DNA from: Corynebacterium timonense
Lineage (GTDB): Bacteria > Actinomycetota > Actinomycetes > Mycobacteriales > Mycobacteriaceae
Assembly (NCBI RefSeq): GCF_900105305.1
Contig: NZ_LT629765.1
Location: forward strand, 744,001-808,000
Direction: 5' to 3'
DNA: 64,000 nucleotides
Part shown: positions 1-64,000 of the stretch, piece by piece
How positions within the stretch are numbered: position 1 is the first letter of the stretch
How the letters are laid out: every line of letters starts with the position of its first letter
The notes under the pieces: model-generated
Databases searched by the model: none
Seen by the model: only the letters and a program-made list of their open reading frames with translations
What the model was told of the DNA's origin: nothing
Position numbers and translations under genes: made by a program

Positions 1-603
1 GCCCCCTTCTACGCCCTTGGCGGCGAGGCCCAGGTGGAGCAGCACTTCCGCCTCATCCACGCCGCGACGTCGCTGCCCGTCTACGCCTACGACATCCCGG
101 TGTGCGTCCAGGCGAAGCTTGGTGCCGACATGCTGATTAGGCTCGGGCAGGAGGGCGTGCTCGCTGGAGTGAAGGACTCGTCGGGCGACGACGTAGAATT
201 CCGCTTCCTCGCCCAGAAAAATGAGGCCGCCGGCCATCCGCTGCTCCTGTTTACGGGGCACGAAGTGGTGGTCGATGGCGCGTACTTGTCGGGTGCGGAC
301 GGGTCGGTGCCCGGTCTGGCCAACGTCGACCCCGATGCCTACGTGCGTCAATGGGATGCGTACCAGGCAGGGGACTGGGAGACGGTGCGCGCGGAGCAGA
401 ACCGCCTCGCTGACCTCATGCTCATCGCTTCCCAGGCGACGTCAGTTACCGGGTTCGGCGCGGGGGTCGGCTCCTTCAAGGTCGCGCTGAGGCTTCTCGG
501 CGTTTTCGAATCCGCCACGATGCCGGACCCGGTGCCGCAGCTCACCCCGGAGGAGGTCGACGCGATCCGCGTTGTGCTTGTTGCGGCGGGCCTGCTGGAG
601 TAG
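1..603 (+). CDS. Dihydrodipicolinate synthase/N-acetylneuraminate lyase family protein, 3' part
   Basis: The reading frame is open from the first base of the window, so this is the C-terminal 200 residues of a longer protein (the family is usually about 300 residues). The catalytic tyrosine region reads YAYDIP, and the Schiff-base lysine lies in AGVKDSSGD, both typical of class I aldolases of the DapA/NanA superfamily. The C-terminal helices (LTPEEVDAIRVVLVAAGLLE) are also typical. It could be a DHDPS paralogue, a sialate lyase or a keto-acid aldolase; the substrate cannot be told without the N-terminal half. The next gene, a nucleobase permease, starts 28 bp downstream, apparently from its own promoter, so the pair need not share a function. 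Confidence 0.85.
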   Translation, partial: APFYALGGEAQVEQHFRLIHAATSLPVYAYDIPVCVQAKLGADMLIRLGQEGVLAGVKDSSGDDVEFRFLAQKNEAAGHPLLLFTGHEVVVDGAYLSGADGSVPGLANVDPDAYVRQWDAYQAGDWETVRAEQNRLADLMLIASQATSVTGFGAGVGSFKVALRLLGVFESATMPDPVPQLTPEEVDAIRVVLVAAGLLE

Positions 604-619
604 CCCGCGCCGGCTCCGT

Positions 620-625
620 TAGGCT
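620..625 (+). promoter_or_regulatory. Candidate -10 box for a leaderless uraA-like transcript
   Basis: TAGGCT ends six bases before the GTG start at 632, and no Shine-Dalgarno sequence lies between. This is the layout seen at many leaderless actinobacterial genes. No convincing -35 is visible. Confidence 0.5.
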
Positions 626-631
626 ACGCCA

Positions 632-1939
632 GTGAGTAATTTCATTGGCTGGTCCCTGCACGGCGACGGCCGGACGGTGACTGCGGGGGCCGTGGTGGCC
701 CCCGACGAGCGCCTCAACTGGCCGCGCACCATCGGCATCGGAATGCAACACGTCGTGGCCATGTTCGGCGCAACGCTCCTCGTGCCTACTCTGACGGGTT
801 TCCCGGTAAACACGACGTTGCTGTTCTCCGGGGTGGGCACCATCATCTTCTTGCTGCTCACCCGCAACAAGGTGCCCTCCTACCTCGGCTCGTCCTTCGC
901 CTTCATCGCGCCGCTGACCGCGTCACAACAGTACGGCATGGGGGCGCAGCTGGGTGGGGTGCTCCTGACAGGGGTAGCGCTCATCCTCATCGGCGTTATC
1001 GTCGACGCGGCGGGGAAGAAGGTCATCGACGCGGTGATGCCGCCGGTGGTCACCGGGGCAATCGTCGCCCTCATCGGCTTTAACCTCGCCCCGACGGCCG
1101 TTGCGAACGTCGAAAAGCAACCGCTCATTGCGCTCGTAACCCTTGGAACCGTCCTCGTTGTCACGGTGGCCACGCGCGGGATGATCGCGCGGTTGAGCAT
1201 CCTCGCCGGCGTCGTGGTCGGCTGGGTGAGCGCCGCGCTGAGCGGCGGCTTAGCGGACGACGCGCGGGAGCAGATCGCGCAGGCGCCGTGGGTCGGCCTG
1301 CCGCAGTTCCACACCCCCGAGTTCCACCTTTCCGCCGTTCTGGTTACCCTGCCGGCCGTGGTAGTGCTCGTCGCCGAAAACGTTGGCCACGTCAAAGCGG
1401 TCGGGGAGATGACGGGAGCCGACCTGAACGGCTACCAGGGCCGCGCACTTATCGGCGACGGCGTGGCCACCACGCTGGCGGGCGGTTTCGGCGGCTCAGC
1501 CACGACGACCTACGCGGAAAACATCGGGGTCATGGCGGCGACCAGGGTGTACTCTACGGCCGCGTACTGGGTCGCCGCGGTGTTCGCGATCGTCTTGGCG
1601 TTCATCCCGAAGTTCGGCGCGGTCATCTTCACCATCCCCGCGGGCGTGCTCGGTGGCGCCTGCCTCGTGCTTTATGGGCTGATCGGCATGCTCGGCGTGC
1701 GCATCTGGCAGGACAACCGGGTGGATTTTACCCACCCGGCGAACCTCACGGCAGCTGCGGTCGCGTTGATCGTGGGGATTGGCAACCTCTCGCTCACCGT
1801 CGGGCCGGTGCAGCTCGAGGGCATCGCCCTCGGATCGGTGGGCATCATCGTCATCTACCCCCTCATGCGCTGGGCATTCCGGACGCTCGGGGAGGGGCGC
1901 TACGACGGGTTCGAGAAGCCGGGAGCTACTCGCCGCTGA
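632..1939 (+). CDS. uraA: Uracil/xanthine permease (NCS2 family)
   Basis: A 435-residue polytopic membrane protein that imports uracil or a related nucleobase, probably by proton symport. Near the N-terminus it has the NCS2 signature QHVVAMFGATLLVP (about residues 36-49), followed by many hydrophobic segments. The second signature, FGGSATTTYAENIGVMAATRV, lies at about residues 285-305, with the conserved glutamate of the substrate site in LVAENVGHVKAVGEMTG just before it. The length is normal for the family. The GTG start follows a TAGGCT box without an SD, so translation is probably leaderless. The last 14 bases overlap the convergent sugR-like gene. The NCS2 assignment is secure; uracil rather than xanthine specificity is inferred. 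Confidence 0.9.
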   Translation: MSNFIGWSLHGDGRTVTAGAVVAPDERLNWPRTIGIGMQHVVAMFGATLLVPTLTGFPVNTTLLFSGVGTIIFLLLTRNKVPSYLGSSFAFIAPLTASQQYGMGAQLGGVLLTGVALILIGVIVDAAGKKVIDAVMPPVVTGAIVALIGFNLAPTAVANVEKQPLIALVTLGTVLVVTVATRGMIARLSILAGVVVGWVSAALSGGLADDAREQIAQAPWVGLPQFHTPEFHLSAVLVTLPAVVVLVAENVGHVKAVGEMTGADLNGYQGRALIGDGVATTLAGGFGGSATTTYAENIGVMAATRVYSTAAYWVAAVFAIVLAFIPKFGAVIFTIPAGVLGGACLVLYGLIGMLGVRIWQDNRVDFTHPANLTAAAVALIVGIGNLSLTVGPVQLEGIALGSVGIIVIYPLMRWAFRTLGEGRYDGFEKPGATRR

Positions 1940-2714
1940 CGACGACGAGCTCGATGCCGTGGTTCTCGAACTCAGCAAGCAAGGAGGCGGGGGCCGCGTC
2001 GTCGATGATGAGAACGTCGATGTCTGCCAGCCCGGCGAAGCTAACGAGATAGTCGGTGCCCAGCTTTGTCGAATCGCAGAGCACCACGACCTTACGTGCG
2101 TTGGTGATCATCGCGGCTTTGACGGCGGCCTCCTGCGGGTCCGCGGACGACAGGCCGTGATCAACAGTAAGGGCGTTCGTGCCGATGAACGCGACGTCGG
2201 CGGTCATGAGCGCCAGAGTGCGCAGAGGGGTGTCACCCACTACCGCCTGAGACAATGCTCGGACCGTCCCACCCAACAGCTGGACGTTGGTCATGCCCTC
2301 GCCGGAAAGCTCGAGCGCGACGGGGAGGGACCGGGTGACGATAGGCCAGGACGCTGCGCGAGGGTCGTCGACGAGCAGGGCGGCCAGGCTGCTGATCGTT
2401 GAACCAGAGTCGAGAAAGATCCCGTCCGTGGATTCATCCGGGAGGTAGTCGAGGGCGGCGCGCGCGATCGCCGTCTTCGCCCCCGACGAAGAGCGGTAAC
2501 GCGCGTCCAGGGGCATCTCGGCGGTGAGGAACGACTGGCTAGCCACCGCGCCCCCGTGGACGCGGTGGACACTGCCCTCCTTGCTCAGCGCGGCAAGGTC
2601 GCGGCGGATGGTTTCCGCGGTGACGTCGAAACGCTCCGCGAGCGCGCTCACGCTGACCCGGCCTTCGATGGCGGTCAGCGACGCGATCTGGCGTTTACGT
2701 TCTTCTGCGTACAT
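1926..2714 (-). CDS. sugR: DeoR-family sugar-metabolism regulator, SugR-like
   Basis: A 262-residue DeoR-type regulator. The N-terminal winged helix-turn-helix covers roughly residues 1-57 (ALAERFDVTAETIRRDLAAL), followed by the characteristic VHRVHGGAV. The C-terminal DeoRC sensor domain has FLDSGSTISSLA, which binds sugar phosphates, and FIGTNALTVDHGLSSADPQEAAVK. It closely resembles C. glutamicum SugR as I remember it, the repressor of PTS and glycolytic genes whose effectors are sugar phosphates. The ATG has GGAGG upstream. Its 3' end overlaps the convergent permease by 14 bp. The neighbouring ptsH fits a PTS regulatory role, although the ptsI, fruK and ptsF genes found nearby in C. glutamicum are not here. 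FruR is the main alternative. Confidence 0.85.
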   Translation of the reverse strand: MYAEERKRQIASLTAIEGRVSVSALAERFDVTAETIRRDLAALSKEGSVHRVHGGAVASQSFLTAEMPLDARYRSSSGAKTAIARAALDYLPDESTDGIFLDSGSTISSLAALLVDDPRAASWPIVTRSLPVALELSGEGMTNVQLLGGTVRALSQAVVGDTPLRTLALMTADVAFIGTNALTVDHGLSSADPQEAAVKAAMITNARKVVVLCDSTKLGTDYLVSFAGLADIDVLIIDDAAPASLLAEFENHGIELVVVSGE

Positions 2715-2843
2715 GCGTGGCCTCCGCGCGAAAAAATTGGGGCGTCACCGAGTGGAGCGCCGGTCACATTGTTTCAGAACTCGGAGAACACCACCGGAGG
2801 TGGGGGCGTCATGCCCGATTCCTACCCCCGAGTGGGGGTTGTG

Positions 2844-3110
2844 CTACTCGTCGAGATTGGAGGCGATGAGCTCGGCGATCTTCGTCACGGCTTCGGCGTT
2901 GTCGGAGGTCACGGTAACCTCGTCGCCGAACTCCGCGCCCATGGCCATGATCATGAGGGAGGAGGCGGCGTCGGCGCCGTCGTCCTCGTCGTCGCCCGCG
3001 AGGGTAAGCGTGATGTCTTCGTCATACTCGCCTGCCGCCTCGGCGATCACGGATGCGGGGCGGGCGTGGAGCCCGACGGTCGAGCCAACTTTGACGGTTG
3101 TAGAAGCCAT
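2844..3110 (-). CDS. ptsH: Phosphocarrier protein HPr
   Basis: An 88-residue HPr, the small cytoplasmic phosphocarrier that takes phosphate from enzyme I on a histidine and passes it to sugar-specific EIIA domains. His15 lies in GLHARPASVIAEAA, which matches the family motif. The regulatory-serine region reads AASSLMIMAMGAEFGDEV rather than the SIMGVMSLG common in Firmicutes, as expected where HPr kinase is absent. The start ATG has AAAGGTG eight bases upstream. The gene stands alone between sugR and lexA; no enzyme I or EII gene is in the window, so those must be elsewhere. Confidence 0.95.
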   Translation of the reverse strand: MASTTVKVGSTVGLHARPASVIAEAAGEYDEDITLTLAGDDEDDGADAASSLMIMAMGAEFGDEVTVTSDNAEAVTKIAELIASNLDE

Positions 3111-3175
3111 GGTGCGGCACCTTTCTGCTGAAAATATGTCGGCGTTGCGTACCCCGCCCAGTGTAAGGGGGCGGG

Positions 3176-3862
3176 CTACAGCGTGCGGAAAACCGAGACA
3201 ACGCGCCCCATAATCTGCGCCTCATCTCCGTTGATGGGGGAGAACGCGTCGTTGTGGGGCAGAAGCCACACGCCGGTGGAATCGCGGTGGAACTCCTTGA
3301 CGGTCGCCTCGCCGTCGAGAAGCGCGGCGACGAACTCGCCTTCCTCGGCGACCGGCTGCGAGCGGACAACCACCCAGTCCCCATCGAGGATGCCAGCGTC
3401 GCGCATGGATTCGCCGACGACGCGGAGCATGAACAGCTCGCCGTCGCCGAGCAGCTCATCGGGGAGGGGGAGGTAGCTGTCCACGTTCTGCTCGGCGAGA
3501 ATCGGCGAGCCCGCAGCAATCTGGCCGACGACCGGGATGTAGCGGGCAGGGGAAACGTCCTCAGGGGTCTCCGTCTGCGGGCTCGTCTTCGGCCCTTTTT
3601 TCGGGGCCTCAGGCAGATGGCGCAGGTCCACTGCGCGCGGCTTGTTCGGGTCGCGCCGCAGAAAACCCTTCTTCTCGAGCTCCTTGAGCTGGTACGCCAC
3701 GGAGGAAGTCGACTGCAGCCCCGCGGCGTCGCCGATCTCACGGATGCTGGGCGGGTAGCCGCGCAGGACCACGGCGTCACGAATGACCTCGAGGATGCGG
3801 CGCTGCCGGTCCGACAGAACGCTGGTGTCGAGGGTGGTGGGGTCGTACTTTTTGCGTGCCAT
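3176..3862 (-). CDS. lexA: SOS repressor LexA
   Basis: A 228-residue LexA. The frame is open further upstream, but I place the start at the ATG of [14 protein letters not shown] because homology begins there. The N-terminal winged helix (about residues 12-75) contains [28 protein letters not shown]. The C-terminal S24 protease domain has the Ala117-Gly118 self-cleavage bond (GQIAAGSP), the nucleophile Ser152 (VVGESMRD) and Lys189 (GEATVKEF). RecA-stimulated self-cleavage relieves repression of DNA-repair genes. It diverges from divS across 308 bp holding SOS half-sites, consistent with autoregulation. Confidence 0.97.
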
Positions 3863-4170
3863 GTTCCTTGCCTTGAGGGGTCTGTGAAGTTCGTGTCGTG
3901 AGTGCCTGTCCGGGCGCCGCGCGCCGTGCGGGAGGGGTAGTAACCCACCCGGCGCTTGATGCCGTAGCGGCGTCTGCGTCGTGTCCCAAAATAGCAGATG
4001 TGGCAAGGGTGTTCGAGATTTATGGCTCATGTCTGGACACGTGCGTGTTCGACTGCTATAAATCGAACATGAGAGCGGAAGTCGAACATCCGAGCGAGGG
4101 TGCGGGCGACGTGTCCGCTCGGTTTTTACTCTGAGTGCACGATCCACCGTCGCAAGAAAGTGAGACAGAA
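3863..4170. promoter_or_regulatory. lexA-divS divergent control region
   Basis: This 308-bp gene-free stretch separates lexA (minus) from divS (plus). It contains four exact SOS half-sites: GTTCGA at 4011-4016 and 4047-4052, and TCGAACAT at 4063-4070 and 4082-4089. None forms a perfect 16-bp palindrome. A near match is annotated separately. I see no other gene in the stretch. Confidence 0.6.
4082..4097. promoter_or_regulatory. Candidate LexA operator (SOS box)
   Basis: TCGAACATCCGAGCGA resembles the corynebacterial SOS consensus TCGAAMANNTGTTCGA: the left half is perfect and the right half keeps four of six bases. It sits between the divergent lexA and divS genes, where operators controlling both are expected. 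A weaker version starts at 4063 with the same GAGCG right half. Confidence 0.45.
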
Positions 4171-4533
4171 ATGACCATCATCGCACCTCGTCACACCGCC
4201 GTCGCGCCGAACAACGCGCAGCGCTCACGGTGCCCGGTCCCGGCCGCTGTCTGGGACATCCCCGACGTCTCGGTTCGCAACGCGCGCGGCGGCGCCGTGC
4301 GCAGCCTCGGGGGCGATGTTCGAACGGGAGATTGTTCGAACGAGGGGCCGGATAGTGTACAGGGGACCGTTCACTTATCCCGCCACGAATCCCGGGCGAG
4401 CGCCTTGATGGGCGCCGGGTTCGGGCTTGCGCTGCTGGTGGGGTCGGCGCTTGGTGGGATCCTCGACACGTCGCCGGAGCCCGCTGTCCCGGCGAGCGCA
4501 CCGAGTACATCGTTTGCCACGTCGGGGCGCTAG
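4171..4533 (+). CDS. divS: DivS-like SOS-induced cell-division suppressor
   Basis: A 120-residue protein with a low-complexity N-terminal half ([14 protein letters not shown]...) and one hydrophobic segment near residues 80-98 ([21 protein letters not shown]), followed by a Pro/Ser/Ala-rich tail. Position and topology match DivS, the LexA-controlled division inhibitor of C. glutamicum, which is divergent from lexA and upstream of nrdR. A membrane-anchored inhibitor of septum formation during DNA damage is inferred from synteny; the sequence itself has no diagnostic motif. Two GTTCGAAC copies lie inside the gene at 4318 and 4334. The start is the first ATG of the conserved-looking stretch. Confidence 0.6.
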
Positions 4534-4567
4534 GTTGCCACGCTCGTCCGAAAGCGTGAGGGCGAGG

Positions 4568-4573
4568 TAGACT
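4568..4573 (+). promoter_or_regulatory. Candidate -10 box for leaderless nrdR
   Basis: TAGACT ends eight bases before the GTG start of nrdR at 4582, with no SD between them. Confidence 0.45.
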
Positions 4574-4581
4574 CACTCCCC

Positions 4582-5040
4582 GTGTATTGCCCGTTTTGCC
4601 ACAATGAACAGTCCCGCGTGATGGACTCCCGCGTCGTCGACAGCGGCGCGGCGATCAGGCGGCGCCGCGAATGCACCGAATGCGGCGGGCGTTTTACCAC
4701 CGTGGAAAAAGCCGTGCTTACCGTAGTGAAGCGCAACGGCGTAAGCGAGCCGTTCGACCGCGACAAACTCATCGTCGGCGTGCGGCGAGCCTGCCAGGGG
4801 CGGGACGTCTCGGACGACGCGCTGAAACGGCTCGCGCAGCAGGTCGAGGAGACCGTGCGTAGCCACGGCAGCTCCCAGGTCAATGCCAACGACATCGGAT
4901 TGGCCGTGCTCGAGCCGTTGCGCGTGCTCGACGAGGTCGCCTACCTACGGTTCGCCTCCGTGTACAAATCCTTCGAATCCGCCGAAGACTTCGAATCCGA
5001 AATTCGCCTCATGCGACGTAAGGACCGAGAAGACTTCTAA
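4582..5040 (+). CDS. nrdR: Transcriptional repressor NrdR
   Basis: A 152-residue NrdR that represses ribonucleotide reductase genes by binding NrdR boxes when loaded with dATP/ATP. The N-terminal zinc ribbon has Cys3, Cys6, Cys31 and Cys34 ([23 protein letters not shown]). An ATP-cone domain fills about residues 48-138 ([24 protein letters not shown]). Length and architecture are standard. The GTG start follows a TAGACT box. The gene follows divS and converges on hrpA, whose stop lies 8 bp away. The lexA-divS-nrdR order matches other corynebacteria. Confidence 0.97.
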
Positions 5041-5048
5041 GCGCGCCC

Positions 5049-8951
<3,903 letters not shown>

Positions 8952-8966
8952 ATCTGCCGAACAATT

Positions 8967-9923
8967 CTAGCCCTTCAGCAGCTGTTCGCCTTTCGCGACC
9001 GCCTGCCGGTGCGCCTGCGTGACAAGCTCTCCGAGTTCCTCGTAGGCCGCGGTGCGCGAGGAACTGGAGCGGCACACCAGCCCGATGGTGCGCTGGGCGA
9101 CGACCCCCTCGTCGAACGTGGCCAGCCCCAGCCCCGGGCGCGCGCACTCCGTCGCGATGGCCGAGGCCGGCACGAGCGTGGAACCGAGGCCCGCGACAAC
9201 GAGCTGCATGATGGTCGTCAGCGAGGACGCGCGCGTGGCGGAGTCGGCGTCTGCATGCGGGGCGGCGTTGACGAGGCGGCACAGGTCGACGATCTGTTCG
9301 CGCAGGCAGTGGCCGTCGTCAAGCAGCAGCAAGTTGAGGTCGTCGAGGACGTCGAGGCTCAGGTCGTCGTGCCCGGCGGCCTCGTGCGATGCGTCGGTAA
9401 CGACGATGAACGGCTCGTCGAAGAGCGGGCACTCCGTGATGCCGGGCACGTTCGTCGGCAGCGCCAAGATGGCGATGTCGATGTGCCCGTCACGTAGCTG
9501 CTGGATGAGCTGCTCCGTCTGGTCCTCGACGATGCGAGGCTTGAGCTCGGGGTACGATTCGCGCGCGAGGCGCAGAAACTCGGGGAGGATATAGGGCGCC
9601 AACGTCGGGATGATTCCGATGCTCAGCGGGCCGGCCAGCACCCCGTTGGCCCCCCGCGAGTGCGCGACGAAGTTCTCGGCGGCTTCGAGCGTGGCCTTTG
9701 CGAGCGGGAGCAGCCTCTCGCCCGTCGCCGTCACGATCACCTTGCGCGTGGAGCGTTCGATGAGCTGGACACCCAGGCCTGATTCGAGGGCGACGAGCGC
9801 CTGGGACAGCGACGGCTGAGAGATGTTCAGCTTGTGCGCGGCCGTGCCGAAGTGGCGGTTTTCGGCGATGGTGACAAAGGTGCGCAGCTGCGCGAGTGTC
9901 GGCCGGTATTCCTTATTGCCCAT
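8967..9923 (-). CDS. oxyR: Hydrogen peroxide sensor OxyR (LysR family)
   Basis: A 318-residue LysR-type regulator. The N-terminal winged HTH covers about residues 8-66 (LAQLRTFVTIAENRHFGTAAHKLNISQPSLS). The effector domain carries GHCLREQIVDLC, placing Cys206 and Cys215 nine residues apart, exactly the peroxide-sensing pair C199/C208 of E. coli OxyR. In corynebacteria OxyR controls catalase, Dps and iron-related genes, mostly as a repressor released by H2O2. TAGCCT ends seven bases before the ATG, so the transcript may be leaderless. hrpA lies 15 bp downstream on the same strand. Confidence 0.95.
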   Translation of the reverse strand: MGNKEYRPTLAQLRTFVTIAENRHFGTAAHKLNISQPSLSQALVALESGLGVQLIERSTRKVIVTATGERLLPLAKATLEAAENFVAHSRGANGVLAGPLSIGIIPTLAPYILPEFLRLARESYPELKPRIVEDQTEQLIQQLRDGHIDIAILALPTNVPGITECPLFDEPFIVVTDASHEAAGHDDLSLDVLDDLNLLLLDDGHCLREQIVDLCRLVNAAPHADADSATRASSLTTIMQLVVAGLGSTLVPASAIATECARPGLGLATFDEGVVAQRTIGLVCRSSSSRTAAYEELGELVTQAHRQAVAKGEQLLKG

Positions 9924-10007
9924 GCCTATGAGGCTACAAGACAGCTATAGGCAATATGTAACAATCGTAGTTTTCGCGCCAAAATAATGTTTAAGCGTAT
10001 GAGAGTA

Positions 10008-11237
10008 TCAGCGCAGCGGGTCGAACGGAGCAATCGCTGGAGCCGTCTCGCCGGTGGCGATGCGCTGCGCGAGGAGCTTGCCGCTGAGCGGGCCGAGGAC
10101 CACGCCCCACATCCCGTGCCCGCCGTTGACGTACACGTTTGGCGCCTTCGTCGCCCCCACGAGCGGCAGCCCGTCGGGCGTGACGGGACGCGACCCGACC
10201 CACTCGTCCTCGCGGTGGTCCCAGTCGACGCCTTCGAACAGCGGGGCCGTGGCGTGAATGATAGAGCGCACGCGCTGCGGCTGGAACGCCTCGTCCGGGC
10301 GGCGGAACTCCATCGTGCCCGCGACCCGTAGACGCCCCTGGTACGGCGTGCACGCCACCTTCGTGTACGGCAAATACACCGGGGACGTGACGGGCTCCCG
10401 GGTGGCCACGCTGAAGGAGTAGCCGCGGCCAGCCTGCACCCGCGTAGTCACGCCCAGGCCACGCACCAGCGAAGGGAGCCACGCGCCCGTCGCCACCACG
10501 ACGACGTCGGCGCTGCGCCATTCTCCCGTCGCCAGTTTGACCGCCGGAGTGCGTGTCGACGTCACCGCCACGACCTCCACGCCCTCGACGACGCTGCCCC
10601 CACGCCGCCGCACGTCGGCGGCGAGCGCCTCGCAGAACGCTCCGGGGTCGATGTAGCGCTGACCTCCCATCCGGTAGAGCGTGCTCACACGAGGGGAGAG
10701 AACCGGCGCGACGCTGCGCGCCTCCTCCAGATCGATGCGCTCGAAGGGGACGTCCTGTCCGTGGCGCACGGCTCCTTCCACCTCGGCGAGGAAACCCGCG
10801 GCCTGCGACTGTTTTTCAAAGCCAACGATGAAATCCACGCTGTGAGTCTGGGCCTCGACGCCCCCAGCGATGAGCTCGTCGAAGGCCGGCAAGGCCCCGA
10901 GGTCAGCGGGAGTCAGCCGTGCCATCGTTGCGTCCCAGGCGCGGTCCGTGGCGTGCGCCATGAACCGCGCGACGAAGCCCCACAAGCCGGGATCCGGGCG
11001 GGCAGGGACCTGAAGCGCCGCGTGGGCGTCGAAAAGCGCGGTGGGCCCGTATGCCCAGAGGCTCTTGTTGGCGAGGGGGATGGTCTTGCCGGGGGCGAGC
11101 CAGCCGGCGTTGCCCCACGACGAGCCCGCCGCGACGCCTATCCGGTCGAGAACCTCGACCTCGTAGCCGTGGTCTTGGAGGTACCACGCCGTGGATAGGC
11201 CGACCATCCCGGCCCCAATGACAAGAGCACGCGCCAT
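10008..11237 (-). CDS. D-amino-acid dehydrogenase-like FAD-dependent oxidoreductase
   Basis: A 409-residue DAO-family flavoprotein. The N-terminal dinucleotide-binding loop reads ALVIGAGMVGLSTAWYLQDHGYEVEVLDR. The C-terminal FAD-contacting stretch contains WVGSRPVTPDGLPLVG and YVNGGHGMWGVVLGPLSGKLLAQ, typical of DadA-type small-subunit dehydrogenases. It probably deaminates a D-amino acid or a related amine with electron transfer to the respiratory chain; the substrate is unknown. I chose the ATG at 11237 because AGGAGAGG lies about eight bases upstream and the GxGxxG motif starts straight after. An upstream ATG at 11276 lacks these supports. Confidence 0.88.
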   Translation of the reverse strand: MARALVIGAGMVGLSTAWYLQDHGYEVEVLDRIGVAAGSSWGNAGWLAPGKTIPLANKSLWAYGPTALFDAHAALQVPARPDPGLWGFVARFMAHATDRAWDATMARLTPADLGALPAFDELIAGGVEAQTHSVDFIVGFEKQSQAAGFLAEVEGAVRHGQDVPFERIDLEEARSVAPVLSPRVSTLYRMGGQRYIDPGAFCEALAADVRRRGGSVVEGVEVVAVTSTRTPAVKLATGEWRSADVVVVATGAWLPSLVRGLGVTTRVQAGRGYSFSVATREPVTSPVYLPYTKVACTPYQGRLRVAGTMEFRRPDEAFQPQRVRSIIHATAPLFEGVDWDHREDEWVGSRPVTPDGLPLVGATKAPNVYVNGGHGMWGVVLGPLSGKLLAQRIATGETAPAIAPFDPLR

Positions 11238-11440
11238 GTAATTGTCCTCTCCTAAGGGTTTTGTAACCAAACTCAATATAGCGCACGATGACGGCGCCCG
11301 CGGCTACTCCGGGCTCATCAAAAAAACTCCGAGCACCCCCGCGGGAGAGCCCGAGGGGTACCGGCCCGTCCGGGGCGAACCGAAACCGCCCCCGCGTCGC
11401 ACCCTCACCCACGTGGGCACACCTCGCCGCCGTCCTAACT

Positions 11441-11660
11441 CCACTTCCCGATGACGCCGTGAACGCGTTGCGCGGGGTACGCCGCCGAGAGCGGTGTGGG
11501 CTCGAAGGTCGGTGTACCCGCGGAGAGACTCCGCACAACCTTGCTGCGGGGCCTGCTCGCTGGAGTAAAGGGGATATCGACCCACTTGTGCATCAGGATG
11601 CGGTTCCACCGCTCGACCTTGCCGTTGGCCAGGCCGTAGCGCACCTCACAGGGGCAGTGG
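11441..11660 (-). pseudogene. IS481-type transposase remnant, 3' end, frameshifted
   Basis: Reading the minus strand, three frames together reproduce the C-terminus of an IS481-like DDE transposase: NGKVERWNRILMHKW in one frame, then YSSEQAPQQG...RAHTALGG in a second, then QRVHGVIGKW before the stop in the first frame again. This matches the family pattern NGKVERFNRTL..E / Y..E..R / HRPHTALGG. The catalytic domain upstream is absent and at least two frameshifts are present. No inverted repeats are visible. It is a fossil lying between the oxidoreductase and a helicase gene. Confidence 0.72.
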
Positions 11661-11714
11661 GCGGCCGGGAGAGCGCAACAGGCGGCCAAGAAGCGCGGCG
11701 GAGTATGTTCGGGG

Positions 11715-14258
11715 CTACCGGGCGACGAGCCGCAGAGAGCGTAGCCGCACCTCCCCGGCCTCGTCGGAGGCGTCGAGGTCAACCACGCCGTGCAGCTGGT
11801 AGGAGTTGTCGCCCTCGGGGTCCTGGAAAATTTGCTGAACCTCCCACGAGCGGCCCGTGCCGTTGACAAGGCGGAAAAAACCCGGGCCGCGGGCCTCGGG
11901 ACCGGTGCCCAGGTCGTCGTACTCCGCGAAGTAGTCGTCCATCGCGGCGGGCCAGTCGGGCCGCTCGTCTGGGTCGAGGTAGCCGACCATCTCGTCGAGG
12001 CGCTCCTCCTTTTCGAAAGCAAAGAGCTCGACCATACGGAAGAAGTAGTTGCGCACCATGACCCGGAACGCCCGGCGGTTAGCGGTGAGAGCGGTCGGGT
12101 CCTCGACGCCGAAGGCCAGCTCGCGCTGGAGGGTTTCCTCGGAGATAGGGGAGTCTTCGTCCGCCATGTGCGCCCACTCGTCGATGAGCGAAGAATCCAC
12201 CTGCCGGATGAGCTCCCCGAGCCAGGCCACAATGTCCTCGAGCTCGTCGTTGAGGTAGGACTCGGGGATCGAGTGGGACAGCGTGCGCCACGCGTCGGTG
12301 AGGTAGCGCAAGATGACGCCCTCTGAGCGCGCCAACCCGTAGGTGGCGATGACATCCGAGAAAGTCATCGCGTGCTCGATCATGTCGCGCACCACGGACT
12401 TGGGCGACAGGTCGAACTCGCGCGCCCACGGGTTGCCCGTGGCGAAGGTGTCAAAGGCCTCGTCCAACTCGTCGGCGAGCGGCTTCGGGTAGGTGATCTC
12501 CTCCACGATGGCCATACGGTCCGTGTAGTCCACGCCCTCGGCCTTCAACGCGGCAATTTCCTCGCCGCGGGCAGCTGACTGCTGCGCCTGGAGCAGCTGG
12601 CGCGGGTCGTCGAGGATGGCCTCGAACGTGGAAATGACGTCCAAGGTGTACGTCTCCGACTCGGGGTCGAGCAGGGTGAGGAATGCGAGAGCGAACGGCG
12701 ACAGCGGCTGGTTGAGCGCGAAGTCACGATCGAGCTCGGTGGTCAGCGTGTAGGGGCGCATCGCCGGCGAGTCCGGCGTGCGCTCTACCACGCCGGCGTT
12801 GATGAGGCCGCGGAAGAGCTCCACGGCGGTAAGGATGTCGCGGTTTTGCTTCGCCCGTGTGTCATGGTTGGTGCGCAGCAGGTGCTTCATGTGCTCGTAG
12901 CCGTCACCGGGGCGGGCCACGACGTTGAGAAGCATCGACGTGGAGACACGGAACTGGCTGCTCAGCTCCTCGGGCTCGGCCGTTGTCAGCCGCTGGAAGG
13001 TCTTCTCCGACCAGCTGACTTCCCCTTCACGCGCTGACTTGAGACGCTTCTTCTTCGCCTTCTTCGGGTCGTCCCCGACACGCCGACGGAGCTTCGCGTT
13101 CTCGATCTCGTGCTCGGGCGCCTCGACAACGACAGAGCCCTCGGTGTCGTAGCCGGCACGCCCGGCGCGGCCCGCGATCTGGTGGAATTCACGCGACTTG
13201 AGGATGCGTTGGCGCGTGCCGTCGAACTTGGCCAGGCCTGTCATGAGCACGGTGCGGATGGGCACGTTGATGCCCACGCCGAGCGTGTCCGTGCCGCAGA
13301 TCACTTTGAGCAGACCCTGCTGGGACAGGCGCTCGACCAAGCGGCGGTACTTCGGCAGCATTCCCGCGTGGTGGATGCCGATACCCCGGCGCAACAGCGT
13401 GGACAGAGTTTTCCCGAAGGCGGTGGTGAAACGAAAGTTCCCGATCTCGGCGGCGATTCTTTCCTTCTCCTCGGCCGTGACAATTTTCATGCTGGTCAGC
13501 GCCTGCGCGCGCTCGGTAGCCTCGCGCTGGGAAAAGTGAACCACGTAGATGGGAGCCTTGCCATCGGCGAGTAGCTCCTCGAGGGTCTCATGCACCGCGG
13601 TGAACACGTAGCTGAAATCCAGCGGGACCGGACGTTGCGAGCCTCCAACGTAGGTGGTGCGCCGGCCCGTGCGAGAGGTCAGGTCTTCTTCCAGCCAGGC
13701 GGTGTCGCCGAGGGTGGCGGACATGAGCAAAAACTGCGCCTTCGGCAGCTCGAGCAAGGGTACCTGCCAGGCCCACCCGCGGTCCGGCTCGGAGTAGTAG
13801 TGGAACTCGTCCATCACCACCTGATCGATCGAGGCGTTCTTGCCCTCCCGAAGCGCAATGTTCGCCACGATCTCCGCCGTCGCCGCGATGATGGGGGCGT
13901 TGCCGTTGACGGTGGCGTCGCCCGTCATCATCCCCACGTTTTCCGCGCCGAATATCTCGCACAGCGCGAAAAACTTCTCGCTCACGAGCGCCTTGATCGG
14001 GGCTGTGTAAAAGGAGCGCTGCCCGCGGGCCAGCGCGATGAAGTGGGCGGCGTTGGCCACCATCGACTTGCCGGAGCCCGTCGGGGTGGCCAGGATGACG
14101 TTGTCGCCGGTCAACAGCGCCAGAGACGCCTCTTCCTGCGCGGGGTAGAGCGAGATGCCGCGCTCCGCCGTCCACGCGGTGAACGTGTCCCACACGGCTT
14201 CGTCGAAAAGCGAGGCGGGGACGTTGTCGAGGTCGGGCAGCATATCGGCGAGAGTCAC
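11715..14258 (-). CDS. Ski2-like DEXH-box RNA helicase with DUF3516-type C-terminus
   Basis: A large helicase of about 847 residues. Walker A is ATPTGSGKS, motif II reads MDEFHYYSEPDRGWAW, motif III MSATLGDT and motif VI QIAGRAGRAGYD, the Ski2/Mtr4 pattern. The helicase core is followed by an acidic, helical C-terminal half of the DUF3516 type common in actinobacteria. A role in RNA turnover is inferred from the family. The start is uncertain: GTG at 14258 is seven bases after TACGGT (possible leaderless start), ATG at 14246 starts MLPDLDNVPASLF, and the frame extends to 14288. It lies just downstream of the PAC2 gene on the same strand and probably shares an operon. Confidence 0.85.
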   Translation of the reverse strand: MTLADMLPDLDNVPASLFDEAVWDTFTAWTAERGISLYPAQEEASLALLTGDNVILATPTGSGKSMVANAAHFIALARGQRSFYTAPIKALVSEKFFALCEIFGAENVGMMTGDATVNGNAPIIAATAEIVANIALREGKNASIDQVVMDEFHYYSEPDRGWAWQVPLLELPKAQFLLMSATLGDTAWLEEDLTSRTGRRTTYVGGSQRPVPLDFSYVFTAVHETLEELLADGKAPIYVVHFSQREATERAQALTSMKIVTAEEKERIAAEIGNFRFTTAFGKTLSTLLRRGIGIHHAGMLPKYRRLVERLSQQGLLKVICGTDTLGVGINVPIRTVLMTGLAKFDGTRQRILKSREFHQIAGRAGRAGYDTEGSVVVEAPEHEIENAKLRRRVGDDPKKAKKKRLKSAREGEVSWSEKTFQRLTTAEPEELSSQFRVSTSMLLNVVARPGDGYEHMKHLLRTNHDTRAKQNRDILTAVELFRGLINAGVVERTPDSPAMRPYTLTTELDRDFALNQPLSPFALAFLTLLDPESETYTLDVISTFEAILDDPRQLLQAQQSAARGEEIAALKAEGVDYTDRMAIVEEITYPKPLADELDEAFDTFATGNPWAREFDLSPKSVVRDMIEHAMTFSDVIATYGLARSEGVILRYLTDAWRTLSHSIPESYLNDELEDIVAWLGELIRQVDSSLIDEWAHMADEDSPISEETLQRELAFGVEDPTALTANRRAFRVMVRNYFFRMVELFAFEKEERLDEMVGYLDPDERPDWPAAMDDYFAEYDDLGTGPEARGPGFFRLVNGTGRSWEVQQIFQDPEGDNSYQLHGVVDLDASDEAGEVRLRSLRLVAR

Positions 14259-14294
14259 GCACACCACCGTAGCCGACGCCGCCGACACGGGGTT

Positions 14295-15341
14295 TTACTC
14301 CCGCTCGTCGCCGGGTTCGTCGTCGTCGCCTGGTTCGTCGTCCTCAGGGGAGAGGTCGTAGTAGTCCGACAACCGGGTGTCCTCCGGTTCCCCGTGGGGA
14401 AGGCCCCGCTCCCGGTCGCGGTCGTCGATGGCGGCGAGGAAGTTCTCGAAGGCCTCACCGATCTCCTCGCCGCTGGGCGTCTGTGCCTCGCCGGGCATCA
14501 TCGCGTTGGGGTGGCGCTCGCGGTACGCCTCCATCTCGCGGTCGTAGTGCTGCTCGAGGGCGGTCACGACTTGGGAGATTTCCTCCGACCCTTCCGTCTG
14601 CTCCGCCAGTTGGCGGGCGACGCGCTGCATGTCGGCCTCGAGGGCGCGCAGCGGGAACGATAGGCCGGAGGCGTCAGAGACGGACTGCAGCAGCTGGTAC
14701 GCCGCGTGCGGGTAGGGCGACGCCGAGATGTAGTGCGGCACGTGCGCCGTGTAACCAGCCACGGAGCGCCCGCGGCCGTGCAACACGCGCTCGATCATCG
14801 TGGCGGCCGAGCCCGGGACGGAGACCATGCCATCGAAGGTGTACATCGTGCCGACGAGCTCGGGGTCGTTGCCGTGAGCGGACACGACAAGCGGGCGCGT
14901 GTGGGGCGCCCCCATCGGGGCTGCATACAGGCAGATCGTCTTATCCACGTCGAAGTGCTCCACCAAGTCGGCTACAGCGTCGCTGAAGGCCTCCCAGCGC
15001 AGGTCGGGTTCGGGCCCGGAAAGCAGCAGGAAGGAGGAACCCTCCTCGTCGCGCAGCACCCGGATATCGAGCTGCAGGTCGTCCATACCCGTGATCTCGT
15101 GCTGCGCCATGGTGACCGTGGGGCGGCGCGAGCGGTAGTCAATGAGCTCGTCGTTGCTGAAGGTGGCCACCGTGCGCGAGTCGAGTGCCGCCTTCAGATG
15201 CTCCGCCGCGCCCTCGACGGCGTGGCCCGCGTCCGCGTAGCCCTGCATGGCAATCACGAGGGTCGGACCGGAGGACGCGTCCCCGCCCACAGCCGGGGCC
15301 GGGTACTCCAGTTCGTACATGTGACGGTCGTTCCGCGTCAT
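14295..15341 (-). CDS. PAC2 family protein
   Basis: A 348-residue PAC2-domain protein (proteasome assembly chaperone-like fold). It begins MTRNDRHMYELEYP and contains LVIAMQGYADAGHAVEGAAEHL and VVSAHGNDPELVGTMYTFDGMVSVPGSAA, typical of the actinobacterial family, and ends in a strongly acidic tail (SPEDDEPGDDDEPGDERE). The function of actinobacterial PAC2 proteins is unsettled. The start is fixed by AGGAGG seven bases upstream of the ATG at 15341; the frame stays open upstream but carries no homology. The helicase gene follows within about 40 bp, suggesting co-transcription. Confidence 0.88.
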   Translation of the reverse strand: MTRNDRHMYELEYPAPAVGGDASSGPTLVIAMQGYADAGHAVEGAAEHLKAALDSRTVATFSNDELIDYRSRRPTVTMAQHEITGMDDLQLDIRVLRDEEGSSFLLLSGPEPDLRWEAFSDAVADLVEHFDVDKTICLYAAPMGAPHTRPLVVSAHGNDPELVGTMYTFDGMVSVPGSAATMIERVLHGRGRSVAGYTAHVPHYISASPYPHAAYQLLQSVSDASGLSFPLRALEADMQRVARQLAEQTEGSEEISQVVTALEQHYDREMEAYRERHPNAMMPGEAQTPSGEEIGEAFENFLAAIDDRDRERGLPHGEPEDTRLSDYYDLSPEDDEPGDDDEPGDERE

Positions 15342-15555
15342 CTCTAACCTCCTGAACCAGCCTGAAACCATCCCGGGATCAGCCCGGGTTCTCTCTTGCC
15401 ACAACGGCGCAGCCCCAGGAAACATTCCCGTTAAAGCATTCCATTGTGCACGAACGAGCAGCCTCGCGCTACTAGGCGGGGCGGGCCACGGGCCGACGTG
15501 TGGACAACGCCTCCCCATCCACAGAAAGGCACTCCACGACGCGTGCCGGCCACCG

Positions 15556-16695
15556 ATGGAGGGAACCGCCGAGGCCCGCAGCCCGACAAACGTGACCATG
15601 GAAAGATCATCGTTTGCTTCAGAAAGCTTGTCCGGCCCCGCCGAAATCATCGCCTCTCTTCCGGGAGTGCTCGGCTTTTACCCGCACGAATCCGTCATCG
15701 TCCTCGGCCTCGTCGACAACGACAGGCCCGGCTGCGCCACACTTGGCCCAGTCCTCCGCTCCGATATCACCCACGCCCACGAGCTGGGAGACATCATCGG
15801 AGAGCTTCCCATGGACAGGTGCGTGGCGTTTCTCGCTGTCCTCGTCACCCGCATCCCTCATTCTCCGCTCGCCGAGGCCGCCATAAACGCCCTTTTCGCG
15901 CTCACCACCGACACCGGGGCCCCGCTTATCGACGCCTGCTGGCACGTCTCGGAAATCGCCACCGGAACCCCGTACAGCCTCGTCTTCGAGCCGGGGAAGG
16001 GCTCCGTTGTCGCGGGCTCCTTCGGCAAGGAATGGACGTGCGGCACTGTCTCGTCCGTGGCGGCCTCGCCGGCGATGAAACCGCTGATCACCAACGGTGT
16101 CCTCCCCGAGCTTTCCCGGGAAGACACCTACAGCCACTTCGAGTGGTGTCCTCCCGGTGACCACGAGGAAGCCGAGGAACGCGAGGCCCGCCAAAAACTG
16201 GCCGCGCGGCGCGGCTCCGAGCTGACAAGGAAAATCAACCGGGGCGACCCCCGGGCGCGCGCCGGGGCCCTCGAGGCCGGCCGCAGCCTCTCCGCGTTTC
16301 CCGCCCGGCAGCTGATCGGCGTCGACGCAGACGACCGCAGCGACCAACTGGACGTGAGCGACGACGACCTCGTGGCGCTGGCAACGCTGCTGTCGAGCAG
16401 CATCCTGCGCGACGGGTTGATCAACATGGCGCTCGCCGACCCCGCGTGCGCGGGCACAGCAATGATGAGCGTGGCACGCACGTTCACAGGAGTTATCCGT
16501 GCCAACGCGTTGTGCGTGTGGGCGATCCTGGCGATCGACAAAGGCCTCACCTCGTGGGCCACCGCCGCCCTCATGACCGCGCTGGAGGAGGTCCCGAGCC
16601 ACAACCTGTCGGGGCTTATCATCGACCTCATGCGGATCGGCCAGGAAAAGTCCCTGATCCACGCCGCTCGCGACGGGAGCGTCTGCGCGTGGTAA
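15556..16695 (+). CDS. DUF4192 domain-containing protein
   Basis: A protein of up to 379 residues. LSGPAEIIASLPGVLGFYPHESVIVLGLV near the N-terminus is the hallmark of DUF4192, an actinobacterial family of unknown function, and the C-terminal half (about residues 270-370) is helical and hydrophobic without clear membrane spans. The start is ambiguous: ATG at 15556 gives the longest form, while ATG at 15598 (MERSSFASES) lies nearer the conserved region. Neither has a good SD. It converges on galE, leaving 70 bp. No catalytic motif is recognisable. Confidence 0.8.
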   Translation: MEGTAEARSPTNVTMERSSFASESLSGPAEIIASLPGVLGFYPHESVIVLGLVDNDRPGCATLGPVLRSDITHAHELGDIIGELPMDRCVAFLAVLVTRIPHSPLAEAAINALFALTTDTGAPLIDACWHVSEIATGTPYSLVFEPGKGSVVAGSFGKEWTCGTVSSVAASPAMKPLITNGVLPELSREDTYSHFEWCPPGDHEEAEEREARQKLAARRGSELTRKINRGDPRARAGALEAGRSLSAFPARQLIGVDADDRSDQLDVSDDDLVALATLLSSSILRDGLINMALADPACAGTAMMSVARTFTGVIRANALCVWAILAIDKGLTSWATAALMTALEEVPSHNLSGLIIDLMRIGQEKSLIHAARDGSVCAW

Positions 16696-16765
16696 ACGAG
16701 GGCCCCACACGGCGACCTCGGAGGACATGCACGGCCACCGGATCGCGCAGCCTCGCGGTGAGGGG

Positions 16766-17767
16766 CTAACGCGAGCGCGTCTCGTCCCGCGCAGCGGCGT
16801 GGGTGCGCTCACCCAGCGCGGACGTAAACGCCCAGGCGTCCTCGACGATCGTGCGGAGGTCCGTGCGCTGCGGATCCCACCCAAGCTCGGCGCGAATCTT
16901 GTCGGAGGAAGCGACGAGCACCGCCGGGTCGCCCGCCCTGCGCGGCGCTACCTGCGCGGGGATGGGGTGGCCGGTGACCGTCCGGCACATCTCAATAACC
17001 TCGCGGACGGAGTAGCCGTCGCCTGAGCCGAGGTTGTAGATGCGGTGAGCGCCTGCCGTGTTGCTTTCCAGCGCGAGCAGGTGAGCGTCTGCCAGGTCGC
17101 GGACGTGGATGTAGTCGCGCACGCACGTGCCATCGGGGGTGGGCCAGTCCTCGCCGAAGATCATGATCTTTTCGCGATAGCCCAGCGCCACCTGGAGAAC
17201 CAGCGGAATGAGGTGCGTTTCGGTGCGGTGGTTCTCCCCGGCCGCGCCATGCGCGCCGGCCACGTTGAAGTAGCGCAGGCTCGTCGCTCCCAGGCTGTAC
17301 GCCGAGCAGTAGGAAGCGATGGCGTAGTCGATCGAGAGCTTCGTCGCGCCGTAGGTGTTGGTCGGCCGGGTGGGGGCATCTTCCGTGATGGGCACCTGCT
17401 CCGGCTCGCCGTAGGTGGCGGCGGTGGAGGAAAAGACGAGGTTGGTGACGTTGTGCGCCCGCATGGCGTCGAGAAGCGTCAGCGTGACCACGAGGTTGTC
17501 GCGCCAATACTCGTCGGGCAGCTCCATCGATTCGCCGACGAGGGAACGGGCCGCGAAGTGCACTACGCCGTCGTAGTGATCAGCGGCAAGGACGTCGTCG
17601 ATGACCTCGCTGATCGTGCCCTCCGCCAGCCGTGCGCGGGGAGGCACAGCGTCGCGGTTGCCCGTAGAAAAGTCGTCAATAATCGTGACCTCGTGGCCCG
17701 CGTCAAGCAAAACGGTAGCGCAGACGCTGCCGACGTAGCCTGCGCCGCCCGTGACAAGAATCTTCAC
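16766..17767 (-). CDS. galE: UDP-glucose 4-epimerase
   Basis: A 333-residue extended short-chain dehydrogenase that interconverts UDP-glucose and UDP-galactose; UDP-galactose feeds galactan synthesis in the corynebacterial cell wall. The NAD-binding TGGAGYVG is at residues 6-13, the catalytic serine is in FSSTAATYG, and the Tyr/Lys pair is in [11 protein letters not shown]. The C-terminal [21 protein letters not shown] is typical. It starts 24 bp after dtxR ends on the same strand, the dtxR-galE arrangement of C. diphtheriae and relatives, so it is probably co-transcribed with dtxR. Confidence 0.96.
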
Positions 17768-17791
17768 AGCGTGGACAACCTCTTGCTCGGA

Positions 17792-18484
17792 CTAGTTCGC
17801 AGGGGTCACGCGCAGGGCGTGCGCGAGTTCCTTGCGCAGCAGGACACGGTTGCCGTTGCCTCCGGTCACGGCGACGCAGCCCTTGTCGGGGCCGTTTTCT
17901 ACGGTCACCACCGAGCCGACGACGATGTCAGCGTCGTGGAGGATCGCGAACTGCTTCTTATCCAGCTGGAGGATCTCGCTCATCTGCACGACCTCGTAAC
18001 GCTGGGGGGTATCCGTGGCGACATCGCTCGCGCGCTCGCCCGGGTCGAACTCAGGGGTGGAATCGACGCCGAGCTCGTCGAGCGCCGGAATCGGGTTGCC
18101 GAAAGGGGAGCGGTAGGGCTTGTCGAGCACGGCGACGACGCGCTCCTCGACGTCCTTGCTCATGACGTGTTCCCACCGGCAGGCTTCCTCGTGGACCTGG
18201 GTGAGATCGAGTTTGAGAACATCGCTCAGCAGACGCTCGGCGAGACGGTGCTTACGCATCACCTCGGTGGCGCGCTGCCGCCCGGTGGGGGTCAGGGACA
18301 GCGAACGGTCGTCCTCCACAACCATGAGCCCGTCGCGCTCCAAGCGGCCCACGGTCTGGGAGACGGTCGGCCCGGACTGCTCGAGTCGCTCGGCGATGCG
18401 CGCCCGGAGCGGGACAATCCCCTCCTCCTCGAGCTCGTATACGGTCCGCAGGTACATTTCTGTGGTGTCTACAAGGTCGCGCAC
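17792..18484 (-). CDS. dtxR: Iron-dependent repressor DtxR
   Basis: A 230-residue DtxR, the Fe(II)-activated master regulator of iron uptake and storage genes. The HTH domain contains [24 protein letters not shown]. Metal ligands are all present: primary site Met10, Cys102, Glu105 and His106 (ACRWEHVMS), ancillary site His79, Glu83 and His98. The linker and C-terminal SH3-like domain (about residues 150-228) are complete. The length matches the diphtheria protein (226 residues). galE follows in the same direction. No clear 19-bp DtxR operator is visible in its own upstream region. Confidence 0.98.
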
Positions 18485-18650
18485 GGTTGGTCATCCTTTT
18501 CTAAAACGCAGTGCATCTCACGCGCGGTATCCGGCGTGTCGGGCAGGCAGGGGCTATGTAGATGGGTAGATGGAGAGTTCACCTACCTAAAAACAGAAAA
18601 GCACAACCTATTCTATCCCAAGGATGCGACGTAGGCCGTGCTTTCCGAGG

Positions 18651-18670
18651 CGGGGTGCATGAACACCCCG
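18651..18670. terminator. Hairpin downstream of sigB
   Basis: CGGGGTG and CACCCCG form a perfect 7-bp stem with a 6-base loop, 13 bp beyond the sigB stop. There is no U-tract on the sigB side, so it may act as a rho-assisted terminator or RNA 3'-end stabiliser. Confidence 0.4.
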
Positions 18671-18682
18671 GGAAAAAGCTGT

Positions 18683-19678
18683 CTAGAGGGCGTAGTCGCG
18701 CAGGCGGGCCGCTCGCTCTCCGACGCGCAGTTTTGACATCACCTCGCGTTCGATCTGGCGCACGCGCTCGCGTGAGAGCCCAAACTGGCGGCCGATCTGG
18801 TCCAAGGTGCGGGGCACGCCGTCGTCGAGGCCATAGCGCAACCGGATGACGTCCTGCTCGCGCTCTTCCAAGCCTCCGATGATGTCCTGAATGTCGTCGT
18901 GGCGCAGAGTGGACACGACGGCGTCCTCGGCGTCGGTGGCTTCCGCGTCCTCGATGAAGTCGCCCAACGGGGCCTCTTCGTCCGCGCCGACGGGCATGTC
19001 CAAGCTCACGGGGTCGCGCGACTGGCGCAGAAGCATCTCGATCTTTGACTCATCGATGCCCGACTCCTCCGAGAGCTCTTCGTTGGTGGGTTCGCGCCCG
19101 AGGGACTGGTACATCTCGCGGCGAATGCGCGACAGCTTGTTCACCTGCTCGACGAGGTGGACCGGGAGGCGGATAGTACGAGACTGGTCGGCCATACCGC
19201 GGGTGATGGCCTGGCGGATCCACCACGTGGCGTAGGTAGAAAACTTAAAGCCTTTGGCGTAATCGAACTTCTCCATCGCGCGGATCAGGCCCAAGTTGCC
19301 TTCCTGGATGAGATCGAGCAGGGGCATCCCCCGGCCGGTATAGCGCTTGGCTAGGGAGACAACAAGACGCAGGTTCGCCTCGAGCAGGTGGGCGCGGGCC
19401 TTGCGGCCTTGCTTCGCCAGAATCTTGTAATCACGCTTGCGGGCGCGGGTGAGCTGCACGTCAGGATCGTCCAAAAGGTGCTGGGCGTACAGACCAACCT
19501 CGATCTGCTGAGCAAGTTCCACCTCCTGCTCCGCGTCGAGCAGTGCGGTTTTGCCGATGCCGTTGAGGTACACGCGAACCAAGTCGGCCGACGGGTTGTC
19601 ATTCGTCTGGTTTCGGCGGCTGCCGCGGTCAACGGCTTCCTCACTGTCGACTGCCAGGTCATGATCGGGTTGAGTCAT
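18683..19678 (-). CDS. sigB: RNA polymerase sigma factor SigB (group 2)
   Basis: A 331-residue non-essential primary-like sigma factor. Region 1.2 begins [16 protein letters not shown]. Region 2 has the -10-recognition helix [32 protein letters not shown]. Region 3 follows, and region 4.2 reads [18 protein letters not shown]. It lacks the long N-terminal extension of SigA. In corynebacteria SigB drives genes of transition and stress phases. The sigB-dtxR arrangement matches C. glutamicum. The DNA-contact residues are nearly identical to those of the sigA product encoded at about 24.4-25.8 kb. Confidence 0.96.
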
Positions 19679-19765
19679 GGGTGCGTGCCTCCTAAAACAG
19701 CGGGTATCTATCGTAGCAACGCCGCAGCCGAAGGAATTGTTCCCGCCGACCGTATAAATATTCGC

Positions 19766-20200
19766 TTATGTCTCCACGAGCAAAGTAAAGGGCCCTTCGT
19801 TGACGCTCGCGACGGACATCATCGCCCCGAAGCGCCCTTCTTCGACGTGGATTCCGCGTTCACGAAGCTCCGCCGCGATCTTGCTCAGCACAGGCTCCGC
19901 CTGTTCGCCGGGTGCCGCATCGGACCACGAGGGCCGCCGCCCCTTCGCAGTACGTCCCATGAGGGTGAACTGGCTCACCAGCAGCACGCTTCCCCCCACG
20001 TCCTGCACCGAGCGCTCTCCGTCGAGCAGGCGCAGCTCCGCGATTTTTCGCGCCATGGTTCGCCATGCGTCCTCGCCGTCGTCGCGGGCGACGCCAACGA
20101 GTGCTAGCACGCCACCCGTGTCGGGGCAGTCAATCGAGCCGACAAGCTCGTCGTCGACGGTGACGCTGGCGCTGGACACGCGGGTGAGTACGGCCTTCAT
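19766..20200 (-). CDS. dtd: D-aminoacyl-tRNA deacylase
   Basis: A 144-residue DTD that hydrolyses D-amino acids (and glycine mischarged on tRNA-Ala) from tRNAs, guarding translational chirality. Both signature motifs are present: SQFT ([10 protein letters not shown], about residue 75) and the cross-subunit motif NxGPxT as NEGPFT near the C-terminus. Length is standard. It lies 22 bp after the methyltransferase gene on the same strand and is probably the last gene of that operon. Confidence 0.95.
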
Positions 20201-20222
20201 GGGGATTCCTTCCGGGCTGGGG

Positions 20223-21752
20223 TTAGGACACGATTTCTGCGATGTCGGCAGGGATGAGCAGGCCGTGGCGCACGAGATCCACGACCGCCGTCGCCGCAGA
20301 CCCGAAATAGTCCTCCGACTCCACGCCGTTGGATACGGCCCACAAGTCGATGACGTCGCGAAGCGGCAGGCCCTGCGGGTGCAGGCCAGCGACGATCGCG
20401 CGCAGCCCGGCGTCGACCTCGTGGTGAAAGCGCGGCCCGTCGGTGCGGATCAGGCGCGTGACCTGCGGGCGAAAGCCCATGCCGGTGTCCGAATCGGCCA
20501 CGCTGACCTCCTCGACGGCCACCCCCGGGCGGAGGATGTAGCGGGCGTCGAGGACCGCCTCGGCGTCAGCCTCGCGCAGCCACGCTGCGCGTTCGAAGTA
20601 CTCGCCGGCCTCGGGGGCTAACGGGGCGCTGAACGGCTGCAGCACCTCCTCGGCGGTGACCTCGGTGGGGGCGTCACCGATCTCACGCAGAAACACCCAG
20701 CCGAACCCGATCGCGTGCACGTCGTTAGCGCGGAAGTGCTCCAGCCAGCGCGCGGTTGTGTCGATGCCCTCGCGGGAGCGAGGATCAACCGAGCCGTCTT
20801 TGAGCCACGTGGAGACGTACATGCCCGGATCGACCACGTCGCGCTGAATCACCCACGCGGACACCCCCCGGGGCGGTAACCACGAGGCAACACGGCTCTG
20901 CCAGCTTTCCTCGGCGGTATGCACCCATGCGCCGAGGATGTGCGCCGTGCCGCCGGTCGTGAGGTGCTCGGGCGCCTGGCTCACGACGAGCTGCGTCGCC
21001 CCGTCAAGGTCTAGGCCGGAATCGCGGTAGACGTGGCCCACCTCGGGCGGGCCCACGACGAACGGTGGGTTGATGACAATCCGGTCGAAGCGCTCGCCCG
21101 CGACGGGCTCGAACCACGGGCCCTCGCGCAGCTCAACGTTGTCGATCCCGTTCGCAGCGAGGTTCGCATCCGCGAGAGCGAGCGCGCGGGCGCTGACGTC
21201 GGTGGCCACGACGCGGGCAGCGCACCCCGCCTGGGCGACGGCCTGCACGCCGGAGCCCGTGCCGAGGTCGAGCACGCTATCGACGGGTTCGCATGACGAG
21301 GCGGACAGAAGCGACAGCGAGGCCGCGCCGACACCGAGCACGTGGTCCGGCCCTGGAACGTGGGCGCTGGTGGAGGCATCGAGGTCGGAGACGATGAACC
21401 GGTTCTCGCCGGCGAGGACGTGGGGGCGCACGTCGAGGGCGACCTGGATCTCGCCGGAGGGCAGTGGGGCGGCGAGGGAGGCGTCGAGAAGCGAGAGCGT
21501 CAGGCGCGACCCAAGAAGATCCGCGAGGTCCTGGCCGGTCCACGCTTCGCGCAGCAGGAAGAATCGAATGAGGCCCGACAGGCGGGAGCCGTCCGCACAC
21601 GCGGTGAACACAACGCCGGGCTCGCCGCGGTAGAGGGCCTCGGTAGCGTCGGGGCCGAGGTGCGCGGAAATGGCCTCGGTGGTGAAACCGGCGGCGCGCA
21701 ACTCGCCTGCGAGGGCGGTTACGGCGCTGGTCAGCGGCGTGCGGTCAGTCAC
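20223..21752 (-). CDS. Class I SAM-dependent methyltransferase, HemK/PrmC-like
   Basis: A 509-residue protein with an N-terminal actinobacterial domain and a central Rossmann methyltransferase domain. Motif I is [13 protein letters not shown] (about residues 155-167). The NPPF catalytic tetrad ([13 protein letters not shown]) indicates N-methylation of glutamine, adenine or a similar planar amide or amine, as in HemK and N6-adenine enzymes. The C-terminus of about 200 residues matches no family I know. I chose the GTG at 21752 because AAAGGA lies about eight bases upstream; it overlaps the end of the DUF3099 gene by 8 bp. The substrate (protein, RNA or DNA) is open. Confidence 0.82.
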
Positions 21753-22275
21753 GGGGGGTCCTTTTCTCGGGCGGGTTCGTCTCGTCGTGCTCGATGATAG
21801 TGGGCGCCTGGCCCGGGTCTGGGGCGCGGTCTGGACCGTCTGGACCGCCGGCCTCGAGCTGGCGGCGTCGCTCGGACTCGAGGCGCTGGTACTCGCGGGC
21901 GACGGCGGGTTTATACACGTTGCGGCTCCTCCTGTCGCGCTTTTCGCCCTTGCCGTTGCCAATCATGACCGCGACCCACGGCAGCGGGATAGAGACCACG
22001 AACAGGATGCCGGCAAGCCACCAGTTGTCGAGGTACCAGGCGGCGACGATCGCGAGGAGGATAAAGGGCAGCCGCAGCATCTGCAGAATCATGTAGACGC
22101 GTTCGCGGCTGCGCAGGTTCTGCTCCGGTGTGCGCGTCGCGTCCGTGATGAGTTGCCGGGGGCGGCGGCGCATCGTGCGGCGGTGCGGTGAAGCATCCGC
22201 CTCGACGTCGACAGTCTCTGGATCGGGCCCTCGACGGGGCCCTGGGCCGGAGAAGTTCTCGTCAGCGGTGCTCAT
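21745..22275 (-). CDS. DUF3099 family membrane protein
   Basis: A 176-residue protein whose central section ITDATRTPEQNLRSRERVYMILQMLRLPFILLAIVAAWY matches the DUF3099 pattern. Two adjacent hydrophobic segments (about residues 72-115) separate a Pro/Arg-rich N-terminus from a charged, Pro-rich C-terminus ending [10 protein letters not shown] small inner-membrane protein of unknown function. The ATG at 22275 (MSTADENFSG) is chosen because homology and composition start there. It overlaps the methyltransferase start by 8 bp, so the two are translationally coupled, with dtd third. Confidence 0.75.
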   Translation of the reverse strand: MSTADENFSGPGPRRGPDPETVDVEADASPHRRTMRRRPRQLITDATRTPEQNLRSRERVYMILQMLRLPFILLAIVAAWYLDNWWLAGILFVVSIPLPWVAVMIGNGKGEKRDRRSRNVYKPAVAREYQRLESERRRQLEAGGPDGPDRAPDPGQAPTIIEHDETNPPEKRTPRD

Positions 22276-22345
22276 GAAAACCGAGGGTAGCCCGCGGCCA
22301 CCAGCGCGGCTTAACCTCCCGGCTGTCTTGGGGCATGATGGGTGT

Positions 22346-22597
22346 GTGACTACGACGACGAAAACCCTTGAGCGCACCGGCACCGACGTGCGGGAGGACA
22401 CCTCGTCAGGCATCGACGATGGAACCCCCAAGTTCTTCCACTACGTCAAGAAAGATCAGATCGTGGATTCGGCAATCTCCGGCAAGATGGTCGTCGCCCT
22501 GTGCGGCGAGACCTTCCCGGTGAAAAAGCAGGCCAAACCGGGTTCTCCGGTGTGCCCGAAGTGCGAGGCAATCTACAAGGGGCTGCGTCGTAAGTGA
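22346..22597 (+). CDS. DUF3039 domain-containing protein
   Basis: An 83-residue protein. It contains HYVKKDQIVDSAISGKMVVALCGETFPV and PVCPKCEAIYKGL; the single Cys and the CPKC pair suggest a metal-binding knuckle typical of DUF3039, an actinobacterial family of unknown role. GTG at 22346 follows CATGAT by about six bases, so a leaderless start is likely. Its TGA overlaps the GTG of the next helicase gene (GTGA), so the two are translationally coupled and probably act together. Confidence 0.8.
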   Translation: MTTTTKTLERTGTDVREDTSSGIDDGTPKFFHYVKKDQIVDSAISGKMVVALCGETFPVKKQAKPGSPVCPKCEAIYKGLRRK

Positions 22598-24345
22598 CAC
22601 AGTCCGCCGCTCGGCCTTCGCTGCGTGCATGGCAGCAGGAGGCCTTCACGTCGTATATGGCCACGAAGCCGCGAGATTTTCTCGCGGTGGCCACGCCGGG
22701 CGCCGGCAAGACGACCTTCGCGCTGACGCTCGCTAGCTCGCTTCTCGACGACAAAACGGTGCAGCGGGTCATCGTCGTCGTGCCCACGGAGCACCTGAAG
22801 CACCAGTGGTCCGACGCCGCGAAACGCTTCGGGCTGTCCCTCGACGCCTCCTTCACCAACTCCTCGGCAGTCAACCCGGCTTTCGACGGCATCGTGGTCA
22901 CCTACGCTCAGGTGGGCATGCATCCGTTTAAGCACCGAGCCGTCGCTTCCGCGCGGCGCACCCTCGTCATCCTCGACGAGATCCACCACGCCGGCGACGC
23001 GAAGAGCTGGGGCGACGGCGTAAGCGAGGCCTACGACGACGTCGAGCACCGCCTCGCTTTGACCGGTACGCCGTTTCGCTCCGACGACTCCGCCATCCCC
23101 TTCGTGCGCTACGAGGAGGACGGCGAGGGCCACCTTGTCAGCCAGGCCGACTACACCTACGGCTACGCGCACGCGCTTGCCGACGGCGTCGTCCGCCCCG
23201 TCGTCTTCCTCGCCTACTCGGGCGAGGCGCAGTGGAAGGATTCGGCCGGCGAGGAGTACTCGGCCCGGCTCGGAGAGCCGCTCAACGCGGAGCAGACCGC
23301 CCGCGCGTGGAAGACGGCGCTCGACCCGAAGGGCGACTGGATCGCCGCCGTGCTCCAGGCGGCCCACACGCGACTGCACAAGCTGCGCGCGCACATCCCG
23401 GACGCGGGCGGGCTGGTCATCGCTACCGATAAGACGACGGCCCGCGCCTACGCAAAAATCCTGGAGGCGCTCAGTTCCACGCCGGTGACGGTCGTGCTCT
23501 CGGACGAGGCCGGGGCGTCGGAGCGCATCGATGAGTTTTCCGCGTCAACCTCGGAATGGATGGTGGCGGTGCGCATGGTGTCGGAGGGCGTCGACGTGCC
23601 GCGCCTCGCGGTGGGAGTGTACGCCACCTCGGCCTCGACGCCGCTGTTTTTCGCCCAGGCGATCGGGCGCTTCGTGCGCTCGCGGCGCCCGGGCGAGTCG
23701 GCGTCGGTGTTCTTGCCTTCCGTTCCGGTTCTGCTGCGGCTGGCGGAGGAGATGGAGGTCTCGCGCGACCACGTGCTGGGCAAGCCGCACCGCGAATCGG
23801 GCTGGTCGGACGAGCTGCTCGAGCAAGCGAACCAGACGCGCAACGAGCCCGACGAGGTCTCCGGCTACCAGTCCATCGGCGCCTCCGCCGAGTTGGATTC
23901 ACTCATCTTCGACGGTTCAACCTACGGCACCGGCACCACCGCCGGCTCCCAGGAGGAACAGGACTTTTTGGGCCTGCCGGGCCTGCTCGACGCGGAGCAG
24001 GTGAAGCTTCTGCTGCGCAAACGCCAGGCGGACCAATTGGATGCGCGCGAAGCGGAGGAGCGCGCGCAAAGGGCGGCGGACAGGCAAGCGCGGGAGCGCG
24101 CCGCCGTGCTGGGCACCACCATCACTCCGCAGCCCGCGTCGCGAGAGGAGGAGAAGGTCGCCGTAGATGAGATCGGCGACCTGCGCCGCGAGCTCAACGC
24201 GCGCGTGTCCATCGTGGCGGGTAAAACGGGACGGCCGCACGGCGCGATCCACACTGAGGTGCGCAAGGCGTGCGGGGGCCCGCCGACCGCTCTGTGCAGC
24301 GCTCAGCAACTGCGTGACCGCATCGCCTACCTGCGCGACTGGTAG
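22594..24345 (+). CDS. SF2 DEAD/DEAH-box helicase
   Basis: A 583-residue helicase. Walker A is TPGAGKTTFA (about residues 35-44), motif II is LDEIHHAGDAKSWGD, motif III LTGTPFRSDDS, and motif VI QAIGRFVRSRRPGESASVFLPS. This resembles restriction-type/UvsW-like SF2 helicases rather than DEAD RNA helicases. The C-terminal 120 residues are charged and helical (RQADQLDAREAEERAQRAADRQ), a likely coiled coil, followed by HGAIHTEVRKACGG. The GTG start overlaps the DUF3039 stop. It converges on sigA. The pair DUF3039-helicase upstream of sigA is conserved in related species; the substrate is not known. Confidence 0.88.
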   Translation: MTQSAARPSLRAWQQEAFTSYMATKPRDFLAVATPGAGKTTFALTLASSLLDDKTVQRVIVVVPTEHLKHQWSDAAKRFGLSLDASFTNSSAVNPAFDGIVVTYAQVGMHPFKHRAVASARRTLVILDEIHHAGDAKSWGDGVSEAYDDVEHRLALTGTPFRSDDSAIPFVRYEEDGEGHLVSQADYTYGYAHALADGVVRPVVFLAYSGEAQWKDSAGEEYSARLGEPLNAEQTARAWKTALDPKGDWIAAVLQAAHTRLHKLRAHIPDAGGLVIATDKTTARAYAKILEALSSTPVTVVLSDEAGASERIDEFSASTSEWMVAVRMVSEGVDVPRLAVGVYATSASTPLFFAQAIGRFVRSRRPGESASVFLPSVPVLLRLAEEMEVSRDHVLGKPHRESGWSDELLEQANQTRNEPDEVSGYQSIGASAELDSLIFDGSTYGTGTTAGSQEEQDFLGLPGLLDAEQVKLLLRKRQADQLDAREAEERAQRAADRQARERAAVLGTTITPQPASREEEKVAVDEIGDLRRELNARVSIVAGKTGRPHGAIHTEVRKACGGPPTALCSAQQLRDRIAYLRDW

Positions 24346-24358
24346 CGCCGGGGCGAGG

Positions 24359-25846
<1,488 letters not shown>

Positions 25847-25987
25847 GTACGCCCTTTCGCCTCGTCGGGTCTTCAGTTCCGCACTCTTAGACACTCCAGA
25901 GTACGCAAACAGGATTGCTTCTTCAGGACCGACTCCTATAACGACCGCCGAAGCCCGTCTATTCCGTGCCCTTCCGTGCCGTACAGT

Positions 25988-26005
25988 CCTTATAGGCCTT
26001 ATAGG
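25988..26005. repeat. Tandem 9-bp repeat in the sigA upstream region
   Basis: CCTTATAGG occurs twice head to tail (25988-25996 and 25997-26005) in the 278-bp space between sigA and ppgK, about 140 bp upstream of the sigA start. Read on the minus strand it gives CCTATAAGG twice, with TATAAG as a possible -10-like element. I see no ORF in the rest of this spacer. Confidence 0.5.
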
Positions 26006-26124
26006 GTGGCTCTCGCACGCCGGGCTCGCGGGAGTCGTCCATGTCAGGCCACCTACCGTACCCGATCATGGATGCGGGGAGGGGGAGGGGTCGCGTGTGC
26101 GCGTTGTATACGGGCCGAGTGCGC

Positions 26125-26886
26125 TTAGGGCGTGACGTGGTGGGCGGCTGCCATCGCCGCTCCGACGACACCCGCGCGGTTGCGGAGGCGGGCCGGCAGG
26201 ACCGGGGTGCGGATACTCAGGTGAGGGAGCCACTGGCCGGCGTCGGTGGAGATTCCGCCGCCGACGATGAAAGCGGAGGGGTTGAATAACCGCTCGAATT
26301 CGGCGAGCACGGTGTCCACCCGAGAGGCCCACGCGGCAAAGCCGAGGCCATCGCGAACCTTGGCCGCCGAGGAGGCAAGGCGCTCGGCCTCTGTGCCGTC
26401 GATAAGCAAGTGCCCGAGCTCTGTGTTGGAAAAGAGCGCCCCGTGCGCGAAGAAGGCGGAGCCGATGCCGGTGCCGAAGGTGAGAAAGATCACCGAGCCG
26501 CGGCGCGCCTCGTCGACCCCGTGGGCGACCTCAGCGAGGCCGGCGGCATCCGCGTCGTTGAGGATGGCGAGGGGGCGTTCGCCGAGGTGGCGGGTGAGCA
26601 AATCGTGGCAGTTGGTGCCAATCCACGCGGGGTCGATGTTGGCAGCAGTGACGGCGACCTGTTCGCGGATGACGGACGGGAGGGCAACGCCGACGGGGCC
26701 GTCCCACCCAGCGTCGTCGACGATGCGCGCTACGGTGGCCGCCACGGCGTCCGGGGTGGCGGGCTGAGGAGTGTCGACCACGTAGCGCTGGCCCACGAAC
26801 TCGCCGGTCATCAGGTCCACCAGCGCCCCTTTGATCCCGGAGCCGCCTACGTCGACCCCGAAGGCGTGTTCGTGCGGGTGTGTCAT
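26125..26886 (-). CDS. ppgK: Polyphosphate glucokinase
   Basis: A 253-residue ROK-family kinase that phosphorylates glucose using polyphosphate (or ATP), an actinobacterial alternative to the PTS for glucose. The phosphate loop is [16 protein letters not shown] (residues 9-24). [14 protein letters not shown] carries the catalytic aspartate, and [12 protein letters not shown] the second phosphate motif. The ROK zinc cluster is absent, as expected for PpgK. ATG 26886 follows TATGCT by seven bases (extended TGTATGCT), so a leaderless start is likely; the open frame upstream has no homology. It is divergent from suhB. Confidence 0.92.
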
Positions 26887-26952
26887 GGGCGCAAGCATAC
26901 AAAACTCGCCAGCGTCGGGCGCGCCGCCCAGGCATGGGGCACGATGGGGGAC

Positions 26953-27801
26953 ATGGACGAAGGACACCAACCGAGCCCGACCGACCTCCTCGACATCTGC
27001 GTGACCGTGGCGGGCGACGCCGCCGCCCTCGTGGCAAACCGCCGCTCCGAGCTTGTGTCGGCCGGTCGGCGCATCCCCGCGGAGACGAAGTCCAGCGCCG
27101 TCGACCCCGTGACGGACGTTGACCGGGCTGCGGAGGCGTTCATCGTGGCCAAGTTGCGTCAGCTGCGTCCTCACGACGGCCTGCTCGGCGAGGAAGGAAC
27201 ACAGCGAGCTGGCACATCAGGGGTGGAGTGGATCATCGACCCGATCGACGGCACCGTGAACTTCCTCTATGGCCTGCCCTCCTACGCCGTCTCGCTGGCG
27301 GCGGCGGTGGGCGGGCGGGTGGTCGTCGGCTGCGTGAACAACGTGGCGACGGGGGAGAGCTACCGAGCCGTCACCGGCCTCGGTTCGTATGTCGAGCGCG
27401 AGGGGCGCTCCGGCCGCCTGAGGGCCGCAGAGACGGAGGACGTCGCGCACGCCTTGGTGGCCACAGGCTTTTCGTACTCGGCGCGGTGGCGTGCGGCCCA
27501 GGCCGAGCTCCTCGCCCGGGTGCTGCCCGAGGTGCGCGACATCCGCCGGATGGGGTCCGCCGCGCTCGACCTGTGTGCCGTCGCCGAGGGGCGCGTGGAC
27601 GCCTACTACGAGCACGGCACCCACCCGTGGGACTGGGCGGCCGGAGCGCTCATCGCCACCGAGGCCGGGGCTGCGGTGCGGCACCCCGGCGTGCGCAGCC
27701 AGGGCAGCGATGGCGACCTCGTCGTGGCGGCCGCGCCGGGGATCAGCGAGAGTTTTTATTCGCTTCTCGACGCCGCAGGTGCGCGCAGTGCTTTGGCATG
27801 A
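26953..27801 (+). CDS. suhB: Inositol monophosphatase family protein
   Basis: A 282-residue Mg-dependent phosphatase. The metal-binding motifs are [30 protein letters not shown] and [17 protein letters not shown], all intact. In this lineage it may supply free inositol for phosphatidylinositol and mycothiol, or act on another small phosphate. I chose the ATG at 26953 (MDEGHQPS); an ATG three codons upstream is equally possible. It diverges from ppgK over 66 bp. Gene order ppgK-suhB next to sigA matches C. glutamicum. Confidence 0.9.
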
Positions 27802-28037
27802 TGAGGAGCATGATGAGGGGCGTGATTCGCCGCCTGCATGAAGGGGATTAATGAAGGCCCTTTTCCCCGCCGCCAACTGCAAAGATGACAGCGCAACCGC
27901 GATGCTTTAGTATTCCGCTGAAAAGCGCTGGACAGCGAGCCGGATTGGACGGCCGCGCGGCAGTGGACAGGCAGAAACACGTCACGCGGAGACCCGCATA
28001 ACTTGCGGTTCCTGTGGCAGGTGCGAAGGAGAGTCAG

Positions 28038-28331
28038 ATGGCCACCGATTACGACGCCCCCCGGCGCCGAGCAGAAGACGAGATCGAGACGGATTCCCTC
28101 GAAGGTCTTAAGGCCGCGGAAGCCGCGGGCTCGAGCATGGACGACGACGGCGAGATCGTCGACGCCTTTGATATCCCCGCTTCCGATCTGTCGGGCGAGG
28201 AGCTGAACGTCAGCGTCGTTCCCCGTCAAGAAAACGAGTTTACGTGCGCGTCCTGCTTCCTGGTGCAGAAGAAGTCGCGCTTGGCGTACACCGAACCTGA
28301 CGGCAGCAAGATCTGCCTCGACTGCGAGTAG
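28038..28331 (+). CDS. DUF4193 family protein
   Basis: A 97-residue acidic protein ending in a small zinc-ribbon-like module: FTCASCFLVQKKSRLAY...ICLDCE has two CxxC pairs. DUF4193 proteins are conserved next to dut and DUF3093 in actinobacteria and have no established function. The ATG is preceded by GAAGGAGAG at a good distance. The 236-bp spacer back to suhB contains no gene I can support. Confidence 0.88.
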   Translation: MATDYDAPRRRAEDEIETDSLEGLKAAEAAGSSMDDDGEIVDAFDIPASDLSGEELNVSVVPRQENEFTCASCFLVQKKSRLAYTEPDGSKICLDCE

Positions 28332-28373
28332 CGCGCAGCCTGCAGGAGGCAATCGGCGGGGTCAGCGCGAGAG

Positions 28374-28901
28374 TTAGGCGCGCTGGCCGGGCACGAAGGC
28401 GTCTAGGAGGGCCGCGGGGTTTTTCGAGGCGATGAGCCAGTAGGGCGTGGGGTCCTCTGGGTCGTCGAGGACAAGCAGGGCGTGTTCTTGGACCCACCCG
28501 TGGGTGACAAGGAAGGCGGCGGGGTCGAGCTGGCGCCCGAGCGCGTTGCGACGCGCCGAGGCAGGCACCGCCATCGATCGGGCGACCACGGTGTGGGGGA
28601 GGTTCGCGCCGTCGACAAGCAACCAGCGTGTGCCGTCCGCCTCTTGTTCGACGCGGACAACCGTGCGCGACAGCCACAACAAGAACCAGCCGACGAGGGC
28701 CCCCAAAGCTAGCAGCGGGATAACGAACCACCATACGTTGCGGTTGAGGGCGAACTGCCCAGACAAGATGAGCACGAGGACCGCGCCAGCGAGCCACATG
28801 TACCACGGCGCCCACTGGCGTTCGCGGTAGAGAACGCTGGGTACGGTGCTTCCGTTGGGGCTCCCGCCGGTGCTTCCACTGGGTTCGGTCGTATCCTTCA
28901 C
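28374..28901 (-). CDS. DUF3093 family membrane protein
   Basis: A 175-residue protein with two adjacent membrane segments (about residues 33-82: WYMWLAGAVLVLILSGQFAL and WWFVIPLLALGALVGWFLLWL). A C-terminal domain contains RVEQEADGTRWLLVDGANLPHTVV and ASKNPAALLDAF, the DUF3093 pattern. Function unknown. GTG 28901 is seven bases after TAAAGT, with no SD: a leaderless candidate. It diverges from dut across 50 bp, so both genes share a compact promoter region. Confidence 0.85.
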   Translation of the reverse strand: MKDTTEPSGSTGGSPNGSTVPSVLYRERQWAPWYMWLAGAVLVLILSGQFALNRNVWWFVIPLLALGALVGWFLLWLSRTVVRVEQEADGTRWLLVDGANLPHTVVARSMAVPASARRNALGRQLDPAAFLVTHGWVQEHALLVLDDPEDPTPYWLIASKNPAALLDAFVPGQRA

Positions 28902-28908
28902 GGGTCAA

Positions 28909-28944
28909 ACTTTAGTTCAGTCCCGCGCGGCGGTGCCGTAGGGT
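28909..28944. promoter_or_regulatory. Divergent leaderless promoters of DUF3093 gene and dut
   Basis: On the minus strand TAAAGT (28914-28909) ends seven bases before the GTG of the DUF3093 gene. On the plus strand TAGGGT (28939-28944) ends seven bases before the GTG of dut. The two boxes are 24 bp apart, so the promoters must overlap. Confidence 0.5.
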
Positions 28945-28951
28945 GGGCGGG

Positions 28952-29404
28952 GTGATTGGCGAAGATACTCTCTCCGTGCGCATCATGCGCCTCGACCCAG
29001 ACCTCCCCCTGCCGCGGCGCGCCCACCCGGGAGACGCCGGGGCCGACCTGTACTCGGCAGAGGACCTCACCCTACAGCCGGGCGAGCGCGCGCTCGTGGG
29101 CACGGGGATCGCGCTCGCCCTCCCGATGGGAACGGTCGGGCTGATCCACCCCCGCTCGGGGTTGGCCGCGCGACACGGTTTGAGCATTGTGAACACGCCC
29201 GGGACCGTGGACGCGCAGTACCGCGGTGAAATTAAAGTCTGCCTCGTCAACACGGACCGCACCACCCCGATCGAGATCACGCGGGGCATGCGCATCGCGC
29301 AGCTGGTGGTCCAGCGCGTTGAACTGGCGGAGTTCGAGGAGGTCGACGCGCTCGACGCCACCGACCGGGGCGCGGGCGGGTACGGCTCGACCGGCACGCA
29401 CTGA
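28952..29404 (+). CDS. dut: Deoxyuridine 5'-triphosphate nucleotidohydrolase
   Basis: A 150-residue trimeric dUTPase that converts dUTP to dUMP, keeping uracil out of DNA and supplying thymidylate synthesis. All five motifs are present: [33 protein letters not shown] (catalytic Asp), [10 protein letters not shown] and the C-terminal [10 protein letters not shown] that closes the site. The GTG at 28952 is favoured because TAGGGT lies seven bases upstream; an in-frame GTG at 28943 overlaps that box. Divergent from DUF3093. Confidence 0.96.
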
Positions 29405-29605
29405 TCAAACGGCCGGCGGCTAGGGCAGGCCCGTGGCTGTCCTCTCGCGTGCTCGCTGCTCACAACACGTTAAAGTCGAAGAAGAAGAACGGGCATCGAC
29501 GTAACGATGCACAGAGACGACAGAGAACAACGCTCAGGGAACAACGCACCGCTATGCGTCTATGCGTCGATTGGCGCGTGCGCGCTGAGGAAGGGGAGTG
29601 AAGAG

Positions 29606-30565
29606 ATGGCATTGTGGCCGTTCGGCAAGAAAGCTGCCAAGCAGGACGCTGCCAAACAGGATGCTGCCACGCAGGACGAATCGGCTGAGGCCGGGAACCG
29701 GGCAGAAGCGGTTGTCGAGTCCCCCGCGCAAGCCCGGCACGAGGCTGCGGAGCGGGGCGTGGACCAGGGTCTAGAACAGGCATCCGATACCGCTCCGGAG
29801 AACGCTGAGCCTGCTGCCGCCGAGCACGCCTCCACGGAACCGGAGGGCGGGCCCATCGTCATACCCCACGACGCAGTGAACGGCTCCACGGGGCCCTTCG
29901 ACGGCGACTCGGTGAAGATCGAGGACTTCGATTTCAGCGACTTCTCGCAGGCAACCCTGGACCTTGCCTCCGTGCGCATCCCGCTGCCGAAGGAGTCCCA
30001 AGTGCAGGTCGAGATGGGAGAGACGGGCCCAAAGATGGTCCACATTGTCACCCGCTTCGGCCGCGCTACCCCGGTCGCCTTTGCCTCGCCGCGCACCGGC
30101 GGGCTGTGGGAGACCTCCTCCCAGGAGATTATCGAGGGGATGCGCGCCGAAGGCATGCCCGCCCGCTTTGAAACCGGCCCCTGGGGGCGCGAGATCGTGG
30201 GCACCGGCGCCAACGGAATCATCCGCATCATTGGCGTCGAGGGGCCGCGCTGGCTGTACCGCCTGACGCTCGCCGCCCCGAAGGGCAAAGAGGACGAGCT
30301 GACCGCGCTCGGCCGAGACATGGCTGCGCGCAGCTTCATCTACCGCGGCAGCGACCCCGTCCTGGCGGGCAACTCGCTGCCCGTCGTGCTGCCGAAGCAG
30401 CTGGCCGCGCAGGTGCAGCACGCGGTCCAGCAGCGCGAGACGCAGCAAAGGGCTCAGCAGGAGGGGAACCAGCAGGCGAACCAGCCCGGCGGGACACCGA
30501 ACCCGAACGCGCTAGCGGACGCGCTGCAGAAGCTCGCGAACAACCACAACAACGACCCCAAGTGA
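29606..30565 (+). CDS. DUF3710 domain-containing protein
   Basis: A 319-residue protein. Residues 1-95 are low complexity and acidic (KQDAAKQDAATQDES...). The DUF3710 core follows (DLASVRIPLPKESQVQVEMGETGPKMVHIVTRFGRATPVAFASPRTGGLW and GPRWLYRLTLAAPKG), and the C-terminus is Gln/Asn-rich. Function unknown; conserved between dut and an RNA methyltransferase in actinobacteria. The ATG at 29606 has AAGGGGAG upstream. Its TGA overlaps the start of the methyltransferase gene by 4 bp. Confidence 0.88.
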   Translation: MALWPFGKKAAKQDAAKQDAATQDESAEAGNRAEAVVESPAQARHEAAERGVDQGLEQASDTAPENAEPAAAEHASTEPEGGPIVIPHDAVNGSTGPFDGDSVKIEDFDFSDFSQATLDLASVRIPLPKESQVQVEMGETGPKMVHIVTRFGRATPVAFASPRTGGLWETSSQEIIEGMRAEGMPARFETGPWGREIVGTGANGIIRIIGVEGPRWLYRLTLAAPKGKEDELTALGRDMAARSFIYRGSDPVLAGNSLPVVLPKQLAAQVQHAVQQRETQQRAQQEGNQQANQPGGTPNPNALADALQKLANNHNNDPK

Positions 30566-31806
30566 CAGACGCTGGAGCTCTCGTCGAGCTTCAGCTCGAC
30601 AGGATGGCCCACGGCGGGGAGGCCCTTGGTACAGCCGCCGACGGCAAGGTGGTCTTCGTGGCCGGGGCGCTGCCAGGCGAGCGCGTGCGCGCGCGGCTGA
30701 CGACGGTGAAGAAGCGGTGGGCGCGCGCTGAGCTCGACACCGTGATCGAACCGTCGAGCCAGCGCGTCGAACCCGCCTGTCCCGCGGCAGCGCGCGGTGC
30801 GGGGTGCTGCGACTACAGCCACGCCGCGCCGCACGCCCAGGCGGGGTTCAAGCGCGAGGTCCTGCTCGGCCAGCTCGGCGCGTTGGCGCGCCGCTCCGGG
30901 GTCCTCGACGGCTTTGACGCCGATGCGGGCACGGGGCAGCGCGCGCTCGAGCCGGCGCTGGGGTGGCGCACCCGCGTGCGTCTCGGAGTGGACGGAAACG
31001 GGCGCGCGGGCGTGCGCAAGGCGCGCTCGAACGACCTGGTCACCGAGGTCGCCTGCGCCCAGGTCGCGCCGGGCCTGCTCGAGGGCATCGTCGGCGAGGG
31101 TGCGCGCCGTTTTACTCCCGGGGCGGAGGTCGTCGCCGCCGTCGACGCCGAGGGGCAGCGCCACGTGGTGGAAACAACCAAGGCGCAGCGGGGCCGCCGC
31201 GTCGAGCGCATCGACACCGTCGTTGAGGGCAGCGGGGTGGTCACCGAACGTGCTGCGGGGCGCGAGTTCCGCTTTCCGGCGACCGCGTTCTGGCAGGCCC
31301 ACGCTGCGGCGCCCGAGGCGTACGCCGGGGTCGTCGAAACGTGGGGCGCAGGCGACTACGAGCGCCGCGTGGGCTGGGACTTATACGGCGGCGTGGGGCT
31401 GTTCGTTCCCGTGATCGCGGGGGCGATCGGCGGCGGGCACGTCGACACCGTCGACTATTCGCCGACGGCGGCCCAGCCCCAGCCGGGGCTGCGCGGGGTG
31501 GAGGTGACGCGCCACGCGCGCCGCGTCGACCAGGCGCTGCCAGAGCTTCCGGCGCCGGGCCTCGTCGTGCTCGACCCGCCGCGCGCGGGCGCTGGGGAGC
31601 AGGTCGTCGCCGGGATCGCCGCGGCCGCCCCAGAGCGCGTCATCCACGTCGGGTGCGACCCCGCCACCTTGTCCCGCGACCTCGCCGCGTGGGGACACCA
31701 CGGCTACAGGGTGGCACGCATGGAGCTTATCGACGCCTTCCCCGGCACCCACCACTTCGAAACCGTCGCCTGCCTCGAACCGGCGTCCCAGCCGAATCGT
31801 GGCTGA
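30562..31806 (+). CDS. TrmA/RlmD-type class I RNA (uracil-5-)-methyltransferase
   Basis: A 414-residue enzyme predicted to methylate C5 of a uridine in tRNA or rRNA. An N-terminal TRAM domain (about residues 5-60) binds RNA. Cysteines in [16 protein letters not shown] suggest the iron-sulfur cluster of RlmD-like enzymes. The SAM-binding domain has [12 protein letters not shown], and the catalytic region has [13 protein letters not shown] and [18 protein letters not shown] with the nucleophilic cysteine. Start and stop of neighbours overlap (4 bp with DUF3710). Which RNA position it modifies cannot be told from sequence. Confidence 0.9.
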
Positions 31807-31895
31807 GGGGGCCAGCGTGTAAAATCGCTCGAACTGGGGCTACGGGCACGGTGCGTGCGTCGTCCAGCGAATTGGCAAAGGAGTGCGGAGATACG

Positions 31896-33833
31896 GTGAG
31901 ACTGCTAGACACGATAGAGTCGCCGACGGATCTGAAGGCTCTCTCGCTCGACGAGTTGCGGGAGCTGGCCGAAGAGATCCGCGTGCTGCTCATCGAGAAG
32001 GTCTCGGCCACCGGTGGGCACCTCGGCCCCAACTTGGGTGTCGTTGAGCTGACGATGGCGCTGCACTACGTGTTCGACTCGCCGAACGAGCCGATCATCT
32101 TTGATACATCCCACCAGTCGTACGTGCACAAGATCCTCACGGGTCGCGCAGGCGAGTTTGATACGTTGCGCCAGAAGGGCGGCCTGTCCGGCTACACCAG
32201 CCGCGGCGAGTCCGAGCACGACTGGACGGAGTCCTCGCACGCCTCCGCGGCGCTGTCCTACGCCGACGGGTTGTCCAAGGCAAAGCGGCTGGCCGGGTTG
32301 GGCCACAACAACGTCGTCGCGGTGGTGGGCGACGGCGCTTTGACGGGCGGGATGTGCTGGGAGGCGCTCAACAACATTGCCGGCGGTGACCGCAACGTCG
32401 TCATCGTTGTCAACGACAACGGGCGCTCCTATTCGCCGACGATTGGCGGTATTGCCAACAGCTTGTCCAACCTGCGCAGCCAGCTCGCCGCCATCCGCAT
32501 CCAACCGGGCTACGACGAGGTGATGGAGTCCGGCAAGCGCACGCTGAAGTCGCTCGGCTGGGTCGGCGAGCGCACCTTCGAGGCGCTGCACGCGCTCAAG
32601 GAAGGCGTGAAGCACCAGGTGCTGCCCACCGAGATGTTTGCGGACCTGGGGATGAAGTACGTCGGCCCCGTCGAGGGCCACGACCTCAAGGCGCTGACGA
32701 GCGCGCTGAACTACGCCCACGGCTACGAGGGCCCCATCATCGTCCACGTGGTCACGGAGAAGGGCCACGGCTTCGCGCCCGCGGTGAACAACCAGGCGGA
32801 CCAGATGCATTCCACCGGCGCGATCGACCCGGTCACAGGGGAGGCGCTAACGGCCGCGGCGCCGGGGTGGACCTCGGTGTTTTCGGAGGAACTGCTGCGC
32901 GTGGCGCACGAGCGCGATGACATCGTTGCTATCACGGCGGCGATGGCCGGGCCGACGGGGCTGGCGCCCTTCGGGGAGAAGTTCCCCGAGCGTTTCTTCG
33001 ACGTCGGCATCGCTGAACAGCACGCCCTGACCTCCGCGGCGGGCATGGCGCTGGGGGGACTTCACCCCGTCGTTGCGATCTACTCAACGTTCCTCAACCG
33101 GGCGTTCGACCAGCTCCTCATGGACGTCGGCCTGCTCAAGCAGCCGGTCACGCTCGTTCTCGACCGCGCGGGCGTCACCGGGTCCGATGGGGCAAGCCAC
33201 AACGGCGTGTGGGACCTCGCGCTGACGTCCATCGTTCCGGGCATCCGGGTGGCGGCGCCGCGCGACCCAGCGCGGCTGCGTGAAGAGTTCCGCGAGGCCA
33301 TTGCGGTCGACGACGGCCCGACCGTCGTCCGCTTCCCCAAAGGCAACGTCGGGGCCGACATCGATGCGGTCGAAAGGACGCCCGGGGGCATGGACGTGCT
33401 GTCCACGCCGGTCCAGGCGCGTGACGACGCCCCCACGGACGTCCTTCTCATCGCCGTCGGCAGCTGCGCCGAACCCGCCGTCGCGCTCGCCGAGGACTTC
33501 CGCGAGGGTCCGATCGCCCTGACGGTCGTAGACCCGCGGTGGATCGTGCCCGTCAATCCCGAGATCATCGAGCGCGCCGCCGCCGCGGACATGGTGGTCG
33601 TCTTCGAGGACGGGGTGGTGCGCGGTGGCGTCGGCTCCGCGGTGGCCGAGGCGCTCAGCGCGGCGGACGTGGATACGCCTCTGCGCCGCCTCGCGTTCCC
33701 GGACCTGTTCCCCGCACACGCCTCGCGCAGCGAGGTGCTCGCGGACTACGGCCTCGACGCGGGCTCGGCGAGCCGCTCCATCCGCGCGTGGGCAACGGAG
33801 CTGCGCGAGCGCCGCGGTTCGGTGGACAGCTAA
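31896..33833 (+). CDS. dxs: 1-Deoxy-D-xylulose-5-phosphate synthase
   Basis: A 645-residue thiamine-diphosphate enzyme that condenses pyruvate and glyceraldehyde 3-phosphate, the first step of the non-mevalonate isoprenoid route. The ThDP-binding motif runs [31 protein letters not shown], preceded by [13 protein letters not shown]. The pyrimidine-binding domain has [20 protein letters not shown] and the C-terminal transketolase domain is complete. The GTG start at 31896 has GGAG five bases upstream; the open frame before it belongs to no gene. Its stop overlaps the convergent RNase D stop by 4 bp. Confidence 0.97.
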
Positions 33834-35011
33834 GAGCGCAGCGCGCCCGCGAGAGCGGCGGCGGTGAGCTCGACCTGCCAGCTGCGCGCGCCCTGGCGAG
33901 AGAGCTCGAGGGCGACCGCGTGGGTGTCGGCCCCGCCGCCGCGGTGGGTGGCCCACACGACCTCGCGCGCCACCGCGGGCTGCAGAAGGGTGTCCGGCTC
34001 CGTCCCGAGCGTCGCAGCGACCTCGCTGATAGCGTCGCGGGCGGCGTTGAGCGCCTCCCATGATTCGGGGTAAAACTGCTGCCACGCGCGCTTCCCGGGA
34101 GCGCCGTCGGACGCTGGGCGTGCGCGTTCTGGCCACGTGGCGGGGTCGGCGTCGAGCGCGTCGCGGATCACGCGGGACCACGCCTCGGCGGCCCCGCGAC
34201 GTCGGCGGGGGAAGCCGCTGGTGTGGGCGGTCTCCGCCGCGGAGCGGGGCTGGGTGCGCGCCAGCTCGACGAGGAGGCGGTTGGGGAGCACCCGGCCTGG
34301 GGCGGTGTCGGTGTCGCGAGCGTGGGCGTCGCGCGCCCGCCACAGGTGCTTTGCCACCTGGAGTTGCGCGGGAGAACGTAGCGCTGTCACCCCCTTGATG
34401 TCACGCCAGGTCTTCGGCGCGGGGGCGGGCCGCGCGCGGTGGCGCCGGACAAGGTCGGCGAACTCCTGCTCGGCGAATCCGAGAAAGCCGCGCGCGTCGA
34501 GGTATTCCGCCTGGGCCTCGGCCAGCTCGTTGAGGTAGGCAACGTCGAGCGCCGCGTATTCCTGCCAGGAACGCGGCAGCGGCACCGTCGACCAGTCCTC
34601 GCGCCCGTGGCCCTTTTCTAGGGTCACGCCGAGGAACCGCTCGACCATCGCCGCGAGGTTCGGGTGGCTGAAGCCGCCGAGGCGCCCGGCGAGCTCGGTG
34701 TCGAAGAGTGAGCCCGGAAACAACCCGAGCGCGGCCAGGCTGGGCAGGTCCTCGCCTGCGGCGTGGAGGATCCATTCTCCGCCGCCGAGGACGGGGGAGA
34801 AGATGTCGCGCACGGCCTCGCGGTGGCCCTCCGGCGCGATGAGAAAGGTGCCGGCGTCGCGGCGAAACACCTGGACGAGGAAGGCGCGGTCGTCGTAGCG
34901 GTAGGCCGAGGCGCGCTCGGTGTCGATAGCGAATGGGCCGCGTCCGCGGGCCAGGGCGCTGGCGGCGCGTCGATACGCGTGCGGGTCAGCGACGAGCTCG
35001 AAGGCGGGCAC
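33830..35011 (-). CDS. rnd: Ribonuclease D family 3'-5' exonuclease with HRDC domain
   Basis: A 393-residue RNase D-like protein for tRNA or stable RNA 3' processing. The DEDD residues are visible: [13 protein letters not shown] (Exo I), [27 protein letters not shown] (Exo II) and [17 protein letters not shown] (Exo III, DEDDy tyrosine). An HRDC domain follows (about residues 208-290: [19 protein letters not shown] helices). It lies 4 bp from, and on the same strand as, DUF3000, so the two are probably co-transcribed. The stop overlaps the dxs stop. Confidence 0.9.
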
Positions 35012-35015
35012 CCGA

Positions 35016-35660
35016 CTAGCGGGCCCTGAGTTCGGCGACGTTGTCCGGCGGCAAGCCCGCGACGTGCGCGAGCACGTCGGCGAAGGCCTCGACGTGGCTG
35101 GTCAAGTCGATTCCCTCGGCGGTCCACGAGGCGCGCATTTCCAGCTGGTAGGCGCGAGGCGGGCCACCGATCTCGCCGTAGCGTACTGACGCGGTCGAGG
35201 TGACCGTGCCCCCCAGGTTGGTGTAGCCGGCGCCCGCGTCCGCGAGCGACTCGGTGAGCCACTGCCACGCGACGTCCGGCAGGAGGGGGTCGGAGGCGAC
35301 GGCGTCGTCCATGTCGGCCTGAATGTAGGCGACGAGGCGCATCGCGCCCTCCCACGCCTCCTCGGAGTCGGGGGAGTGCAGCAGGATGAGGCGGCCGAAG
35401 GCGTCACCCTCGGAATCCGTGGGCACGTGCGAGTTGAGGTCTCCCCTTTCAACTTCGAGACCGATCGCGTGGCTGAATGGCGCGGGGCGCTGCGGCGGGC
35501 GGATCTCGCCGAGGGTGATCTCGGAGCGCAGCCGCGCCGCGTGCATGGACTCCGCGGCGGCGGTGAACTCCGCCGGGGTGGCGTGACCCGGGCCGCTTTC
35601 CCCGGCGGCAGCCAGCCCGGGGTTGGAGGAGGGGGTGTCGGAGTGTGTCACGCCGTTCAC
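35016..35660 (-). CDS. DUF3000 domain-containing protein
   Basis: A 214-residue protein. FTAAAESMHAARLRSEITLGEIRPPQRPAPFSHAIGLEVE and GRLILLHSPDSEEAWEGAMRLVAYIQADMDDAVASDPLLP match the actinobacterial DUF3000 family, always found just upstream of RNase D and near hemQ. Function unknown. The ATG at 35660 or the GTG three codons in are both possible starts. It is divergent from hemQ. Confidence 0.85.
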   Translation of the reverse strand: MNGVTHSDTPSSNPGLAAAGESGPGHATPAEFTAAAESMHAARLRSEITLGEIRPPQRPAPFSHAIGLEVERGDLNSHVPTDSEGDAFGRLILLHSPDSEEAWEGAMRLVAYIQADMDDAVASDPLLPDVAWQWLTESLADAGAGYTNLGGTVTSTASVRYGEIGGPPRAYQLEMRASWTAEGIDLTSHVEAFADVLAHVAGLPPDNVAELRAR

Positions 35661-35752
35661 GGTAACCCACCCTCCCCGGGGGGCCGGGGAAGGCGCGCCG
35701 TGGGGCGAGCACGTGGCTAGGGAGTACAGTAGATTCAGACTTTAGTTTGATA

Positions 35753-35766
35753 CACCCCGCGGGGTG
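35753..35766. repeat. 14-bp perfect palindrome upstream of hemQ
   Basis: CACCCCGCGGGGTG is a perfect inverted repeat 17 bp before the hemQ ATG. It lies downstream of a plausible TACAGT -10 box at 35725, so it falls in the 5' leader and could be an operator or an RNA hairpin near the ribosome-binding site. Confidence 0.5.
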
Positions 35767-35783
35767 GGAAAGGTTGGTCTGGC

Positions 35784-36515
35784 ATGGCTGAAAACGCGGA
35801 GCACGCTGGTAACGCCGGCGACATCGACTACGAGGCACTGAACAAGGTGCAGCGCTACACCCAATGGGTCACCTTCCGCGCAATCCCGGGGGCGCTGGGC
35901 ACCGAGCGCTCGGAGATCACCGCGCAGGCGCAGCGCTTCTTCGCGGACCTTGAGGCGGCCGGCGAGGTCACCGTGCGCGGCATTTACGACGTGACCGGCA
36001 CGCGCCCCGAGTCCGACTTCATGATCTGGTGGCACGCGGAGAACTTCGAGCAGATTCAGAAGGCGCTGGCGGATTTCCGCCGGGAGACCACCCTCGGCCA
36101 AGTCGTCGAGCTCGGGTGGATCGGCAACGGCCTGCACCGCCCGGCGGAGTTCAACAAGGCGCACCTGCCGGCCTTCATCATGGGCGAGCAGCCCCAGGAG
36201 TGGATCACGGTCTACCCGTTCGTGCGCTCCTACGACTGGTACATCCTGCCGCCGGAGGACCGCCGCCGCATCCTCGCCGAGCACGGCCGTGCCGCGGCCG
36301 ACCACGGCGACGTGCGCGCCAACACCGTCGCCTCTTTCGCCCTCGGCGACTACGAGTGGATGCTCGCCTTCGAGGCCGCAGAGCTTGCCCGCATCGAAGA
36401 CCTGATGCACAAGATGCGCTACACGGAGGCCCGCCTGCACGTGCGAGAAGAGGTGCCGTTCCAGACCGGCCGCCGCGTGGCGGATATCGGCGACATCATC
36501 GCTGTTCTGCCCTAA
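35784..36515 (+). CDS. hemQ: Coproheme decarboxylase HemQ (chlorite dismutase-like)
   Basis: A 243-residue ChdC/HemQ, which converts coproheme III to heme b using peroxide, the last step of the coproporphyrin-dependent heme pathway used by Actinobacteria and Firmicutes. Two ferredoxin-like repeats are present. The reactive tyrosine region reads YPFVRSYDWYILP and the distal segment NTVASFALGDYEWMLAFEA matches the family. It starts at ATG 35784 with AAAGG upstream. The order DUF3000-hemQ-msrB is the corynebacterial one. Confidence 0.93.
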   Translation: MAENAEHAGNAGDIDYEALNKVQRYTQWVTFRAIPGALGTERSEITAQAQRFFADLEAAGEVTVRGIYDVTGTRPESDFMIWWHAENFEQIQKALADFRRETTLGQVVELGWIGNGLHRPAEFNKAHLPAFIMGEQPQEWITVYPFVRSYDWYILPPEDRRRILAEHGRAAADHGDVRANTVASFALGDYEWMLAFEAAELARIEDLMHKMRYTEARLHVREEVPFQTGRRVADIGDIIAVLP

Positions 36516-36560
36516 AGGCGTATCGGCCCCCCGGCACCGCACGGGATCGGTGAGCCTGTG

Positions 36561-36983
36561 CTACTCCTCGACCGGCTTCTCCTCCAGAGTCAGCGAGATG
36601 GAGTTGATGCAATAGCGCAGGTCGGTCGGGGTGTCGTAGCCCTCGCCCGCGAAGACGTGGCCGAGGTGGGAGTGACAGTTCGCGCACAGGACCTCGGTGC
36701 GCACCATGCCGTAGGAGTGGTCCTCGCGTTCAATCACGGAGTCGCCGGCGAGCGGGGTGAAAAACGTCGGCCAGCCGCAGTGCGAGGGGAACTTCTCGGT
36801 CGAACGGAACAGCTCGGCGTTGCAGGCGCGGCAGCGGTAGATGCCCTCGGTGGTGGTGTTCGTGTACTCGCCAATGCCGGGGCGCTCCGTGCCAGCCTCG
36901 CGCAGGACGTGATACTCCTCTGGCGAGAGCTTTTCGCGCCATTGCGTATCGGTATAGTCCTTAAAGTTCGAGGGATCGAGCAT
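36561..36983 (-). CDS. msrB: Peptide-methionine (R)-S-oxide reductase MsrB
   Basis: A 140-residue MsrB that reduces methionine-R-sulfoxide in damaged proteins. Zinc is bound by Cys51/Cys54 (CRAC) and Cys100/Cys103 (CANC). The catalytic Cys125 is in RYCINSISL, and Cys69 in HCGWPTFF is in a position to recycle it. Its start overlaps the end of aftC by 23 bp, so translation is coupled to the upstream gene. Confidence 0.97.
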   Translation of the reverse strand: MLDPSNFKDYTDTQWREKLSPEEYHVLREAGTERPGIGEYTNTTTEGIYRCRACNAELFRSTEKFPSHCGWPTFFTPLAGDSVIEREDHSYGMVRTEVLCANCHSHLGHVFAGEGYDTPTDLRYCINSISLTLEEKPVEE

Positions 36984-38223
36984 GAGCGGCCCTTTCTGTG
37001 TCGGTTTCGCGTGCGGGGGCGGTGGCCGCGGTAGCCGCGGTGGCCACGGCCCACGCAGCGACAGAGAGTATGAAAATTGCCCACCCGGCTGTGGGGAGGA
37101 ACGTCCCCAGCCACACCCCGAGGTCGGGGAATCGCGGGCTCTCCCAGCGCAACGGAGATAGGCACAGAATAATTCCCACCCACGTCGCCGAGAAGTGCAT
37201 CGGGCTGACTCGGCCCAGCACGGTGAAGATCGCGGGGAACAGCATCATCGAGTAGTAGGCCTGGCCCAGCGAGGACAACAGGCAAACACCCGCGATGAGC
37301 AGGCTCGAGCTTGTCGACGCCCACATGAAGCCCTCCGACCATCGGAAGCGAGCCAGGGCGACGAGCGCGGCGACGACGGCGGCGGCACAGAGAATAAAAA
37401 GAATGGCGTGCAGCCAACCGGGCGCCCCGAAATAGACGGCGAAGCCGGCGAGCGAGGAGTTGGCGTAGTCGCGCGTCTGCCCGAGGTAGGGCACAAGCCG
37501 GTCGACGTAGTCGCCGGTTCCCGGGGTCACGGGCCAGGCGACGACGTTGAACAGAAGAGGCACGGCGACGCCCGCTGCGAGGGCACGCCAGTGCAGCCGC
37601 ATGAGCGGCAGCACAAGCAGCGGTGCGAACATGGGCTTGATAAGCACACACAGCCCGAGGACGATGCCGGCGATCCACTCCCGCCGGTTTAACAACGCCC
37701 AGAGAAACGCCACGAGCCCGAGTAAGAGAATGCCGTTGATGTTGGCAAAGACGAGGGTGTTGGTGACGGCCTCGGTGGCGAAGCCGAGCGCGAGTGCGAC
37801 CGGAAAGACGGTGTGGCTGAGCGTGAATCCCGCCATCCGCGTCAGCCACGCCAGTGCAAGGATGATGGCGACCGCGTTGGCCAGCACGAACAGGGGGCGC
37901 ACCGCCTCGGGGGTGGGGGACAGGCCGAGCGGTGACAGCAGCAGCGTGGCGCCGGGGCTGTAGAGGTAATGCGGGTCGACGTGGTGGTAGACCTCGTTGT
38001 AGACGGGCACGCGCTCGACGAAGCGGCGGGCGGCGGACCACACGGTGGTGAAATCGTCGGTCACCGAGCCCGCCCAGGCGAGGACCACGAGGCGGTGGGC
38101 GATAAGGAGCGCCGCGAGCGGCCAAGCGGCGGCGTTTCCTGCGGCGATGCCGCGCCGCCGCGGGGGCGCGGTGGGAAGCGGGGCCGGGGCGGTCCAGATC
38201 GTCTCGAGTCGGCTCGTTGTCAC
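36961..38223 (-). CDS. aftC: GT87/DUF2029 glycosyltransferase, AftC-type arabinofuranosyltransferase
   Basis: A polytopic GT-C enzyme of about 420 residues that uses polyprenyl-phosphate sugars outside the membrane. About ten hydrophobic segments are visible. An aspartate-rich first periplasmic loop (GSVTDDFTTVWSAARRF) and YHHVDPHYLYSPGATLLLSPLG are typical of the family. Position between msrB and a RibD-like gene matches the C. glutamicum AftC locus, where the enzyme branches arabinan with alpha-1,3 links. I chose GTG 38223, seven bases after TACGGT, four bases past the end of the upstream gene; the open frame upstream shows no homology. An alternative is a mannosyltransferase of the same superfamily. 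Confidence 0.85.
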   Translation of the reverse strand: MTTSRLETIWTAPAPLPTAPPRRRGIAAGNAAAWPLAALLIAHRLVVLAWAGSVTDDFTTVWSAARRFVERVPVYNEVYHHVDPHYLYSPGATLLLSPLGLSPTPEAVRPLFVLANAVAIILALAWLTRMAGFTLSHTVFPVALALGFATEAVTNTLVFANINGILLLGLVAFLWALLNRREWIAGIVLGLCVLIKPMFAPLLVLPLMRLHWRALAAGVAVPLLFNVVAWPVTPGTGDYVDRLVPYLGQTRDYANSSLAGFAVYFGAPGWLHAILFILCAAAVVAALVALARFRWSEGFMWASTSSSLLIAGVCLLSSLGQAYYSMMLFPAIFTVLGRVSPMHFSATWVGIILCLSPLRWESPRFPDLGVWLGTFLPTAGWAIFILSVAAWAVATAATAATAPARETDTERAAHARSLEL

Positions 38224-38227
38224 GTGA

Positions 38228-38878
38228 CTAACCGTACCGGTAGCGGCAAAACAGCATGGAATCTCGCTCCCACTCGGCGGCCTCGAGGGTGAAGCGGTGG
38301 GTGTCCGTGGAGTCGAGGGACAGCCCCGCCGGGCCATCCTCGCCGCTGAGGGAGGGGTCGACGGTGAGATGGAGGACGTCGACAAGCCCCGCCGAGAAAA
38401 GGGCCGCGTACAGGGAAGGCCCGCCCTCGCAGCTGATGCGGGTGTAGCCCAGCGAGCGCACGGCATCGACGACCTCGTGGGCGGAGCCGGAGCCGGTGGG
38501 GATCAAGCGGGCGCCGGCGGAGCGGAGGGCCTCGCGGCGGGGCGCGAGGGAGGCGTCGTCAAGCGAGTGCGCGGGCGTGGCGACGGCGACGGTGCCGTTG
38601 AAGAGGTCGCTCGACGGGTCGAGGTCGAGGGAGCCACTGACGATAACTGTCGGCGTGTCGGAGGAGCCGTATCCTTCGGCGCGGACGGTGCCGGCGCCGA
38701 CGAGGACGCAATCTGCCCACTCGCGCACGCCGAGGAGAAGGGCGTGGTCGGTGTCGTTGCCGAGCGCGCCGGAGGTGCCGCGGCGGGTGAACGCGCCGAA
38801 GATGGTGGTGGCGGTAACCGCGCGCAGCTCGGGCTGGCCGGCGGGCAGGGTCGGGCCGATGAGCGTGGAAATGTCCAT
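38228..38878 (-). CDS. Pyrimidine reductase family protein (RibD C-terminal-like)
   Basis: A 216-residue dihydrofolate-reductase-fold protein of the RibD C-terminal family. VTATTIFGAFTRRG near the N-terminus, CVLVGAGTVRAEGYG and ISCEGGPSLYAALFSAGLVDVLHLTV are the NADPH and substrate motifs. It may reduce a pyrimidine of riboflavin biosynthesis or another pterin-like substrate; no deaminase domain is attached. aftC follows after 4 bp and msrB after that, one operon. The tRNA cluster begins upstream of it. Confidence 0.82.
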   Translation of the reverse strand: MDISTLIGPTLPAGQPELRAVTATTIFGAFTRRGTSGALGNDTDHALLLGVREWADCVLVGAGTVRAEGYGSSDTPTVIVSGSLDLDPSSDLFNGTVAVATPAHSLDDASLAPRREALRSAGARLIPTGSGSAHEVVDAVRSLGYTRISCEGGPSLYAALFSAGLVDVLHLTVDPSLSGEDGPAGLSLDSTDTHRFTLEAAEWERDSMLFCRYRYG

Positions 38879-38891
38879 GCCGCAACGCTAA

Positions 38892-38922
38892 CAGCCCCGG
38901 ACCGTTGAGGGTCCAGGGCTGC
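38892..38922 (-). terminator. Candidate terminator of the tRNA operon
   Basis: CCCGGACC and GGGTCCAGGG arms form a 10-11 bp stem with one mismatch and a short loop, just beyond the last tRNA-Gly on the minus strand. The U-tract is poor, so termination may need Rho. Confidence 0.4.
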
Positions 38923-38931
38923 GGCCGATGG

Positions 38932-39004
38932 AGCGGATGACGAGACTCGAACTCGCGACCCTCACCTTGGCAAGGTGATGCGCTACCAACTGCGCTACAT
39001 CCGC
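38932..39004 (-). tRNA. tRNA-Gly(GCC), copy 1
   Basis: The minus strand folds as a cloverleaf: acceptor GCGGATG with CATCCGC, anticodon loop CTTGCCA giving GCC, and TTCGAGTC T-loop. An encoded CCA lies at 38929-38931. Last gene of a six-tRNA minus-strand operon. Confidence 0.95.
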
Positions 39005-39038
39005 ACTCACTGTGTGTGTCGAGGGCAGTGACCCCCTG

Positions 39039-39110
39039 TGCGCGATACTGGGATTGAACCAGTGACCTCTTCCGTGTCAGGGAAGCGCTCTCCCGCTGAG
39101 CTAATCGCGC
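39039..39110 (-). tRNA. tRNA-Val(GAC), copy 1
   Basis: Minus strand: acceptor GCGCGAT pairs perfectly with ATCGCGC, anticodon stem CTTCC/GGAAG with loop reading GAC, T-loop GGTTCAATCC. CCA is not encoded. Compare with copy 2, which has a stem mismatch. Confidence 0.95.
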
Positions 39111-39129
39111 GGGAAGCCTGATGGCTTGG

Positions 39130-39200
39130 AGGTGGATACGGGAATCGAACCCGTGTACACGGTTTTGCAGACCGTTGCCTAACCACTCGACCAATCCACC
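39130..39200 (-). tRNA. tRNA-Cys(GCA)
   Basis: Minus strand: acceptor GGTGGAT/ATCCACC, anticodon GCA in loop CTGCAAA, T-loop GGTTCGATTCC, with CCA encoded at 39127-39129. It sits between the two Gly-Val units. Confidence 0.95.
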
Positions 39201-39259
39201 GTGGAGTTACCTCCAAAGTACCCGGCCCGGCCGGCACATACCCGCCGCCATGTACTTGG

Positions 39260-39332
39260 AGCGGATGACGAGACTCGAACTCGCGACCCTCACCTTGGCA
39301 AGGTGATGCGCTACCAACTGCGCTACATCCGC
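39260..39332 (-). tRNA. tRNA-Gly(GCC), copy 2
   Basis: Identical in sequence to copy 1 over the mature tRNA, including the encoded CCA (39257-39259). Part of the duplicated Gly-Val unit. Confidence 0.95.
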
Positions 39333-39368
39333 ACTCACTATGTTGTTGTACGAGGGAGTGACCCTCTG

Positions 39369-39440
39369 TGCGCGATACTGGGATTGAACCAGTGACCTCT
39401 TCCGTGTCAGGGAAGCGCTCTCCCGCTGAGCTAAACGCGC
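39369..39440 (-). tRNA. tRNA-Val(GAC), copy 2, acceptor-stem variant
   Basis: As copy 1 except that the 5' acceptor strand is GCGCGTT instead of GCGCGAT while the 3' strand remains ATCGCGC, so position 6 faces position 67 as U-U. The rest of the cloverleaf, including anticodon GAC, is unchanged. It may still be functional, but is less stable. Confidence 0.88.
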
Positions 39441-39462
39441 GAGCAGGTTCCGGAGAACCTGG

Positions 39463-39535
39463 AGCGGATGACGAGACTCGAACTCGCGACCCTCACCTTG
39501 GCAAGGTGATGCGCTACCAACTGCGCTACATCCGC
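39463..39535 (-). tRNA. tRNA-Gly(GCC), copy 3
   Basis: Third identical tRNA-Gly(GCC), with CCA encoded at 39460-39462. It is the promoter-proximal member of the minus-strand tRNA operon. Confidence 0.95.
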
Positions 39536-39588
39536 ATGCACTCTGTAGGCGCCGCCGCGCGGCTGCGCTGCTTTGTGCGAGACTAAAC

Positions 39589-39616
39589 ATTATCCTCTGC
39601 CTGCCCACGAGTCCAA
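39589..39616 (-). promoter_or_regulatory. Promoter of the six-tRNA operon
   Basis: On the minus strand TTGGAC (39616-39611) and GATAAT (39594-39589) are separated by 16 bp and lie just upstream of tRNA-Gly copy 3. These are strong -35 and -10 matches. The stretch 39541-39786 contains no gene. Confidence 0.6.
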
Positions 39617-39766
39617 ATCGGAAGGTCAGGGGCGCAAAATGACCCACGCGGGCACGCTGGGGAGCGCGCTGAATGGCAGCTGTGTTGTTTGTTGCGTCCG
39701 CGTGGTTTTTTGCGGGCACTAAAACGGCCGCCTGCCTGCGGATTAGTCGACGGGCACCCCGGCGTG

Positions 39767-39772
39767 TAAAGT
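39767..39772 (+). promoter_or_regulatory. -10 box of tRNA-Val(CAC)
   Basis: TAAAGT, preceded by TG at the -14/-15 position, ends 14 bp before the mature tRNA-Val 5' end, a typical distance for a tRNA promoter. Confidence 0.45.
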
Positions 39773-39786
39773 TCCAACACAGCACC

Positions 39787-39858
39787 GGTCCTATGGCTCA
39801 GTGGAAGAGCGTTCCGTTCACACCGGAAAGGTCGCTGGTTCGAACCCAGCTAGGACCA
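39787..39858 (+). tRNA. tRNA-Val(CAC)
   Basis: Plus strand: acceptor GGTCCTA/TAGGACC, D-arm GCTCAGTGGAAGAGC, anticodon stem TTCCG/CGGAA with loop TTCACAC giving CAC, T-loop GGTTCGAACCC. CCA is not encoded. It is immediately followed by a terminator and then the insertion-sequence island. Confidence 0.95.
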
Positions 39859-39864
39859 CAAAAA

Positions 39865-39910
39865 CGACCCGCCCAGGGCGTGATTGCGGTCACGCTCGTG
39901 GGCGGGTTTC
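39865..39910 (+). terminator. Rho-independent-type terminator after tRNA-Val(CAC)
   Basis: ACCCGCCCA (39867-39875) pairs perfectly with TGGGCGGGT (39899-39907), followed by TT. A second internal hairpin, GCGTGA/TCACGC, lies in the loop, making a branched structure. Confidence 0.75.
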
Positions 39911-39929
39911 GTGTTGTGGGGGCATCTGC

Positions 39930-39934
39930 GCCAC
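39930..39934. repeat. Target duplication of the outer IS, left copy
   Basis: GCCAC abuts the left inverted repeat at 39935 and recurs at 45108-45112 against the right repeat. Confidence 0.7.
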
Positions 39935-39980
39935 GGGTTAAGGGTCAAAATGTGTGTCTGGTGTCGGCGTGTCGCGGGGG

Positions 39981-40937
39981 TTAGATGTGGCCTTTTTGGA
40001 TGCCGATTGAGTGGGTGTAGTTGGTGTCGATAGCGTTGTCGTAGAGGGCTGGTCGTCCTGTTTCGTGGTCGGCGTGGTTCTCGTTGTGGGTCAGGGTTGA
40101 AGCTTTGGCGAGTTGGTCCTGACCCCAGTTGGACTGTCTGGCGATCTCGACTGGGTCGTCAGGCAGTTCTGTTTTCAGGTAAAGCCACCAGTCGAGCATC
40201 CGGCGTTGATGCTCACCGGATCTGCCGCGGTGGGTGCGGGCAAGCAGTTTCAGCTGGGCGTTGATCCCGCCTTCAAGACTGTTAGTCGTCGGTTTGATCC
40301 GCCCGGGGTTGATCACACCAGCGGGTGGGGCGAGGTAGACAAACAACAAGTTGTTGCGCCACAGGTGGTTGAGGCTGTTGTAGGCCTTGCGGGTGCGCTC
40401 ATGCGTCCACGACCAGGTGCGTTGTTTCGTCAATGGGTCGGTTGTCCACGTTTTCTGGTTCATCCAGTCGCGGTAGATAGTGCCGTATTCGTGGAGCTTG
40501 GCACCCCACGCGGCCGCCTCATCAAGATCGGTGATCTTCGTGAGGTTAAGCGCGAGATGGTAGATCGCTCGTCCAGCATCCGTGCGCGGGCGGGAGGTGG
40601 TGTAGCGGCGTACCACGCGTTGGGCGTGGACAAGGCAGCGTTGGATCTTGGTGTTAGGCCAGCACTTTTTGATCGCGCTGGCTGCGCCTTGTCCACCGTC
40701 GATCACGGCGATCAGGGGCGCGGGGATGCGTTCACACAGTTGCTGGTAGTCGCGGGTGGTTTCGTGTGTGCACCAGTGCCAGGCGATGACGTGATCCAAG
40801 GTGGCGGCAACGATGAGACATCCGCCAGCGGTGTAGGTGCCGTCGATGAACACCTGGTCGTATACCCGCCCGGTATGCGCGAGTGTGGGATCGGGCACAT
40901 CAATGAGCCAGCACCACGAAAACCGCCGTTTCATGGT
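39981..40937 (-). pseudogene. IS1249-like transposase, C-terminal part (split by insertion)
   Basis: An open stretch of 317 residues from KRRFSWCWLIDVPDP to SIGIQKGHI. It carries the DDE-type/MULE-like core: VYDQVFIDGTYTAGGCLIVAATLDHVIAWHWC (first Asp), LIAVIDGGQGAASAIKKCWP (second Asp) and NSLEGGINAQLK (Glu). The ATG at its head is accidental, formed where the IS21-like element entered. The N-terminal part lies 3.8 kb away at 44718-44946. The protein is not expected to be active in this form. Confidence 0.88.
40931..40937. repeat. Target duplication of the IS21-like element, left copy
   Basis: TCATGGT; the second copy is at 44718-44724. The duplication lies in the IS1249-like transposase gene. 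Confidence 0.8.
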
Positions 40938-41080
40938 TGTTGCGACCGGCTATTTGGTAGCAGCGTCGTGACTTTCCGGTAGCGCTTCAGTGAGTATCCG
41001 GTAGCAGCTCACAGCGCTCAAGGTGATACTTCCGGTAGCCGCACCACTCGGGTGCGGCTCGTACTGGAAGGAGTCCGCTT

Positions 41081-41206
41081 ATGACGGATTACCGTGCGGT
41101 GATGACGCTGCTGATTCGGCAGCGTTCTTACCGCCAGATTGAACACCAGCTCGGATGCTCGCACCGCGCGATTTCACGAGCGAACCAAGCACTGCGAAGC
41201 TTGGTC
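41081..41206 (+). pseudogene. istA remnant, N-terminal fragment
   Basis: MTDYRAVMTLLIRQRSYRQIEHQLGCSHRAIS is the N-terminal HTH of an IS21 IstA transposase. It is interrupted by the IS256-family element at about 41207. The frame then resumes one base out of phase at 42662 as LTTVEQVAALTDDELDEIF, and ends where the IS3 element begins at 42746. The DDE catalytic domain is absent, so it is inactive. Confidence 0.82.
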
Positions 41207-42661
41207 GGTTGCGTCCGCTAGCGTGGTGTACCTGTGACTGTCGGTGAGGGACCTCATGAACGTGTGAGGCGGCCACCGCAGTACCTTTCGAATCAATTCC
41301 AACATCTCCTCGAAAGGAACCAACGCGATGACCGCTGGACCCAATCATATCGACCCGACCGCCTACCTTGATGAGCTGCTCGCCCAAGCATCCCCGGATC
41401 TGATGCGTCAGATGCTGCAGGACTTCATCAACCAGATCCTCTCCACCCAAGCAGACAGCATCTGCGGGGCCGACTACGCCACAGTCAGCGACACCCGCAC
41501 CAACCACCGAAACGGCTACCGCCACCGCGACCTGGACACACGCGTGGGCACCATCGACGTGAGAATCCCGAAACTTCGCCACGGATCATTCTTCCCCGAC
41601 TGGTTGTTGGAGCGCCGCTCACGAGCAGAACGCGCCCTGGCCACCGTCGTAGCCACCTGCTACCTCAAGGGGGTCTCCACCCGCCGCATGAACGACCTTG
41701 TCGCCACCCTCGGGATCACCAACCTGTCGAAGTCACAGGTGTCTACCATGGCCAAAGAACTCGACGTGATGGTCGAAGACTTCCGCACCCGCCCGTTGGA
41801 CACCGGCCCCTACCTCTATGTTTCCTGCGACGCGCTGACGATGAAGGTGCGTGAAGGCGGGCGCGTCGTCAAAACCAGCGTGCTGCTGGCCACCGGGGTT
41901 AACGCCGACGGGTACCGGGAGTTGCTTGGTATGCAGGTCGCCACCGCCGAATCGGCCGCGTCGTGGACCGGGTTCTTCCGCGACCTGAAAGCCCGGGGCC
42001 TGGATCAGGTGTACCTGGTCACCAGCGACGCCCACCTAGGCATCCAAGCCGCTGTGGGTGACTGCCTACCCAACGCATCCTGGCAGCGGTGCCGCACCCA
42101 TTTCGCGAAGAATCTGTCATCGATGGTGCCGAAAACCCAGTGGCCGACATTGTCGGCGATGTTTCACACGATCTTCCAACAACCCGACGCCCAGGCCGTG
42201 TGGGACCAGGCCCGAGACGTCATTGAGTTTTGCCAGCAGAAGTTCCCCCATGTGGCGGATTACCTGGAGGAATCCTTGGACGACCTGCTGGCGTTTACGA
42301 ACGCGCCGAAAGCGGTGTGGACGAAGGTGTGGTCAAACAACCCCACTGAAAGGCTCAACCGGGAGATCAGACGTCGCACCGACGTCGTGGGGATCTTCCC
42401 CAACCGCGACGCCGTCGTGCGTCTGGTCGGGGCGGTACTCGCCGAGCAACACGATGATTGGATCCAGCAGAAACGCTACATGTCGCTAACCAGCCTGGAA
42501 CAGACCAAGACGATGATGACAGCCACCGTCATTGATGCCGGCGAATCCACTCAGGAGGTTGCATGAGCCCACGCCAGCACCGAGCTCGTGACGGCCCCTG
42601 ACACCGTCATCCTGCTTGTTCATATCGGAAGGCAGATACACCACCACCGTGGACTTGACCC
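41207..42661 (+). mobile_element. IS256-family insertion sequence
   Basis: About 1455 bp with imperfect inverted ends (GGTTGCGTCC... and the complement of ...GGACTTGACC, sharing GTCC and TGGTGTA blocks). CTTGGTC flanks both sides (41200-41206 and 42662-42668), a probable target duplication. It contains one full transposase gene and landed in istA of the IS21-like element. Confidence 0.78.
41328..42566 (+). CDS. IS256 family transposase
   Basis: A 412-residue, apparently intact transposase. DDE motif: YLYVSCDALTMKV (Asp), VYLVTSDAHLGIQAA (Asp) and NNPTERLNREIRRRTDVVGIFP (Glu). QRCRTHFAKNLSSMV is the family's C/H motif. AAAGGA lies about ten bases before the ATG. It is the only complete single-frame transposase of the island besides the IS3 orfB, so this element may still move. 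Confidence 0.95.
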   Translation: MTAGPNHIDPTAYLDELLAQASPDLMRQMLQDFINQILSTQADSICGADYATVSDTRTNHRNGYRHRDLDTRVGTIDVRIPKLRHGSFFPDWLLERRSRAERALATVVATCYLKGVSTRRMNDLVATLGITNLSKSQVSTMAKELDVMVEDFRTRPLDTGPYLYVSCDALTMKVREGGRVVKTSVLLATGVNADGYRELLGMQVATAESAASWTGFFRDLKARGLDQVYLVTSDAHLGIQAAVGDCLPNASWQRCRTHFAKNLSSMVPKTQWPTLSAMFHTIFQQPDAQAVWDQARDVIEFCQQKFPHVADYLEESLDDLLAFTNAPKAVWTKVWSNNPTERLNREIRRRTDVVGIFPNRDAVVRLVGAVLAEQHDDWIQQKRYMSLTSLEQTKTMMTATVIDAGESTQEVA

Positions 42662-42745
42662 CTTGGTCTGACCACTGTTGAACAGGTCGCGGCGTTGACG
42701 GATGACGAGTTGGACGAGATATTCGTAGATAGACGCAGTAGCGGG
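42662..42745 (+). pseudogene. istA remnant, second fragment
   Basis: After CTTGGTC the frame LTTVEQVAALTDDELDEIFVDRR continues IstA. It is cut off by the left end of the IS3 element at 42746. The rest of istA is not found on the other side. Confidence 0.7.
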
Positions 42746-42786
42746 TGTCAAGCCCCGAGTTTTGTAGAGGGTCCTATTGTTGTTGA

Positions 42787-43713
42787 TTAGGCCGCTTGGG
42801 TGTTCGCGGCGGTGTATTCCTGATGGACCTGGCGGGGTGGGCGGTACCCTAGCGCCGAGTGCAAGCGGCGGTTGTTGTACCAGCCGACCCATGTCGACGT
42901 CGCGACGAGAACATCTCGCAGTGCCGGCCAGGTCCTACGGTCGATGAGTTCAGCTTTGAACACTGAGTTCAGCGCTTCTGCCATCGCGTTGTCGTAGGAG
43001 TCTCCCCGCGAGCCAACCGAAGCGATAACCTGCGACTGGGCCAAGGTCTCTCCGTAGACGACCGACCTGTACTGCACGCCCCTGTCTGAGTGATGGATCA
43101 GACCGGAGACATCTTCACCGGCACGCAGGCGCGCTGACAAGGCCATGTCAAGTGCGTCTTTAGCCAGTGACGTGCGCATGTGGTTGGTGATCTGCCAGCC
43201 AACAATCTCCCGGGTATACGCGTCGAGGACGAACGAGGCGTACACCCACCCGGCACGCGTGGGGATGTATGTGATATCCGCGACCCACAGCCGGTTCGGC
43301 GCATCGACACAAAAGTCGCGCTCGACCAAGTCGACTGGGCAGTTATCGGGGGCAGCGCTGCGGGTGGAAGGCTTTTTCTTCCTGCGCCGGATACCACGGA
43401 TGTTGTCGAGTGCCATGAGACGCTCGACGGTGCACCGGGCGACGTGACAGACATCGCCTCGGCGATTGACCTCGGCCCATAGTGTGCGCGCTCCATAGCA
43501 GGAGTAGTTGTCGTCATAGATGGCACGCAAAGCTTTGCGTAGTTGTCGGTCGCGGATAGATCGAGATGATTCAGGCCGGGATTTGTGGGCGTAGTAGGTG
43601 CTCAGGGCGATTGTCGCGTCGGTTGCTGAAAGGGCGCGAATAATCGGCTCGACCCCGAATTCCTCCCGGTTGTCGTCGATGAACCGGACGATTACGTGTG
43701 TGGGCGCTCGCAC
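42787..43713 (-). CDS. IS3 family transposase OrfB
   Basis: A 308-residue OrfB with an integrase core: WVADITYIPTRAGWVYASFVLDAYTREIVGW (first Asp), LIHHSDRGVQYRS (second Asp) and YDNAMAEALNSVFKAELI (Glu). The N-terminal HTH_21 region has STYYAHKSRPESSR and YGARTLWAEVNRRGD. It begins at a GTG after TTTTTTTC, where the family usually shifts frame from OrfA. Because orfA is broken, the fused OrfAB can probably not be made. Confidence 0.92.
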   Translation of the reverse strand: MRAPTHVIVRFIDDNREEFGVEPIIRALSATDATIALSTYYAHKSRPESSRSIRDRQLRKALRAIYDDNYSCYGARTLWAEVNRRGDVCHVARCTVERLMALDNIRGIRRRKKKPSTRSAAPDNCPVDLVERDFCVDAPNRLWVADITYIPTRAGWVYASFVLDAYTREIVGWQITNHMRTSLAKDALDMALSARLRAGEDVSGLIHHSDRGVQYRSVVYGETLAQSQVIASVGSRGDSYDNAMAEALNSVFKAELIDRRTWPALRDVLVATSTWVGWYNNRRLHSALGYRPPRQVHQEYTAANTQAA

Positions 43714-44005
43714 TCCGCCGCGAAAAAAGCTGATGCTCTTTTCAAAATCTCGTTGGCGCGCTTCGCTTCAATCAGTTCAGCTCGCAGTCTGCGGTTTTCT
43801 GCTGCACAATCCACCGATTCAACCCGGGGTTGCCGCGCCGGATTGTTTATGAGCGCGGACCCAGCCGCGCAGAGTTTCCTTGACTGATTCCGAGCTCGAC
43901 AGCGATGCGGGATATCGCACCACGAGACGTGTCAGGGTCAGCTTGCGCGTGCAGCACCAGTTCGATGGCGCGCTGCCTCAACTCAGGCGTGTACTTCGAG
44001 GGCAT
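43714..44005 (-). pseudogene. IS3 orfA, frameshifted
   Basis: Begins MPSKYTPELRQRAIELVL...RIAVELGIS, the OrfA HTH. The frame is lost at about codon 41 (near 43882), continues in another frame as ETLRGWVRAHKQSGAATPG up to TGA, then in a third as CAAENRRLRAELIEAKRANEILKRASAFF. At least two indels are needed. The leucine-zipper region is visible in the last part. Confidence 0.82.
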
Positions 44006-44058
44006 GTGTAGGGCTCCTTTTCCAAATTCCTACCCTCTATTAAACCCGGGGCGAACCA

Positions 44059-44622
44059 CTGCTTAAAGCATCCCGATCGCCAAACCTTGATGCTTGCCTT
44101 GAAAACGTGGTGTGCACGCCTGACCGCAACATCAACCCCGAGCAAGTCAGCAGACTCGCTCACGGACAATGGTGCCACCTGGGCCAAAACATCGTCATCC
44201 TGGGCAAATCCTCAGTTGGTAAAACCTACCTCGCCCAAGCACTCATCACCGCAGCATGCCGCAACGACTACTCCGCACGGTTCTACCGCACCGACATGCT
44301 CGCCGCCGAACTGGCAGTCCTCCAACCCGATAACCCCACACGGCTGAAGTTCATCCAGCAACTCCACGACGTCGACGTCCTAGTCCTGGATGACTTTCTC
44401 ACCACACCTGTTGACGCCGCGACCGCGCACCAACTACTCAATATCCTCGCCGGGCGGGAACGCAAAGTCTCAACCATTGTGACCTCACAGTTCACCCCAC
44501 ACGAGTGGTACAAGTCCATCCCCGACGCCGTGATCTCCGAGTCAATCCTCAACCGACTCGTCTCCGGCGCCGAAATCATCACACTCGAAGGACCAAACAT
44601 GCGCCTGACCACCAACGCATAA
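44059..44622 (+). pseudogene. istB remnant, 5'-truncated
   Basis: From the base after the IS3 element the frame reads LLKASRSPNLDACLENVVCTPDRNINPEQVS and continues to a normal IstB C-terminus. Walker A is GKSSVGKT and Walker B LVLDDF; LNRLVSGAEIITLEGPNMR is the C-terminal signature. The N-terminal segment (about 60-70 residues) of the AAA+ transposition helper has been lost. The GTG at 44107 would give a shortened product of about 171 residues. Confidence 0.85.
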
Positions 44623-44717
44623 CAACCGGCAACGCCTGAGTGAGATACCGCTACCGGGTACCCACTCAGGCGCTACCAGATACTCACCACACCGCTACCA
44701 TTTCGGTCTTCTGAACA

Positions 44718-44946
44718 TCATGGTGGAGTGGCTGATCCCAGCGTCTCCTGCGATCTGCCTCAGGGCGGTGGTCGATGTGCAGTGCTCGATGAATTGTCGA
44801 AACACCGCTTGGTTGGTGATATCGCTGCGGGTTTTGGTGGTTGATGCACCGCAGATTTTGCAGCGCCACCGAGCGGTGCCCTTGGATGTGGTTCCGTTGC
44901 GTTTCATTTCCCCACCGCAGTGGCAGCGTGGTCGGTTCTTCGGCAT
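44718..44946 (-). pseudogene. IS1249-like transposase, N-terminal part
   Basis: MPKNRPRCHCGGEMKRNGTTSKGTARWRCKICG is a zinc-ribbon, followed by an HTH (ALRQIAGDAGISHSTM). The original frame continues into KRRFSWCWLID at 40930. In the present sequence it runs seven more codons into the IS21-like element and stops at 44695. Confidence 0.85.
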
Positions 44947-45083
44947 TGAGCCACCACACCACCGGCTCCTACCACATCAACCACGCCACACCGGGGATAT
45001 ACGACCACAACAGCGGGTATATGCCCTTAAGGCATATACTTCCGGAAACCACAAAGGTCAGGCACCGGAAATCACCAATTCCG

Positions 45084-45107
45084 GACACACATTTTGACCC
45101 TTAACCC
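45084..45107. repeat. Right inverted repeat of the IS1249-like element
   Basis: Perfect complement of 39935-39958 over 24 bases, abutted by GCCAC at 45108-45112. Confidence 0.88.
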
Positions 45108-45232
45108 GCCACGGTTGGCGGGAGGAGCCGCGGGAACTATTCTCTCGTGTTAACCGACTATTCAACCGCTGGTGGCTGCAGCCGCCCGCGGAACCACACT
45201 CGACGCGTACCTCTCGCTGCTGAAGGAGCACC

Positions 45233-45883
45233 ATGACGAACCCGACGAACCGCGCCCACGCCCGCACATCGACGACGCAGCTCACCCGCCGTGCGGCGGC
45301 AGCGGCGGCAGCGGCAGTGGGAGCGGTGGCTGCGGGGTGGGCTCCGCTGGCCCAGGCCCACGATGCCGTGACAGACGCGTCGCCGGGCGACGGTGAGGTC
45401 GTCACCGAGTTCCCCGACGAGCTCCGTCTTACGTTCTCCGGGCAGATCCAGGAGGGCTACAACACCCTCGCGCTGTCGAACGCGGATACGGAGGACGTGA
45501 TCTACACCGGCGACGCGTCGCGGGACGGTTTTGACGTCACCGTCGACCTGCCCGCCGACCTCGACCCCGAGCCCGGTAACTACCGGATCGGTTTCCAAGT
45601 CATTTCCTCGGACGGCCACGCGACGCGCGGCATGACCACCTTCGTTTACCAACCCGAGGGCTCAGCCCCCGTCGCGGCGGCCAGCGACCCCGCGGGTGCC
45701 GAGACCACGGACGCCGAGACCACAGACGCCGGGGACGAGGCGGAAGTGACCGAGGACGAGGTCTCCTCCAACAACTGGCAGATCGTGATCGCCGCGCTCG
45801 GCGTGCTCGCTATCGGCGGCGCTGCGATCGCGGTTCTGGCCAAGCGCCGCGGACCCCGTGACGGCGGGGCCGCGGAGAGCTAA
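45233..45883 (+). CDS. copC: CopC-like copper-binding membrane protein
   Basis: A 216-residue exported protein. The Arg-rich N-terminus (TQLTRRAAAAAAAAVGAVAAGW, Tat/Sec-like) leads to a signal cleavage at AQA-HDAVTDASP. The mature protein starts with His-Asp, the N-terminal copper ligand of CopC proteins. The CopC domain spans about residues 43-135 (PDELRLTFSGQI, YRIGFQVISSDGHATRGMTTFVY). A low-complexity linker and a C-terminal membrane helix (VIAALGVLAIGGAAIAVL) followed by KRRG anchor it. First gene of a three-gene copper/heme group. Confidence 0.88.
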   Translation: MTNPTNRAHARTSTTQLTRRAAAAAAAAVGAVAAGWAPLAQAHDAVTDASPGDGEVVTEFPDELRLTFSGQIQEGYNTLALSNADTEDVIYTGDASRDGFDVTVDLPADLDPEPGNYRIGFQVISSDGHATRGMTTFVYQPEGSAPVAAASDPAGAETTDAETTDAGDEAEVTEDEVSSNNWQIVIAALGVLAIGGAAIAVLAKRRGPRDGGAAES

Positions 45884-45973
45884 GACAGGGGCGCCGCGAG
45901 CGGTTTCCACCAGCGTTTTCCCAGACCGACAAACGGCGGCGGCCTGACCGAGGCACCGCGGAGAAGGAACACC

Positions 45974-46600
45974 ATGATGAACAAGCGTATTGGCGCGGCT
46001 CTCAGCGCCGCCCTGACAGCACTGGCCCTGACGGCATGCTCGGACGATCAGGCCGCTGAAGAGCAGAACACTGCTGAGCAGGCCACCCCGGCGGAAAGCA
46101 CGCCGACCACGGAGGCGTCGGAAAGCGCCGCGAGCGAGACGGCCGCGAACGCGACCCTGGCGGGCAGCGGAGACATTCAGCTGGAAAACGGCACCGTGCG
46201 CGCGAAGACCGAGCCGGATGCGGCGATGACCAGCGTCTTCGGCACTCTCCACAACACGACGGCCGAGGACATCACCATCACGGGCTTCACCACCTCGCTC
46301 GGCGAGGCGCACTACGAGCTGCACGAGACCGTCGACGGCGTGATGCGCCCGGTCGACAGCGGCTTCGTCGTTCCGGCCGGCGGCACGCTCGAGCTCGCCC
46401 CGGGCGGGCACCACCTGATGATCATGGACTACCAGCCGACCATCGAGGCCGGAGGCACCGTGGACATCACGCTCGAGACTGCCGACGCCAAGAGGATCGA
46501 GATCCCGGGTGTGGCGGTGCGCACCATGATCCCGGGCCACGAGGACTACGGCGACCACGCCGGCCACGACCACGCGGGCCATGATCACGAAGGCCACTAG
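45974..46600 (+). CDS. PCu(A)C-type copper chaperone lipoprotein
   Basis: A 208-residue lipoprotein: LALTACSDD gives a lipobox with Cys23 or so. The PCuAC domain contains HYELHETVDGVMRPV, and GGHHLMIMDYQP supplies the H-x-M ligand pair. The C-terminus adds a His-rich tail (GHEDYGDHAGHDHAGHDHEGH). Such proteins deliver Cu(I) to cytochrome oxidase. It lies between the CopC-like gene and the peroxidase, an order I recall from C. glutamicum. Confidence 0.86.
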   Translation: MMNKRIGAALSAALTALALTACSDDQAAEEQNTAEQATPAESTPTTEASESAASETAANATLAGSGDIQLENGTVRAKTEPDAAMTSVFGTLHNTTAEDITITGFTTSLGEAHYELHETVDGVMRPVDSGFVVPAGGTLELAPGGHHLMIMDYQPTIEAGGTVDITLETADAKRIEIPGVAVRTMIPGHEDYGDHAGHDHAGHDHEGH

Positions 46601-46633
46601 TGGCACGGCGCGGCGGAAAGCAAAGGTCGTAGA

Positions 46634-47923
46634 ATGCACGACTCTGGCGCGCCGCACGTATCGCGGCGCCGGTTTCTGGCGGGGACGGCGGCGGTGGCCG
46701 CGACCGGAACCGCGGCCGCCTGCTCTTCGCACACGGCGGGAGGCCGCGGGGCGGAACCGACGCCTCCGAGTCGCCCTCCGAGCAACTCTGAGCCGAACGA
46801 CGAGCCGCTCACCGGCGCGGTGGTCGCGTTTGACGGCGAGCGCCAGGCGGGGGTGAGCACGCCAACGCAGGCCTACCTCAACCTCCTCGGCTTTAACCTC
46901 AAAGACCGGGTCGACGCCGCGGGCGTGGCCAGGCTCATGAAGCTGTGGACGGAAGACGCCCGCGCCCTGTGCGCCGGGCGGCCTCCGTTGGGCGGGCTGG
47001 AGCCGGAGATGAGCGAGTGGCCCGCCAACCTCACCATCACGGTCGGATTCGGCGCGCGCATCTTCGACCTCGCCGCGCCCGGGGAAAAACCCTCCTGGCT
47101 GCACGACATTCCCGCCTTCAGCCGCGACGCGCTGCGCCCGGAGTGGGGGCAGACGGACCTGGCCCTCCAGGTGTGCGCGGACGATCCTGTCATGGCCGCG
47201 TGGGCGATGCGGCACATGACGCGGGCGGGCATGGACTACGTGGACACAGTGTGGGTGCAACAGGGGTTCATGAATGCCTACGGTGCCATCCCAAAGGGGC
47301 AGACACCACGCAACCTCTTCGGCCAGGTCGACGGGACGGTCAACCCGCGTACAGACGACGAGTACGACGAGCAGGTGTGGATCGACGGCCCCGAGGGCTT
47401 CGCGGGCAGCACCAGCTTGGTGGTGCGTCGCATCGCGATGAACCTCGACACGTGGGAGGAGCTCGACCGCGCCTCGCGCGAGGAATCGGTGGGCAGGACA
47501 CTCGATACTGGGGCGCCACTGAGCGGCGGGGGCGAATTCGACGATCCCGACATGGAGGCCCGCGACGAGTACGGCCTGCCGGTGATCGACAAAAACTCCC
47601 ATATGGCCCGCGCCCGGCCACCCGCCGACCACCCGGAGCAGCGTTTCCGGCGTCGTCCCTACAACTACAACCTCCCGCCCGAGCCGGGGTCGGGGCAGCT
47701 GTCCAACGCCGGGCTGATCTTCTGCGCCTACCAGAAGGACCCCGACGTCCAGTTCACTCCGGTGCAGGCGCGCCTCGATGAGTCGGACCGGTTGAACACG
47801 TGGATCACCCACATCGGTTCCGCCGTGTATTGGCTGCCTCCGGGCACCCAGGAGGGGGCGCAGCCCGGTAGCGGGCGGGACTCCTTTTGGGGTGAGACGG
47901 TTTTGCGTCGGGGCGCGGGGTAG
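46634..47923 (+). CDS. Tat-exported DyP-type peroxidase
   Basis: A 429-residue heme peroxidase of the EfeB/DyP class. The N-terminus has the twin-arginine motif SRRRFLAG and AAACSS, which may be a Tat lipobox. The family motif appears as [11 protein letters not shown], and [30 protein letters not shown] is the conserved heme-cavity region. The C-terminal [10 protein letters not shown] is typical. It may release iron from heme or detoxify peroxide at the cell surface. Third gene after copC and PCuAC. Confidence 0.88.
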
Positions 47924-48035
47924 GATTGCGCCTGTCTCTGCCCCGGGAGGGGCCGGGGGACACGCAGTGGATCTGAACCGAACTAGGTGGGCGGCCAGGT
48001 ATGTCGCACACCGCGAGCGCAAAGGAGCGCCCTTC

Positions 48036-50105
48036 ATGGCCAGCGAGGCAGCCGCAGTACCCGTCGTCCAGTACGAACCCTTCGACGTCCCCGCCGGCAC
48101 CGCGGTCGGGGCGGCGATGCGCGACCTGAACCTTCCCAACAAGGGCCCCGATGCCGTCGTCGCTGTCCAGGATTCCGAGGGCAACCTCAAAGACCTCTCT
48201 CACACCCCCGACACTGCCGCGACGTTTCTGCCGGTTGCGGCGTCGAGCGAACTGGGCCGCTCCGTGATCCGCCACTCCTGCGCCCACGTGCTCGCCCAGG
48301 CTGTGCAGGCCGAGTTCCCCGGCACGAAGCTCGGTATCGGTCCTGCTATTAACGACGGCTTCTACTACGACTTCGACGTCGCCGAGCCGTTTACCCCAGA
48401 GGACCTCAAGGCCCTGGAGAAGCGGATGAAGAAGATCATCAAGCAGGGCCAGAAGTTCGTTCGCGGGGTCTACGATTCCCCCGAACAGGCGGCCGAGGAG
48501 CTCAAGGACGAGCCGTACAAGCTCGAGCTCATCCAGGACAAGGGCAACGTCGACCCCAACTCGGACGAGGCGACCGAGGTCGGCGCGGGCGAGCTGACCC
48601 ACTACGACAACGTCAACCCCCGGACAGGCGAGGTGGAGTGGAGCGACCTGTGCCGCGGCCCGCACGTGCCCACCACCAAGTACATCCCGGCCTTCGCGCT
48701 TACCCGCTCGTCGGCAGCCTACTGGCGCGGCGACCAGAACAACGCCGGCCTGCAGCGCATCTACGGCACCGCGTGGGAGTCTGCGGAAAAGCTCGACGAG
48801 TACATGACCATGATCGCCGAGGCGGAAAAGCGCGACCACCGCCGCCTCGGCAACGAGCTGGACCTGTTCTCCTTCCCCGACGAGATCGGCTCGGGCCTGC
48901 CGGTCTTCCACCCGAACGGGGCGACGGTGCGCATGGCTATGGAGGAGCACTCCCGCGCCCGCCACATCGAGGCCGGCTACTCCTTCGTGTCCACCCCGCA
49001 CGTCACCAAGGGCGAGCTCTTCGAAAAGTCGGGCCACCTGGACTGGTACGCCGAGGGCATGTTCCCGGCGATGAAGCTCGACGGTGAGGTCGACGACGAC
49101 GGCCACGTGACCAAACAGGCCGTGGACTACTACGTCAAGCCGATGAACTGCCCGATGCACAACCTCATCTTCGACTCCCGCGGGCGCTCCTACCGTGAGC
49201 TACCGTTGCGCCTGTTCGAGTTCGGCACCGTCTACCGCTACGAAAAGTCCGGGGTGGTCCACGGCCTGACCCGCGCCCGCGGCTTCACACAGGACGACGC
49301 CCACATTTACTGCACCGAGGACCAGCTGGAAGACGAGCTGACCCGCGTGCTTGAGTTCGTGATCTCGCTGCTGCAGGACTACGGCCTCGACGATTTCTAC
49401 CTCGAGCTGTCCACGAAGGACCCGGAGAAGTACATCGGCGACGACGAGATCTGGGAGCGCTCCACGAATATCCTGCAGTCCGTGGCGGAGAAGTCGGGCC
49501 TCGAGCTCGTCCCCGACCCCGCCGGCGCCGCCTTCTACGGCCCGAAGATCTCTGTGCAGGCGCGCGACGCGATCGGCCGCACGTGGCAGATGTCCACGGT
49601 GCAGCTCGACTTCAACTTGCCCGAGCGCTTCGACCTCGAGTACACGGCGCCCGACGGCACGAAGAAGCGCCCGGTGATGATCCACCGCGCGCTCTTCGGC
49701 TCCATCGAGCGCTTCTTCGGCGTGCTCCTCGAGCACTACGCCGGCGCCTTCCCAGCGTGGCTCGCCCCGAAGCAGGTTGTGGGCATCCCGGTCGCCGACG
49801 ACTTCGCCCCGCACCTAGACAAGGTCTGCGCCGAGCTGCGCGCCCGCGGCCTGCGCGCGGAGGTGGACTCGTCGGACGACCGCATGCAGAAGAAGATCCG
49901 CACCCACACCACCGGCAAGATCCCCTTCATGCTGCTTGCTGGGGCCCGCGACGTCGAGGCCGACGCGGTGAGTTTCCGTTTCCTCGACGGCTCCCAGATC
50001 AACGGGGTGCCCGTCGCCGAGGCCATCGAGCTTATCGACGCCTGGGTGCGCGACAAGGTCAACGATCAGCCAAGTGAGGAAAGCTGTGCAGCCCGCCGCG
50101 GATAA
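48036..50105 (+). CDS. thrS: Threonyl-tRNA synthetase
   Basis: A 689-residue class II synthetase. An N-terminal TGS domain leads to the editing domain ([35 protein letters not shown]). Catalytic core motifs: [13 protein letters not shown] (zinc Cys), [30 protein letters not shown] (motif 2) and [23 protein letters not shown] (motif 3). The C-terminal anticodon-binding domain ends normally. The ATG at 48036 has AAAGGAG eight bases upstream. No T-box is visible in the 112-bp leader. Confidence 0.97.
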
Positions 50106-50676
50106 CGGACGCTACGTCGACAGCGGGGTGGGGGAGCCGGACCGCCTCCAGCGGCTCTGGGCCCCCTACCGGCAGAGCTATATCGCCTCGACGCCGGGTG
50201 ATGACGTCGATAAGCCAACCGACCCTTTCCTTGAAGCCCCGCAGCGGAGCGACGAGGACGGGCTGATCGTCGCCCGGGGCGAGGTCGTCTACGCCCTGTT
50301 GAACCTGTTTCCGTACAACTCGGGCCACCTCATGGTGGTGCCCTACCGAAAGGTCGCGCAGCTCGAGGACCTGACGGAGCCGGAGACGGCGGAGCTCATG
50401 GTCTTTGCCAAGCGCGCCGTGAGGACTCTCAAGCGTGTCTCGCGCCCGGAGGCGATCAACGTGGGCCTCAACTTGGGCAAGGCCTCGGGCGGCTCGGTGG
50501 GCGACCACCTCCACCTCCACGTCGTGCCGCGGTGGGCGGGTGACTCGAACTTTATGACGGTGCTCGGCGAAACGAAGGTGCTGCCGCAGCTGCTGCGGCA
50601 GACCCGGGAGCTTCTGGCGGAGGGCTGGGCCGAGGTCGAGCGGGAGGAGAACAACGAGGTGTCGGGCGATGCTTAG
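50086..50676 (+). CDS. HIT family nucleotide hydrolase
   Basis: A 196-residue histidine-triad protein. The triad is [11 protein letters not shown] (about residues 146-156), and [21 protein letters not shown] precedes it. It belongs to the group that is co-transcribed with pgsA and pimA in mycobacteria and corynebacteria and may hydrolyse AMP-linked substrates. I prefer GTG 50086, with AGGAAAG just upstream, to GTG 50074; either way it overlaps the end of thrS. Its stop overlaps pgsA by 8 bp. Confidence 0.9.
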
Positions 50677-51304
50677 CGTCTACGGCAGGAAGCCGGCCTC
50701 CGTCGTCGTCGAACCGGTGGCGAAGGCGTTCCTGCGTATCGGGTTGACGCCGAACATGACCACCCTCATTGGCACGGCCGCGGCGGTGGCGGCCTCGGTG
50801 GTGCTCATCCCGCTCGGGCACCTCATCCCGGCGGCGCTCGTGTGCATTTTTTTCGCGGCGTTTGACATGGTGGACGGGACGATGGCGCGCCTGCGCGGTG
50901 GGGGAACAGCCTACGGGGCGACCCTCGATGCGAGCTGCGACCGCATCACCGACGGCGCGCTGTTTGGGGCGATCGTCATGTGGATGGTCTACGTCGACGG
51001 CGCCGCGTCGCTCAACGTCGCTGTCGCGCTGGCGGTGCTCGTGCTGTCGCAGGTGATCAGCTACATCAAGGCGCGCGGCGAGGCGGGCGGCCTGCGTATC
51101 GTCGGCGGGCTCATCGAACGCGCCGAACGGCTCATCGTCGCGGTGGTGGGCCTCATCCTGGAGGGGGCGGGGGTGCCGTACGCGCTCGAGGGGGCGCTGT
51201 GGCTTCTCCTAGTAGGCTCGGCGATTACTGTTGTCCAGCGTCTGCGCCTCGCCGCGAACGACGAGGACGCAGCGAAGACGATCGCCGCTCCGGCGGGAAC
51301 CTAA
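50669..51304 (+). CDS. pgsA: Phosphatidylinositol phosphate synthase
   Basis: A 211-residue CDP-alcohol phosphatidyltransferase with six likely membrane helices. The catalytic motif is complete: Asp66, Asp69, Gly70, Ala73, Arg74, Gly83, Asp87 and Asp91 (FDMVDGTMARLRGG...YGATLDASCDR). In this operon the enzyme joins CDP-diacylglycerol to inositol 3-phosphate, the first step to PIMs and lipomannan. It is between the HIT gene and patA, as in M. tuberculosis. Confidence 0.92.
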   Translation: MLSVYGRKPASVVVEPVAKAFLRIGLTPNMTTLIGTAAAVAASVVLIPLGHLIPAALVCIFFAAFDMVDGTMARLRGGGTAYGATLDASCDRITDGALFGAIVMWMVYVDGAASLNVAVALAVLVLSQVISYIKARGEAGGLRIVGGLIERAERLIVAVVGLILEGAGVPYALEGALWLLLVGSAITVVQRLRLAANDEDAAKTIAAPAGT

Positions 51305-51320
51305 GGAAGGGGAGAAGCTC

Positions 51321-52235
51321 GTGGACGTGACAGAACGCGCGGCAACCCTCGGCTACCTCGCTGGGTGGAAGGTTGTCGGTGCCCTCCCGGACTCGCTCAC
51401 CGTGGGGCTTTTCACTGCCGGAGCCGACCGCGCCTCGGACGACGGGCGCGGGATGGACATGCTGCGGCGCAACCTTAGCAGGGTCGTGGGCCCGGAGAAC
51501 GTCACGCGCGAGCTGGTGCGTGATTCGATGCGCTCCTATGCGCGCTACTGGCGCGAGGCGTTTCGTCTGCCGCGCCTTGCGGGGGACCCGCAGGTGTTGG
51601 AGACGATCACCCGTGGCGTGTCCGGCCGTCCCTTTCTTGATGCGGCCCTCGAGCGCGGCCGCGGAGCCATCCTCGCGCTGCCGCACTCGGGCAACTGGGA
51701 CATGGCGGGGATGTGGCTGGTGCAGCACTACGGCACTTTCGCCACCGTTGCCGAGCGGCTGCGCCCCGAGGTGCTCTACGAGGCGTTCGTGGACTACCGG
51801 GAGTCCCTCGGCTTCGAGGTGCTGCCTCTCACCGGTGGGGACCACCCCTACGCGAGGCTTGCGGAGGTGCTGCGTGGGAACGGCATCGTGTGCCTGATGG
51901 GGGAGCGCGATCTGACCCCGCGCGGCGTGCCCGTCACTTTCTTTGGCGAGAGCACCACTATGCCCGCGGGCCCCGCGAAGCTCGCGGTGGACACGGGCGC
52001 GGCGCTGTTCGCGGTGCATTCCTGGTTTGAGGGCACGGATGAGCAGCCAGCGTGGGGCCTGAAGGCTGACCCCGAGCTGGAGGTGACCACGGTGGAGGAG
52101 ACGACGCAGCGGCTCGCCGACAGGTTCGCCGCGAACATCGCCGAGCACCCGGCCGATTGGCACATGTTGCAGCCGATGTGGCCCTCGGACCGTCAGTACC
52201 GGCCCTTCCGACGCCCGGTGCCGTGGCGGAGGTGA
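51321..52235 (+). CDS. patA: Phosphatidylinositol mannoside acyltransferase PatA
   Basis: A 304-residue membrane-associated acyltransferase that adds a fatty acid to the mannose of PIM1/PIM2. The HX4D motif is HSGNWD at about residue 118, and CLMGERDLTPRGVPVTFFGE carries the second conserved block. GTG 51321 follows AAGGAAGGGGAG, a strong SD; the frame is open upstream but overlaps pgsA. pimA begins 7 bp after its stop. Confidence 0.92.
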   Translation: MDVTERAATLGYLAGWKVVGALPDSLTVGLFTAGADRASDDGRGMDMLRRNLSRVVGPENVTRELVRDSMRSYARYWREAFRLPRLAGDPQVLETITRGVSGRPFLDAALERGRGAILALPHSGNWDMAGMWLVQHYGTFATVAERLRPEVLYEAFVDYRESLGFEVLPLTGGDHPYARLAEVLRGNGIVCLMGERDLTPRGVPVTFFGESTTMPAGPAKLAVDTGAALFAVHSWFEGTDEQPAWGLKADPELEVTTVEETTQRLADRFAANIAEHPADWHMLQPMWPSDRQYRPFRRPVPWRR

Positions 52236-52242
52236 GCCCTTC

Positions 52243-53334
52243 GTGCGTATTGGTCTCGTCTGCCCGTATTCCTTCGACGAACCGGGCGGGGTTCAGGTCC
52301 ACATCCTTGACCTAGCGGGCGTGCTGCGCTCCCGCGGCCACCATGTTGAGGTCCTGGGCCCGGCCTCGGAGGGGGTCGCGCTGCCGGAGTGGGTCACCCG
52401 CGGCGGCGCGGCCTTTCCGGTGCGCTACAACGGCTCCGTTGCCCGGCTGTCCATCGGCCCGCGGGTGCGGCAGATCACGCGCCGCTTCATCGCCGACGGC
52501 GACTTCGACGTGCTGCACATTCACGAGCCGAACGCCCCAAGCTACTCGCTGGCGGCGCTCATGATGGCCTCGGGCCCGATCGTGGCCACGTACCACGCCT
52601 CCGCGTCCTCCTCGCTCGTGCTGCGCGCCGCGTTGCCAACGCTGCGCATCGGGCTGGACAAGATCCGCGGCGGGATTGCGGTCAGCGAAATGGCGCGGCG
52701 CTGGCAGGTTGAGCAGGTGGGCACCGACCCCGTGCTCATTCCGAACGGGGTGGACACCCAGCGCTTCGCGCGGGCGCGGGGGCAGCGCAATTCCACCTCG
52801 GACGTCGAGATGGTTTTTTTGGGCCGCCTCGACGAGCCCCGCAAAGGCCTCGATATCTTCCTCGCCGCCCTCGCGGCGGTGGGGCGCCCGGTGCGCGTCA
52901 CGGTCATCGGCGGGGGCAGCCCGCGGGCGGTGCCGGGCGTGGAGTTTGTCGGCCGGGTCTCCGACGACGAGAAGGCCCGCATCCTCGGCCGCGCCGACAT
53001 CTACGTCGCTCCGAACACGGGCGGCGAGTCCTTCGGCATCGTGCTCGTGGAGGCGATGGCGGCCGGGTGCGCTGTCGTCGCCAGCGACCTCGAGGCTTTC
53101 GCCGCGGTCTGTGACGCCGAGGCGGAGCAGCCGGCCGGCGCGCTCTTCCCGGTCGGGGACTCGGCGAGGCTTGCGGAGCAGCTCCGCGTGCTTATCGACG
53201 ACCCAGCGTTGCGCAACCGGCTTATCGACTCCGGGATCGTCCGCTCCCGCCTCTATGACTGGGAGAGCGTGGCGACTCGGATTGAGACGGTCTACGAGAC
53301 CGTCTCGTGCGGCGAGAAGGTGACCGCCTCGTGA
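52243..53334 (+). CDS. pimA: Phosphatidylinositol alpha-mannosyltransferase PimA
   Basis: A 363-residue GT4 glycosyltransferase that transfers mannose from GDP-mannose to phosphatidylinositol on the inner face of the membrane. N-terminal GGVQVHILDLAGVLRSRGH binds phospholipid/inositol. C-terminal GGESFGIVLVEAMAAGCAVVASDLEAF holds the E-x7-E GDP-sugar motif. VFLGRLDEPRKGLDIFL is typical. GTG start; the TGA overlaps the next gene's GTG (GTGA). Confidence 0.95.
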   Translation: MRIGLVCPYSFDEPGGVQVHILDLAGVLRSRGHHVEVLGPASEGVALPEWVTRGGAAFPVRYNGSVARLSIGPRVRQITRRFIADGDFDVLHIHEPNAPSYSLAALMMASGPIVATYHASASSSLVLRAALPTLRIGLDKIRGGIAVSEMARRWQVEQVGTDPVLIPNGVDTQRFARARGQRNSTSDVEMVFLGRLDEPRKGLDIFLAALAAVGRPVRVTVIGGGSPRAVPGVEFVGRVSDDEKARILGRADIYVAPNTGGESFGIVLVEAMAAGCAVVASDLEAFAAVCDAEAEQPAGALFPVGDSARLAEQLRVLIDDPALRNRLIDSGIVRSRLYDWESVATRIETVYETVSCGEKVTAS

Positions 53335-53804
53335 GTGAACCGGTGTCCCTCGCGCTGTGGGTGCTGGTCGCGGTCGCGGTGACCGCGGCCGTGGTGTGGG
53401 CGACGATCACCGCCCAGCGCCTCGACCGCCTGCACATCCGCGTGGACCGCTCGCGCGACGCCCTGCAGGCCGCTCTGGATCGGCGCCTCGCCGTCGTGGT
53501 CGCGCACGACCCGCAGCTCGCGCACGAGGCGCGGAGGGTGGAAGCCATCCCGTTGCGCCCTCGGGATTTTTCCGCGCGCATCGACGCGGAGGAGCGCTTC
53601 CGTGCGCGGGTGGACGCTACCGCGGGCGGCTATCCCCGCGACGACAGCGACGCGAACACGCGGGTGCTGCTCGCGGTGCGCTTTTACAACGACGCGGTGG
53701 CCGATACTCGTGCTTTACGGCTACGTCCCCTCGTGCGTGTGCTGCGCCTGGGGGGGACGGCGCCTCTGCCGGTCTACTGCGACCTGCGCGAGATCTCCGC
53801 CTAG
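53331..53804 (+). CDS. Membrane-anchored protein of the pim operon, function unknown
   Basis: A 157-residue protein with one N-terminal membrane helix (PVSLALWVLVAVAVTAAVVWATI) and a basic, helical C-terminal part (AQRLDRLHIRVDRSRDALQAALDRR, RPLVRVLRLGGTA). Its GTG overlaps the pimA stop, so it is coupled to pimA. Corynebacteria and mycobacteria have a membrane protein at this place, Nudix-like in M. tuberculosis; no Nudix box is seen here. The stop lies inside a tandem repeat. Confidence 0.75.
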   Translation: MSEPVSLALWVLVAVAVTAAVVWATITAQRLDRLHIRVDRSRDALQAALDRRLAVVVAHDPQLAHEARRVEAIPLRPRDFSARIDAEERFRARVDATAGGYPRDDSDANTRVLLAVRFYNDAVADTRALRLRPLVRVLRLGGTAPLPVYCDLREISA

Positions 53805-53850
53805 TCTCCGAGTCTCCGGCTAGTCTCCGAGTCTCCGCCTAGTCTCGGCT
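53802..53850. repeat. Tandem 19-bp repeat at the end of the pim operon
   Basis: TAGTCTCCGAGTCTCCGGC (53802-53820) is followed by a copy with one change (53821-53839) and a partial third unit starting TAGTCTCGG. The first unit contains the stop codon of the preceding gene. Another related CTCCGCC unit precedes it within the coding end. Confidence 0.8.
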
Positions 53851-53885
53851 GGCCAGCGCGCCGCGGGGCGCTAATGTTGACGGTT

Positions 53886-54752
53886 ATGAGTACACCGGCG
53901 ATCCAAGCAGTCCTCGACCTCGAGCGCATTGACAAGAACATCTACCGCGGGAGGGCTATGCACTCGACCGTGTTTGTCCGCACCTTCGGCGGCCACGTCG
54001 CGGGCCAGGCCCTCGTGGCGGCGACCCGCACGGTCGACGAAGCCATGCGGGTGCATTCCCTGCATGGGTACTTCCTGCGCGCGGGCGACGCGAACTCGGA
54101 GACCATCTATCGGGTCTCTCGTCCCCGCGATGGCCGCAGCTTTGCCACCCGCACCGTCGAGGCGGTGCAGGAGGGCGAGGTGATCTTCTCCATGCAGGCC
54201 AGCTTCCACGTCACCACCGACACCGGACCCGACCACCAGGACCCGATGCGCCAGGTGCCGCGGCCGGACGAGGTCGACCCCGAGATTGCCCGCACGGTCC
54301 AGCGCTTCCAGGGGCTGTCCTCCGAGTGGTCGGATTGGGACTTCCGCCTTGTTCCCCAAGATCAGTTCGAGCACGATAAGAATGCCTCTGGCCAGCAGCT
54401 CGTCTGGTTTAAGTCCAAGGTGCCGCTGCCCGACGACGACACCTTCCACGTGTGCACCCTGGCGTACATGTCGGATATGACGCTGCTCTACACCGCGATG
54501 ATTCCGCATCCAGACCATAAGGTGCAGCTCGCCTCCCTCGACCACGCCATCTGGTTCTTGCGCCCCTTCCGCGCCGATGACTGGCTTCTTTACGACCAGT
54601 CCACGCCCTCGGCTCACCATGGCCGCGGTCTGACGCAGGGCAAGATCTACGACTCCGAGGGCAACCTGGTCGCCGTGTGCATGCAGGAGGGGCTCACCCG
54701 TGACCTGCGCGAGGGGGCCAGCTCGGTACCCCGGGCGCAGACGGAGGGCTAA
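53886..54752 (+). CDS. tesB: Acyl-CoA thioesterase II
   Basis: A 288-residue TesB-type thioesterase made of two hotdog domains. FVRTFGGHVAGQALVAATRTV and SLHGYFLRAGDANSETIYRVSRPRDGRSFATRTVEAVQ form the first, and SLDHAIWFLRPFRADDWLLYDQSTPSAHHGRGLTQGKIYDSEGNLVA the second with the catalytic Asp. It hydrolyses medium and long acyl-CoAs. The ATG at 53886 is preceded at eight bases by TAATGT, a likely leaderless promoter; an ATG at 53874 overlaps that box. Confidence 0.94.
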   Translation: MSTPAIQAVLDLERIDKNIYRGRAMHSTVFVRTFGGHVAGQALVAATRTVDEAMRVHSLHGYFLRAGDANSETIYRVSRPRDGRSFATRTVEAVQEGEVIFSMQASFHVTTDTGPDHQDPMRQVPRPDEVDPEIARTVQRFQGLSSEWSDWDFRLVPQDQFEHDKNASGQQLVWFKSKVPLPDDDTFHVCTLAYMSDMTLLYTAMIPHPDHKVQLASLDHAIWFLRPFRADDWLLYDQSTPSAHHGRGLTQGKIYDSEGNLVAVCMQEGLTRDLREGASSVPRAQTEG

Positions 54753-54811
54753 CCGCGGCTCGCCTGCCCCACCGCGCGCCACCGCTGCGTCGTCGCTGGT
54801 ACGGCCATGCG

Positions 54812-54817
54812 TATACT
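54812..54817 (+). promoter_or_regulatory. -10 box upstream of yebC
   Basis: TATACT lies 61 bp before the yebC start, and the leader has a good AAAGGGGAG ribosome-binding site. No strong -35 is seen. Confidence 0.5.
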
Positions 54818-54878
54818 GGACCACCGTTAATGAGGCCCGTCGGAGGGCGTGAGGTTTGAGGGAAAGGGGAGACAACGT

Positions 54879-55634
54879 ATGGCAGGCCACTCAAAGTGGG
54901 CGACCACCAAGCACAAGAAGGCTGCTAACGACGCAAAGCGCGCCAAGATGTTCGCCAAGATGATTAAGGACATCGAGGTCGCGGCTCGCTCGGGTGGCGG
55001 TGACCCGGCCGGCAACCCGACCCTGGAGACGATGATCGCGAAGGCGAAGCGCGCCTCCGTGCCCAACGACAACATCGAGCGCGCCCGCAAGCGCGGCTCC
55101 GGTGAGGAGGCGGGCGGTGCGAACTGGGAATCGGTGACGTACGAGGGCTATGGCGCCAACGGCGTCGCCGTGCTCATCGAGTGCCTGACCGACAACCGCA
55201 ACCGCGCCGCCACCGAGGTCCGCACCGCGATGTCGAAAAACGGCGGCAACCTCGGCGAATCTGGCTCCGTTGCCTACATGTTTAGCCGCGTCGGCGTGGT
55301 CACCGTGAAGAAGGGCGAGCTGACGGAGGACGACGTCCTCGCGGCCGTTCTCGAAGCAGGGGCCGAGGAGGTCAACGATCGCGGTCAGGAGTTCGAGGTT
55401 GTCTGCGCGCCGACCGACCTGCACGCGGTGCGCGACGCGCTGAAGAGCGAGGGGATCGAGGTCGAGGACGCCGACCAGGACTTCCGCGCGTCCGTTGAGG
55501 TCGAGCTCGACGTCGACGGCGCGAAGAAGATGGAGCGGCTTATCGACGCCCTCGAGGACTCCGACGACGTTCAGAACGTGTACACGAACATGAGCATCTC
55601 CGACGAGGTCGCCGCCCAGCTTGACGAGGACTAG
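54879..55634 (+). CDS. yebC: YebC/PmpR family protein
   Basis: A 251-residue YebC protein. [37 protein letters not shown] is the diagnostic N-terminus, and the three-domain layout continues through [28 protein letters not shown]. The family is now known to include both DNA-binding regulators and translation factors that relieve stalling at polyproline. Start fixed by SD AAAGGGGAG. Its place upstream of ruvCAB is standard. Confidence 0.96.
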
Positions 55635-55706
55635 TCCTCCCCAGCGGCACCCTGTGGTAGAACAGGTGTGTCAGAATAATCGGCTGCGGCCAGGAGGGGC
55701 ATGTGC

Positions 55707-56255
55707 ATGGATCTGGAAGGCTTGCGGGTGATGGGCATTGACCCCGGCCTGACCCGCTGTGGACTGTCTGTTGTCCAGGCGGGCAGGGGGCGCCAGGTCC
55801 TCCCCGTCGCGGTCGGCGTCGCTCGCACGCCGGCCGGTTCTGAGCTGGCCGAGCGTCTGCTGCGGCTGTCGCGGGCGGTGAAGGAGTGGATCGATGACTA
55901 CCAGCCCGATGTCATTGCGATGGAGCGGATCTTCGAGCGCGGCAATGTTTCCACCGTCATGCACACGGCCCACGCCGTGGGCGTCATGATTCTGGCCGCG
56001 GCCGAGCGCGACATCCCCGTGCACATGTACACGCCCTCTGAGGTCAAGAAGGCGATCTCCGGCAACGGCCGCGCCGACAAGAAACAGATGACCACCATGA
56101 TCACCCGCATCCTGGCGCTCGGGGAGCCGCCGAAGCCCGCGGACGCCGCCGACGCGCTCGCGATCGCGGTGTGCCATTGCTGGCGCGCCCCGCTCATCGC
56201 GCGCGGCGCCGCGCTCTCGGCACCCACCACTCGGTCAGGAGTGAGCGTCCGATGA
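55707..56255 (+). CDS. ruvC: Holliday junction resolvase RuvC
   Basis: A 182-residue endonuclease that cuts Holliday junctions in homologous recombination. Catalytic acidic residues: Asp near residue 12 ([10 protein letters not shown]), Glu in [10 protein letters not shown], and the Asp pair in [19 protein letters not shown] 55701 and ATG 55707 both follow AGGAGG; the spacing favours 55707. Its TGA overlaps the ruvA ATG (ATGA). Confidence 0.96.
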
Positions 56256-56857
56256 TTGACTCGCTCAACGGAGAAGTCCTTGACGTCGGCCTCGACCACG
56301 CCGTCATCGAATGCGCCGGGGTGGGCTACCGCTTCCTCGCGGCGCCGCCGACGCTCGCGGGGCTCACCCGCGGCGAGTCTCGGAGGGTGCTCACGTCGAT
56401 GGTGGTCAAGGACGACGGCGTGACCCTCTACGGATTCACCGACACCGCCGCTCGCGAGCTGTTCCACACGTTGCAGGCCGTCAGCGGCCTAGGCCCGAAG
56501 CTCGCGCTGGCGTGCCTGTCCGTCTTCGAGCCGGCGGAGCTCGCCCGCCTCATCGCCGGGGGCGAGGCGAAGGCGATCCAGTCGATCCCGGGGGTGGGAA
56601 AAAAGATGGCCGAGCGCATGGTCCTCGAGCTGAAGGACAAGGTCGCGGGCTACGCTCCGCAGCCGGATACCCAGGTCGCGGCTCCCGCGGAGGCGGGGTC
56701 GAGCGTTGTCGTGGAGCAGGTCGTCGAGGCGCTGGTCGGGCTCGGCTTTACGGAGCGTGCGGCACGGCCGGTCGTGGAGAAGCATGCGGCGGAGGCGCCC
56801 GAGACGGCGTCGTCAAGCGTGCTGCGCGCGGCGCTGAGTGAGTTGGGCAAGCGGTAG
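56252..56857 (+). CDS. ruvA: Holliday junction DNA helicase subunit RuvA
   Basis: A 201-residue junction-binding protein. Domain [22 protein letters not shown], HhH pairs [19 protein letters not shown] and [23 protein letters not shown], and a C-terminal domain III that contacts RuvB ([22 protein letters not shown]). It is translationally coupled to ruvC by 4 bp. Confidence 0.97.
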
Positions 56858-56860
56858 GGT
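56855..56860 (+). promoter_or_regulatory. Candidate internal -10 box for ruvB, overlapping the ruvA stop
   Basis: TAGGGT begins with the ruvA stop codon TAG and ends seven bases before the ruvB ATG at 56868. No SD lies between, so ruvB may also be expressed from its own leaderless transcript. Confidence 0.45.
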
Positions 56861-56867
56861 GTAGCGC

Positions 56868-57935
56868 ATGTCGGACGTCGAGAAGACTGAATTTTCCCTC
56901 CCTGAGCCCCGCGAGCATTCGCTTATCGACGCCACAGCGACTGCCGAGGAGCGGGACGTCGAAAAGTCCCTGCGACCGAAGTCGATCACGGAGTTCATCG
57001 GGCAGCCGAAGGTGCGCGAGCAGCTCAACCTGGTGCTGGCGGGGGCCCGGCGGCGGCAAGTGACCCCCGACCACATCCTGCTGTCGGGCCCGCCCGGGCT
57101 GGGGAAGACGACGATGGCGATGATCATCGCCCAGGAGCTCGGCACGTCGCTGCGCATGACGTCGGGCCCTGCTTTGGAGCGGGCCGGCGACCTGGCGGCG
57201 ATGCTGTCGAACCTCATGGAGGGCGACGTGCTCTTCATCGACGAGATCCACCGCATCGCCCGGCCCGCCGAAGAAATGCTGTACATGGCGATGGAGGATT
57301 TCCGCATCGACGTCATCGTGGGCAAGGGGCCCGGGGCCACGTCGATCCCGCTGGAAATCCCCCCGTTTACCCTCGTCGGCGCGACGACGCGCGCCGGAAT
57401 GCTGACGGGCCCGCTGCGTGATCGTTTCGGGTTCACCGCGCAGATGGAGTTTTACGAGGTCTCCGACCTCACGCGCGTGATCACGCGCGCCGCGGGCATC
57501 CTGGGGGTGTCAATCGACCAGGACGCGGCGGTCGAGATCGCTTCGCGTTCGCGGGGCACTCCGCGCATTGCCAACCGGCTGCTGCGGCGCGTGCGTGACT
57601 GGGCGGACGTCAACGGTGACGGGGTCGTCGACCTCGCCGCCGCCCGCGCGGCACTCGAAGTGTTTGACGTCGACGAGCTCGGGCTGGACCGGCTCGACCG
57701 GGCCGTGCTCGATTCGCTGATTCGCGGCCATGGCGGCGGGCCGGTGGGGGTGAACACCCTAGCGATTGCCGTGGGGGAGGAACCCGCCACGGTGGAAGAG
57801 GTGTGCGAGCCCTACCTCGTGCGCGCGGGGCTGATGTCTCGGACCGGTCGCGGGCGCGTGGCCACGGCGGCGGCGTGGCAGCACGTCGGCCTGGCGCCCC
57901 CGCCGGAGGCACCCGGTCAGCTGAACCTGCTCTAA
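56868..57935 (+). CDS. ruvB: Holliday junction branch migration ATPase RuvB
   Basis: A 355-residue AAA+ motor. Walker A is GPPGLGKT (residues 74-81), Walker B is VLFIDEIHR, and the sensor/arginine-finger region is [19 protein letters not shown]. The C-terminal winged helix ends [27 protein letters not shown]-terminal 25 residues precede the conserved [12 protein letters not shown]. Length normal. Confidence 0.98.
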
Positions 57936-57956
57936 CAGCTGCAATAATGAGTAGCC

Positions 57957-58226
57957 ATGAGTGGGCTTCTTATCCTTGTGCTGATCGTGGTTTTTATGTT
58001 GCCGTCGCTGTTGCTCATGCGGAAGCAGCGGGCGCAGCAAGCGGAGGTTGCCCAGCTGCGGGCGAGCCTTGCCGAAGGCGACGCGGTCATCACCATCGGC
58101 GGTGTGCACGGCACGATCGTCGCGGCGGACGAGTCGGTCCTGGGCCTCGAGGTCGCGCCCGGCACGGTGATCACCGTGGAGCGCACCAGCGTGGCCCAAC
58201 GCGCAGCCCGTCCTGAGGACGTTTAG
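57957..58226 (+). CDS. yajC: Preprotein translocase subunit YajC
   Basis: An 89-residue single-span membrane protein that joins SecDF. The N-terminal helix is LLILVLIVVFMLPSLLLM; the cytoplasmic part has KQRAQQAEVAQLRASLAEGDAVITIGGVHGTIV. AATAAT ends eight bases before the ATG, so a leaderless start is likely. Confidence 0.93.
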   Translation: MSGLLILVLIVVFMLPSLLLMRKQRAQQAEVAQLRASLAEGDAVITIGGVHGTIVAADESVLGLEVAPGTVITVERTSVAQRAARPEDV

Positions 58227-58352
58227 CGCGGGCGAAGCGTGTCGGCGGGGTGCGGTACCGTAGCATGACGCGTTGTGTTCACCCGGCCGCTGTCAGCCCA
58301 CGGGCGGGAATGCATGTATCGACGGCAGGAATGATGTAGAGGAGAGACCTTA

Positions 58353-60176
58353 GTGTCCGCACGATCTCGGCGCTCCGGTGGGGGCAATGCGAACACGTCA
58401 CGGACGTGGCCAGCGAAGGCGATGGGCCTATTCGCGCTGATTGTCGTCCTTGTGTATTCGCTCGTGTTTTTCACAGGAGACAACTCAGCCACCCCGAAGC
58501 TCGGCATTGACCTGCAGGGCGGGACCCGCGTCACGCTCGTCCCGCAGGGCGAGGAGCCGACGCGGGAGCAGCTGGAAGAGGCCCGAAACATCATCGAAAA
58601 CCGCGTCAACGGCATGGGTGTGAGCGGCGCCTCCGTCGTCGTCGACGGCAACACGCTGGTGATTGAAGCCGCGGGCGACGACACCTCGGCCGTGCGAACG
58701 CTCGGCCAGACCTCGCAGCTGGCCTTCCGGCCGGTGCTTTCGGGGATGGTGCCGGACCCCGCGCGCCTAGGCGATGTCCTTCAGGGCATGGCGAACTCGT
58801 GGGTGGAATACGACGTGATCTCCGTGGAGTCCGCGCAGGAGGTGCTCGACCTGGCGAGTAGCCAGCTCGAGGGCGAGAATAATCTGACGGTCACCGCGGA
58901 GTCGATCGACGAGCCCGACGGGCCGGTCGAGGCGTCGGACAGGCGCCAGGCGACGACCGAGATGCTGCGCGAGACGCGCCAGTCGGAGGACCCGACGGAA
59001 CAGGCCGCCGCCATGGCGCTGATGTCCGGCCTGTGCCAGGAGCAGAGCGTCGACCCGCTGGCAGGCACCGACGTGGAGGACAAGCCGCTGGTGGCGTGCG
59101 ACTCCACAGCCGGCCAGCCGCTGTTGCTGGGCCCGGTGCCGCTGCTGAACGGGCAGAGTGAACCGGACGGCCAGCGCCTGACCGGCGAGCAGATTGATAC
59201 CTCTCGCCCCATCACCGGCGGCCTGAACCCCCAGACCAGCCAGATGGAGATCAGCTTCGCGTTCAGCCAGGACGGCGAGTCCAACGGTTCCCAGACGTGG
59301 GCGCAGCTGACCAGCGAGATGATCGGCCAGCGTATCGCCATCACCCTCGACTCCCAGGTCATCTCGGCGCCGGTGATCCAGGGCGCCACCCCGCCCGGCT
59401 CCGCGACCTCGATTACGGGTAACTTCACCCAGGAGGAGGCCGAGAGCCTGGCGAACAACCTGCGCTACGGTGCGCTGCCGCTTTCCTTCGCTGGCGAGGA
59501 CGGCGAGCCCGGAGGAACCGCGATGACGGTCCCGCCTTCGCTCGGCCTGGCCTCCTTGCAGGCCGGCCTGTACGCCGGCTTGGCCGGGCTCGCGCTCGTG
59601 GCCGTCTTCGTTTTCGCCTACTACCGTCTGTTCGGCCTGATCTCGCTGGTGACGCTCGTCGCCGCCGGAGCTCTCGTCTACGGCTCGCTGGTGCTCCTGG
59701 GTCGCTGGATCGACTACTCGCTCGACCTGGCCGGCATCGCCGGTTTGATCATCGGTATCGGCACGACCGCCGACTCCTTCGTGGTCATCTACGAGCGCAT
59801 TAAGGACGAGCTGCGTACGGGCAAGACCTTCCGCTCCGCCACGGCCCGCGGTTGGGAGCGAGCGAAGGAAACGGTGGTCACGGGTAATATGGTGACACTC
59901 ATCGGTGCCGTTGTCGTGTACATCCTCGCGGTCGGGGAGGTCAAGGGCTTCGCCTTCACGATGGGCCTGACCACGGTCTTCGACCTGGTGGTTACCTTCC
60001 TGGTCACGGCCCCGCTCATGATCCTGGCGTCGCGGCGACCGTTCTGGGCGCGTCCCGCGGTCAACGGTATGACGAAGATATACAAGCTTGTCGACGACGA
60101 ACGCGCCGCGCGGACGTCGGACAGCGCCAACCGCGACGCGGTGGCTGTTGCCTCCGCCGACCCTGAGGAGAAGTAG
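58353..60176 (+). CDS. secD: Protein translocase subunit SecD
   Basis: A 607-residue RND-type export subunit that uses the proton gradient to complete protein translocation. Helix 1 (MGLFALIVVLVYSLVFF), then the signature LGIDLQGGTRVTL, a large external domain, and five C-terminal helices with ITGNFTQEEAESLANNLRYGALPL and GIGTTADSFVVIYERIKDELR. GTG start after GAGGAGAG. secF starts 2 bp after its stop. Confidence 0.97.
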   Translation: MSARSRRSGGGNANTSRTWPAKAMGLFALIVVLVYSLVFFTGDNSATPKLGIDLQGGTRVTLVPQGEEPTREQLEEARNIIENRVNGMGVSGASVVVDGNTLVIEAAGDDTSAVRTLGQTSQLAFRPVLSGMVPDPARLGDVLQGMANSWVEYDVISVESAQEVLDLASSQLEGENNLTVTAESIDEPDGPVEASDRRQATTEMLRETRQSEDPTEQAAAMALMSGLCQEQSVDPLAGTDVEDKPLVACDSTAGQPLLLGPVPLLNGQSEPDGQRLTGEQIDTSRPITGGLNPQTSQMEISFAFSQDGESNGSQTWAQLTSEMIGQRIAITLDSQVISAPVIQGATPPGSATSITGNFTQEEAESLANNLRYGALPLSFAGEDGEPGGTAMTVPPSLGLASLQAGLYAGLAGLALVAVFVFAYYRLFGLISLVTLVAAGALVYGSLVLLGRWIDYSLDLAGIAGLIIGIGTTADSFVVIYERIKDELRTGKTFRSATARGWERAKETVVTGNMVTLIGAVVVYILAVGEVKGFAFTMGLTTVFDLVVTFLVTAPLMILASRRPFWARPAVNGMTKIYKLVDDERAARTSDSANRDAVAVASADPEEK

Positions 60177-60178
60177 AG

Positions 60179-61321
60179 ATGAGCACCGCTAACGCAACCC
60201 GCACGACCCGCCGCTCCCGCTTCGACAGGCTGTACACCGGAGACGGTGCCATCGACTTCGTTGGCCGTTCCAAGCTGTGGTACACCATCACCCTCGTCCT
60301 GCTTGTCATCTCGATCGCCGCGATGCTTCTGCGCGGGTTCAACCTTGGTATCGACTTTGAGGGCGGCACGAAGATCAGCATGCCGGCGGGTGATCTCGTC
60401 GCGGAGGAGGTCGAGCAGACCTTCGTCGAGGCGACGGGGGTGACCCCCGAACTGACCCAGATCGTCGGCGCCGGCGACTCGCGCGTGCTGGAGATCAACT
60501 CGGAGCACCTGAGCCAGGAGCAGATCGATAACGCGCGCCAGGAGATCTACGACCAGCACCAGCCCGCTGACTCGGAGGGCAACGTGACCCCCGACGCGAT
60601 TGGTGATTCGACGGTGTCCGAGTCCTGGGGCTCGACGATCACGAACCGCATGCTGCTTGCCATGGGTGTGTTCTTCCTCGCGGCCGCGGTGTACGTGGCC
60701 GTCCGCTTGCAGCGCGACATGGCGCTGGCGGCGATGGGCGCGCTCATCGCCGACGGTGTGATCATCCTCGGCATCTACGCGCTGTTTGGGCTCGAGATCA
60801 CCCCGGCCATGATCATCGGTTTGCTCACGGTGCTCACCTTCTCCCTCTACGACACGGTCATCGTCTTCGACAAGGTGCGCGAGAACACCACGGGCTTGCT
60901 CGATTCCCGCCGCTCCACGTACGCCGAGCAGACGAACCTGGCGGTCAACCAGACGCTCATGCGCTCGATTTCCACGTCGGTGATTTCGGCGCTGCCGATT
61001 ATTGCGCTCATGATCGTCGCCGTGTGGCTGATGGGCGTGGGCACGCTGCGCGACCTCGCACTGATTCAGCTCATTGGCGTCATCGAGGGCGTCATCTCCT
61101 CGCTCTTCCTTGCCTCCTCGCTGCTGGTAACTTTTGTGAACCGGCGCCGCGCGTACCGCGAGCACAACCGCGAGGTGGAGGCCTACCGAGCGGGCGAGCT
61201 CGACGACGCGGCGGCAGGCGAGGGCGCGGCATCGTCGTCGCGCCGCACGGTGGAGGCCCCGGTCGCCCCGTCGGGGCCGACGAGTCAGCCTACGGCGTCG
61301 TGGAGGCCTGGCGCGCGTTAG
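60179..61321 (+). CDS. secF: Protein translocase subunit SecF
   Basis: A 380-residue partner of SecD. NLGIDFEGGTKISMP follows the first helix. Helices 2-6 contain ITPAMIIGLLTVLTFSLYDTVIVFDKVRENT and QTLMRSISTSVISALPIIALMIVAVWLMG. The C-terminal 50 residues are a basic/acidic Ala/Ser-rich cytoplasmic tail. Confidence 0.97.
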   Translation: MSTANATRTTRRSRFDRLYTGDGAIDFVGRSKLWYTITLVLLVISIAAMLLRGFNLGIDFEGGTKISMPAGDLVAEEVEQTFVEATGVTPELTQIVGAGDSRVLEINSEHLSQEQIDNARQEIYDQHQPADSEGNVTPDAIGDSTVSESWGSTITNRMLLAMGVFFLAAAVYVAVRLQRDMALAAMGALIADGVIILGIYALFGLEITPAMIIGLLTVLTFSLYDTVIVFDKVRENTTGLLDSRRSTYAEQTNLAVNQTLMRSISTSVISALPIIALMIVAVWLMGVGTLRDLALIQLIGVIEGVISSLFLASSLLVTFVNRRRAYREHNREVEAYRAGELDDAAAGEGAASSSRRTVEAPVAPSGPTSQPTASWRPGAR

Positions 61322-61338
61322 GGGAGCGGCCGCTCCCC
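61321..61338. terminator. 18-bp perfect palindrome directly after secF
   Basis: GGGGAGCGGCCGCTCCCC overlaps the last base of the secF stop. Perfect 9-bp arms with no loop; in RNA it would form a shorter hairpin with CGGC at the tip. No U-tract, so it may attenuate or protect the secDF message rather than terminate it. Confidence 0.5.
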
Positions 61339-61384
61339 GCACGGAGCACCCCATAACCCCCGACTCGCGGAAAGGACGGTCTCG

Positions 61385-62989
61385 ATGAATCCCATTCGCG
61401 CAGTGCTCGCCGCGGTCGCGGTGGGCGCGCTCGTGGCGTCGCTGGGCCAGACTGGAACACGCACCGATGGCGGCGCCGACGCGGCGGCCTTCGGCTACCA
61501 GCTCGGCAGCGACGTGACCACCACCAACGCCGGCACCATGGAGGGCGCGTCGCAGCTCGCGCACGCACTGTCGAGCAGGCTGTACCCGGGTGTTTTCGTG
61601 CCTGGGCCAAGCGGCCAGATGATTCCCAATACCGATCTGGCGACGACGCAAGTTCTGCCCGGTGCGCAGCGTCAGGTGGTCTACACCCTGGCGGAGGACG
61701 CCACGTTTTCCGACGGGACGCCGGTGACGTGCACCGACTACCTGCTTGCTTTTAAGGCGGGCCAGATGCCGGAGCTGTTCGGCTCGCACATGCCGCTGTT
61801 TTCTGAGGTGGAGGAGCTCCAGTGCGCGCCCGGGAGCAAGGAGTTTACGGTGGTGTTCGCTGAGGGGGGCGGCGCGCGATGGCGCGGTCTGTTCGGCGCG
61901 GGGACCGTCGTGCCGGCGCACGCCGTGGCACAGCGCGCGGGCATCTCCCCCCAGGACCTGGGTGACGTGCTCGCCAGCGACGACGTCGAGCGCCTGCGCC
62001 CCGTGGCGAGCGCCTGGCGCGACGGGTTTTCTCTGGATCACTTCGACCCCTCCATGCAGGTGTCGTTCGGCCCCTACATGATCGATTCCGTCGGCCCGTC
62101 CGGGGAGGTCGAGCTGGTGGCCAACGACGAGTACCCCGGCGACGCCCCGCGCACCCCGCAGCTCGTGGTGTGGCCCGCCAGCGCGGACCCGCAGGCGATG
62201 CAGCAGGCGGGTGTGCTGCGCGTCGCGGAGCTTACGGAACCTGACCCGGAGTGGATCGACGTGGACGCGGAGGGCAACCCCTACGACGTGACCACCCTGC
62301 CCGGAGAACTCACGGACTCCCTGACGTTCTCCTCGGCCGGCCCGTGGGCGGAGCTCGGCACCAGGCGGGCGTTCTCAGCGTGCGTGGACCAGCAGGCGGC
62401 CGCCCAGGCATCGAGCCAGGCGTCAGGCGTCGAGGTAGCGGCCCACGGGGTGCACCTTGTGTCCGGCAGCGACCCCCTGGCGCGGCGCTTCGGCGATATC
62501 GTCGGCCCGCACATGGAGGTGAACTTGGACGCCGCCCGCGCGGCGGACGGCATGGAGGTGCGCGTGGGCTACGCCGGCACCGCCCCGCGTTCTGCGGCGA
62601 TGATCGACGCGCTGCGCGCCTCGTGCGAGCAGGCGGGGGTGCGCGTCGTGGACGCAGGCGGCGGTAAGACGCTGCGCGACCTGACGCACATGGAGGTCTC
62701 AGAGAGCGGCGAGGAGGTCGTCGTCGACGGCAGCATCGACGTGCTGCTGCGCCCTGTCGACTCTTACACCGAGTACCCGGGGGCGGCGCCGCGGGCCCAG
62801 GATCTTCCGGCGCTTCGCGGCCAGGAGCGGGCGGCGTGGGACGCGTTGGATTCCCTTCCGCTGGCGGTCCAGCCTCGTGCGTTCGCAGTTGACAGGAATG
62901 TCGGTAACGTAGTCGTGTACACGGGCACCGCCGGGCTTGGTTGGAACATGGACCGCTGGCAGGTCGCTGAGGCCGCGAACACCCCGTAA
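61385..62989 (+). CDS. Extracellular solute-binding protein, DciAE-like
   Basis: A 534-residue family 5 (peptide-type) solute-binding protein. [28 protein letters not shown] is the SBP_bac_5 core and [27 protein letters not shown] continues it. The N-terminus is a signal sequence ([24 protein letters not shown]), but where a lipobox cysteine is expected the sequence reads VASLGQ. The only cysteines come much later. The location secF-this gene-apt-rel matches the C. glutamicum locus containing dciAE. No permease or ATPase genes are nearby. Confidence 0.86.
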
Positions 62990-63014
62990 GCTCCAGCTCA
63001 AAGTGAGGACCCCC

Positions 63015-63578
63015 TTGACAGATTCAGCGAAACAGCAGAGGTACGCGTCCGCCGCGCAGGCGCTGGCGGACAAGATCCGGCGTGTGCCGGACTTCCCTGA
63101 AGAAGGCGTCGTTTTTGAGGACCTCACGCCGGTGCTGGCGGACGGAGCAGCGCTGTCGGCCGTCATTAAGCAGCTTGCGGACGCGAGCCGCGATCTCGGC
63201 GCCGACATGATCGGCGGCCTCGACGCGCGCGGTTTCCTCCTCGGCTCGGCGGTCGCCTACGACCTCGGTGTGGGCATTTTGGCGATCCGCAAGCGCGGTA
63301 AGCTCCCGCCGCCGGTGATCACCCAGGAATACACCACCGAGTACAGCTCCGCCGCGCTCGAGATCCCGGCCGAAGGGGTCGAGCTCGCGGGGCGCAAGGT
63401 TGTGCTTGTCGACGACGTCCTGGCCACCGGGGGAACGCTCGTCGCGGCAACGGACCTCATCGAGAGGGCAGGTGGTAGCGTCGTGGGATACGTAGTTGTC
63501 CTCGAAGTCGACGGGCTCGGGGGGCGCGACCGGCTCGCCGGCGCACCCCTCGTCGTCCTCGCGAACGAAGGGGAGTAG
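63015..63578 (+). CDS. apt: Adenine phosphoribosyltransferase
   Basis: A 187-residue salvage enzyme that makes AMP from adenine and [25 protein letters not shown] is the family N-terminus, and [17 protein letters not shown] the PRPP loop. The start is not obvious: TTG 63015 has GAGGA six bases upstream; GTG 63003 is in frame but lacks an SD. It is between the solute-binding protein and rel. Confidence 0.94.
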
Positions 63579-63613
63579 CTGCAGCGGCAACAGGCGAGAA
63601 AGAGGTGCACGCT

Positions 63614-64000
63614 ATGGCTAGTGAGAAGGCGCCGAGGCGCACCGGAGCCAGCATGCGCAGCGTGTCAGCTCGCCTTGCGCGCTCGCTGACGGGCGGGCGG
63701 GCCAAGACGAACCCGGTGCTCGACCCGCTGCTGGCTATCCACCGCACGTACCACCCCAAGGCGGACGCCGAGCTGCTCGGCCGCGCCTACGCCACGGCCG
63801 AGCGCCTCCACGAGGGGGTTTACCGCAAGTCCGGCGACCCCTACATCACCCACCCGTTGGCGGTGGCGACGATCTGCGGGGAGATCGGCATGGACACCAC
63901 CACGCTCGTGGCGGCGCTGCTGCACGACACGGTAGAGGACACCGAGTATTCGGTCGACGACCTCACGCGCGACTTCGGCCCCGAGGTGGCGCGCCTGGTC
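63614..64000 (+). CDS. rel: Bifunctional (p)ppGpp synthetase/hydrolase Rel, 5' part
   Basis: Runs off the right edge; 129 residues are present. It begins [17 protein letters not shown] at ATG 63614. The HD hydrolase domain starts with [22 protein letters not shown] and reaches [13 protein letters not shown], which has the HD metal-binding pair. The synthetase and TGS/ACT domains lie beyond the window. The order apt-rel is conserved in actinobacteria. Confidence 0.93.

Follow-up and report, generated by a model that had tools for sequence, protein, structure and literature searches.

The window analysed here, a stretch of 64,000 nucleotides of the Corynebacterium timonense genome, carries a 5.2-kb block of insertion sequences (ISs) between a tRNA-Val(CAC) gene and a copC-like gene (Table 1). 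Four elements were found in this block by sequence, open reading frames, repeat search and protein profiles: an IS1249-group element, an IS21-family element, an IS256-family element and an IS3-family element. Their limits were observed directly by comparison with sister copies. The initial annotation had described a nest of four ISs over three levels, and the element limits, the protein models and the sister copies bear this out; its family assignments and nesting are likewise supported by empty sites in sister copies.

Table 1 Features of the insertion sequence nest and its surroundings (positions in the window).
Feature	Position	Strand	Basis
tRNA-Val(CAC), neighbour of the block	39787..39859	+	ARAGORN
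Left flank of IS1249, TGCGCCAC, ending in the GCCAC that the right flank shares	39927..39934	.	
IS1249-group element (layer 1), transposase split by layer 2	39935..45107	-	Repeat search, NCBIfam
C-terminal piece of IS1249 transposase	39981..40934	-	NF033544 profile 72-381
Left TCATGGT duplication of IS21	40931..40937	.	
IS21-family element (layer 2), TGTT...AACA ends, about 1.64 kb missing, two ISs inside	40938..44717	+	
N-terminal istA scrap	41081..41206	+	Homology to open istA of L010
Left IS256 duplication, 7 bp seen, one base shorter than right	41200..41206	.	
IS256-family element (layer 3a), transposase 41328-42566 open	41207..42660	+	
Right IS256 duplication, CCTTGGTC	42661..42668	.	
Second istA scrap, between IS256 and IS3	42662..42745	+	100% to L010
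IS3-family element (layer 3b), no target duplication; orfB open, orfA frame broken	42746..44058	-	
Truncated istB	44059..44622	+	NF038214 profile 70-231 for 44107-44622; upstream part by identity to L010
N-terminal, zinc-binding piece of IS1249 transposase	44718..44946	-	NF033544 profile 2-73
Right TCATGGT duplication of IS21	44718..44724	.	
Right flank of IS1249, GCCACGGT	45108..45115	.	
copC upstream block, GGGAACTAT...TTAACCGACTATT, left intact by the insertion	45132..45162	+	
copC-like gene, right-hand neighbour	45233..45883	+	PF04234

The outermost element, of the IS1249 group within the IS256 superfamily, has the IS1249-like terminal inverted repeats that had been proposed for it, and the repeat search confirmed that they are perfect over 24 bp; the same or closely similar ends occur in four further copies in this genome (L009, L018, L019 and L020). 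Both pieces of its transposase matched the NCBIfam model NF033544 (1.6e-131 and 1.9e-18), with 439 bits for the C-terminal piece (cut-off 300) and 66.8 bits for the N-terminal piece, whose reading frame extends into the IS21 element to position 44695. Pfam gave weak matches for the larger piece and none for the smaller, and agreed with NCBIfam for the IS256, IS3 and IstB parts. Over its first 1 kb, the element shares 80-81% DNA identity with copies in five plasmid records from Corynebacterium, Cutibacterium and Winkia. The GCCAC duplication previously assigned to it stands only in part. GCCAC is present on both sides, but it is all that the flanks TGCGCCAC and GCCACGGT have in common, whereas the other IS1249 copies examined at both ends (the four named above and two in genome G016) have 8-bp duplications in six of six cases; the window copy thus differs from its group in a shared flank of only 5 bp and in its split transposase gene. 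Since these copies consistently have 8 bp, and since the protein and the ends of the window copy are those of the group, GCCAC is probably a damaged 8-bp duplication that lost three bases at one end. A loss at either junction would give the observed pattern, and the empty site to be expected is ATCTGCGCCACGGTTGG in both cases. The chance that the flank repeats arose at random is small: among random flank pairs in the window, 5-bp matches were found in 31 of 20,000 draws and 7-bp matches in 33 of 200,000.

The surroundings of IS1249 were compared with the copC loci of relatives. Insertion took place ahead of the copC upstream block, and no broken gene was seen. The tRNA-Val(CAC) gene was detected by ARAGORN in 19 of 29 relative copC loci, within the stretch covered. 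In the 16 loci compared, the gap between tRNA and copC was 97-1,227 bp and at most 450 bp in 12; copC starts were placed by script, loci in which the two genes do not run in the same direction (L051, L052 and L055) were omitted, and the loci span about 1.5 kb on each side, which makes much larger gaps invisible. In two closer relatives, G227 and G119, the gap is 197 and 177 bp, respectively, while the window without the block and without one GCCAC would have a gap of 195 bp (200 less 5). Similarly, GGGAACTAT, which is common to both relatives (the second half of the upstream block is fully shared only with G119), follows the tRNA after 100 bp in G227, 87 bp in G119 and 94 bp in the window without the block. 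The gap in relatives therefore has the length expected without the block. At base level, an empty GCCAC site was not seen in the 16 relative loci (7 of them aligned) or in G227 and G119, because one genome per species was compared and, in relatives, the sequence between the genes has diverged too far for an alignment. A copC protein search of named species returned 104 pattern matches, among which no relative was confirmed.

The second layer is an IS21-family element that splits the IS1249 transposase gene; its TGTT ends and the 7-bp TCATGGT duplication were confirmed at the places first given for them. The empty site is seen directly in three IS1249 copies (L009 and the two in G016), which run through it with a single TCATGGT, so that the repeat lies at the right place in empty sister copies. 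L009 itself bears a different IS3 at another point, flanked by a 4-bp duplication, which means that a second IS1249 was hit independently. Within the window element, the truncated IstB helper scored 1.7e-40 (139 bits, against an NF038214 cut-off of 200), the N-terminal istA scrap alone matched no NCBIfam model, and the istA scraps are too short for a model. The IS21 copy L010, which is 99.6-100% identical over the parts shared with the window element, has an istA that does match the IS21 model (204.5 bits, cut-off 160), and from it a full length of 2,646 bp can be inferred. Duplications of 5-7 bp flank the window copy, L010 and three mini copies described below, and none was found at L011b. 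In comparison to the family, the window copy has its istA reduced to scraps and its istB truncated.

Short versions of this element (mini-IS21) were also observed at three loci, with lengths of 761, 764 and 764 bp, one common internal deletion joint and their own duplications (CAAGAT, GTAGTG and GTCCA). The shared joint together with the separate duplications suggests that these copies moved after the deletion, presumably with the proteins of another IS21. Movement in trans of ISs with internal deletions has been described before (PMC3189936).

The IS256-family element reported within IS21 was confirmed by its Mutator-type transposase (4.1e-101; NF033543, 338 bits, cut-off 150). We also found that it is flanked by a duplication, a feature beyond the first reading. 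This is 8 bp in sister copies, and in the window it is 8 bp on the right side and one base shorter on the left. In two IS21 copies, L010 and L011b, the site is uninterrupted and CCTTGGTC is present once. The element is IS3506-like (76.7% identity to IS3506 of C. jeikeium) and has nothing unusual for its family. It is 100% identical to eight other copies in this genome and more than 99% identical to two more, and within the nest it is the only copy that still looks whole.

An IS3-family element is likewise present within IS21, as had been reported, with an OrfAB-type transposase (1.2e-87; NF033516 match of orfB, 294.6 bits, cut-off 160). It is not a clean insertion, however: it connects an early point of istA to a point within istB, there is no duplication, and about 1.64 kb of istA-istB is gone. 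This missing DNA is seen directly in L010, which retains 1,641 bp of it (not counting its own IS3 and one 3-bp duplication), while L014 retains most of it. Because a duplication is lacking and istA-istB DNA has been replaced, the window IS3 marks a deletion and not a simple insertion. Ten copies were checked at both ends, and duplications of 3-4 bp were found at four of them (L009, L010, L137 and L138) and at none of the others at the limits used (window, L011a, L011b, L013, L024 and L025). The window copy also differs from its family in its broken orfA frame; in L010 and L138, both orfA and orfB are open.

The istA-istB DNA would have been removed by adjacent deletion or by recombination. IS150 is an IS3-family element. 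Both adjacent deletion and recombination between ISs are described in PMC11708052 as ways in which duplications come to be missing, and 14 deletions associated with IS150 in long-term lines of E. coli are classed there as adjacent deletions. A specific form of the recombination pathway is that two IS3 copies in the same orientation within one IS21 recombined, deleting the intervening DNA and leaving a single IS3 without a duplication. This accords with the absent duplication and the deletion, and duplications are documented to go missing when identical ISs recombine (PMC11708052). Against it, L137 is the closest copy evenly along the window IS3 (0-5 differences per 130 columns), and an alignment with ten other copies, of which two were partial, showed no mosaic. 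The lack of a mosaic counts only weakly, since recombination between near-identical copies leaves no trace, and we regard this form as possible but somewhat doubtful.

The initial annotation had also read the order of events from the boundaries, with IS256 and IS3 placed last. For IS1249, IS21 and IS256, the nesting indicates this succession, which is supported by the empty sites in sister copies. IS1249 would have entered the gap between the tRNA and the copC upstream block with an 8-bp duplication, later shortened as described; IS21 would then have entered the IS1249 transposase gene with a 7-bp duplication, and IS256 the istA of the nested IS21 with an 8-bp duplication. The boundaries do not order IS256 against IS3, and identity alone is left as a guide. 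IS256 is probably the youngest layer, since it shows no differences from eight copies, compared to 98.9% identity between the window IS3 and the nearest IS3 found. Alternatively, the IS3 could already have been riding in the IS21 on landing. The IS21 would then have arrived carrying both the IS3 and the deletion, moved in trans by a related IS21, and the IS3 would be older than the IS1249 insertion. The mini-IS21 copies indicate that defective IS21s have moved in this genome, and the genome also has a related IS21 whose istA and istB frames are long and open; however, each window IS3 junction was found only once in the genome with one and two mismatches allowed, and we consider this course of events unlikely. 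We prefer an insertion of the IS3 into the same IS21, with loss of the adjoining DNA.

Overall, the 5.2-kb block was very probably built up by transpositions that followed one another in an IS-rich genome, and the nest appears to have no joint function. The outer inverted repeats enclose all layers, as they would in one conserved composite mobile unit, but a second copy of the block was not found in this genome (40 of 117 candidates scored), nor among the matches listed in a genus search of 201 genomes including this one (two candidates scored per genome), and no plasmid record covered 80% of it in one place by megablast. Within the limits of these searches, the single mobile unit was rejected, and we consider it extremely improbable; recurrence of the block at unrelated loci, which would have spoken against the initial reading, was not found in them. 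Among the matches listed in the genus search, each match outside this genome covers one layer. Similarly, the seven plasmid records matched (five from Corynebacterium) carry single layers, and in none of the seven does one place account for 80%. G016 and G101 (the latter among the matches listed) have the two IS1249 pieces side by side, with no intervening IS21. In G126 and G192, also among the matches listed, the matches for IS256 and IS3 are either directly adjacent or 15 bp apart; this neighbourhood is thus not unique to the window.

Nesting is common in this genome. Including the window, 11 IS256 copies with at least 99% identity were found, which represent nine insertion events because three copies have the same duplication and the same flanking DNA. 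Another IS hosts five of these events: IS21 (window), IS3 (L025), a diverged IS256 (L022), an IS3-family element (the triplet L132/L133/L136) and an element of the same kind (L135). Of the remaining four insertions, two are in genes, one BioF-like (L131) and one metX-like (L134), while L021 lies next to an IS1249 remnant and L024 has IS fragments on either side. For IS21, six left and 12 right ends were located (at most 2 mismatches), and there is no whole copy among the 12. They comprise three mini copies, three with an IS3 inside (L010, window and L011b) and six right ends that lack a left end. The IS3 has 14 left ends, of which six lie within IS21 or abut it and one lies within IS1249; other ISs thus contain or adjoin 7 of the 14 as a lower bound.

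The four-IS nest is ordinary, a fresh example of an already known type. In P. syringae, ISPsy17 is interrupted by ISPsy19 and MITEPsy1 (PMC3189936), which resembles the present case in that further mobile elements interrupt an IS; it differs in the elements involved, and in the window there are three levels and a deletion. No literature was found under the phrase nested insertion sequences in Corynebacterium, and four nesting words did not occur in PMC3196728. A single locus is by itself of little importance. As a clean IS pile-up with orderable layers, however, it is useful for strain marking and for checks of IS annotation, and it demonstrates that short shared flanks alone can mislead, GCCAC standing for an 8-bp duplication and the IS3 being a deletion scar. 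The frequent location of IS256 and IS3 in older ISs fits a loss of gene-hitting insertions, with nine IS256 insertions forming a small data set; survivorship may explain much of this nesting, since insertions into old ISs do little damage. Three of the six IS3 left ends in or against IS21 abut IS21 right-end remnants, with breakpoints within about 20 bp of one another, and this IS3 might favour IS21 copies as a zone for landing and for deletion, although we think this quite improbable. If true, it would mean, together with the mini-IS21 at three loci, that IS families prey on each other by preference and not only through safe landing.

Left of the nest, the tRNA cluster in the window is built of near-identical repeated units, and similar Gly/Val/Cys clusters adjoin tRNA-Val(CAC) at many of the relative loci that were analyzed with ARAGORN. 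Among the IS256 copies of the organism's own genome (G000), two interrupt genes, and at L022 (2435-3888) the insertion target was a diverged (94%) copy of the element's own family. Three further copies (L133, L136 and L132), located close to contig ends, have the duplication CTCAAACA in common and a right flank that is near-identical over at least about 1.5 kb, a pattern that points to segmental duplication or else to an effect of the assembly. Among the matches listed in the genus search, an IS256 match adjoined an IS3 match in two other genomes (G126 and G192), and these sites are perhaps further IS256-IS3 nests. The breakpoints at which three IS3 copies abut IS21 right-end remnants were clustered within a span of ~20 bp.

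Coordinates of the features (G000 denotes the own genome)
Feature	Locus	Position	Remark
IS3 abutting IS21 right-end remnant	L011	13305	window-equivalent about 44593
IS3 abutting IS21 right-end remnant	L012	4641	window-equivalent about 44604
IS3 abutting IS21 right-end remnant	L013	1258	window-equivalent about 44611
Six-tRNA-gene cluster	window	38929-39535	minus strand; Gly, Val, Cys, Gly, Val, Gly
mini-IS21	L015	G000 2212842-2213602	
mini-IS21	L016	G000 1654930-1655693	
mini-IS21	L017	G000 997005-997768	
IS256	L134	G000 1755105-1756560	interrupts metX-like gene
IS256	L131	G000 880634-882087	interrupts BioF-like acyltransferase gene
IS256 beside IS3		G126:C1:999269-1001428	genus search
IS256 beside IS3		G192:C1:2020452-2022696	genus search
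IS256, triplet	L133	G000 51	
IS256, triplet	L136	G000 2615105	
IS256, triplet	L132	G000 2626626	

The three mini-IS21 copies of the own genome (761-764 bp) carry an identical internal deletion, while their target duplications of 5-6 bp are separate for each copy; a defective IS21 derivative therefore appears to have transposed on two or more occasions.
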